Source: Actinomycetota bacterium
GTDB lineage: Bacteria; Actinomycetota; Acidimicrobiia; Acidimicrobiales; Acidimicrobilacustridaceae
Assembly (NCBI GenBank): GCA_026393455.1
Contig: JAPLAE010000094.1
Location: 1-36,491, forward strand
DNA length: 36,491 bases
Direction: 5' to 3'
Shown here piece by piece: positions 1-36,491 of this stretch. The translations under genes were made by a program, and so were the position numbers. The first letter of the stretch is position 1. Each line of letters starts with the position of its first letter. The notes under the pieces were generated by a model. It did no database searches, was not told where the DNA came from, and worked only from the letters and a program-made list of their open reading frames with translations.

Positions 1-354
1 TCCTCGGGCGTCAGCGCACTCAATCCCGAAATCATGGGCCTCGGCCCTGTCGAAGCCTGCCGTCAGGCCATGGCTCGCGCCGGAATGAGCATCAGCGACA
101 TCGACCTCGTCGAGATCAACGAAGCATTTGCTGCGCAGGTAGTTCCGTCGGCCAAGCACCTCGGTATCAGTTGGGACAAGCTCAACGTGAACGGCGGCGC
201 AATTGCACTCGGCCATCCCTTCGGCATGAGCGGTGCCCGCATCATGGCCACGCTCCTCAATGGCCTTGAGGACACTGGCGGCAGCATTGGCATGGAATCC
301 ATGTGCATCGGTGGCGGTCAGGGCATGGCAATGATTATCGAACGTCTCTCGTAA
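1..354 (+). CDS. Acetyl-CoA acyltransferase (thiolase), C-terminal part only
   Basis: The frame is open from the window edge to TAA at 352-354, so only the last 117 residues are seen. They form a thiolase C-terminal domain. The motif NEAFAAQ is followed by GGAIALGHPFGMSGAR, which carries the catalytic His, and by CIGGGQGMA, which carries the C-terminal catalytic Cys. Thiolases of this class cleave 3-ketoacyl-CoA to acetyl-CoA and a shortened acyl-CoA in beta-oxidation, or run the reverse condensation; they are cytoplasmic. The NVNGGAIALGHPFG wording is common in actinobacterial FadA-type enzymes, but the substrate cannot be assigned. The acyl-accepting Cys would lie upstream of the window. 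Unlike the two thiolase-like genes at 26.7-28.9 kb, this one keeps its visible active-site residues. A strong terminator follows 18 bases after the stop. Confidence 0.93.
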   Translation, partial: SSGVSALNPEIMGLGPVEACRQAMARAGMSISDIDLVEINEAFAAQVVPSAKHLGISWDKLNVNGGAIALGHPFGMSGARIMATLLNGLEDTGGSIGMESMCIGGGQGMAMIIERLS

Positions 355-372
355 TCACCCGCATACGTAAGT

Positions 373-410
373 AGCGAAGGCCCCGCCTCGGCGGGGCCTT
401 CGCTCGTTTT
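373..410 (+). terminator. Rho-independent terminator after the thiolase
   Basis: A perfect 14-bp stem (373-386 with 391-404) closes on the tetraloop CTCG and is followed by CG and four T. It lies between the stop of the thiolase and the stop of the convergent gene at 425. It may therefore work in both directions, although the T run is only on the plus side. Confidence 0.9.
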
Positions 411-424
411 GCACTTCGTCCGAA

Positions 425-1396
425 TTAATTGATGAAGGGTGGAAATGGCGTCGACGGATCGGGGACCGAATACATCTCACGAATCTCAGAAATCGGTAGG
501 TGTGCCATCGAGAGATGATCGGCTCTTGAGAAGTCTCCGGCGCACTTGGAACCGCGCTCGAATCCTTCGAAGACGAGTTCGGGGGCACCTTCTCTCGTAA
601 GAACTCCAGCTTTGGCTGCGAAATCGGATGTGCCTGAACTGATTCCGACTTCATAGGAGGCGAGACCTGCGAGAAAAACCATCCAGTGCTCATCAGAATC
701 GTTCATTGCCAACTGCATTGCTGAAAGTGCAACCTCTTCCGGGCCCGTCGGTCCGAACCCAGCGATGAGATGGGTCATGTCGTGGCCAACAAAGAAGGCG
801 GGATTGTCAACGCCTTCGCCAGGAAATTGGAACTTGTATTCCATATAGAACTCGACGTACTCGCGGCCAAGGGTCCCCCGAGGGAGTTCACCCAACCGTT
901 TCAGCATTGCCACGAGTTCAGGATCCACCGCGCCGATACGCTCATATCGCTCAAGAAGCACCGCTTCACTGAGTTTTATTCTCGACGAAGACCAAGCCAG
1001 CCAGAAATGATCGGCTGCTTCTTCATGAGATGCTCTGACTAGGTCGCGTGCAAGTTTGAGCCCTGCGTCATCGATCTCTCCGATCGCAGACGCGTATGCC
1101 TCAACTCGAACGATCTGTTCCTCTGAGAGCGGATGACGACAGAGTTCGAGCAACACAAGGAACATGCGCAAACGACGGTGAACGACCTCGTCGGCACGAA
1201 AAATCTCTGCTTCTTCAAGACCCATTGCCTCAAGCGACGTGACATCGATATCAGGACGATGCCAAATGTTGTGCACAACCAGTTCAAGGATCCGGCGCTG
1301 CTCTGCCGTTCCCCCGTCACCAAGATCAATAGCTGATGCCAACAATCGTGCTGCTGGCTCAACGAGGTCGGACCTACTGTTCAGCGTCAATGTCAT
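425..1396 (-). CDS. Coq4-like protein with HDxxH-x11-E motif
   Basis: 323 residues from the ATG at 1396. No obvious signal peptide or membrane segment. The C-terminal half contains H205-D206-M-T-H209 followed exactly eleven residues later by E221, with G-F-G-P between. This is the zinc-binding signature HDxxH-x11-E of the Coq4 family, whose members act in ubiquinone biosynthesis. The helical N-terminal part (about 10-135) has alternating acidic and hydrophobic segments and could be a TerB-like helical domain, but this is weak. Actinobacteria normally use menaquinone, so a role in ubiquinone synthesis is doubtful; a related quinone or lipid-headgroup reaction is only a guess. The frame extends 33 codons further upstream, but the TAGTGT element 8 bases before this ATG suggests a leaderless start here. 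It is divergent from the acyl-CoA synthetase at 1584 and convergent with the thiolase. Confidence 0.75.
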   Translation of the reverse strand: MTLTLNSRSDLVEPAARLLASAIDLGDGGTAEQRRILELVVHNIWHRPDIDVTSLEAMGLEEAEIFRADEVVHRRLRMFLVLLELCRHPLSEEQIVRVEAYASAIGEIDDAGLKLARDLVRASHEEAADHFWLAWSSSRIKLSEAVLLERYERIGAVDPELVAMLKRLGELPRGTLGREYVEFYMEYKFQFPGEGVDNPAFFVGHDMTHLIAGFGPTGPEEVALSAMQLAMNDSDEHWMVFLAGLASYEVGISSGTSDFAAKAGVLTREGAPELVFEGFERGSKCAGDFSRADHLSMAHLPISEIREMYSVPDPSTPFPPFIN

Positions 1397-1404
1397 AGAA
1401 AGCA

Positions 1405-1410
1405 ACACTA
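1405..1410 (-). promoter_or_regulatory. Probable -10 element of a leaderless promoter (Coq4-like gene)
   Basis: TAGTGT on the minus strand ends 8 bases before the ATG at 1396, and there is no Shine-Dalgarno sequence in between. It fits the TANNNT-plus-6-to-8-bases pattern seen before several other genes here. No convincing -35 is visible. Confidence 0.45.
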
Positions 1411-1442
1411 ATGAGAAGCCAGCCGAAGTGTTTGGGAAACCC

Positions 1443-1469
1443 CTACACCGGGTGCACCGCCCGATGTAG
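1443..1469. repeat. Imperfect palindrome in a divergent promoter region
   Basis: CTACA-c-CGGG, seven bases, CCCG-a-TGTAG: nine of ten arm positions pair. It lies upstream of both the Coq4-like gene and the acyl-CoA synthetase, within the 187-base divergent spacer. It may be an operator, but nothing names the regulator. It could also be chance. Confidence 0.3.
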
Positions 1470-1583
1470 AGGTTCAGCGATGGGCAAGAAGCCATTGATC
1501 AAGATCTGCTAACCAAGAAACGCCGGGCCAACGGCCTACCATCAGAAACCGGGGCGATCCGCACCAATTAGCGAGGACCACAC

Positions 1584-3116
1584 GTGATCGACGAAGAACT
1601 CCATGCAGTTGGGCGCGAGATCTCAGCAATCGCTCAGCGTGATCCCAATCGACCAGCGATTGTCACATCCAACGGTGAGACGATCACTTACGGCGAACTT
1701 GAATCATCGGTTGACGCACTTGCAGCAGCCTTTGTCGCTCATGGGCTTGAACCAGGTGACGTGGTTGCCGTGCTCTCCACCAATCGACCCGAGTGGATGA
1801 TTAGTTACGAGGCAGCGCTGCGCGCTGGTCTCACACTGCTCCCAGTCAACTGGCATCTTGAAACCGACGACGTGCAGTACGTCCTCACTGATTCCGGAGC
1901 GCGAGCACTCATTGCCGAGTCTGTCTTTGCTCATCAAGCCCGAAGCGCCCCGGACGCCATCACTCTTCGCATCTCCATCGGCGACTCGATCGAAGGTTTT
2001 CTCCCGTGGGTCGACTCGCTCACGTCTTCACCTGCTCCCGCTCCCGTTCGTCAACGCGGGACACAAATGATCTACACCTCAGGCACCACCGGTCGACCAA
2101 AAGGTGTCCGCCACTCCCCCCAGCCTTCCGCTGCTGCGGCCGCGGCCGGTAAAGCAATGGTGGGCATGTTCGATATGAACGGCGACAACGGCGACTCGAT
2201 GTTGTGCACCGCTCCGCTCTATCACTCTGGGCCGAGCCGCATCTGTCTTGAGTGGCCACTCGGCGCTGGCGTCACCGTCGTCGTCACCAGTCGATTCGAG
2301 CCATTTCAAGTTCTCGAACTCATTGATCGTTACTCCATCACCCACGCCTTCTTTGTGCCAACCATGTTCAACCGAATGCTGGCGGTACCCGAGCGGGAAT
2401 CATTCGATATCTCGAGCCTGCGATTTGTTCTCCACGGGGCGGGCCCGTGCACGGTCGCAACGAAACAAGCCATGTTCGATTGGTTCGGCCCTGTCATTCA
2501 CGAGATGTACGCAGCGAGCGAAGGACCGGGGACATGGATCACACCCCAAGAGTGGCTCGCTCATCCCGGCAGCGTTGGACGCATTGATCCATCCCGGCTG
2601 TGCATTCGACGCGACGATCGCTCACCAGCCCATACCGACGAGGTGGGCACGGTGTGGTTCTTTAGTGCCACGGCATTCCGCTACCACGGAGACGATGCAA
2701 AAACGCAAGCAACCTACGACGAAAGCGGTCAGTGGTACACGGTTGGAGACCGAGGTCATATCGATTCCGATGGCTACCTTTACCTCGCTGGCAGAACTGC
2801 CGAATGCATCATCAGCGGCGGCGTCAACATCTATCCGGCCCGTATCGACGAGGCACTTGCAACCGCTCCCGGCGTGCTGGATGGAGCAGCGTTCGGGCTC
2901 CCCGATGAAGAGTTCGGCGAGATCGTCGCGGCGGCAATCGTTCTGCCGTCCGGCGTCGATCCCGAAAAGGCAATCGAATCAACGATCGCTTTCTGCAAGG
3001 AACAACTGGGTTCTCAACAAACCCCAAAGAGAATCTTTGTGGTGGACCAACTCCCCCGCAGCGACGCCGGGAAACTGTACCGATCTCGCTTAGTTCAGCA
3101 ATTCACCGAGATGTAA
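1584..3116 (+). CDS. Acyl-CoA synthetase (AMP-binding, FadD-like)
   Basis: 510 residues, GTG start at 1584 with GCGAGGA about 7 bases upstream. It has a complete ANL-superfamily layout. The phosphate loop YTSGTTGRPKGVRHS lies near residues 164-178, the adenine/acyl motif YAASEGPG near 310, and YTVGDRGHIDSDGYLYLAGR near 390. The hinge is followed by IISGGVNIYP, and the C-terminal catalytic Lys lies in RSDAGKLYR. Such enzymes activate a carboxylic acid to its acyl-adenylate and then to the CoA thioester in the cytoplasm. The substrate cannot be read from sequence; the RHS ending of the phosphate loop occurs in actinobacterial fatty-acid and steroid-acid ligases. A TACCAT element at 1537-1542 could be the -10. 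The gene is transcribed away from the Coq4-like gene and ends 9 bases from the convergent SnoaL-like gene. Confidence 0.93.
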   Translation: MIDEELHAVGREISAIAQRDPNRPAIVTSNGETITYGELESSVDALAAAFVAHGLEPGDVVAVLSTNRPEWMISYEAALRAGLTLLPVNWHLETDDVQYVLTDSGARALIAESVFAHQARSAPDAITLRISIGDSIEGFLPWVDSLTSSPAPAPVRQRGTQMIYTSGTTGRPKGVRHSPQPSAAAAAAGKAMVGMFDMNGDNGDSMLCTAPLYHSGPSRICLEWPLGAGVTVVVTSRFEPFQVLELIDRYSITHAFFVPTMFNRMLAVPERESFDISSLRFVLHGAGPCTVATKQAMFDWFGPVIHEMYAASEGPGTWITPQEWLAHPGSVGRIDPSRLCIRRDDRSPAHTDEVGTVWFFSATAFRYHGDDAKTQATYDESGQWYTVGDRGHIDSDGYLYLAGRTAECIISGGVNIYPARIDEALATAPGVLDGAAFGLPDEEFGEIVAAAIVLPSGVDPEKAIESTIAFCKEQLGSQQTPKRIFVVDQLPRSDAGKLYRSRLVQQFTEM

Positions 3117-3125
3117 TTGCTACGA

Positions 3126-3461
3126 CTACGAATGATCGGCGACAAAATACGTCAACGACTTGATCTTTTCTCCGGAGATTTCAAAAAGGTCAACTACGTG
3201 CATGGTTGTTTGCTCAGCAAGTTCGATTAGCAGTTCAGCAACGACACGATCGCGTTCGACGAACAGATCGCCGACCAATGATGGTTGAGGCCGTCCTCTT
3301 TCAATAGATGCTGCGTAGAACTGATCGATTGCTGGGCGACCAACAACCACCGTTCCGAGCCCGATCAATTGAGCATCATCATGGAAAAGTTCGGCAACAT
3401 TCTTGTCACCAGCCTTCACGCACGAAAAATAGGACTCAACAATCGAACGGGCGCTGGCCAT
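3126..3461 (-). CDS. SnoaL/NTF2-like small protein, coupled to ilvD
   Basis: 111 residues beginning MASARSIVESYF. The layout is that of the NTF2-like (SnoaL) fold: an N-terminal helix, then FHDDAQLIGLGTVVVGRPAIDQFYAASI, then alternating beta strands ending in LTYFVADHS. Members include small-molecule isomerases, hydrolases and non-catalytic pocket proteins, so no reaction is assigned. The ATG at 3461 is separated by one base from the ilvD stop at 3463-3465, so the two are likely translationally coupled. An upstream in-frame Met inside ilvD is possible but would create a 38-base overlap. Nothing in the sequence links it to valine/isoleucine synthesis beyond position. Confidence 0.75.
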   Translation of the reverse strand: MASARSIVESYFSCVKAGDKNVAELFHDDAQLIGLGTVVVGRPAIDQFYAASIERGRPQPSLVGDLFVERDRVVAELLIELAEQTTMHVVDLFEISGEKIKSLTYFVADHS

Positions 3462-3462
3462 C

Positions 3463-5319
3463 TTAGTTGCGACGGAGCTGCGAAAGATCTCGAACTGCAC
3501 CTCGTGCGGCTGAAGTCGTTAGAGCGGCGTAGGCCAGCAATGCCTGCGAGACGACACGGTCTCGGTTGGTTGCGGTCCATGCATCGTCTCCGCGCGCTTC
3601 CTCGGCTACTCGGCGCTTCGCGATTTCTTCATCAGAAACTTCGAGCGTGATTGAACGCGCCGGAATATCGATCGTGATGGTGTCTCCGGTTTGAACCAAC
3701 CCGATGAGTCCACCTTCAGCTGCTTCTGGTGACACGTGTCCAATGGAAAGCCCTGCGGTGCCTCCCGAGAATCGACCATCGGTGAGAAGCGCGCACTTTT
3801 CACCCAACCCGCGACTCTTGATGTACGTCGTCGGATAGAGCATCTCTTGCATGCCCGGCCCGCCCTTAGGGCCTTCGTAGCGAACGACAACTACATCGCC
3901 AGCCACAACTTCTTCGCCCAAGATGCCCTCGACAGCAGCATCCTGGCTTTCGTAGACGCGCGCGGTACCGGAGAACCTGAAAATAGATTCGTCGACACCA
4001 GCGGTCTTCACGATGCATCCATCGACCGCAATGTTTCCGAAGAGAACAGCGAGCCCACCTTCTGAGCTATAGGCGTGTTCCACCGAACGGATGCAACCGT
4101 TTTCACGGTCATCATCGAGCGATGGCCAACGGGTGTCTTGGCTGAAGGCAACTTGCGTGGGGATACCGGCCGGGCCAGCACTCCAGAAATGTCGGGCTTC
4201 AGCAGTACAGGTGTCGCGCTTGATGTCCCATTGATCAAGCGATGCACGCAGCGATGAACTGTGGACCGTGGGTGCCGAAGCATCGATAAGACCGGCGCGC
4301 TCAAGTTCACCGAGAATTGCGGGCACGCCGCCCGCACGGTGAACGTCTTCGACGTGGTACTTCTCGGTGGAAGGTGCAACCTTGCAAATATTCGGCAGCC
4401 GACGACTAAGCGCATCGACATCGGCCATTACAAAGTCGATTTCGCCTTCGTGTGCCGCAGCGAGGATGTGCAAGACCGTATTGGTGCTGCCACCCATAGC
4501 AACGTCGAGCGCCATTGCGTTCTCGAATGCTGTCTTGTTAGCAATAACCCTGGGAAGAACGGACTCGTCGTCCTTCTCGTAGTAACGCTTTGCGAGATCA
4601 ACGATTGTTCGACCTGCTTGCAAGAACAGTTGTTCGCGATCTGCATGGGTTGCCAGCATCGTGCCGTTACCCGGAAGTGAAAGACCAAGCGCTTCGGTAA
4701 GGCAATTCATCGAATTGGCGGTGAACATGCCCGAGCACGAACCACATGTGGGACAGGCAGAGCGTTCAACGCGATCGACATCTTCGTCGCTCAAATTTTT
4801 GTCGCCGGCCGATTGCATGGCGGAAATGAGATCCACTTTGACCTCAGAACCAGCAAGGCGAGTCTTTCCCGCCTCCATGGGACCACCGGAAACAAAAATC
4901 GCTGGGATATTCAAGCGAAGTGCCGCCATGAGCATGCCTGGCGTGATCTTGTCGCAGTTAGAAATACACACGAGTGCGTCGGCGCAATGTGCGTTCACCA
5001 TGTATTCAACTGAATCGGCAATGATGTCCCGGCTGGGAAGGCTGTAGAGCATGCCGCCATGACCCATTGCGATGCCGTCGTCGACAGCAATGGTGTTGAA
5101 TTCCTTGGCAACGCCACCTGAGGCTTCGATTTCTCGCGCTACAAGCTGACCCATGTCCTTCAGATGCACGTGACCGGGCACGAACTGGGTAAATGAATTC
5201 GCAATCGCAATAATCGGCTTCTCGAAATCGTCATCGGTCATACCCGTGGCGCGCCAAAGGGCACGGGCCCCAGCCATGTTGCGGCCTTCGGTTGTGGTTC
5301 GTGAGCGGTATCTCGGCAT
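3463..5319 (-). CDS. ilvD: Dihydroxy-acid dehydratase
   Basis: 618 residues, full length for the family (E. coli about 616). It dehydrates 2,3-dihydroxy-isovalerate and 2,3-dihydroxy-3-methylvalerate in valine, leucine and isoleucine synthesis. The start [19 protein letters not shown] matches the usual N-terminus. Cluster motifs are CDKITPGM (C122) and [12 protein letters not shown] (C189, C192, C195). The segment FVPGHVHL at 46-53 has Gly where oxygen-stable [2Fe-2S] members carry a third Cys, so an E. coli-type labile [4Fe-4S] cluster is more likely (inference). A TTG two codons upstream is in frame, but the ATG at 5319 is preferred because it fits the family N-terminus and sits 6 bases after a TAGCGT -10 element. 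The SnoaL-like gene follows immediately. Confidence 0.97.
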
Positions 5320-5325
5320 GCCCAA

Positions 5326-5331
5326 ACGCTA
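5326..5331 (-). promoter_or_regulatory. Probable -10 of leaderless ilvD promoter
   Basis: Minus-strand TAGCGT, then TTGGGC (6 bases), then the ilvD ATG. There is no Shine-Dalgarno sequence. Spacing is the same as before moaC, uppP, the 17545 gene and dxs. Confidence 0.55.
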
Positions 5332-5380
5332 ATGCCCCATCACCCAAACGGACATAGCGAGATTCAAACCCCCGTGCCAC

Positions 5381-5411
5381 AAAGAGAAAGGCCCGGTCAC
5401 GAGGACCGGGC
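5381..5411 (-). terminator. Terminator of the tRNA-Ala transcript
   Basis: GCCCGGTC (5391-5398) pairs with GACCGGGC (5404-5411) over a 5-base loop. On the minus strand it is followed by CTTTCTCTTT. It begins 9 bases after the tRNA 3' end and lies upstream of ilvD, insulating the two. Confidence 0.75.
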
Positions 5412-5419
5412 CAATGCGG

Positions 5420-5493
5420 TGGAGGTGAGGAGAATCGAACTCCCGACCTCTACGTTGCGAACGTAGCGCTCTAGCCAACTGAGCTACACCCCC
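5420..5493 (-). tRNA. tRNA-Ala, anticodon CGC
   Basis: A full cloverleaf is readable on the minus strand. The acceptor is GGGGGTG with CACCTCC and discriminator A. The G3-U70 wobble, the identity element of alanine tRNAs, is present. The D arm is GCTC/GAGC. The anticodon arm is CTACG-TTCGCAA-CGTAG, so the anticodon is CGC (codon GCG). The T arm is GGGAG-TTCGATT-CTCCT. No CCA is encoded: the discriminator is followed by CCG. Length is 74 bases. Confidence 0.97.
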
Positions 5494-5505
5494 GCAGGGG
5501 TCGTC

Positions 5506-5511
5506 AATCTA
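5506..5511 (-). promoter_or_regulatory. Probable -10 of the tRNA-Ala promoter
   Basis: Minus-strand TAGATT lies 12 bases before the mature tRNA 5' end, which leaves a leader of about 5 bases for RNase P. No clear -35. Confidence 0.5.
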
Positions 5512-5553
5512 CCGGACAGCCTGAACCACCACGGAATCGACGAACCGAATGGT

Positions 5554-6084
5554 TCAGTTGCCGCCTACGACGAACATCCGGGGCAACTCGGCCTCGCCGA
5601 ATGCTGACTGAGATGTCGATGCCTGGCCCAGGGCGACTTCACCCGTTTCGTTCATGTAGCGAACTTTGGCCTGGCGCTCGAGTTTCTGCTTCTGGACATT
5701 GGCCAGCAGCACGACATAGCCACCAAATGCACCGAGGCAGAGCACAAAGAGAACGATCATGAGCCCACCAAAGGCAAAGGCACCCAGAAGCGTCACGCCC
5801 GTGGCGCCGGCAAGGCCGATGAGGATGTCACGACGGCGCTTCTTCTGTGGCGAAAGCTTGGGCCTATGCGGAGCGAAGTACTCACTGCCGCGGAGCGGGG
5901 TGGTGCCCGATGCCACCGACGCCGTAGACGACGCAGCGCCAGGCGCAGCGCGTTCAAGAATCGAAAGGTGGTTCGAGAACGAACTTATGGAATTCACACG
6001 GTGATGTTCCGTACGCGAACGAATCCACGAAACGAGATACACCGCCCACACGACTGCGAGTACGAACAACACCAGAATTGTCAT
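5554..6084 (-). CDS. sepX: SepX/GlpR-like divisome membrane protein
   Basis: 176 residues, ATG at 6084 with GAGGAAA about 8 bases upstream. Topology: an N-terminal span (about 2-20), a cytoplasmic linker, a basic patch KKRRR at 81-85, then two adjacent spans (about 86-105 and 106-129) and a polar tail. The segment after span one, SISSFSNHLSILERA, matches the short conserved helix of the actinobacterial SepX/GlpR family. In Corynebacterium GlpR is the membrane receptor of the MoeA-like division protein Glp; in Streptomyces SepX supports septation. The gene order galU - moeA - moaA - moaC - this gene resembles galU-moeA1-rimJ-Rv0996 of mycobacteria and the sepX region of streptomycetes. Identification rests on topology plus synteny, not a database match. 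The linker is Ala/Ser/Thr-rich. glpR is an alternative name; it is not the glycerol repressor. Confidence 0.75.
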   Translation of the reverse strand: MTILVLFVLAVVWAVYLVSWIRSRTEHHRVNSISSFSNHLSILERAAPGAASSTASVASGTTPLRGSEYFAPHRPKLSPQKKRRRDILIGLAGATGVTLLGAFAFGGLMIVLFVLCLGAFGGYVVLLANVQKQKLERQAKVRYMNETGEVALGQASTSQSAFGEAELPRMFVVGGN

Positions 6085-6127
6085 GCTGTTGCTTTCCTCG
6101 TAAGAGTCGGGACGGAACCATTGGCAG

Positions 6128-6144
6128 GTTTCGCATTGCGAAAC
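6128..6144. promoter_or_regulatory. Perfect 17-bp palindrome, likely operator
   Basis: GTTTCGCA-T-TGCGAAAC: 8-bp arms with a single central base, located 44-60 bases upstream of the sepX-like ATG and downstream of a possible -10 at 6178-6183. The one-base centre makes an RNA hairpin impossible without opening the stem, so a dimeric DNA-binding protein site is more likely. Confidence 0.55.
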
Positions 6145-6177
6145 GGTTGCCGTAAAGCATCCATCGGGTGAATGAGC

Positions 6178-6183
6178 ACGTTA
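6178..6183 (-). promoter_or_regulatory. Possible -10 for the sepX-like gene
   Basis: Minus-strand TAACGT, which would start transcription near 6171 and place the 17-bp palindrome inside the leader. The same hexamer precedes uppP and nfuA. No -35 is recognised. Confidence 0.35.
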
Positions 6184-6250
6184 CGTTTCTACTACAGCCC
6201 CGCTACTCAACTCCAGCGAGCTACCACCCAAAAACCCTGATTTTCCTTAC

Positions 6251-6268
6251 TGTGTATGGCATTACACA
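6251..6268. promoter_or_regulatory. Operator-like inverted repeat TGTGTA-N6-TACACA
   Basis: Perfect 6-bp arms with the spacer TGGCAT, 16 bases downstream of the moaC stop codon and upstream of the sepX-like promoter candidate. Its size and spacing suit a homodimeric regulator. The regulator is unknown. Confidence 0.4.
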
Positions 6269-6283
6269 GATTCAAGGAATCGG

Positions 6284-6838
6284 TCACACTTCGCCGTTTT
6301 CGGTGCTTTCGTTGCTTCCGGTGAACGAGCCGTCAAGAACGTCTTCTCCCAAAGACGCATCGGGATCGCGTCGATAGGTACCTGATCGACCACCGGTCTT
6401 TTCCCACAGTGCAATCTCGCCGATCGTCATGGAACGGTCCGAGGATTTACACATGTCATAGATCGTGAGCGCGGCGACTGAGCATGCGGTAAGCGCTTCC
6501 ATCTCAACGCCGGTGCGGTCGACAGTTTCAACCTGCGTTTCGATCTCGATGTAGTCATCCCCGATGCGAAAGTTCACATAGACCCCACCGATCATGAGTG
6601 GATGACATAACGGAATGAGATCGGAAGTTCGCTTGGCGGCCTGGATCCCAGCAACCCGAGCCACCGCCAAGACGTCTCCCTTACTGATGGCACCACGAGC
6701 CACCAACGAGGCGGTCTCGGGAGTCATGTGAACGCGCCCCCGAGCGATTGCCCGACGATGGGTCACCTCTTTTGGCGTGACATCGACCATACGAGCCCGG
6801 CCCAATGGATCGAAATGTGTGAGTCCGCGGTCTGACAT
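6284..6838 (-). CDS. moaC: Cyclic pyranopterin monophosphate synthase
   Basis: 184 residues. MoaC converts the MoaA product, 3',8-cyclo-GTP, to cyclic pyranopterin monophosphate in molybdenum cofactor synthesis. All family blocks are present: LTHFDPLGRARMVDVTPKEVTHR, then SDLIPLCHPLMIGGV with the active-site His region, then VETVDRTGVEMEALTACSVAALTIYDMCK and the DRSMTI block holding catalytic Asp and Lys. The last 30 residues are an acidic tail beyond the usual core. The ATG at 6838 is 6 bases after a TAGAAT -10, so the mRNA is probably leaderless. It is divergent from the bicupin gene, which separates it from moaA. The sepX-like gene lies 199 bases downstream with its own probable promoter. 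Confidence 0.97.
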   Translation of the reverse strand: MSDRGLTHFDPLGRARMVDVTPKEVTHRRAIARGRVHMTPETASLVARGAISKGDVLAVARVAGIQAAKRTSDLIPLCHPLMIGGVYVNFRIGDDYIEIETQVETVDRTGVEMEALTACSVAALTIYDMCKSSDRSMTIGEIALWEKTGGRSGTYRRDPDASLGEDVLDGSFTGSNESTENGEV

Positions 6839-6844
6839 GACCAG

Positions 6845-6850
6845 ATTCTA
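6845..6850 (-). promoter_or_regulatory. Probable -10 of leaderless moaC promoter
   Basis: Minus-strand TAGAAT, then CTGGTC (6 bases), then ATG. It is five of six matches to TATAAT and the best -10 in the window. No Shine-Dalgarno sequence is present. Confidence 0.6.
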
Positions 6851-6893
6851 GGGCCCCTCCCCCTCCGTGCCCCGAGAGAGGCAAACTGAAGGG

Positions 6894-7862
6894 ATGGAAC
6901 CGACATTGGTGATGGGCGGATCAACAAATGGCCTCGACGATGAGGATTGGTCCGGGCAGTCGGCCTATTTCGAATACACGAGAGCGGCGAACCCGATCGG
7001 TTCTGGTCGAATCCCTCCGGTCGCGATGGATCGATTCCCAGCATCGCAACATCAAGCAATTGCAACCGGCATCGTCCCCTTCGACCTCTCGGAACAAATG
7101 GCGATCAAGGAAGGTCCCGCTACATCGCCCGCGATGCTCGCTTCTTTCATTCGCATCGCCCCTGGCGATTCCGTCGACACTGCACCAGTTGCTACCTCTG
7201 AGCTCTATTACGTGATCTCGGGCAGTGGCGTTTCGACCGTTAACGGACGCGAACTCAACTGGGCAATGGGTGACTTCTTCGTCCTTCCCGCCAACTCAAC
7301 CAGCACACATCGAGCCAAGAACGACACGACGATGTACTGGGTGACTGACGAACCGCTACTGCGTCATCTCGGTGTCGCTCCGACGCACGCTCGCTTTGAA
7401 CCAACACGTTTCCCTGCTGAACGAGTGCGAGCGGAACTCGCCGACGTTGAATCCTCACCCCGCGCCACAGACCGCAATCGACTTTCGATACTTCTCAACA
7501 CCACGCCAAACGACATGACGCAGACGGTCACGCATGTTTTGTGGGCGATGTACGGATCACTTCCCGTTGACGCCGTGCAACGACCACATCGCCATCAATC
7601 AGTTGCTCTTGACCTTGTCGGATCATGCGCTCCCGGCTGTTACACGCTCGTCGGGCGCTCAGTCGATGAAAACGGAGACATCGTTGATCCCCTCCGAGTC
7701 GACTGGGAACCCCATTCTGCCTTCGTGACCCCGCCAGGCATGTGGCACGCACACTTCAACGAATCAGGCGAGCAGGCTTGGATCATTCCAATTCAAGATG
7801 CCGGCTTGCAGACCTATTTGCGCTCGCTCGACATTCGCTTTGCCCCGCAGTCGCGTAAATAA
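6894..7862 (+). CDS. Bicupin protein (gentisate-dioxygenase-like)
   Basis: 322 residues from ATG 6894; a GTG 27 bases upstream is an alternative. Two cupin barrels are visible. The first (about 80-150, ELYYVISGSGVSTVNGRE and GDFFVLPANSTSTHRA) lacks the HxH pair of a metal site. The second (about 215-300) has P-H232-R-H234-Q and W-H285-A-H287 with PPGMWHAHFN, a plausible iron site. Bicupins of this type include gentisate and 1-hydroxy-2-naphthoate ring-cleaving dioxygenases, where the metal is usually in the N-terminal barrel, so a ring-cleavage role is uncertain. It is the only plus-strand gene inside the galU-to-sepX block, between the convergent moaA and divergent moaC, and looks like an insertion into a conserved neighbourhood. 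No link to molybdopterin synthesis is evident. Confidence 0.8.
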   Translation: MEPTLVMGGSTNGLDDEDWSGQSAYFEYTRAANPIGSGRIPPVAMDRFPASQHQAIATGIVPFDLSEQMAIKEGPATSPAMLASFIRIAPGDSVDTAPVATSELYYVISGSGVSTVNGRELNWAMGDFFVLPANSTSTHRAKNDTTMYWVTDEPLLRHLGVAPTHARFEPTRFPAERVRAELADVESSPRATDRNRLSILLNTTPNDMTQTVTHVLWAMYGSLPVDAVQRPHRHQSVALDLVGSCAPGCYTLVGRSVDENGDIVDPLRVDWEPHSAFVTPPGMWHAHFNESGEQAWIIPIQDAGLQTYLRSLDIRFAPQSRK

Positions 7863-7879
7863 ACAACGGGCAACGGGTA

Positions 7880-8875
7880 CTACCCGCCGATTTGGCTCAT
7901 TGATCGAGACGGGCGAATGAAGTGCACCTGGTTGATCTGATGGCCCGCCCACTTCTCGCCGACCTCAGCAGTTATCGCAGCAGCAAGGTCGTCGTCAGTC
8001 GCACCGCCCCGAAGAAGCGAGCGAAGGTCAAGTTCTCGGGTAGCGAATAGGCAATGTCGAAGCATTCCATCGGCAGTGAGACGAACACGGTCACAGGACT
8101 CGCAGAATGCTTCGGTCACACTCGGGATTACACCGAACTCCCCACCACCGTCGACATAGCGCCAACGCGCTGCGGGATCGCTTTCTCGTTCAGCGACAAC
8201 TTCAAGTTCGAACACCTCACCAATCGCCGCGACGATTTCTGCTTTGGTGACGACCTGCTCATTGGTCCACTCCCCTTGCGCATCAAGGGGCATGAACTCG
8301 ATAAATCGAACTGTCACTCCGCGCTCGCGACCGAACCGCGCAAAATCTACGATTTCATCGTCGTTGACGCCTCGCATCACCACGCAGTTGATTTTGACTG
8401 GAGACAAACCTGCCTCAGTTGCTGCATCGATACCGTCAAGCACCTTGTCGAGTTCATCGCGACGCGTGATCTGCTCGAACCGATCACGTTTCAGGGAGTC
8501 GAGCGAAATGTTGATTCGTTGCAGTCCTGCGGCTTCAAGCGCCGGAGCAAGGTGCGGCAGGCTTGTTCCATTCGTAGTGAGCGACAGATTGGCGCCGAGG
8601 CCTGAAAGCTGCTCGATCAGAACCGGAAGGTTTGCACGAACCGTTGGCTCGCCCCCGGTGAGGCGGATGCCATCAAACCCGAACCGTTCGACACAGACGC
8701 GCGCCACGCGAGCGAGTTCTTCGTAGGTAAGGAGATCGTCGCGGGCCATCCAGTCGAGACCTTCGGCCGGCATGCAGTAGGTACAGCGAAAATTGCAACG
8801 ATCGGTGACAGAGATACGAAGGTCGCGATGAACGCGACCAAAGCCGTCAACAAGAGGGGTGTGTTCGGCGGCCAT
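7880..8875 (-). CDS. moaA: GTP 3',8-cyclase
   Basis: 331 residues, full length. MoaA is a radical-SAM enzyme that rearranges GTP in the first step of molybdenum cofactor synthesis. The N-terminal [4Fe-4S] site is C27-NFR-C31-TY-C34, followed by LTGGEP. The C-terminal substrate cluster is FCESC...CLF. The protein ends in SQIGG, the conserved double glycine that reaches into the active site. The ATG at 8875 is 9 bases after the moeA stop, so it belongs to the galU-moeA-moaA transcript. It converges on the bicupin gene 17 bases away. Confidence 0.98.
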   Translation of the reverse strand: MAAEHTPLVDGFGRVHRDLRISVTDRCNFRCTYCMPAEGLDWMARDDLLTYEELARVARVCVERFGFDGIRLTGGEPTVRANLPVLIEQLSGLGANLSLTTNGTSLPHLAPALEAAGLQRINISLDSLKRDRFEQITRRDELDKVLDGIDAATEAGLSPVKINCVVMRGVNDDEIVDFARFGRERGVTVRFIEFMPLDAQGEWTNEQVVTKAEIVAAIGEVFELEVVAERESDPAARWRYVDGGGEFGVIPSVTEAFCESCDRVRLTADGMLRHCLFATRELDLRSLLRGGATDDDLAAAITAEVGEKWAGHQINQVHFIRPSRSMSQIGG

Positions 8876-8884
8876 GGATGCAGG

Positions 8885-10117
8885 TTACGGGCGAAGAAGC
8901 CGGACCCGCACGGTGGCGCCCGCTTCGAGAGTGGGGCCGTCTGGAAGTTCGGCTAATCCGTTCGCCGCTGCCATGGCTGCCATCTGATGAGATCCCTGTG
9001 CTCCGGCCGATCGGACACGATAGGTCGATGTTTCCATGTCCCATCCACACACCACTCGAGCGAAGTGAATCTTTCCGTCAGGCCGACGTTTCATTGGCGC
9101 ATCAAGCACCCCCGAGACGATCCCGGTGTCAAGGTTTTCATCGGCAAAGCCCGACATCTTCCGAAGGCCTGGCCGACAGAAGAGCTCGTAACTCACCATC
9201 GAAGACACCGGATTTCCCGGGAGTCCGAAAACCGGAACGGCGGTTCCATCGCTGCGAGCAATCGTTCCGAACGCCAACGGTTTTGCCGGCTTGATTGCGA
9301 TCTGCATCCAGCGCATCTCGCCAATTCGTTCGAGCACAACTTTCACAAAGTCGAAGTCGCCCATGCTCACTCCGCCTGTGGTGACGATGGCATCGCAAGA
9401 CTCCGCACCCAAAAGCATCGCCGCTTCGATGACTTCTTCATCGTCCTGAGCGAGCCCGAGGTCAATTGTTTCGAACCCATGCGACTCAAGAAGTTTGCGC
9501 AATGTCAGACGATTGGAATCGCGGATCTGCCCCGGAGCAAGGTCTGACCCATCGTCGACAAGTTCATCACCGGTTGAAATCACGCCAACTCGTGGCCGAC
9601 GCACAACCTCGATTTCAGTAACCCCGATCGTAGCGAGCACCCCAAGGTGCGCCGCAGTGAGTTCTGTTCCGAAACCAATCACCGGATCTCCGGGATTGAC
9701 GTCATCGCCAGCGGGTCGGATGTGTTGACCCACAGTTGACGTTGCTGTCACAACGACCGTGTCGCCCGTTGGAGAACCTTCCGTGTCTTCCACCATCACG
9801 ATCGAGTCAGCGCCTGGAGGGACGGGAGCCCCGGTCATGATTCGTACCGCACAACCGGGAGCAACCGGCGAATCGGCTCCCGACATCCCTGCACGCACGG
9901 TGCCCGTTACTCGCAACGTCGTCGGTAGTGACTCTGTGTCAGCGGCAAGAACCGCGTAACCATCAACAGCAGTATTCGCGAATGGCGGCACCTGTTCGGC
10001 AGCGACGACCTCTTGTGCCGTAACAGATCCAAGCGCTTCGTTTAGGCCCAACAATTCGGTTGCGTTTCGCGCACATCCGGCCAGCACGAACGCTCGGGCT
10101 TCGCTGAACGTGATCAC
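8885..10117 (-). CDS. moeA: Molybdopterin molybdenumtransferase / Glp-type MoeA
   Basis: 410 residues, GTG start overlapping the galU stop as GTGA. MoeA inserts molybdate into adenylated molybdopterin. Family motifs are intact: PPFANTAVDGYA, IMTGAPVPPGADSIVMVED, VGVISTGDEL, IRDSN, TTGGVSMGDFDFVK, KPAKPLAFG, GLPGNPVSS and GSHQM. In actinobacteria the MoeA homologue between galU and a three-span membrane protein is Glp, which in Corynebacterium binds FtsZ and the receptor GlpR. The same neighbourhood here supports such a role. The adjacent moaA and moaC and intact catalytic motifs equally support molybdopterin work; one protein may do both. Cytoplasmic. Confidence 0.95.
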   Translation of the reverse strand: MITFSEARAFVLAGCARNATELLGLNEALGSVTAQEVVAAEQVPPFANTAVDGYAVLAADTESLPTTLRVTGTVRAGMSGADSPVAPGCAVRIMTGAPVPPGADSIVMVEDTEGSPTGDTVVVTATSTVGQHIRPAGDDVNPGDPVIGFGTELTAAHLGVLATIGVTEIEVVRRPRVGVISTGDELVDDGSDLAPGQIRDSNRLTLRKLLESHGFETIDLGLAQDDEEVIEAAMLLGAESCDAIVTTGGVSMGDFDFVKVVLERIGEMRWMQIAIKPAKPLAFGTIARSDGTAVPVFGLPGNPVSSMVSYELFCRPGLRKMSGFADENLDTGIVSGVLDAPMKRRPDGKIHFARVVCGWDMETSTYRVRSAGAQGSHQMAAMAAANGLAELPDGPTLEAGATVRVRLLRP

Positions 10118-10992
10118 CGAAGACGCTTATCGACCAGATCGATAAGGAAGGCTCGGAATTCAGGCCCGAGGTCCTCGCGATCAATTGCCAGTTCCACTGT
10201 TGCTCGCAAATAATCCTGCTTGTTGCCAATGTCGAAACGTCCGTGGCTGAAGATCCATCCAAAGACATCGTGATCGGCAAGGAGGAATGCTATTCCGTCT
10301 GTCAACTGGATCTCTCCGCCGACACCTGGCGAGACGCGATCAAGTGCATCAAAAATCTCAGGCGTAAAGACGTAACGACCCATCGCAGCAAGGTTCGACG
10401 GAGCATCGTTCGCCGAAGGTTTCTCAACGATTCCGCGTAGACGTACAAGTTGGTCGGAAATGATCTCAGGATCGATTGATCCATAATTCGAAATTTGATC
10501 AGACGACACTTCCGAAACGGCGATAACTGCGGCGTCGCGTTCGTCGTGGACAGCAATCATGTCGGTAAGAACTGTCGACCGTTCGTCCATGATGTCGTCG
10601 CCAAGCATCACGACAAACGGGTTGTCGCCGACGTGCTTACGCGCAATCGAGACGGCGTGACCGAGACCGAGTGGCTCGCCCTGACGAACGAAATGAATCT
10701 CCGCGAGTTCCGCAATGCTTCGTACTTCCGCCAGCGCTTCGTCTTTCCCTCGTTCAGCGAGAAAATGTTCGAGTTCAACATTTCGATCGAAATGATCCTC
10801 GAGTGAGCGTTTCCCACGCCCAGAAATGATCAGGATGTCGTCGATCCCAGCGCGGACCGCTTCTTCAACCACGTATTGAATGGCCGGCTTATCGACCAGG
10901 GGCAGCATTTCCTTCGGCTGCGCTTTCGTCGCCGGAAGAAAGCGAGTACCTAGACCGGCGGCGGGGATTACAGCTTTCGTAACTCGGGACAC
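10114..10992 (-). CDS. galU: UTP-glucose-1-phosphate uridylyltransferase
   Basis: 292 residues. It makes UDP-glucose from UTP and glucose-1-phosphate for envelope polysaccharides and glycolipids. The start MSRVTKAVIPAAGLGTRFLP carries the nucleotide-binding GxGTRF loop, followed by ATKAQPKEMLPLVDKP, VMLGDD and the GIVEKP block. The frame is open far upstream, but GTG at 10992 is chosen because GAGGAG lies 5 bases before it and the protein then begins as the family does. The stop overlaps moeA by 4 bases (GTGA). It is divergent from the FmdB-like gene, as in mycobacteria. Confidence 0.97.
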   Translation of the reverse strand: MSRVTKAVIPAAGLGTRFLPATKAQPKEMLPLVDKPAIQYVVEEAVRAGIDDILIISGRGKRSLEDHFDRNVELEHFLAERGKDEALAEVRSIAELAEIHFVRQGEPLGLGHAVSIARKHVGDNPFVVMLGDDIMDERSTVLTDMIAVHDERDAAVIAVSEVSSDQISNYGSIDPEIISDQLVRLRGIVEKPSANDAPSNLAAMGRYVFTPEIFDALDRVSPGVGGEIQLTDGIAFLLADHDVFGWIFSHGRFDIGNKQDYLRATVELAIDREDLGPEFRAFLIDLVDKRLR

Positions 10993-11184
10993 GACAACTC
11001 CTCGTCCGACCGGGACCTGCTTGGACGTGGGCGCCATCGTAGAAGCACCAGCAGCCGTCCTCGATGCAGAGCCCACAATCCCGCCTGCAGGGCCGATCGA
11101 CTGGCTCGCTATGCTGGCAGTCGCAACCAGCGAGTGCCAGCGACTGGTCCCCTCCCCCCTCCTCGGCCCTGCCGGAGACTCCTC
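10993..11184. promoter_or_regulatory. Divergent promoter region, galU / zinc-ribbon gene
   Basis: 192 bases without a gene. Minus-strand TACGAT at 11036-11041 could drive galU with a leader near 38 bases. Plus-strand TATGCT at 11110-11115 could drive the zinc-ribbon gene with a leader near 63 bases. Neither has a good -35. No riboswitch-like structure was recognised. Confidence 0.35.
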
Positions 11185-11517
11185 ATGCCTACTTATGACT
11201 ACCAATGCAAAGACTGCGGCCATGCCTTCGAGGCCCAGCAGGCGTTCACCGACGACGCTCTTACTGAATGCCCTTCATGTGGTGGAGCGTTGAAGAAGAA
11301 GTTCGGATCGGTGGGCATCGCCTTTAAAGGCACCGGTTTCTACAAGAACGACGCCAGAGGATCATCAGGGTCATCGACACCGTCGACATCTCCGAGTTCC
11401 ACCACACCATCGACTGGCTCCGATTCTTCAAAGAGTTCAGATTCGAGTTCCAGTCCCGCGAGCACTACTTCGAGTTCTTCGGACTCCGGTTCGAAGTCGA
11501 CGCCAAGCGCGTCGTAA
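11185..11517 (+). CDS. FmdB-family zinc ribbon protein (Ruc/Rv0991c-like)
   Basis: 110 residues from ATG 11185 (GGAG 7 bases upstream). The N-terminal 55 residues form an FmdB-type zinc ribbon: MPTYDYQCKDCGH, then AFTDDALTECPSCGG, giving two CxxC pairs, then KKKFGSVGIAFKGTGFYKND. The remaining half is a Ser/Thr/Pro low-complexity tail, predicted to be disordered. The layout and wording resemble mycobacterial Rv0991c (Ruc), a redox-switched chaperone whose zinc cysteines are oxidised under stress; that gene also lies divergent from galU. Function as a chaperone is inferred from resemblance and location. Many FmdB proteins have no known role. Confidence 0.85.
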   Translation: MPTYDYQCKDCGHAFEAQQAFTDDALTECPSCGGALKKKFGSVGIAFKGTGFYKNDARGSSGSSTPSTSPSSTTPSTGSDSSKSSDSSSSPASTTSSSSDSGSKSTPSAS

Positions 11518-11560
11518 CCGAGGGGGTCGCTCGGACCTTCCTTTTCGACAGCACACTCTC

Positions 11561-11566
11561 TAGCGT
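11561..11566 (+). promoter_or_regulatory. Possible -10 for the SAF-domain gene
   Basis: TAGCGT, predicting a transcript start near 11573 and a 35-base leader with GTGGAG before the GTG at 11608. It argues against the in-frame TTG at 11569 as the start. Confidence 0.35.
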
Positions 11567-11607
11567 CATTGCATTCCCCCACCGGTCGCATCGTCCGTGG
11601 AGTCGCA

Positions 11608-12252
11608 GTGCGTAATTCCCACATCGAAGATCCACCATGGGAAAAGTTTCGCCATTCCCTTCACCGAACCCGCACGCGTTGGCTGGTTACAACCTGCGTT
11701 GCGCTTTTATCGTTGTGGTGGACAATGACAATGGTGCAGAACGCCCACCGCGATTCCTCAGCATGGGGCCAGCGAAAAACCGTTCCAGTCGCCGTGAACG
11801 ATCTTGAACCAGGGCACATCATAACGAACGACGACATCAAGTTTGCGCTGCGCCCGACGATCATGCTTCCCGGCGATGTCTCTGACTCTCCCGTCGGGCG
11901 CTCTGTCATTCGCTCAATCGCACGAGATGAAATAGTGATCGACCGCCGCCTCGCTGGTGGAGGCATGTCCGGCCCAGCAGCCCTCCTTGGCGACAATTCG
12001 GTCGCGTTCGCGATTCCTATTGATGCAGGCACCCCAGTCGTAAAACTTGGCGACTACGTCACGCTTTTTGCTCCCTCAGACGTCACAACGACAGCGACAC
12101 GGGGAACTGGGCCTTCTGCACGCGTCGCCGATCGTGCTGTTGTTGTCTCAGTAAATGACAAATCGCTCATGGTCGGGGTTGATGCCCGAGATGCTTCAAG
12201 CGTCGCCCGGGCACTACTTAGCGCCAGTGTGATCCTCGCAGTAACGAACTAG
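11608..12252 (+). CDS. SAF-domain membrane-anchored protein
   Basis: 214 residues from GTG 11608. A single span lies at about 24-43 (WLVTTCVALLSLWWTMTMV), after a basic cytoplasmic N-terminus, which points to a signal-anchored protein facing out. Residues about 55-120 form a SAF domain (TVPVAVNDLEPGHIITNDDIKFALRP, PVGRSVIRSIARDEIVIDRRLA), the fold shared by CpaB/RcpC pilus-assembly proteins and FlgA. The rest resembles the following beta domain of CpaB. No pilus genes are nearby, and actinobacteria often carry a lone gene of this type beside the FmdB-like gene. GTGGAG 5 bases upstream supports the chosen start. The role is unknown. Confidence 0.8.
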   Translation: MRNSHIEDPPWEKFRHSLHRTRTRWLVTTCVALLSLWWTMTMVQNAHRDSSAWGQRKTVPVAVNDLEPGHIITNDDIKFALRPTIMLPGDVSDSPVGRSVIRSIARDEIVIDRRLAGGGMSGPAALLGDNSVAFAIPIDAGTPVVKLGDYVTLFAPSDVTTTATRGTGPSARVADRAVVVSVNDKSLMVGVDARDASSVARALLSASVILAVTN

Positions 12253-12282
12253 CCCTTCACTGATCTCTAACTTCCAGCGAGG

Positions 12283-12288
12283 TAACGT
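12283..12288 (+). promoter_or_regulatory. Probable -10 of leaderless uppP promoter
   Basis: TAACGT, then CGAAAG (6 bases), then GTG at 12295. The spacing equals that before moaC and ilvD, so it supports the upstream GTG start. Confidence 0.45.
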
Positions 12289-12294
12289 CGAAAG

Positions 12295-13308
12295 GTGCCT
12301 CATACAAAGACGATCGAACCAAAGCGACGCGCGCATCATCTCTTTAGCGCGCTGCTCATTTCTTTTTTCGCTTTTGGCATCTTCCACACTTTTATTGGAG
12401 CACCAAAAGTAAATGCGGCGACCACTGAACTTGCGGCATCAACACAATTAACGCCCGAAGAACAATCCGCCGCAAAAAACCAAATGAGCACATGGAAAGC
12501 CATGGTTCTCGGAGCGGTTGAGGGTGTTACTGAATACCTGCCGATCAGTTCCACCGGACATCTGGTTGTTACTCAGCGGATTCTCGGCATCGGCGATACC
12601 GATGCAACAAAAGATGCCGCCGATAGTTATGCAATCGCTATCCAGTTCGGGGCAATTCTTGCGGTGCTTGTCCTGTACCGAAAGCGCATTGAATCAATTA
12701 TCCGGGGCCTTTTTGGTCGAGATACTGACGGCCGCAATCTTCTCGTGTCACTCGTGATTGCATTTATCCCTGCGGTGGTTATCGGCGTTGCGATTGAGAA
12801 GCCGATCAAAAGCGATTTACTCAACGTTGGTCCCGTCGTTGGCGCGTGGATTGTCGGTGGCCTCCTCATTCTCTTTCTTGCACCCAAGATCAAGGCCGAC
12901 CGACCGGGCATGTCGATCACCCACATACGGCCCAAGCAAGCGCTCATCATCGGCTGTGCCCAAGTGCTTGCTATGTGGCCGGGCACAAGCCGAAGCCTTG
13001 TCACCATTCTTGCTGCGCTTGCCGTTGGCACCACGCTCGCCGCAGCAGTCGAATTCAGTTTTCTTCTAGGCCTCATGACCCTCGGTGCAGCCACCCTTTA
13101 CGAAACCACCAAGAACGGCTCGACCGTCATCGACGCGTACGGCTGGTTCAATCCACTCGTTGGATTGGTGTTCGCGTTCATCTTCGCCGCACTCGCCGTG
13201 AAGTGGATGGTGTCGTGGCTACAAACTCGCAGCCTCGCCGTCTTCGGCTGGGAACGTCTCGTTGTTGCTGCCGCCAGCATCGGTCTGATGATCGCCGGAA
13301 CGATCTAA
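12295..13308 (+). CDS. uppP: Undecaprenyl-diphosphate phosphatase with N-terminal extension
   Basis: 337 residues from GTG 12295. UppP (BacA) recycles undecaprenyl pyrophosphate, the lipid carrier of peptidoglycan and other envelope polymers, on the outer face of the membrane. Signature motifs are EGVTEYLPISSTGHL (76-90), with the catalytic Glu, and PGTSRS with the catalytic Arg; seven to eight spans follow. The usual family start corresponds to about Met64 here (ATG 12484). The additional 63 residues contain a basic start, a hydrophobic stretch (about 16-35) and NAA, like a signal peptide with a cleavage site, then a polar linker. No Shine-Dalgarno sequence precedes ATG 12484, while GTG 12295 follows a -10 at leaderless spacing, so the extension is likely real. 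Its stop is 9 bases from that of the convergent tldE. Confidence 0.93.
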   Translation: MPHTKTIEPKRRAHHLFSALLISFFAFGIFHTFIGAPKVNAATTELAASTQLTPEEQSAAKNQMSTWKAMVLGAVEGVTEYLPISSTGHLVVTQRILGIGDTDATKDAADSYAIAIQFGAILAVLVLYRKRIESIIRGLFGRDTDGRNLLVSLVIAFIPAVVIGVAIEKPIKSDLLNVGPVVGAWIVGGLLILFLAPKIKADRPGMSITHIRPKQALIIGCAQVLAMWPGTSRSLVTILAALAVGTTLAAAVEFSFLLGLMTLGAATLYETTKNGSTVIDAYGWFNPLVGLVFAFIFAALAVKWMVSWLQTRSLAVFGWERLVVAAASIGLMIAGTI

Positions 13309-13317
13309 CGCTTCCGC

Positions 13318-14685
13318 TCAGGACCCACCAAGCGAGAGATCGGCAATCACAATTGTCGGGCAACCGGTTCCACCGGGAAGCCATTCGACATCATCGCCAA
13401 TGGCAACAATGTCGAGCAGCATCCGCTGCAATGTTGAAGCAATCGTGACTTCGCGCACTGGTTCCGCCAATTGTCCGTTGCGGACCATGAGACCTTCGAT
13501 ACCAACGGAGATGTCACCGCTCACGAGGTTCACGCCCGAATGCAGTCCCGTCATCGATTGCAAGTACACGCCTGTGTCGATGTCCGCGAGTAGCGAATCG
13601 AATGAACCGGCACCGGGGGCTACTGCCAATGCTTGACAGCCGACTGAGGGGGTCGACGAAACGCCCCGGACCGCTGAACCCGTGCTTGGTCTCCCGGCGC
13701 GCCGACCCGATGCACTGTCATAGAGAAATCCCTGAAGAACGCCATCGACAACGAGTTGATTTCGGCGACAGGCCAACCCTTCGCCATCGAACATGTCGGC
13801 GGCATACGAACGATGATCGGTCGGATCGTCGATAAGCGTGAGCTTCGGCGAGGCGATGGCCTCACCCACACGATCGCCGAATGGCGAGCGACCTTTCAGC
13901 ACGCGTTCACCAGTAAGCGTCGAACCGAGTAAGCCCGCGATCGTCGCGGCCATTCGGGGTTCAAGAATGATTGTCACGCGCTGGGACGGAACTGGCTTTG
14001 CTCCGAACAGTCTTGTGGCCCGCAACACCGCATCGTCGGCAGCTTCGGCGAGGTCAAGGTCATCGGGACGGAAACCAACCGTTGAACCTCCGCCGGTATA
14101 TGTCTCGTCCCCATCTTCGGCGAGTGCCAATGCGCTCATCGAACACCACGCCCCACGTCCGGCACCTGTGATTCCGGTGCTTGTCGCAACGGCAAAACGC
14201 GATGTGGAATCAGAAAAAGTTGCGACACGAACACCGGTGATTCGTGGGTCACCAGCGCGGACCATCCGCTCAAGTTCAATCGCGAGATCAATCTTTCGAG
14301 AGGCGGACATCGAACCGACAGACGGATCGAACGCATCGAACGGAACCGGGACGATTCCATCGGGTTCGGCGAGACCAACCCATTCATCGGGCTCCGCAAA
14401 TGTTGCATTATCTCGGGCCTCGGCCAGGGCTTCTTCGATGGCATCGGTCTCGAGCGTGCCCGCCCACGCAAACCCCTGTCGGTGATCACTGACAACGCGG
14501 ACACCAATACCTGCACTCATGGCCGAGGTGAACGATTCGACTTCACCGCCGTGTGCGCGCACCGTTGTGTAAGAAGATCGCGCCACAAACGCTTCAACTT
14601 GCTCACCGACGTTGGCCTTCTCGGCCACCGACTGGGCGAGCGCGAGGAGACCGGCAGATTCTTGATCGGGCGGTTCGAAACTCAC
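13318..14685 (-). CDS. TldE/PmbA-family protein, second copy
   Basis: 455 residues, GTG start overlapping the stop of the upstream tldE by 4 bases (GTGA). TldE is the non-metallo subunit of the TldD-TldE protease, which trims peptides such as microcin B17 and helps degrade CcdA in E. coli. It has the two-domain layout: an N-terminal region with AHGGEVESFTSAMSAGIGVRVV and a C-terminal beta domain with LIDDPTD, DGEGLACRRN, SGDISVGIEGLMVRNGQ and EPVREVTIASTLQRML. It has no HExxxH, as expected for TldE. By eye it aligns along its whole length with the neighbouring tldE, indicating a tandem duplication followed by divergence. A distinct substrate or alternative pairing with TldD is inferred. Confidence 0.92.
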   Translation of the reverse strand: MSFEPPDQESAGLLALAQSVAEKANVGEQVEAFVARSSYTTVRAHGGEVESFTSAMSAGIGVRVVSDHRQGFAWAGTLETDAIEEALAEARDNATFAEPDEWVGLAEPDGIVPVPFDAFDPSVGSMSASRKIDLAIELERMVRAGDPRITGVRVATFSDSTSRFAVATSTGITGAGRGAWCSMSALALAEDGDETYTGGGSTVGFRPDDLDLAEAADDAVLRATRLFGAKPVPSQRVTIILEPRMAATIAGLLGSTLTGERVLKGRSPFGDRVGEAIASPKLTLIDDPTDHRSYAADMFDGEGLACRRNQLVVDGVLQGFLYDSASGRRAGRPSTGSAVRGVSSTPSVGCQALAVAPGAGSFDSLLADIDTGVYLQSMTGLHSGVNLVSGDISVGIEGLMVRNGQLAEPVREVTIASTLQRMLLDIVAIGDDVEWLPGGTGCPTIVIADLSLGGS

Positions 14686-16025
14686 GAGCCGGAAACAGTG
14701 AGGTCGGCAACGACGAGCGACACGCCAGTGGCGTTCATCGGCAAGAACTGGAGGTCGTTACCAACGGCTTGAACATCACGGAGCATTTTCTGCAACGTTG
14801 AGGCAATTGTGAATTCCCTCACCGGTTCTGCCAACTCACCATTGCGGATACGCAAACCTTCAGCGCCTGTAGAAAAGTCGCCGCTGACTGGATTCACGCC
14901 GGAATGAAGCCCTGAAACTTCCTGCACCAAAACGCCATCGTCGATCCCGGCAATAAGCGCTGCCGGATCAGAACTACCAGGAACAAGTGAAACCGACAAG
15001 CAACCAACCGAAGGTGTGCTCTTAAATCCACGCACTGCGTTTCCCGTGCTTACCGTTCCGGCACGTCGCGCCGAATACGCATTGTGAACGAATTTCTGCA
15101 GGACACCGTTCTCGATCAGCACATTGCGGCGAGCAGCGAGCCCTTCGCCATCGGCATCGGTCGCGGTGAACGACCGAACATCGGTGGGATCGTCGATGAG
15201 AGTTAGAAGCGACGAACCAACCGACTCACCCAATCGGTCGGCGAACAATGAACGACCCTTAAGTACCGATTCGCCATCGAGGGTGTAACCAAGAATTCCA
15301 AGGAACTGAGCCGTGACCCATGGGTCGAGAACGACCGTGAGTCGGCCGCTGGCAGGTTGCACTGCACCAAGCATGCGGGTCGCTCGTTCAGCCGCCTCGA
15401 TCGCCGCGGCCGATGGAGTCAGATCAGACGGTTCGCGGCCGACCGAAAAACCGAATCCGGTTTGCGTTTCGTCGCCTTCAGTCGCCATGGCGTAGGTCGC
15501 CAAAAAGCAACTGGTTTCGCTGCCCACCGTGCGGATGCCGGCGCTTGATGCAATCGCTGCTTCCGAAATTGAATCGGCGTATTCCGCGGACTCGATCCCC
15601 GAAATGCGCGGATCGGCAGCCATCACTACTCGTTCAAGCTCAATTGCCATTGCGATTTTGTCGGCCGTCGCAAACGAGATCATCGCGTCCCGGTGAAGAT
15701 CAAGAAGAGGAATTACGACACCATCGGGTTCGGCGAGACCTGCGAATTCATCGAACGTTGCGAAACTCACATTGTCGCGAGCATCAGCCAAAGTTTCAGC
15801 AATGGCGGATTCATCGAGACTGCCGGCGTAAGCAAATCCTTGACGACCGTCGACAACGATGCGGATGCCCACTCCCTGTGACTGCGCAGATGAAAGCGAT
15901 TCGACATCGCCCCCAAAGACTCTGATTTCTGTCTCGGTACCGCGAACCACGACCGCTTCGATCTGTTCCCCCGGTTTGGCCATTGCGACGACTCGGTCGG
16001 CAATGGCCAGAAGATCCTCGCTCAT
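14682..16025 (-). CDS. TldE/PmbA-family protein, first copy
   Basis: 447 residues, ATG at 16025 overlapping the tldD stop as ATGA. It shares the TldE layout: FGGDVESLSSAQSQGVGIRIV near 35-55, LIDDPTDVRSF, DGEGLAARRN, SGDFSTGAEGLRIRNGE and EPVREFTIASTLQKML. No zinc motif. Its position directly behind tldD makes it the more likely canonical partner. The downstream copy differs mainly in the middle segment (about 150-220) that would shape the cavity. Whether either copy acts on a ribosomal peptide is unknown; no precursor peptide or azole-forming enzyme is visible in the window. Confidence 0.93.
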   Translation of the reverse strand: MSEDLLAIADRVVAMAKPGEQIEAVVVRGTETEIRVFGGDVESLSSAQSQGVGIRIVVDGRQGFAYAGSLDESAIAETLADARDNVSFATFDEFAGLAEPDGVVIPLLDLHRDAMISFATADKIAMAIELERVVMAADPRISGIESAEYADSISEAAIASSAGIRTVGSETSCFLATYAMATEGDETQTGFGFSVGREPSDLTPSAAAIEAAERATRMLGAVQPASGRLTVVLDPWVTAQFLGILGYTLDGESVLKGRSLFADRLGESVGSSLLTLIDDPTDVRSFTATDADGEGLAARRNVLIENGVLQKFVHNAYSARRAGTVSTGNAVRGFKSTPSVGCLSVSLVPGSSDPAALIAGIDDGVLVQEVSGLHSGVNPVSGDFSTGAEGLRIRNGELAEPVREFTIASTLQKMLRDVQAVGNDLQFLPMNATGVSLVVADLTVSGS

Positions 16026-17413
16026 GCGGCGGTGCCACCAATAGTGAGCGAGGACACGCGAAGTGTCGGGACACCGTCGCCGACGGGAACACCCTGTCCG
16101 TCTTTGCCGCAGGTTCCTGGCGGACCCATAGCGAAGTCATTGCCCAGCGCATCGATGCGCTGCAGAACCTCGGGACCATTGCCGATGAGATTCCCTTCGC
16201 GCAACGGTTCGGTGATCTTTCCGTCTTCAATGAGATAGGCCTCGGTCATTCCGAAGACAAAATCACCAGTAGCGGTATTGACTTGCCCGCCACCGAGATG
16301 CTTCACGTACACACCCTTTGGTGTCGAGGCAATGATCGCTTCCGGATCTTCCTCGCCCGCAAGGAGATAGGTGTTCGTCATTCGAACCATCGGCAGGTTT
16401 TGATAACTCTGTCGACGGCCATTTCCTGAACTACGGCGACCTTCTTTTCGAGCACGGAGGTGATCCCACATGTAGTCGGTGAGGACACCGTCTTCGATAA
16501 GCACATTGCGTTGCGCAGGATTTCCTTCATCATCGACCGCGATATTTCCCCACTCACGTTCCATCGTTCCGTCGTCGACCACAGTGACGCCCTTCGACGC
16601 AACTTGTTGCCCGACCCGCCCACGGAAGACTGAGGCGCCTTTCGCAACGAGATCGGCCTCGAGCCCGTGGCCACAGGCTTCGTGGAACAACACGCCTCCG
16701 CCGCCACTGCCAATCACAACAGGCATCTGACCGCTCGGAGCAGGACGAGCAGCCAATTTCGTAAGCGCTCGATCGGCAGCATTACGCGCCAGCTGGTCGA
16801 CGTCGTACATGTCAAACAATTCGAAGCCAATTGTGTGGCCCACGCTTTCGCGTCCTGTTTGCATCCCTGCATCACCAGTGGCGACGCAACTCACAGCGAA
16901 GAATGTGCGAACGGTGTCATCTTCGACGAACAGACCGTCGGAGTTTGCGACCAAAATGTGACGCCGGTTATCGCCATAACTCACCGACACCTGCGAAATG
17001 GCATCGCCCACAGCGCGCGCTGCGTCATTGGCGCGACCCAGTAGTTCCACTTTGCGTGCTTTTGGAACATCTCCGGGATAGGTCTCGATATCGTAACCAC
17101 GCGAAGCGGACCGACGGTCAAGTGCGACGACATTCGTGCCACCACCGCCACCACGAGCGGCTGCGGCAGCAGCCTCGGCAGCAGCAATGAGCCCGGCTTC
17201 GGTGAGATCTGCGGTGTGCGCAAAACCTGTCGTGTCACCAACCACAACCCTGATACCGGCACCACGGTCACGACCTGAAGTGAGCTCCTCTACGCGACCA
17301 TCGTCGAGCACTGCCGACGCGTTACGCCGATCTTCTGCGAACACCTCGGCAAATTCGCCACCAGTGCGCATAGCCACACCGAGAACTTCTTCGAGAACTG
17401 ATTGTTCAATCAT
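16022..17413 (-). CDS. tldD: Metalloprotease TldD
   Basis: 463 residues from ATG 17413 (GGAG 9 bases upstream); ATG 17419 is in frame but only 3 bases from the GGAG. TldD is the zinc subunit of the TldD-TldE heterodimeric protease, in which unfolded peptides enter a narrow chamber. The zinc motif HEACGH is at 244-249 and the third ligand region PGTCGKDGQ lies near the C-terminus. Other family blocks are FEDDTVRT-like VEDDTVRTFF, ESVGHTIGFE, VDDGTMEREWGN and NLIGNGPEVLQRIDALGNDF. It heads a three-gene operon with 4-base overlaps. A TACGAT -10 candidate at 17465-17470 lies within an imperfect palindrome. Confidence 0.96.
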   Translation of the reverse strand: MIEQSVLEEVLGVAMRTGGEFAEVFAEDRRNASAVLDDGRVEELTSGRDRGAGIRVVVGDTTGFAHTADLTEAGLIAAAEAAAAAARGGGGGTNVVALDRRSASRGYDIETYPGDVPKARKVELLGRANDAARAVGDAISQVSVSYGDNRRHILVANSDGLFVEDDTVRTFFAVSCVATGDAGMQTGRESVGHTIGFELFDMYDVDQLARNAADRALTKLAARPAPSGQMPVVIGSGGGGVLFHEACGHGLEADLVAKGASVFRGRVGQQVASKGVTVVDDGTMEREWGNIAVDDEGNPAQRNVLIEDGVLTDYMWDHLRARKEGRRSSGNGRRQSYQNLPMVRMTNTYLLAGEEDPEAIIASTPKGVYVKHLGGGQVNTATGDFVFGMTEAYLIEDGKITEPLREGNLIGNGPEVLQRIDALGNDFAMGPPGTCGKDGQGVPVGDGVPTLRVSSLTIGGTAA

Positions 17414-17459
17414 CTGCATCTACTCCAAGCGTGTCCTGCGGGATCGTGTTGCACTAAGC

Positions 17460-17483
17460 GCCGTATCGTACCGGCGATATGGC
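17460..17483. promoter_or_regulatory. Imperfect palindrome overlapping the tldD -10
   Basis: GCCGTATCG and CGATATGGC flank TACCGG: eight of nine arm positions pair, plus one G-T. The minus-strand TACGAT at 17465-17470, a candidate -10 for tldD, lies within it. The position between divergent genes suits an operator. Confidence 0.4.
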
Positions 17484-17532
17484 TTTGTGGAGCCACGATT
17501 GCGACAGTCCCGATCCGCTCCGTGGCCGTTCG

Positions 17533-17538
17533 TAGACT
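17533..17538 (+). promoter_or_regulatory. Probable -10 of a leaderless promoter (17545 gene)
   Basis: TAGACT, then CACAAG (6 bases), then ATG at 17545. No Shine-Dalgarno sequence. Confidence 0.55.
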
Positions 17539-17544
17539 CACAAG

Positions 17545-18639
17545 ATGAGCGATCCCCACCGACCGACTATCTCCGGTCATCTCGACGGCGATGGGGACGA
17601 ACTCGGGCTCGCCGAAATTGCGTCAGTGTCCGTCGAAGGCTTGATTGATGCTGTCGAAACTGCCGGGACAGGTCGAGAACGACGACGCCGATGGGCACTG
17701 CCCCTGCGCATTGCTGTCAGTTTTCTCATGCTCGGGGTGTTGTGGTGGAAATTCCCAGAGATCGTCTGGGGAGATCTGATCCCCTCATGGAGCCGCGACA
17801 CGATCCTGTGGTTGCTCGCTGCGACAGCGATGACGTTCTTGGGGATTGTCCTCTCGGCGATTCGATGGCAGGCAGTTCTACGCGCGCTCGGCCTTCGCGA
17901 ACGACTTCGAATGTTGATTCCGCTCTATTTTGCCGGACAATTCGTTTCGAATGTTCTGCCAACCACAATCGGTGGCGATGTCCTACGGGTATCACGACTT
18001 TCGAAAATAAACGGAGAGCCCGAAACGACGTTCGCATCGGTCGCGCTTGAGCGGCTTACGGGCTGGCTGGTGCTGCCGATCATCACGCTCTTTGGACTGG
18101 CAATCAATCCTGGTCTTCGACAACTTGGTCGCGCGACATTGCTTGCTCTCGCTGTCGCCATCGTCACTCTCATAGCTCTGATCGTTGTGCTTCTCGCAGC
18201 GAATCATCCACGTTTTGGTGGGCGATTCGCTTCGACAGAAGGGTGGCGCCGATTCGTCGACTCAATTCATCGCAGCGTCACCGAACTTCGTCGTCAACCA
18301 ATCGCTGCTCTCTTAATCCTTATCGCCGGCCTCGTCTATCAAATCGCGTTATGCCTCGCTGCTCTCATGGTTGCGGCCGCCTTGGGTTTCAGCTGGCTTG
18401 GCCTTACTGCCCTACTTGCGTTCTATCCAGCTGTTCTCATCCTCCAGGTCCTTCCCATAGGCATCGCCGGTTTGGGAGTTCGAGAGAGCGCCTTCGTCCT
18501 TTTTCTTGTTCCCCTTGGCGTTCCGGCAGAGAAAGCAGTCGCGCTTGGCCTCGTGCTGTATGTCATCAATGTCGTTGCCAGCCTCGCTGGGGCTCCGGTA
18601 TTCGCCATGGGCGGCCGTCGGTCCTCGATGACGGTCTGA
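17545..18639 (+). CDS. Lysylphosphatidylglycerol synthase transmembrane-region protein (UPF0104-like)
   Basis: 364 residues. A 55-residue polar N-terminus is followed by about eight membrane spans. Family motifs are RWQAVLRALGL, YFAGQFVSNVLPTTIGGDVLRVSRL and PIGIAGLGVRESAFVLFLVPLGVP, which define the LPG-synthase transmembrane domain also found as a stand-alone protein in many bacteria and archaea. There is no C-terminal lysyl-transfer domain, so it is not MprF itself. Stand-alone members are often called putative flippases or glycosyltransferase partners; no substrate can be assigned. The start is set by the TAGACT element 6 bases before the ATG. It is divergent from tldD and 73 bases ahead of dxs. 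Confidence 0.88.
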   Translation: MSDPHRPTISGHLDGDGDELGLAEIASVSVEGLIDAVETAGTGRERRRRWALPLRIAVSFLMLGVLWWKFPEIVWGDLIPSWSRDTILWLLAATAMTFLGIVLSAIRWQAVLRALGLRERLRMLIPLYFAGQFVSNVLPTTIGGDVLRVSRLSKINGEPETTFASVALERLTGWLVLPIITLFGLAINPGLRQLGRATLLALAVAIVTLIALIVVLLAANHPRFGGRFASTEGWRRFVDSIHRSVTELRRQPIAALLILIAGLVYQIALCLAALMVAAALGFSWLGLTALLAFYPAVLILQVLPIGIAGLGVRESAFVLFLVPLGVPAEKAVALGLVLYVINVVASLAGAPVFAMGGRRSSMTV

Positions 18640-18700
18640 GGGCTCGAGATTTAGGCCGAAGACAGTGCTCATTGAATAGGGACACTCACCCCGGGGGCGG

Positions 18701-18706
18701 TAGCGT
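18701..18706 (+). promoter_or_regulatory. Probable -10 of dxs
   Basis: TAGCGT, then TGGCCC (6 bases), then ATG at 18713. If the transcript starts at this A, the ATG is 5'-terminal and leaderless. The element decides between two dxs starts. Confidence 0.5.
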
Positions 18707-18712
18707 TGGCCC

Positions 18713-20656
18713 ATGGACGCCGAACCCGGCGACCCCTCCTCTGTCTCCCGTCGAAGCGTCACGAAAACGCCGCCGACAAGGACTCCGCCCATGATCATCG
18801 AGACGATTGAGTCGCCGGCAGACCTCAAGGCCCTCACGCCTGAGCAACTGACCGTGCTCGCGGCAGAGATGCGTGAACTCATCATCGGTTCGGTGACGAC
18901 CCATGGCGGACATCTCGGATCAAACCTCGGCGTAGTCGAACTCACGCTCGCTCTCCACCGCGTGTTCCACTCACCTGAGGACATCATTCTTTGGGATACC
19001 GGTCACCAGACCTATCCCCACAAAATGCTTACCGGTCGCGCCAAGGGATTCGCCGACCTCCGCCAAGCTCAAGGTCTCTCGGGTTACCCATCGCGCCAAG
19101 AATCCGAACACGACTGGATCGAAAACAGTCATGCATCAACCGTACTCAGTTGGGCCTATGGCCTCTCTGTCGCCGAAGCTGCGAAAGGCGACAACGCTCG
19201 CCGAATCGTTGCGGTAATTGGCGACGGATCAATGACCGGCGGTATGGCCTTTGAAGGTCTCAACAACTTGGGACATTCCGGACGCGACTGCATCATCATC
19301 CTCAATGACAACGGCCGTTCCTACGCACCAACTGTTTCAAAGTTGGGCGACAGCCTCGTCAAGATTCGAAACAACCCTGTGTACATGCGCCGGCAAGCGA
19401 AGCTTGAAAAGCTGTTGGCTGATCTTCCCGTCGTTGGCAACATTGCAAAAACGGGACTTGATGCAACAAAGGCCGCCATTCGAGAAGCGTTCGAACCCAC
19501 CGCATTTTTCGAAGCACTCGGCGTTCGCTATTCCGGTCCCTTCGACGGCCATGACATTGCGGCCCTCGAAGAAGCACTCCGCAATGCCGCCGCCATGCCC
19601 GGTGGCCCGCAAGTCATTCATGTGCTCACGCAGAAAGGCCGTGGCTACGGCCCCGCCGAGAATGACCCTATTAAGCGTTTGCACGATACGTCCGAATCAA
19701 AGCCCGGAAGTTTTACGGCTGCATTTACTGAAGCCCTCGTAAAAGAAGGCGAAGCGAGACCCGAGCTTGTTGCGATTACGGCAGCCATGCCCGACTCAAC
19801 GGGCCTCCTCGCTTTTGCCGAACGATTCCCGGGCCGCATGTTCGATGTCGGAATCGCCGAACAACACGCAGTTACCGCAGCAGCTGGAATGGCGATGGGC
19901 GGCCTTCGCCCCGTCGTCGCGGTCTACTCAACGTTCCTCTCGCGTGCATTTGATCAGGTCAACCTTGACGTTGGTCTTCATGATCAACCAGTTGTGTTCT
20001 GCCTTGATCGCGCCGGCATCACTGGCGACGACGGTCCGAGTCATCATGGCGTTCTCGACATGGTGCTACTCACCAAGGTTCCGAATATGACGGTGTTCGC
20101 TCCGTCCTCGTATCAAGAAATCGGACAAATGCTGCACGACGCGCTCGAGATCACCGATGGGCCCGTCGCCATCCGGTGGGCGAAGACCACTGCACGTCAA
20201 TCGCCGCCGGAAGATGTCGGATACGGCCTCAACGCCCGCCGCACTCGCACTGGCGACCAACTCTGCATCATCAGCGTTGGAAAAATGCTTGATGCTGCTG
20301 AAGCCGCTGCGGAACAACTCGAAGCACAAGGCATTTCTGTTTCAGTCTGGGATGCTCGCGTCGTAAAGCCACTCGATCCCACAATGATCGACGATGCTGC
20401 TCGTCATCCGTACGTCATCACGATCGAAGATGGCTTGCGAGAAGGCGGAGTCGGAATGTCCTTCGCCGACCTCGTCAGCGAGCGCACGATTGGCGGCACC
20501 GAACCACGAGTGCGAGTACTCGGTATTCCCTCGCAGTACATCGCCCACGGCAAGCCCGACGCGATCCTTGCCGACCTAGGCCTCGATGCCGCAGGAGTTG
20601 CAGCTTCGGCTCTCTCAATGATGTCAACGGGTGCAGCGGCGAACGCTTCTCACTAG
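18713..20656 (+). CDS. dxs: 1-deoxy-D-xylulose-5-phosphate synthase
   Basis: 647 residues from ATG 18713, or 622 from ATG 18791. Dxs condenses pyruvate and glyceraldehyde-3-phosphate with thiamine diphosphate, the first step of the MEP isoprenoid pathway. Motifs: HGGHLGSNLGVVELTLALH, WDTGHQTYPHK, GDGSMTGGMAFEGLNN (ThDP/Mg site), NDNGRSYAPTVSKL, GRGYGPAE, the second-domain DVGIAEQHAVTAAAG and HDQPVVFCLDRAGITGDDGPSHHG. The family usually begins near MIIETIESPADLKAL, which is ATG 18791 with AAGGA about 9 bases upstream. The leaderless signature lies before 18713 and would add 26 Ser/Thr/Pro/Arg-rich residues. I list the longer form because a 5'-terminal AUG in frame is normally used in actinobacteria; both may be made. 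Convergent with the amidohydrolase. Confidence 0.95.
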   Translation: MDAEPGDPSSVSRRSVTKTPPTRTPPMIIETIESPADLKALTPEQLTVLAAEMRELIIGSVTTHGGHLGSNLGVVELTLALHRVFHSPEDIILWDTGHQTYPHKMLTGRAKGFADLRQAQGLSGYPSRQESEHDWIENSHASTVLSWAYGLSVAEAAKGDNARRIVAVIGDGSMTGGMAFEGLNNLGHSGRDCIIILNDNGRSYAPTVSKLGDSLVKIRNNPVYMRRQAKLEKLLADLPVVGNIAKTGLDATKAAIREAFEPTAFFEALGVRYSGPFDGHDIAALEEALRNAAAMPGGPQVIHVLTQKGRGYGPAENDPIKRLHDTSESKPGSFTAAFTEALVKEGEARPELVAITAAMPDSTGLLAFAERFPGRMFDVGIAEQHAVTAAAGMAMGGLRPVVAVYSTFLSRAFDQVNLDVGLHDQPVVFCLDRAGITGDDGPSHHGVLDMVLLTKVPNMTVFAPSSYQEIGQMLHDALEITDGPVAIRWAKTTARQSPPEDVGYGLNARRTRTGDQLCIISVGKMLDAAEAAAEQLEAQGISVSVWDARVVKPLDPTMIDDAARHPYVITIEDGLREGGVGMSFADLVSERTIGGTEPRVRVLGIPSQYIAHGKPDAILADLGLDAAGVAASALSMMSTGAAANASH

Positions 20657-20667
20657 CTGCTCACCAT

Positions 20668-21792
20668 TCAGCGGCCGAAGCCATACAACCGCATGGCATT
20701 TCCGGCCAGCACCGCATGGCGGTCTTCTGTCGAGATACCAGACATTGATGACTGGATGACTTTCCACGAATTCGGCCAATCAGCGCTGATGTGTGGATAG
20801 TCGCTTGACCACATAACTCGTTCGACTCCAACGTCGACAAGATTGCGCAAGCCAAACGTGTCGGTCATGTATCCAAAGTGAAAATGGCGACTGATGTACT
20901 CGCTCGGAAGCATCTGCAATCCGAATCGGCTCACGGGATCAAGTCGCAGGTAGTTGTTGTCGATTTGTTCCTTCACATACGGAACCCAACCGAAGTCGGT
21001 TTCTGCAAACACAACATCGAGTTCGGGGAAGCGGTCGAACACGCCTTCGAAAATCATTGCAATCATCCGGTTCGGCGCATCGAAGAACCGTCCATACCCA
21101 GGAAGCTTCGACTTATGCGATGCCGGCATCGTTTGTGTCATTGCCACATGGATATTGAGAGTCATCCGCCGTTCAACTAACGCCGCGAAAACTTTGTCGT
21201 CCTCCGGCTTCAGCGATAACCCGCCATGGGGCCAAGCGACCATCATCGCCCCGCGAATTCCGGGTCGATCCGCTACCCGTTCAATTTCCGCGAGCGCTTC
21301 GGCGACTCCACGATTCGGGATCCACATGATCGCCCCGAAGCGTTCTGGCGCGTACGCGGCGAATTCCGAGATCCAGTCGTTATAGGCACGCACCATTGCG
21401 TGGTGATAGTCGGCATCACGATTCGCGGCGATTGCGGCCGAAAGCCGAGGAGTTGGGTACAGCACTTCGGCATCGACACCGTCCTGATCCATTTCTTCGA
21501 TCCGTGCTGCCGGGTCGTAACCCCCTCGCCGCATATCTTCGAAACGCATCCACCCCTTCATCTCTTCAGGGTCAAGACCTGCACACGCATTCATCCCAAA
21601 ATTCATGGGGTCGTCAACGCCTTCGATCACCCATGCGTCGCCCTCTTCAAACCGCTCCATTCGCGGCGCTCGATCTCGCATCGCAGCAGGGACCCGTGCG
21701 GTCCAGAGGTCGCCGGGTTCGTTGAAATGGCCGTCGGCCGAAATAAGCCGATAGCGGCGTCCGCTACTTGGTGATCCATCTTGAGATGACAC
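20668..21792 (-). CDS. Amidohydrolase family 2 (TIM-barrel metal hydrolase)
   Basis: 374 residues, GTG at 21792 with GAGGGGG 5 bases upstream. It belongs to the amidohydrolase-2 group, which includes ACMSD and LigJ-like decarboxylases and hydratases. ISADGHFNEPGDLW gives the N-terminal metal region, DPAARIEEMDQDGVDAEVLYPT follows near 90-115, then LNIHVAM, FAETDFGWVPYV and WSSDYPHISADWP with the late metal Asp. Such proteins in actinobacterial catabolic clusters are numerous and mostly uncharacterised, so no substrate is given. A TAGACT element at 21841-21846 on the minus strand may be its -10. It is divergent from the SDR gene and convergent with dxs. Confidence 0.88.
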   Translation of the reverse strand: MSSQDGSPSSGRRYRLISADGHFNEPGDLWTARVPAAMRDRAPRMERFEEGDAWVIEGVDDPMNFGMNACAGLDPEEMKGWMRFEDMRRGGYDPAARIEEMDQDGVDAEVLYPTPRLSAAIAANRDADYHHAMVRAYNDWISEFAAYAPERFGAIMWIPNRGVAEALAEIERVADRPGIRGAMMVAWPHGGLSLKPEDDKVFAALVERRMTLNIHVAMTQTMPASHKSKLPGYGRFFDAPNRMIAMIFEGVFDRFPELDVVFAETDFGWVPYVKEQIDNNYLRLDPVSRFGLQMLPSEYISRHFHFGYMTDTFGLRNLVDVGVERVMWSSDYPHISADWPNSWKVIQSSMSGISTEDRHAVLAGNAMRLYGFGR

Positions 21793-21840
21793 AGTTCCCC
21801 CTCGATTTCGACAATCCCCCCCAGGGCTGCCGTGTCGGGC

Positions 21841-21846
21841 AGTCTA
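21841..21846 (-). promoter_or_regulatory. Possible -10 for the amidohydrolase gene
   Basis: Minus-strand TAGACT, predicting a start near 21834 and a 40-base leader with a strong purine-rich ribosome site. The 98-base spacer also holds AT-rich sequence (ATAATT) that may serve the divergent SDR gene. Confidence 0.3.
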
Positions 21847-21890
21847 GAGAATAATTCGTACCCCCAACTCACCTGCGGACTGGCCTCAAC

Positions 21891-22667
21891 GTGGACTCCA
21901 ATCTCACTACCCCTGACCAACTCTTTGATCTCAGCGGGCGAGTCGCCCTAGTCACGGGCGCGTCGTCGGGGCTCGGGCGTCGCATCGCTCTCGTGCTTGC
22001 GGCTGCTGGTGCCACTGTCGCTGTCACCGCCCGACGCAACGACCGCCTTGAAGAACTCGTTGCAATGTCGAGCGCGATCCACTCCTTCCCCTCTGACATC
22101 ACCAACGACGACGAGAGAGTGGCCCTCATCCACGACGTCGAAACCGCGCTTGGTCCGATTGACATTCTCGTCAATAACGCTGGTGCGGTGAATGCAATTT
22201 CCATAGAAGAGGAATCGCTCGAAGATTTTCGATCGATGGTTGAGCTCAATCTTGTGGCAGCTTGGCACCTCACGAAACTCACAGGCGTCTCGATGGTGGA
22301 GCGTCAAACAGGTTCTGTTATCAACATCGCTTCAATCCTCGGAGTAGTCGGCGCTACTCCCGCAAAGGATTCGGGTTACAGCGCAGCAAAGGGTGGGCTC
22401 GTGAACCTCACACGCGAAACGGCCCTGCAATGGGCTCGGAAAGGTGTGCGGGTCAATGCCATTTGTCCGGGTTGGTTTGCTACCGAGATGACCGACGACT
22501 TGACCTCCACCGATAAAGGCTCGTCGTTCATCACCTCAAATACTCCGATGGCCCGGGTTGGCGATGTGAGCGAAATTGATGGCGCTGTTCTCCTACTTGC
22601 AAGCGATGCTGGTTCGTTCATGACAGGATCCATCGTCATGGTCGACGGCGGATGGACAGCGCGATGA
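21891..22667 (+). CDS. Short-chain dehydrogenase/reductase
   Basis: 258 residues, GTG start. A classical SDR: cofactor loop TGASSGLG (22-29), NNAG near 95-98, catalytic N120, S148, Y163 and K167 (YSAAK), then PGW in place of the usual PG[YF]. ARRNDR after strand two suggests NADP(H) preference (inference). It oxidises or reduces an unknown alcohol/ketone in the cytoplasm. The stop overlaps the start of the DapA-like gene (ATGA), so the pair is probably one transcript and may act on one substrate. The ribosome site is weak. Confidence 0.93.
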   Translation: MDSNLTTPDQLFDLSGRVALVTGASSGLGRRIALVLAAAGATVAVTARRNDRLEELVAMSSAIHSFPSDITNDDERVALIHDVETALGPIDILVNNAGAVNAISIEEESLEDFRSMVELNLVAAWHLTKLTGVSMVERQTGSVINIASILGVVGATPAKDSGYSAAKGGLVNLTRETALQWARKGVRVNAICPGWFATEMTDDLTSTDKGSSFITSNTPMARVGDVSEIDGAVLLLASDAGSFMTGSIVMVDGGWTAR

Positions 22668-23566
22668 TTGCATCCACTTTTGTCATCTCGATCACACCAT
22701 TCGATGCCGATGGTCGCCTCGATGAATTGGCGCTACGCGCGCATCTCGATCGTATGGCCGATGCAGGAATCGGCGTGTATCTGGGTGGCGGTGGCAGCGG
22801 TGAAGGGTTCACGCTTTCAAATGAGGAGGCCCGTCGCGTCCTCGAGATCGGCGTCGACCAAATTGCTGGTCGCGTTCCGGTTCGCTCGATGGGAATCGAG
22901 CCAAGAACTGCGCAGCAGATGATCGACTACCTCACAATGTCTGCCGAAGTTGGCGTCGATGCTGCGCAGGTTTATTCGCTTGATCCGGGTCATGGCCACC
23001 GACCGACGGCGCCCGAAATCGAAAAGTACCTCGAGGAAGTGCTCTCCAGCACCGATCTGCCTTGTGTCGTTTCGTCGCACATGTCTGTGGGCTATCGACT
23101 CAACCCGTCCCTACTCCACCGCCTCTCTCAAAAATACGCGCATCTCATCGGAGTGAACTGCAGCCACCCAGATTTGGCGCCATTAATCGCGCTGCGCAGT
23201 TCGCTTGATGAACGAATCGAACTACATGTAGGCGGGCCGGCACAGGCACTCAGTGCACTCGCGCTGGGAGCGACAGGATTTCTTTCTTCCGAAGGAAATC
23301 TCGCGCCGCAAACCTGCGCAATCCTCATCGCCGGCGCCAATGTCAATGATTACGAAATGGCCACGAACGCGTTCGACGCGATTTCGCAACTATCAACACT
23401 GCTGTACCGATTGGGCGGGATTCGTGCCACAAAGGGCGTGCTGCGTTCGCTCGGGCTTCCTGGCGGACACGTGCGACCCCCACAACTCGATGCTGACGAC
23501 GAGACCGTTGCCAGGATTCTGACATTCCTCGATTCCATGAATTTCAAAAACCTCGAGAACTGGTAA
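22664..23566 (+). CDS. DapA-superfamily protein lacking the Schiff-base lysine
   Basis: 300 residues from ATG 22664, which overlaps the SDR stop; an ATG at 22652 is in frame. The fold is that of the dihydrodipicolinate synthase / N-acetylneuraminate lyase family: FVISITPFDADGRLD at the start, GGGGSGEGFTLSNEEARRV where family members have GTTGE. In the family, Tyr in YNxP and Lys in GIK(E/D) form the active site. Here the matching segments are PCVVSSHMSVGY (Ser137 for Tyr) and LIGVNCSHPDL (Asn165 for Lys). The gene is intact and keeps good codon structure, so it is not decaying. It cannot work by the usual pyruvate Schiff-base mechanism; a different reaction or a binding role must be assumed. 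Not a lysine-pathway DapA. Confidence 0.85.
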   Translation: MIASTFVISITPFDADGRLDELALRAHLDRMADAGIGVYLGGGGSGEGFTLSNEEARRVLEIGVDQIAGRVPVRSMGIEPRTAQQMIDYLTMSAEVGVDAAQVYSLDPGHGHRPTAPEIEKYLEEVLSSTDLPCVVSSHMSVGYRLNPSLLHRLSQKYAHLIGVNCSHPDLAPLIALRSSLDERIELHVGGPAQALSALALGATGFLSSEGNLAPQTCAILIAGANVNDYEMATNAFDAISQLSTLLYRLGGIRATKGVLRSLGLPGGHVRPPQLDADDETVARILTFLDSMNFKNLENW

Positions 23567-23618
23567 TCGTTTTCCCGATTCCGCATTCAGTCAGCGCCGC
23601 AGTCTTGCGGGGCAAACC

Positions 23619-25262
23619 TCACTCAGTGTTTGACTTTGCATGCAATTCCGCTGATCGAAGTTTCGCATCAGCTTTCAGATCACCTTTTGCCACTTTGCCG
23701 CCTGACGAGCGTGGAAGCTCATCGACAATGACGAGGTGCTCTGGCCACCATTCGCGCGACACCGAACGCGCTCGCATGTGTTCGACGAGTTCCTCAAGAG
23801 TCACACTCGTATCCGGACGCAGTTCCACATAGGCACAGACCCGTTCACCAAATACCGGATCGGGAAACGCCACTGCAGCGACCATGGCAACAGATGAGTG
23901 AGTGGCCAGTTCGGCTTCGACGGCTGGAGCACTGATGTTCTTTCCACCACGGATGATGAAATCAGACGTACGCCCGATTACCGACAGCACGCCGTCATCG
24001 TCGATACGAACGATGTCACCCATCAGCATCCAACCGTCCTCTGTGAAAAGTTTCGTGTTGGCTTCCTGATCACCCCAGTAGCCAAGTCCGGTTGCAGGTC
24101 CCTTACAAGCAGGCTGACCTTCGTTCTCGCCGCGAGGCACGTCCGCGAAGGTCTCTGGGTTGAGTAACCGCACATGCATTTCTGGGATCACATGACCAGC
24201 AGTTCGCAAACGCGTTTCTTTGTCGGTGGCATACGACGTGTGGCTCAGTGCGCCTGTTTCGTTCGATCCATAGAACTGCAGCACCTTCGCTCCAGTTGTT
24301 TCCTCAAACTCTGCAGCACGTTCATAGGGAACTGCTTCCCCGCCCGTAAACATCGAACGCAATGATGAGAGATCGCGTGGACGTTCTGCTTGAGCGTTCA
24401 GAAGCATGATGAATTGCGTGCTGACGCAGCAAAGCACCGTCACTCGTTCACGTTCGATCAGATCAAGCGCTTCATCAGCATCAAATCGGTCCATAACTAC
24501 CGTTGGAGCACCAAGCGCCGTGGGAGTGAAATGGGCCGTCCACAAACCGAACCCAAACGGGGCAGGAAGCGCACCGAAGAACACTTCGTCTTTCGAGAAT
24601 CCACCCGCTGTAGCAGCGAGTTTGTGAAAATAGAACCACCGATTCTGCGTGTGCATTACACACTTTGGAAGTCCTGTCGTGCCTGAAGTCGAATTCAGAA
24701 GAAAGAGTTCATCGGGATGGATCGGTCGTTGTGGGTAATCGAGTTCCATCTCGACCCCTTCAGGAAGTGCCGCATCGACAACGCGTGCGTCGAGCCCGAC
24801 AAGCAGATGACGATCAACCGTCACTCCCATGGCGCCAACATCAGCGCGCAATGACGCTGCGTCACGCCTGTGCTGCTCGGGGGCGGTAATTAATGTGCGG
24901 GCGCCAGTGAGTGAAAGCAGATGAGCAACTTCCCGGTCCCCTGCTCGGGCACCGATACCCACTGCCACACAACCCGCTCGTTCGATGCCCACAAACACGG
25001 CATGAACCGCAGGACCGTCGGGCATCATCACCGCAATCCGTTCACCTTTTTCTGGTTCGCCCGCAAGAAGAGCACGCGCGATGTCATCGGCATCAACGTG
25101 ATATTCCGCCCATGTATATCGACGACCGTCAGCGATGAACGCAACACCATCGGGATTCACTGCCTGCCACGACGCTACGAGCGAGCCAACCGTGTCATTG
25201 CCCCACCAACCCTGCTCGTGGTAGTTCGCCGCATCCGCAGGATCAGCACGGAAGAGTTCCAC
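23619..25262 (-). CDS. Acyl-CoA synthetase (AMP-binding)
   Basis: 547 residues, GTG at 25262, five bases after the marR stop. ANL-superfamily layout: STSGTTGLPKCVMHT phosphate loop (residues near 190-205), FYGSNETG, GPATGLGYWG, MLMGDIVRIDDDGVLSVIGR, then FIIRGGKNISAPAVE and the C-terminal Lys of RSSGGKVAKGDL. It activates a carboxylic acid as a CoA thioester. It resembles the cyclohexanecarboxylate/aromatic-acid branch, but the substrate is not certain. It is the last gene of the patatin - marR - ligase unit, so MarR probably controls it. It is clearly different from the ligase at 1584 (different phosphate-loop wording and length). Confidence 0.93.
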   Translation of the reverse strand: MELFRADPADAANYHEQGWWGNDTVGSLVASWQAVNPDGVAFIADGRRYTWAEYHVDADDIARALLAGEPEKGERIAVMMPDGPAVHAVFVGIERAGCVAVGIGARAGDREVAHLLSLTGARTLITAPEQHRRDAASLRADVGAMGVTVDRHLLVGLDARVVDAALPEGVEMELDYPQRPIHPDELFLLNSTSGTTGLPKCVMHTQNRWFYFHKLAATAGGFSKDEVFFGALPAPFGFGLWTAHFTPTALGAPTVVMDRFDADEALDLIERERVTVLCCVSTQFIMLLNAQAERPRDLSSLRSMFTGGEAVPYERAAEFEETTGAKVLQFYGSNETGALSHTSYATDKETRLRTAGHVIPEMHVRLLNPETFADVPRGENEGQPACKGPATGLGYWGDQEANTKLFTEDGWMLMGDIVRIDDDGVLSVIGRTSDFIIRGGKNISAPAVEAELATHSSVAMVAAVAFPDPVFGERVCAYVELRPDTSVTLEELVEHMRARSVSREWWPEHLVIVDELPRSSGGKVAKGDLKADAKLRSAELHAKSNTE

Positions 25263-25267
25263 GTGGG

Positions 25268-25762
25268 TCAGCCCGCAGTTTTCGAGCGGCGTGAGGCGGG
25301 AACGGCTCGCAAATCAGCGACGAGCCGATCGAGTTGTTCAACTAATTCCGAAAGTTCTTCGGTGGACCAGCCATCAAGTTGTTCGGCCATTAACTCATCA
25401 TTCGCAGCTTCGATGCGACGATGAGCGACACGACCTGCAGCCGTTACTGCGACCACAGATGCTCGACCATCATGCGGATCGGCCGAACGCTCGACATACC
25501 CCTCGGTTTCAAGCGCCTGAACCTGACGCGTCAACGCTGCTGGATGCGTGCGCACCGCATCTGCGAGATCGCTCATCCTCATGGGACCGTCATCGATGAC
25601 TTTGCCCAGAACGGCAACCGCTGCTACTCCGATTGCGACACCGGACCGCACGGCAATCAATCGATCGAGGCGTTGGCTGCCAGTGATCCGTCGCAACGAG
25701 CCCATCTCGTCCCTGAGCCGACGAAGGACCTCTGCCATCTCATTTGGTTCTCGACGGCTCAT
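25268..25762 (-). CDS. MarR-family transcriptional regulator
   Basis: 164 residues from ATG 25762, overlapping the patatin stop as ATGA. Winged-helix layout of MarR: AAVAVLGKVIDDGPMRMSDLADAVRTHPAALTRQVQALETEGYVERSADPHDGRASVVAVTAAGR contains the recognition helix (HPAALTRQVQALE) and the wing (DPHDGRAS), flanked by dimerisation helices. MarR proteins are usually repressors released by small aromatic or acyl-CoA ligands. Placed between patatin and ligase in one transcript, it may regulate its own operon. No operator was identified with confidence. Confidence 0.93.
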   Translation of the reverse strand: MSRREPNEMAEVLRRLRDEMGSLRRITGSQRLDRLIAVRSGVAIGVAAVAVLGKVIDDGPMRMSDLADAVRTHPAALTRQVQALETEGYVERSADPHDGRASVVAVTAAGRVAHRRIEAANDELMAEQLDGWSTEELSELVEQLDRLVADLRAVPASRRSKTAG

Positions 25763-26595
25763 TGCCACACCTTCGCAATTCGCTGAGCCTCCAGCGCACC
25801 CTGACGGCGACCTTCGCGCAACGAAGGTGCGCGAGTCGCTGGGTCAAGAACATTTGTCCCGAATGCTTCGGTTGCTCCGACATCAGCAGCGATCACTTCG
25901 ACGATCGCACCCGTCGATCGCAATGCTTCGGCCTCGACCTCAACTGTTGGACCAAATCCTCCAGCGAACGGAGCAATGATCACCACGATCTCGCAACCCT
26001 CAGCAAGATCGGCATTACTTCCACTATTGACGCCACCATCCATGAATCGAGTGTCACCGATCGTGACTGGCGGCCATATTCCTGGAACGGCGCAACTCGC
26101 AGTGACAGCAGAAACGAGCGGAACGCCAGAATTCTTGTCAAAGACTCTGAACTCGCCAGTGAAGGCATCGACCGCAGTGACCAGCAACTCGCGTTCGGAC
26201 CATTCGTGTGATGAAAGTCGCGACTCAATGACTGCAATGCGAGCTGCTTCTTCGACCGTGGGGGCACCCAATGCCACTGCGCCCAATCTCCGGCGAACCT
26301 CAAGTGCATCCGGTGCTCCGTCAAAGCACGCGGCAAATTGCTCAATGAGTGAATCAAGGCTGCTTTCGACCTGCAGCTCGGCGCTTTGTTCCGCCGGCAC
26401 AAGTTGTCGAGCGCAAAGCGAGTCAAGTGATTCGCCGGTGCACAATTGAGCACCAACAGCAGACCCTGCAGAGGTCCCCACGATCCGATCGGCCGTGGTC
26501 AGATCGACGCCAGCGATCGCGAGCGCGTCAAGAACACCAAGTTCCCAAGCGATCCCCGCAACACCACCGCCACCGAGCACTAATGCTTTCGGCAT
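25759..26595 (-). CDS. Patatin-like phospholipase
   Basis: 278 residues from ATG 26595, GGAGG 8 bases upstream. Patatin fold: oxyanion loop LGGGGVAG (7-14), nucleophile S42 in GTSAGS, and the dyad Asp D186 in DGGVN. It is a Ser-Asp acyl hydrolase for phospholipid or other acyl esters. No signal peptide; cytoplasmic or membrane-peripheral. It may release fatty acids that the ligase in the same operon turns into CoA esters. The stop overlaps marR (ATGA). An upstream in-frame Met would add 21 residues with no conserved content and is rejected. Confidence 0.92.
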   Translation of the reverse strand: MPKALVLGGGGVAGIAWELGVLDALAIAGVDLTTADRIVGTSAGSAVGAQLCTGESLDSLCARQLVPAEQSAELQVESSLDSLIEQFAACFDGAPDALEVRRRLGAVALGAPTVEEAARIAVIESRLSSHEWSERELLVTAVDAFTGEFRVFDKNSGVPLVSAVTASCAVPGIWPPVTIGDTRFMDGGVNSGSNADLAEGCEIVVIIAPFAGGFGPTVEVEAEALRSTGAIVEVIAADVGATEAFGTNVLDPATRAPSLREGRRQGALEAQRIAKVWQ

Positions 26596-26625
26596 CAGCC
26601 ACACCTCCGAAGAACTGTTACGCGA

Positions 26626-26654
26626 CGGAGGCGACCCACACGGGGCCGCCTCCG
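26626..26654. terminator. Strong hairpin between thiolase and patatin genes
   Basis: CGGAGGCG and CGCCTCCG form an 8-bp stem with an inner CCC/GGG helix and ACAC loop. It lies in the 79-base spacer after the thiolase stop. There is no T run, so termination is possible but not proven; it may instead attenuate between the two halves of the cluster. Confidence 0.4.
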
Positions 26655-26674
26655 ACACACGTCATGACCTCGAC

Positions 26675-27832
26675 TCAGCCCAACGGGTTAAGTGAGGAAC
26701 CAACTGCCCACATGGCGAAGAACTGAGCGTTCGCGCCATAGGCCTGAGCGATTGCCAGGTTGGCGCCGCCAACCTGATGATCTTCTGCAAGTCCACGGAC
26801 CTGCAGTGCTGCTTCAGCGAACCGCAACAGACCGGAAGCACCGATCGGGTTCGACGAAAGCACGCCACCAGACATGTTCACGGGGAAGTCGCCATCGAGT
26901 GCTGTTGCACCCGATTGAGTCATCTTCCAACCTTCACCGGGAGCGGCGATTTCGTGGGCTTCAAGCCACATCGGCTCGTACCACGAGAACGGCACGTAAA
27001 GCTCGGCGCAGTCGATCTGTTCGCGCGGGTTGGTAATACCAACCGCCTTGTAGATCTCCTGTGCGCACGCGTGCGCTGCTTGCGGATTGACCGGGTCACG
27101 ACCCGAGTACCAACCTGGCTCGGACTTCATCGCGGTGGCGAGCACCCACGCCGGAGGCTTCGATGCCGCTTTGCCGCCATCTTCATCAGTGAAGATGACT
27201 GCGCATGCGCCGTCGGACGAAGGACACGACTCCAAGAAACGGAGCGGATCCCACATCATCGGAGATTCCTTCACCTTGTCGATGGTGATGTCTGCCAACT
27301 TGAGATGGGCGTAGGGGTTCTTGGCACCGTTGAGACGGTCCTTCACCGCGACCATCCAACCGATGTCTTCAGGTGCTCCCGAGCGCTGGATATAGGACCG
27401 AATGAATGGAGCAAATGCGCCACCAGCACCGATCGATGCACCCTTGCCGCCGCCGAGAGCGAACTGTGCGTTGCCCTCCGACTGCTTTTCGAAGGCAACC
27501 GACAGAACACGCTTGTGTCGGCCACTTGATACGAGGTGAGAACCGACGATGCCCGTTGAGCCACCCACTGAACCAGCGGTGTGCACTCGGAACATCGGCT
27601 TGTTCACAGCGCCAAGCGCATCGGCAAGGTACATCTCCGGCTTCATGACACCCTCAAAAAAGTCGGGCGCTTTACCGAGGACAACGGCGTCTATGTCGCC
27701 CCAGTCCATATTTGCGTCTTCTAGCGCGCGCTGGGCGGCTTCACGGACGAGGCCGGCGATCGAAACATCGGCGCGCTTGCGCTTGTGATGTGTCTGACCG
27801 ATACCGACGATAGCTACAGGCTGATGGCTCAT
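26675..27832 (-). CDS. Thiolase-like protein A (degenerate active site)
   Basis: 385 residues, ATG overlapping the stop of thiolase B as ATGA. Thiolase fold of the SCP-x / lipid-transfer group. The segment that normally holds the acyl-accepting Cys reads HTAGSVGGST (84-93), without Cys. The GHPxG catalytic His is replaced by Asn (N328 in LSSNPIGASG), and the C-terminal CxGGG Cys is absent. Ordinary thiolytic chemistry is therefore unlikely. Related actinobacterial thiolase-like proteins work with DUF35 partners as aldolases, for example Ltp2-ChsH2 in cholesterol side-chain removal. The gene order with thiolase B and the DUF35 gene supports a multi-subunit complex. Cytoplasmic. Confidence 0.9.
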   Translation of the reverse strand: MSHQPVAIVGIGQTHHKRKRADVSIAGLVREAAQRALEDANMDWGDIDAVVLGKAPDFFEGVMKPEMYLADALGAVNKPMFRVHTAGSVGGSTGIVGSHLVSSGRHKRVLSVAFEKQSEGNAQFALGGGKGASIGAGGAFAPFIRSYIQRSGAPEDIGWMVAVKDRLNGAKNPYAHLKLADITIDKVKESPMMWDPLRFLESCPSSDGACAVIFTDEDGGKAASKPPAWVLATAMKSEPGWYSGRDPVNPQAAHACAQEIYKAVGITNPREQIDCAELYVPFSWYEPMWLEAHEIAAPGEGWKMTQSGATALDGDFPVNMSGGVLSSNPIGASGLLRFAEAALQVRGLAEDHQVGGANLAIAQAYGANAQFFAMWAVGSSLNPLG

Positions 27833-28899
27833 TGGTCACCTTCCAGGACGCAGACGAGATTCTGCTGAAGGCAAGGTCCGGACGTGGTGTGAGCCAACGT
27901 GCGGTTCTTGCCATTCTTGATGATCTGATTTGCGGCTTCCCCAACGCGGATGAGGCCGACGGTCATGACAGAGTGAGCGGCAAGCGCTCCACCGGAGGGG
28001 TTGACCTCGGTGGAAGCGTCGAGACCCAGCGATTCACAAAGAATCAACTCTTGGAAACTGAATGGCGCATGGATTTCAGCGACATCAATCGGGCCCTTCC
28101 CAACGCCCGCTGCCTCGGCAGCAATGCGGGTTGAGACCGAAGTGGTGATGTCTTTCCGAACAGTCGGCAAGTGCGCCTCGATGCGATGATCGATACCCGT
28201 GATCCACGCCGGACGCTCACACAGGTCATAGGCCCGCTTACCGCGAGCAAGGATGACCGCTGCTGCTTGATCAGTTGTCGGCGGCAAATCGTGACGACGC
28301 AAAGGGTTGCGCACGTAATCAGCGGCGAGCAACTCGTCGACGGAATAGTCACCCTTCACCTGTGCAAACGGGTTCGACTTGGCGTTGGCCCGATTTCGAG
28401 CGACGACCTCAGCAAAGTCCCGTTCGGTAGCCTTACCGGAATCAATGAGCGCACGTGCCTGCAGTGCGGCCAAGGTCCAAGTGTCGGTGCCTAACGGGGT
28501 GAGGTAGTACGGGTCGAACTCCACCGTGAACAAGGTCGATGGATCGGAGTTGGAGTTCTTTCCAACGCCGACGGCCATTGCGATGTCAATGTCACCCTGA
28601 AGGAGTCGAACGTAGGCCTCGTACATCGCCCACGCGCCGTCCATCTCGACGTGCGACTCATTGATTGCAGGAACCATGCCGTAGGCGTCGGTGTTCTGCA
28701 CAAATGAGAATCCCTGGCCCGACAAGTAATCGCAAGAACCTGAGACGGTGAAGCCGATCTCTGACTTGTCGATTCCGACCTGCGCAATCACCTCGCGGGT
28801 GGAGCGCAAAACCAAGTCCGACTCAGTCAGGTTCGTTCGCCTTTCGGGAGGCAACTGCGCAAACCCAACGATTGCAATGTCATTTTCTGAAGGTGCCAT
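27829..28899 (-). CDS. Thiolase-like protein B
   Basis: 356 residues; the ATG at 28899 shares its A with the TGA stop of the DUF35 gene (TGATG); GTG 28902 is also possible. SCP-x-type thiolase fold. The usual nucleophile region reads INESHVEMDGAWAMYEA (80-95), with no Cys. It retains H309 in GGALAAHSVMTVG and C343 in SGPCLQQN, so its active site differs from thiolase A. It probably forms a complex with thiolase A and the DUF35 protein; a carbon-carbon lyase (retro-aldol) or a condensation reaction is more likely than thiolysis, by analogy with Ltp2. Substrate unknown. Confidence 0.88.
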   Translation of the reverse strand: MAPSENDIAIVGFAQLPPERRTNLTESDLVLRSTREVIAQVGIDKSEIGFTVSGSCDYLSGQGFSFVQNTDAYGMVPAINESHVEMDGAWAMYEAYVRLLQGDIDIAMAVGVGKNSNSDPSTLFTVEFDPYYLTPLGTDTWTLAALQARALIDSGKATERDFAEVVARNRANAKSNPFAQVKGDYSVDELLAADYVRNPLRRHDLPPTTDQAAAVILARGKRAYDLCERPAWITGIDHRIEAHLPTVRKDITTSVSTRIAAEAAGVGKGPIDVAEIHAPFSFQELILCESLGLDASTEVNPSGGALAAHSVMTVGLIRVGEAANQIIKNGKNRTLAHTTSGPCLQQNLVCVLEGDQ

Positions 28900-29921
28900 C
28901 ACATCATCCGATCCAAGTAGCGAGCAGCCGGTTCATCCGGCTCACCAGTGGTACGCCAGCCGACGATGATGTCGCCACCGCTTCCTCGGCTGCGGTTATC
29001 GATATCTGCTGCGGAACGCTCGTTCTCGGGCGCCCACACAACCTCAACGTGAATACCAACGCGGATTTCGCTCACCGGAACATCGAGAATTTCCTGCTGA
29101 GCGATAACGGCATCAGCGCCGTCGAGCAGGATCGAGCAACGAGCGAACGGCTCGGTCTCGGTCTGACCGGGATATGGCGTCGGTGTCACGATCGTGAAGT
29201 TCGAGACCACACCGCGGCCCGGAACCTCAACAATGTGGCTCTCGTCAAGCTCAATCGCGCACACGCTGCACATGCCTCGTGGCCCCACGATTGTTCGGTC
29301 GCACTGCGGACACTTCTGCCCGATGATGCGACCTTCCATGAGGGCCTTTGCCCACATAATCGTGGTGGGAGATGCGTTGTCGACATATTGGAGGTCGCAA
29401 AACGCGTCCATTTCCGTGATGTCGTTTTCTTCAGGTGCTACGAACGGCTCGCCAGCACCTTCGCTTGGCGAAGGATCAGCGGCAGGAACGAACGCGATGA
29501 TGTCGTCGATTCGTCCGACGCAGTCAGCGGGAGCCTTGAACTTTGCTTCGACGCGCATTCCTGCGGCCATCGCACTCTCGGAGCCGGCATCGACCAAATG
29601 CAGCATTGGGGTATCGGCGCCATCGAGCGTGATGAACGCGAATCCAAAGGCATGATCGAGAGGGTGCAGGTTGGTCGGTTCGGGAACCCATGTCCACGTG
29701 GACACGGTGCCTTTCGGTCCAACTCGAACCCAATCGTTACCGCTATCAGCAGCAGTATCGGGGTCGTATTCGAGCGGCGGAGCAATGACCCGACCACCGG
29801 TGCGCACACCAATGATCTGGCCCTGTGCCAGCGCCGAACTAAACGTGCTGAGCGTCGTACCCAACGTCCGTGTGAATGGGAACGTCAGGTTGAAGACAAA
29901 CTCTTGGACAGTGTCAGCCAT
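28899..29921 (-). CDS. Tandem DUF35 (OB-fold / zinc ribbon) protein
   Basis: 340 residues from ATG 29921, with AGGAAG upstream. Two DUF35-type modules are visible. The C-terminal one (about 190-320) has a complete rubredoxin-like zinc ribbon, C204-PQ-C207 and C218-SV-C221, then an OB fold beginning VEVPGRGVVSNFTIV. The N-terminal one (about 33-145) aligns in layout (GQIIGVRTGGRVIAPP, then VRVGPKGTVSTWTWV) but its ribbon cysteines are gone. DUF35 proteins bind thiolase-like partners and can provide the acyl-CoA pocket. With the two following thiolase-like genes, two modules could match two partners (inference). An open frame 13 codons further upstream has no separate support. Confidence 0.88.
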   Translation of the reverse strand: MADTVQEFVFNLTFPFTRTLGTTLSTFSSALAQGQIIGVRTGGRVIAPPLEYDPDTAADSGNDWVRVGPKGTVSTWTWVPEPTNLHPLDHAFGFAFITLDGADTPMLHLVDAGSESAMAAGMRVEAKFKAPADCVGRIDDIIAFVPAADPSPSEGAGEPFVAPEENDITEMDAFCDLQYVDNASPTTIMWAKALMEGRIIGQKCPQCDRTIVGPRGMCSVCAIELDESHIVEVPGRGVVSNFTIVTPTPYPGQTETEPFARCSILLDGADAVIAQQEILDVPVSEIRVGIHVEVVWAPENERSAADIDNRSRGSGGDIIVGWRTTGEPDEPAARYLDRMM

Positions 29922-29969
29922 CTTCTTCCTTTCCTGTTTTTCAGGCTTTCGAGACATCAATCGGAATGA

Positions 29970-30773
29970 TCAACGTCGTTTAAAAACTGGTTTGCGCTTT
30001 TCAGCGAACGCTTTCGGACCTTCCTTGGCGTCTTCGGATTGAAACACCTGCCATCCGTAGGTGAACTCATGGTCAAGCGCTTCGCGCTCGGTCATACCTT
30101 CGGTCTCACGCAAGGTGCGCAGCACTGCTTCAACCGCTATCGGTCCGTTATCGGCAATTTGTGCTGCGATTTCTTTCGCCTTGGCCAACGCCTGACCATC
30201 GGGAACCACATGACCGATGAGCCCATACTGGAGAGCTTCGTCGGCGGTTAATTCACGCCCAGCAAGGAGTACTTCAGCGGCGATTGTGTAAGGGATTTGT
30301 CGACGCAAACGAACTGCCGAACCTGCCATCGGATACAGCGACCGCTTTACTTCACTTACCGCGAATCGAGCACCCTTGCCAGCGACGCGAATATCGGTGC
30401 CTTGCAGCAGTTCGGTTCCACCAGCAAAGGCAATGCCTTCCACCGCAGCAATCAACGGTTTCTTTGGCTGGTAGTCGCGCAATAAGCACTTCCACATGAG
30501 ATTTGGATCTTCAGCAAGGCGAGCGACGGTATCGATCTCGGTGTCGGCATCGGGTCCGGCGTCACCAGCCATTGCTTTGAGGTCTGCTCCGGAAGAGAAG
30601 TTGCCGTCGGCGCCGGTGAGGATGATGGCGCGCACTTCATCGTCGGCATCAGCCTCGACCATTGCGTCGTACATGCGCATCAACATCGCACCAGAGAGCG
30701 CATTCAGGCGCTTTGGGCGATTCATGGTCATGACGAGCACGTGACCCTCGCGCTCGATAATTGCGTCAGGCAT
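29970..30773 (-). CDS. Enoyl-CoA hydratase/isomerase (crotonase family)
   Basis: 267 residues from ATG 30773, AGGAGG 3 bases upstream. Crotonase fold: NRPKRLNALSGAM, oxyanion segment NFSSGADLKAMAG, then GIAFAGGTELLQGTDI and ARFAVSEVKRSLYPMAGS. Both Glu positions used for water activation in hydratases (in GGTE and SEV) are present, so a hydratase is plausible. The LYPMAG wording in place of the usual PGxGG recurs in actinobacterial crotonases of unknown substrate. It heads the cluster of DUF35 and thiolase-like genes after 48 bases, with a TAGGGT candidate -10 at 30862-30867. Confidence 0.92.
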   Translation of the reverse strand: MPDAIIEREGHVLVMTMNRPKRLNALSGAMLMRMYDAMVEADADDEVRAIILTGADGNFSSGADLKAMAGDAGPDADTEIDTVARLAEDPNLMWKCLLRDYQPKKPLIAAVEGIAFAGGTELLQGTDIRVAGKGARFAVSEVKRSLYPMAGSAVRLRRQIPYTIAAEVLLAGRELTADEALQYGLIGHVVPDGQALAKAKEIAAQIADNGPIAVEAVLRTLRETEGMTEREALDHEFTYGWQVFQSEDAKEGPKAFAEKRKPVFKRR

Positions 30774-30895
30774 GGTCCTCCTCTCACGGCAGCGGTAGTC
30801 GCTCGGCGGAGACCAACCCGCGGATCTCTCCGCAGTCCGATGCCCCCCGACCGGTGTAGCGACCCTAGAGGTACTTAACACTGCTGAGCAACCTG

Positions 30896-30922
30896 TTCGG
30901 GCGATTTTTCCAATCGCCCGGA
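30896..30922. terminator. Hairpin downstream of nfuA
   Basis: CGGGCGATT (30898-30906) pairs with AATCGCCCG (30912-30920) over a 5-base loop, extendable by two pairs. It lies 29 bases past the nfuA stop and upstream of the hydratase gene. No T run follows on the minus strand, so its strength as a terminator is uncertain. Confidence 0.45.
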
Positions 30923-30950
30923 ATGCGCACCTTCGAGGTGAAAGGGCGAC

Positions 30951-31607
30951 TCAGGTGTAAAAGGGATTGTCTCCGGCGTTGTGATCGGTGACGTCGACAA
31001 CATCGGTGACTTCAGGAATCGACTCGTAGATCGAAGCAGTAATGCCGTCGCGCAATGTGGCCGCGCTCATGGCACAGCCCTGACATCCGCCACCCATCGT
31101 CAAGAAGACCGTTGTGTCGTCCACACCCACAAGCGCTGCGAAACCACCATGTTCGGCCAATCCTGGGTTGATGACCTCTTCAAGGAGTTGGGTGACCTTG
31201 TCGGGGATGTCGCCGGTGAGTTCGATATCGCGACCCTCAAGCGGATTCACTGGCGCTGGCCGATTCGGATTCTTAATAACGAACCCGCCCTGGCTCGACG
31301 CACGAGGAAGATCAAGCACTGCTCCGCGCATTGTGTCAATGCTGTTCGCAGCAACCACGACGCTCAATCCGCCTTGCACCGAGAGATCGTCTTCGGCATC
31401 AAGTTCGGAGATCGTCGCCCACCCGAGGTCGTAGGTGTAGTCGACCCCAGCGGAACCCGTGATCTCGACCCGCAGGCAGATTGAGCCAGGGTCTTCCTCG
31501 GTGTCACGAATTTCCAGAACGCGGCCCAGCGCATCGGGAGCAACAGTGAGAACGAACTCGCCCGTTGCAATTGCCTCGTCGGTCGCGCCTAATGAGCTTT
31601 CAGACAT
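30951..31607 (-). CDS. nfuA: Fe-S carrier protein NfuA
   Basis: 218 residues from ATG 31607, AGAGG 6 bases upstream. The C-terminal NifU domain has GGG-C175-QG-C178-AMSAATLRDG and ends HNAGDNPFY; the N-terminal part is an A-type (HesB/IscA-like) fold without the three cluster cysteines, the standard NfuA layout. Two monomers hold a [4Fe-4S] cluster between their CxxC pairs and pass it to target enzymes in the cytoplasm. Fe-S clients in this window include IlvD and MoaA. A TAACGT -10 candidate at 31656-31661 would give a leader of about 42 bases. An upstream in-frame start would add 16 unsupported residues. Confidence 0.94.
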   Translation of the reverse strand: MSESSLGATDEAIATGEFVLTVAPDALGRVLEIRDTEEDPGSICLRVEITGSAGVDYTYDLGWATISELDAEDDLSVQGGLSVVVAANSIDTMRGAVLDLPRASSQGGFVIKNPNRPAPVNPLEGRDIELTGDIPDKVTQLLEEVINPGLAEHGGFAALVGVDDTTVFLTMGGGCQGCAMSAATLRDGITASIYESIPEVTDVVDVTDHNAGDNPFYT

Positions 31608-31655
31608 CAGAACCTCTGCGGGAGAACTGCCGGGTGATCCCAGCACCGAGACCAA

Positions 31656-31661
31656 ACGTTA
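31656..31661 (-). promoter_or_regulatory. Possible -10 of nfuA
   Basis: Minus-strand TAACGT, identical to the elements before uppP and the sepX-like gene, with a leader near 42 bases and a ribosome site AGAGG. No -35 recognised. Confidence 0.35.
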
Positions 31662-31693
31662 CCGGCCCCAGCCCCTGACCCCTCGGTTGAGCC

Positions 31694-31711
31694 AAAAGTT
31701 GATGAATCAAC
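31694..31711 (-). terminator. Weak terminator after the mannosyltransferase gene
   Basis: On the minus strand GTTGA-TTCA-TCAAC is followed at once by TTTT. The stem is only 5-6 bp. It begins 11 bases past the stop, the right place for a terminator ahead of nfuA. Confidence 0.35.
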
Positions 31712-31722
31712 GCAGACATTGG

Positions 31723-33000
31723 TCAGGAGAGGTATGAACCGCGGCCAAATGCGACCGCTAACGCCAACATCGTCAAAAGTGAGAGCGGGAGAATCACCAG
31801 TCGCACTTTGGGACGGGCCACAAGAAGTTCCGCAGCCACCACGACGCACGGAAACGCTCCGAGCAAGTAGCGACCACCACCGAAGAAGTCCTTCGTGCCC
31901 AACAACGGCAAGGCAATGAGCCCAAGTGCGTAGACGGTGTAGGCCCAACCAAAGCGGTGCTTCACCCGGGGAAGAAGGAAAAGGGCACCGAGAACGACGA
32001 GTCCGTGTGCGACATGGCTCATCGTCGACCAGGCAAAGGGATGGTGCTGAAGTTCTTCAAGAAGGCGGAACTTCAACCATGTTGATGGGCCAGCACCTTG
32101 ATCCCAGCCTTTGCTGGCCTCGATGGTGACAAACAACAAAGGGTCGCCGAACTTGACCCAAAGAAACGCGCACCAACCGCCAACCCCGAGCCATGAAAGA
32201 AAGATCGGGGCGTCAACTCGCGTAAGCCCCCGCGGATTGAACAGTTGACGAACTCCGACCGCGCCATTGGCAAGGTTGCGGCGCTCAACGACGCGCAACA
32301 CGAGAGCAAAAGCCACGACAAGACCCGCAGGACGGCCGGCTGTGGCCAAGATGCCCACGAGACCAGCCCAAAAGTACCGATCACGTTCGACGAGATAAAA
32401 CGCGCCAATTGCCGTCGCAATAAAAAGTGCGTCGGAATAGACGACGCCGTAGAGATACCAACTGAACGGGAACACACAGAGAAGTGCCACTGCAGTGAAC
32501 GCGACTGCAGGTGACACGAAAAGCTTGGCCCATTTCCGCAGAACAACTACAACAACTGCGCTGCTGACGATCGTGACGACGGTCCCAGTGATGTAGATCG
32601 TTGGAAATGCCCAGCTCAAAAGCCGGATCACGACGGGATAGGTAGGCCAGAACGCCACCGATGACTGCACTCCCGGGAAATAGACGTATCCCTCTCGAGC
32701 AATCGTGCGGTACCACTCCGCATCCCAACGAGCGAAGCCACCAAACCAAACATCGCCTACTCCATGACGAACCGGGAAAAACGAATCGTGCGACAGATGG
32801 TTGTTTCCAAACCAAATCGCGATCCAGACGAGAACACCGATCGAGGCGAAGACCGCCAACGGCGTCCACCATCTGTCCATCCACGTTGGTGTTTCACTGG
32901 CTAGTGACTCCGCCATGTCGCTCCGGTCACGAAATCGCGAAACAAGCCGACGACGCGACGGATCCGATGGAGCGAGTGTGGTGGTCGAGTTCTCAGACAT
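31723..33000 (-). CDS. PIG-V-type polyprenyl-phosphate mannosyltransferase
   Basis: 425 residues from ATG 33000. GT-C membrane glycosyltransferase with about ten spans. After the first span comes the extracytoplasmic loop FARWDAEWYRTIAREGY, whose Asp is the likely catalytic or donor-binding residue, then SSVAFWPTYPVVIRLLSW. These match the PIG-V / GPI mannosyltransferase 2 family, which in actinobacteria moves mannose from polyprenyl-phosphate-mannose onto glycolipids or secreted proteins at the outer face. The acceptor is unknown. The N-terminal 50 residues are Ser/Thr/Arg-rich and cytoplasmic. The frame continues upstream to a TTG inside the divergent ABC-F gene, which is rejected. A TAGCGT at 33039-33044 may be the -10. 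Confidence 0.87.
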   Translation of the reverse strand: MSENSTTTLAPSDPSRRRLVSRFRDRSDMAESLASETPTWMDRWWTPLAVFASIGVLVWIAIWFGNNHLSHDSFFPVRHGVGDVWFGGFARWDAEWYRTIAREGYVYFPGVQSSVAFWPTYPVVIRLLSWAFPTIYITGTVVTIVSSAVVVVVLRKWAKLFVSPAVAFTAVALLCVFPFSWYLYGVVYSDALFIATAIGAFYLVERDRYFWAGLVGILATAGRPAGLVVAFALVLRVVERRNLANGAVGVRQLFNPRGLTRVDAPIFLSWLGVGGWCAFLWVKFGDPLLFVTIEASKGWDQGAGPSTWLKFRLLEELQHHPFAWSTMSHVAHGLVVLGALFLLPRVKHRFGWAYTVYALGLIALPLLGTKDFFGGGRYLLGAFPCVVVAAELLVARPKVRLVILPLSLLTMLALAVAFGRGSYLS

Positions 33001-33095
33001 TGTTTTGGTCGGTCCATCCCCCCGATGAGCCAACACAAACGCTAGCCGCAGTGTCTCCGTCACCCACAGAAGGTCGGAGGGCGCCTCGTGCGCCG

Positions 33096-33101
33096 TAGCC
33101 T
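33096..33101 (+). promoter_or_regulatory. Probable -10 of leaderless ABC-F promoter
   Basis: TAGCCT, then CAGACAA (7 bases), then ATG at 33109. No Shine-Dalgarno sequence; it argues against the GTG at 33088. Confidence 0.5.
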
Positions 33102-33108
33102 CAGACAA

Positions 33109-34905
33109 ATGATCTGTGTTGATGTCGACCGAGTGACTATGACCCGTCCTGGGAGGCCGCTCTTCACCGACGTGTCCCTCACGCTTTCAACGGGCGACCG
33201 GCTCGGCATCGTCGGTCTCAATGGAACGGGCAAATCAACGTTGCTGTCTGTTCTCACCGGAGAGGTAGAGCCAGAATCTGGAGCTGTGCGCCGAGGACGC
33301 GGAGTTCAGATTGCCACGCTCCCTCAACGCCCCGTGCTTCCGAGTGGAACCGTGCTCGCTGCAGTGGAAGCTGTCGCCGAACGCGATTGGGAAGCTGCCG
33401 CCGTTCTCGACCATCTCGGCATGGCGTCACTCATCGACGCCGATACCGGCCGTCTCTCGGGCGGACAAGCAAAACGAGTCGCTCTCGCTCGTGCTCTCGT
33501 TGCTCCCAGCGATCTACTCGTTCTCGACGAGCCCACCAACCATCTCGACATCGATGCCATTGCGTGGCTTGAAGATCGCCTCGACAGCTACCGAGGCGGC
33601 CTCATACTTGTCACTCATGATCGTCACGTTCTTGATCGAGTCACCACTCGCGTTCTTGAACTCGATCGGGGACGCTCCTACCTTCACGACGGCGGCTACA
33701 GCGGTTATCTCGAAGGGCGGGCACTTCGCGAAGAGCAAGCCGTCTCACAAGAGTCAACGCGCAAGAACCTTGCCCGAAAAGAATTGGCCTGGCTTCGCCG
33801 CGGTGCTCCCGCAAGAACAAGCAAACCAAAAGCACGAATCGAAGCTGCGACCGCCCTCGTTGAAACACGTGCGGAACCCGCAGCACGATCAGGAATTCCC
33901 GATCTTTATTTGGGAACTCCGCGTCTTGGCGACAAGGTGGCCGAGATCACCGATGTCTCGTTCGGTTACGAAGGCGCGGCGCCGCTGTTCAGCAATCTTG
34001 AGTTAATGCTCGATAACCGTGAACGCCTCGGATTGATCGGCCCCAACGGTGCCGGAAAATCCACGCTGCTTGATCTCATAGCCGGTCGACGGTCACCGAC
34101 TTCAGGAACCATCGACATCGGTTCAACCGTGCGCGTCGGCTACTACGACCAGATCGGTGTCGAACTCGATCCACGCCAACGCGTCCGCGAAGCAATCACC
34201 GGTGGTCGCCGAGAGCCCGACTGGCAAGACTCCGCGCTTCTCGAATCATTTTGGTTTGATGGTGACGCACAATGGGCTCCAATCGAACTCCTCTCAGGTG
34301 GTGAACGACGCCGCCTGCAACTTCTTCTCGTCCTCGCACAGAAACCAAATGTCCTGCTGCTGGACGAGCCCACAAATGATCTCGATCTCGACACTCTCCG
34401 TGTGCTCGAAGAGTTCCTCGACGACTGGCCCGGGGCGTTAATCGTTGTCAGTCATGATCGTGCATTTCTCGAACGAACAGTTGCTGACGTAATCATCATG
34501 GATGGACACACCACCCCTTCCCGCAGGCCCGGCGGCTATGCAGCGTGGGAAGAGAAACGTCGTTCCTTAATGGTCCGAGGTCGAATCGCCGATCCTGGGA
34601 AATCTGCGAGCAAAACATCGAATCGACCAAAATCAACTGGAGCGACAACAGCTCCGACAAGCAAAAAACCGACTCGATCACCAAGCACCCTTCGCTTCCT
34701 GATCAAGGATCTCGAGAAAGAGATCAAGCGTCTCACCAAGACCAAAGACCGGCTCGAGACAAAAGTCGCTGAACTAGCAACTTCTGGCAATCACGTCGAT
34801 CTGACCACTTCCGGCGCTGAACTGACCTCTGTGATTGCCACAATCGAAGCGGCGGAAGAACAGTGGTTGCAACTGACCGAAGAGGCCGAACGGGCGTCGA
34901 ACTGA
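33109..34905 (+). CDS. ABC-F ATPase, Uup-like
   Basis: 598 residues from ATG 33109. Two ATP-binding domains in one chain and no membrane span. Domain one has GLNGTGKST (36-44), LSGGQAKRVALARAL and LVLDEPTNHLD; domain two has GPNGAGKST, LSGGERRRLQLLLVLAQ and LLLDEPTNDLD. Between them lies the basic P-site linker (KNLARKELAWLRRGAPARTSKPKAR region). The last 80 residues are a charged coiled coil (LIKDLEKEIKRLTKTKDRLE), the feature of the Uup branch. ABC-F proteins act on the ribosome; Uup-type proteins are housekeeping translation factors with DNA/ribosome-related effects, while others give antibiotic resistance. The tail argues for housekeeping. Divergent from the mannosyltransferase gene. Confidence 0.94.
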   Translation: MICVDVDRVTMTRPGRPLFTDVSLTLSTGDRLGIVGLNGTGKSTLLSVLTGEVEPESGAVRRGRGVQIATLPQRPVLPSGTVLAAVEAVAERDWEAAAVLDHLGMASLIDADTGRLSGGQAKRVALARALVAPSDLLVLDEPTNHLDIDAIAWLEDRLDSYRGGLILVTHDRHVLDRVTTRVLELDRGRSYLHDGGYSGYLEGRALREEQAVSQESTRKNLARKELAWLRRGAPARTSKPKARIEAATALVETRAEPAARSGIPDLYLGTPRLGDKVAEITDVSFGYEGAAPLFSNLELMLDNRERLGLIGPNGAGKSTLLDLIAGRRSPTSGTIDIGSTVRVGYYDQIGVELDPRQRVREAITGGRREPDWQDSALLESFWFDGDAQWAPIELLSGGERRRLQLLLVLAQKPNVLLLDEPTNDLDLDTLRVLEEFLDDWPGALIVVSHDRAFLERTVADVIIMDGHTTPSRRPGGYAAWEEKRRSLMVRGRIADPGKSASKTSNRPKSTGATTAPTSKKPTRSPSTLRFLIKDLEKEIKRLTKTKDRLETKVAELATSGNHVDLTTSGAELTSVIATIEAAEEQWLQLTEEAERASN

Positions 34906-34923
34906 CACCACGCCTATCACCGG

Positions 34924-34929
34924 TAGATT
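34924..34929 (+). promoter_or_regulatory. Probable -10 of the final membrane-protein gene
   Basis: TAGATT, then CGTAAGCC (8 bases), then GTG at 34938. Same hexamer as before the tRNA. Confidence 0.4.
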
Positions 34930-34937
34930 CGTAAGCC

Positions 34938-36491
34938 GTGACCGACGTCGAGACCCCCACCGAGGCGCTGCTAGATCTGCGGCGAGCTCGACGACACAAC
35001 CGACTTTCTGAAGTCCACTGGATCGACGCGCTCTACCGGGTCTACATGGTTGGACTCGCCGCAGTGATTTTCATCATGTTTGCTGTCAGTCGACTTCCAA
35101 ACGATCGCCTCACGAATGAAGAGGCCTTGCAGTTCGCTAACGAAGCTCCAATGTGGCTTGGCCTTGGTTTCGCGATTGCGATCGGAATCGGATTGCGATC
35201 AGGCGGCCGCGGCGGACCACTCGTGCTCGAAGCTCCCGTCGTGATGCATGAACTCAATGCTCCGGTGCCGCGTGAATCTGTTGTGCGCGGCCCAGCCATC
35301 AAGCAACTTCGTTTCATGGCGTTTGCCGGAGCAGTCATTGGCGCCATCATCGGAGAAGTCTCCGCTCACCGACTTCCCGTAAATCCTGCAGTAGCAATTA
35401 CATGTGGCGCGCTGGCATTCGCACTTGCCGGGATGTTGGCGTCGGCAACTGCCCTCGCAGCGTCAGGCCGTCGCCTTCGGTGGTGGCCTGCAAATTTCCT
35501 CGCTGCAGTCATCATTGGTTGGTCGGTTCTTGATGTCCTCGGGAAACGAACCACTTCGCCATTCACGCTTCTCGCCGACATCGCGTTCTGGCCCATCGAG
35601 TTCCGTGCGCTTGCCCTCATCAGCGTCGTTCTTGTGGGAGTCGTGGTGTGGCTTGGCCTTTCGCGCATCGGCGATCTCTCGATCGAACATGCGCTGCGTC
35701 GCGCCGGACTCGTTGCACAGTTGCGATTCGCAGTGACTCTTCAGGATGTTCGAACCGTTGTCTTACTTCGCCGTCAGTTGTCACAAGAAAACGCCCGACT
35801 TCGTCCGTGGATCCGAATTGGAAGGTTGAAGCGCAAGAGTTTCATCCCTCCCACTTGGAAACGTGATTGGCAGAGTTACTTGCGCTTCCCGCTCCCCCGC
35901 CTTCTTCGCATGACAATGCTCGGAGCCATCGCTGGCCTCTCACTCGGTGCGCTCTGGCGCGGCACGATCCCAATGATCATCGTTGCCGGACTTGCGCTCT
36001 ATCTCGTTGCGTACGACGCGTCCGAACCAACGGCGCAAGAGGTCGACCACCCCACGCGCTGGGAGAGTTTTCCTGATGCTCCCGGTGTACTGATTCTCCA
36101 GCACATCGCCGCGGCGTTCGTCGTCATGGCATTTATCTGCATCATCGCTGCCGCCGCTGCCACACTCCTCGTGCCATTCGCAGTGGTGTGGAAGTTGGCG
36201 CTCATCATGTTCGTGCCCGTCGCACTTGCTTCTGCGGTCTCCGCAATGATCAGCACTGCCCAAGGTGCACCCGACATGGCTGGACTTGCTGGCCTTGGCC
36301 CCGACGTCATGGGCTGGCTCATGATCGCTCGACTCATCATCCCGCCAGCGATCACCATCATCGCCCTCCTCCCATTGCTCAGCGCTGGGTCTGATCCCAA
36401 CGCCATCAACACCACCAAAGTCGGCAATGCAACGGTGTACTCACTGTTCGCCGTCGGCGGTGCCATCCTTTATCTGCGCACACGGAAGCCA
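34938..36491 (+). CDS. Large multi-span membrane protein, ABC-permease-like, 3' end missing
   Basis: From GTG 34938 (MTDVETPTEALLDLRRARR) the frame stays open for 518 codons to the window edge, with no stop, so the protein is longer. The N-terminal 35 residues are basic and cytoplasmic. Spans are visible around 37-52, 72-87, 126-142, 148-172, 186-202 and 220-240. A soluble basic region follows (about 245-325), then four or more further spans. VVMHELNAPVPRESVVRGPAIKQLRF before span three resembles the cytoplasmic segment of ABC-2-type permeases in which drug or lipid exporters carry L-x-x-P-x-x-R. It is therefore probably an export permease whose ATPase would lie outside the window. The ABC-F upstream is not its partner. 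Unrecognised at family level. Confidence 0.75.
   Translation, partial: MTDVETPTEALLDLRRARRHNRLSEVHWIDALYRVYMVGLAAVIFIMFAVSRLPNDRLTNEEALQFANEAPMWLGLGFAIAIGIGLRSGGRGGPLVLEAPVVMHELNAPVPRESVVRGPAIKQLRFMAFAGAVIGAIIGEVSAHRLPVNPAVAITCGALAFALAGMLASATALAASGRRLRWWPANFLAAVIIGWSVLDVLGKRTTSPFTLLADIAFWPIEFRALALISVVLVGVVVWLGLSRIGDLSIEHALRRAGLVAQLRFAVTLQDVRTVVLLRRQLSQENARLRPWIRIGRLKRKSFIPPTWKRDWQSYLRFPLPRLLRMTMLGAIAGLSLGALWRGTIPMIIVAGLALYLVAYDASEPTAQEVDHPTRWESFPDAPGVLILQHIAAAFVVMAFICIIAAAAATLLVPFAVVWKLALIMFVPVALASAVSAMISTAQGAPDMAGLAGLGPDVMGWLMIARLIIPPAITIIALLPLLSAGSDPNAINTTKVGNATVYSLFAVGGAILYLRTRKP

Follow-up and report, generated by a model that had tools for sequence, protein, structure and literature searches.

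Which reaction would be served by two adjacent thiolase genes that have lost the classical thiolase residues and are accompanied by a tandem DUF35 protein? The question is raised by a locus in the window—the whole analysed stretch of 36,491 nucleotides—from a draft Acidimicrobiales genome that is 83% complete and has a sister genome of 98% completeness. The unit lies on the minus strand and is transcribed in the order crotonase (29970..30881), DUF35 protein of 340 amino acids (28899..29921), thiolase B of 356 amino acids (27829..28899), and thiolase A of 385 amino acids (26675..27832). From the DUF35 gene onward, each gene overlaps the next, as noted in the initial annotation: DUF35 and B share TGATG, B and A share ATGA. 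The neighbors of the unit in the window are a patatin, a MarR-type regulator, an acyl-CoA ligase, an SDR, and a DapA-like aldolase. The operon probably encodes an Ltp3–Ltp4-type heteromeric acyl-CoA aldol lyase together with the DUF35 partner of this enzyme, and an EchA19-like hydratase would supply its substrate.

Thiolase A belongs to the Ltp3 family NF006180 of NCBIfam (601.5 bits; curated cut-off 514) and thiolase B to the Ltp4 family NF005924 (458.5 bits; curated cut-off 419). Against the Ltp2 family NF005892, A reaches 99.8 bits and, hence, stays below the cut-off of 469. Matches of A over the cut-off occur in 26 of the 296 genomes of the phylum, those of B in exactly the same 26, and the B gene adjoins the A gene in all 31 loci examined; hence, the pairing of A and B is not due to chance. 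The gene-level facts and the family assignment are firm. A unit of this kind is already known: A gene listing with Rv3521, ltp4 (Rv3522), and ltp3 (Rv3523) (PMC6429209) and the description of a "heteromeric aldol-lyase (Ltp3-Ltp4)" that removes the C24 branches of the sitosterol and campesterol side chains (PMC6678751) identify it as the Ltp3/Ltp4 pair already described, together with an Rv3521-type protein.

The counterpart in Mycobacterium and Rhodococcus features the same families, the same DUF35–B–A order, a tandem DUF35 protein, and an EchA19-type hydratase nearby. Among 80 loci of named Mycobacterium species, the order DUF35–ltp4–ltp3 occurs in 76, and 66 of these have a KshA homologue in the vicinity. 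In one mycobacterial genome, the cluster also carries KstD (971.8 bits; cut-off 788–789) and FadA5 (754 bits; cut-off 515), and its KshA homologue contains the KshA_C domain. An exact TNNAACNNGTTNNA motif, which we take to be the consensus of the KstR-type box, lies upstream of DUF35 in 75/75 mycobacterial loci tested, with approximately 0.07 expected per stretch; these loci served as the positive control. The 80 loci come from species other than M. tuberculosis, and the link to Rv3521–Rv3523 is drawn from the named Mycobacterium species, the gene order, and PMC6429209. Both ltp3 and ltp4 are reported to be essential for the degradation of branched sterols (PMC6273163). The two genes are genetically essential for plant sterol breakdown in actinobacteria that serve steroid drug manufacture. 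A search of the literature yielded no solved structure and no assigned active site for Ltp3/Ltp4.

The gene order and the families shared with the mycobacterial sterol cluster suggest a first alternative, namely that the complex is itself a sterol enzyme in its host and cleaves C24-branched side chains as in Rhodococcus and Mycobacterium. In addition, the host genome encodes two proteins above family cut-offs, one a thiolase of the FadA5 family (543 bits; cut-off 515) and the other a member of the Ltp2 family NF005892 (480.7 bits; cut-off 469). Both lie outside steroid clusters, however, and a second steroid operon around the Ltp2-family gene was rejected, since its neighbors, as judged by eye, are CaiB/BaiF- and amidohydrolase-like and do not form an igr operon. 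The steroid gene context proposed in the initial annotation was looked for by means of KshA, KstD, and KstR and was not found in the host: KshA is represented by nothing beyond a 57-residue match of 28% identity and is likewise missing from the 98%-complete sister genome, the best KstD-like protein reaches 378.6 bits and, hence, remains far below the cut-off of 788–789, and the window has no KstR box above chance. A direct sterol-cluster context in the window was rejected on these grounds and in view of the neighboring genes named above.

The window copy is also set apart from the mycobacterial clade by descent. Its identity to the Mycobacterium proteins amounts to about 60% for A, 48% for B, and 36% for DUF35. 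In the tree of A and B, it groups with L067, L068, L070, and L071 on starred branches and with L069 at a support of 91/84, and all six members have a four-residue deletion in A that is absent from the other 25. Two genomes (G263 and G036) each hold one copy of the window type and one of the mycobacterial type. As judged by these sequences, the window copy belongs to a subfamily distinct from the mycobacterial one. The host genome seems unable to degrade sterol rings, and a sterol enzyme in this host is, thus, rather unlikely. As a general expectation, the substrate in the host would be a branched β-hydroxyacyl-CoA.

To compare the active-site positions, 31 A and 31 B proteins were aligned with TcLtp2 (6ok1) and the canonical thiolase 7yvy. 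In thiolase A, Gly87 (27572..27574, minus strand) stands where 7yvy has the nucleophilic Cys, and Asn328 (26849..26851, minus strand) stands in place of the His of the GHP motif; both are invariant in the family (31/31). The loss of these two residues had been claimed from the window sequence and applies to the whole family: Orthologues with the canonical Cys/His residues, which would speak against the initial reading, were not found, the nucleophile position of A being Gly throughout the phylum set. The reported loss of the C-terminal Cys of A is correct as to its absence but is no special loss, since 7yvy (GLTQNIGG), in which nucleophilic Cys and GHP His are both present, lacks it as well. 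Together, nucleophilic Cys and GHP His define classical and SCP2 thiolases, and neither A nor B of any family member carries this pair.

The feature of A that had been overlooked is Tyr279 (26996..26998, minus strand) in the motif YVPF, which is invariant (31/31) and aligns with the essential catalytic Tyr294 of TcLtp2. Mycobacterial A proteins carry AGS at the nucleophile site and YVPF at the catalytic motif without exception (80/80). According to PMC12329534, retro-aldol cleavage by the aldolases Ltp2 and Sal is initiated by the Tyr of this motif acting as the base, and Sal has Gly where thiolases have the nucleophilic Cys. Thiolase A fits a retro-aldolase in both respects, and, judging by its residues and by genetic results on its relatives, this reaction is likely for A. 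Counting against this model, neither aldolase's second catalytic residue is preserved in A. Tyr344 of Ltp2 aligns with Pro329 of A—with some uncertainty because of a local gap—so that the paired Tyr is absent. In addition, His296 of the Ltp2 motif YDHF is replaced by Pro281, and the same Pro281 stands at the position of Cys304 of Sal, whose motif YDCY reads YVPF in A and HAPF in B.

Thiolase B has a different set of substitutions. It lacks the first Cys, as stated in the initial annotation: The nucleophile site falls in a conserved SHVEMD segment, in which the aligned residue is uncertain by one (Glu85 or Met86), and no member has Cys there. The catalytic His/Cys pair that B was thought to have retained was rejected. 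At position 309, 26 of the 31 members have Asn, and His is confined to the window copy and its 98%-identical sister; position 343 is Cys in 18 and Ala in 10 of the 31 members and, hence, not fixed; His309 and Cys343 are a lineage-specific coincidence and not family traits. At the position equivalent to Tyr279, B carries His277 (28069..28071, minus strand), which is His in only 21/31 and otherwise Y, C, Q, L, A, or S. At the level of the aligned residues, the real asymmetry between the two subunits is, thus, an invariant Tyr279 in A versus a drifting site in B. Since this Tyr is invariant in A and its equivalent variable in B, catalysis is likely to reside in A, with B as its putative pseudo-thiolase partner—probably a two-headed enzyme with one working head only. 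In B, a conserved loop situated between the YDHF-like and SGG motifs is also shortened by approximately 17 residues and comprises 11 residues, compared with 28 in A, Ltp2, and 7yvy. The overall fold of B is predicted to be that of a thiolase, as judged by an AF2 model (pLDDT 89; pTM 0.91) that matches 6et9_C with a Z-score of 45.5 and 6ok1_C with one of 36.9. Several positions in B are nearly or fully invariant, namely SHVEMD (S82, H83, V84, and D87), H337, and LQQN; therefore, B may be functional in its own right and not mere filler.

The DUF35 partner consists of two modules, as had been proposed from the window sequence. Pfam detects two OB_ChsH2_C stretches (PF01796) and one zinc ribbon (PF12172) in the 340-residue protein, and the AF2 model (39 sequences; mean pLDDT 90.5) features the same order of strands and helices twice, over residues 7–146 and again over residues 170–324, so that both modules are predicted to adopt the zinc-ribbon plus OB fold of DUF35 partners. 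The N-terminal module (about residues 6–149; 29475..29906, minus strand) matches 6esq_F over residues 24–149 with a VIA-align Z-score of 9.9 and 7pxp_A over residues 15–148 with 8.7. The C-terminal module (about residues 170–328; 28938..29414, minus strand) matches the DUF35 domain of Shy (9myr_B) over residues 182–328 with a Z-score of 11.3 and that of ChsH2 (6ok1_D) with 11.2. The confinement of the zinc ribbon to one module was likewise borne out: The four cysteines C204, C207, C218, and C221 (29259..29312, minus strand; PF12172, 33.3 bits) belong to the C-terminal module, and no N-terminal module of the family carries ribbon cysteines. In the C-terminal module, the set is complete in the window copy and many relatives, partial in others (e.g., L070), and absent in mycobacteria, where 75/76 DUF35 proteins have no CxxC motif. 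The window copy differs from the mycobacterial unit both by keeping this ribbon and by lacking KstR box, KshA, and a KstD over the cut-off. The two modules are fused in 21 loci and encoded by two adjacent genes in the same order in nine, and the state switched at least three to four times on the tree of A and B. These repeated switches argue that the two DUF35 modules work in one assembly.

Two characterized aldolases provide the architecture on which the proposed assembly is patterned. Ltp2–ChsH2 (6ok1) resembles the window unit in its thiolase fold, its DUF35 partner, the lack of a nucleophilic Cys, and the correspondence of Tyr294 to Tyr279; however, Ltp2 is a single gene product that forms a homodimer, whereas the window has two thiolase genes, and ChsH2 carries a MaoC domain, the window partner two DUF35 modules. 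Sal–Shy (9myr) shares with A the Gly at the nucleophile position and the catalytic Tyr, and its DUF35 domains flank the aldolase dimer, but it has a single aldolase gene and a C3H1 ribbon. By analogy with the α–β–β–α arrangement of these two complexes, and given the co-occurrence of A and B and the split and fused DUF35 genes, we infer that A and B form a heterodimer in which each subunit carries one DUF35 module. This would be a pseudo-symmetric DUF35–B–A–DUF35 complex with both modules in one chain and B as the noncatalytic or repurposed half. The initial annotation had suggested a hetero-complex related to Ltp2–ChsH2 with fused DUF35 modules. That reading agrees with co-occurrence, adjacency, the split and fused genes, and fold; the pair had, however, already been described, and neither the His309/Cys343 asymmetry nor the steroid context held.

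Alternatively, A and B could form two separate homodimeric enzymes that share only the operon, each using one DUF35 module as a scaffold, just as Ltp2 and Sal each function as a homodimer together with two DUF35 domains (PMC12329534). This arrangement is improbable: The genome distribution of A and B is identical, the tandem DUF35 chain would need to bridge two different homodimers, and B lacks both a conserved catalytic set and the active-site loop.

For the heteromeric aldol lyase, the following course of reaction can be proposed. The crotonase would hydrate a branched 2-enoyl-CoA to the β-hydroxyacyl-CoA, which thiolase A would bind via its CoA site. Tyr279 of A would then take the proton from the β-hydroxyl, and retro-aldol cleavage of the C–C bond would yield a shorter acyl-CoA along with a ketone (or aldehyde). 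Because the nucleophilic Cys is replaced by Gly, the reaction would proceed without an acyl-enzyme. The crotonase, with a probable true start near 30773, matches NF005864 (386 bits; cut-off 316), stays below the cut-off of the EchA19 model NF051848 (354.6 bits; cut-off 400), and shares 54 to 58% identity with the EchA19-type genes found in the vicinity of the Mycobacterium and Streptomyces-like loci. It likely supplies the β-hydroxyacyl-CoA. The hydratase is not a constant component of the unit, since it is missing at the corresponding place in the sister genome (G102).

DUF35 proteins also accompany thiolase folds in BbsAB, the benzoylsuccinyl-CoA thiolase (7pxp), and in the archaeal thiolase/HMG-CoA synthase complex (6esq). 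Since the folds of both components match these complexes and PhlABC well, an acyl-transferring or condensing complex after the manner of PhlABC or BbsAB could be considered in place of an aldolase. Such a reaction needs a nucleophilic Cys or an acyl-enzyme, however, and A has Gly and B no Cys in all members, which renders it very unlikely. Unlike the window pair, BbsAB and the archaeal thiolase/HMG-CoA synthase have a nucleophilic Cys and are genuine thiolases that form an acyl-enzyme. Functionless decay of two thiolase copies, which the loss of all classical catalytic residues in both genes might suggest, was rejected as next to untenable, since a protein identity of 98% to the sister genome at an identity of only 62 to 72% at fourfold sites indicates strong purifying selection and since A and B exceed the curated family cut-offs and are conserved across the phylum.

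Returning to the heteromeric aldol lyase, the locus and its relatives allow two proposals to be tested, namely the residue assignment of Tyr279 in A and a subunit model with A live, B as its partner, and one DUF35 module for each; the naturally split DUF35 pairs ease reconstitution. In a broader, tentative proposal that is possible yet leaves room for considerable doubt, Ltp3–Ltp4 would be a pseudo-symmetric α–β–β′–α′ aldolase with one live and one dead or repurposed thiolase, whose two DUF35 modules were once separate zinc proteins that lost their metals stepwise and were fused repeatedly, and the window subfamily would act on non-sterol branched acyl-CoA. If this subfamily does act on non-sterols, the reaction extends beyond sterol catabolism. 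In our reading, each thiolase subunit originally had a DUF35 protein to itself, and stepwise metal loss and fusion came later. Two distant four-part sets (L073 and L074) consist of an A-type and a B-type thiolase together with two DUF35 proteins, each of which has an intact ribbon.

The genes for the tandem DUF35 protein, thiolase B and thiolase A (window 26675-29935) have a fourfold-site identity of 62-72% to their counterparts at locus L067 of the sister genome G102, whereas the flanking genes reach only 34-48%, with fadD, marR, patatin and ABC-F at 34-39%. In addition, L067 features no crotonase gene at the place corresponding to that in the window. These differences suggest local recombination or gene replacement.

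The genome of the window carries another DUF35 and Ltp2-family pair (L088:6651-8191, contig C112). Its Ltp2-family protein features a YENF motif and keeps the equivalent of Ltp2 Tyr344, and the pair adjoins CaiB/BaiF-like and amidohydrolase-like genes, as identified by eye. It is a predicted Ltp2-like aldolase not situated within a steroid operon.

In mycobacterial Rv3521-type proteins, the zinc cysteines of both DUF35 modules are lost; 75 of 76 (loci L109-L188) lack any CxxC. At L152 and L182, contigs titled Bifidobacterium breve bear a gene that shares 86-87% identity with ltp3 of mycobacteria; these MAGs are probably contaminated or carry the wrong label. In f36, the family that includes Mycobacterium, second copies are present in two genomes (L065 and L066). 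After each of these copies comes a third thiolase-like gene, and a KstR-like box lies approximately 180-200 bases upstream of DUF35.

Elsewhere in the window, three consecutive overlapping genes (13318-17419) are, by eye only, TldD/PmbA-like in appearance.
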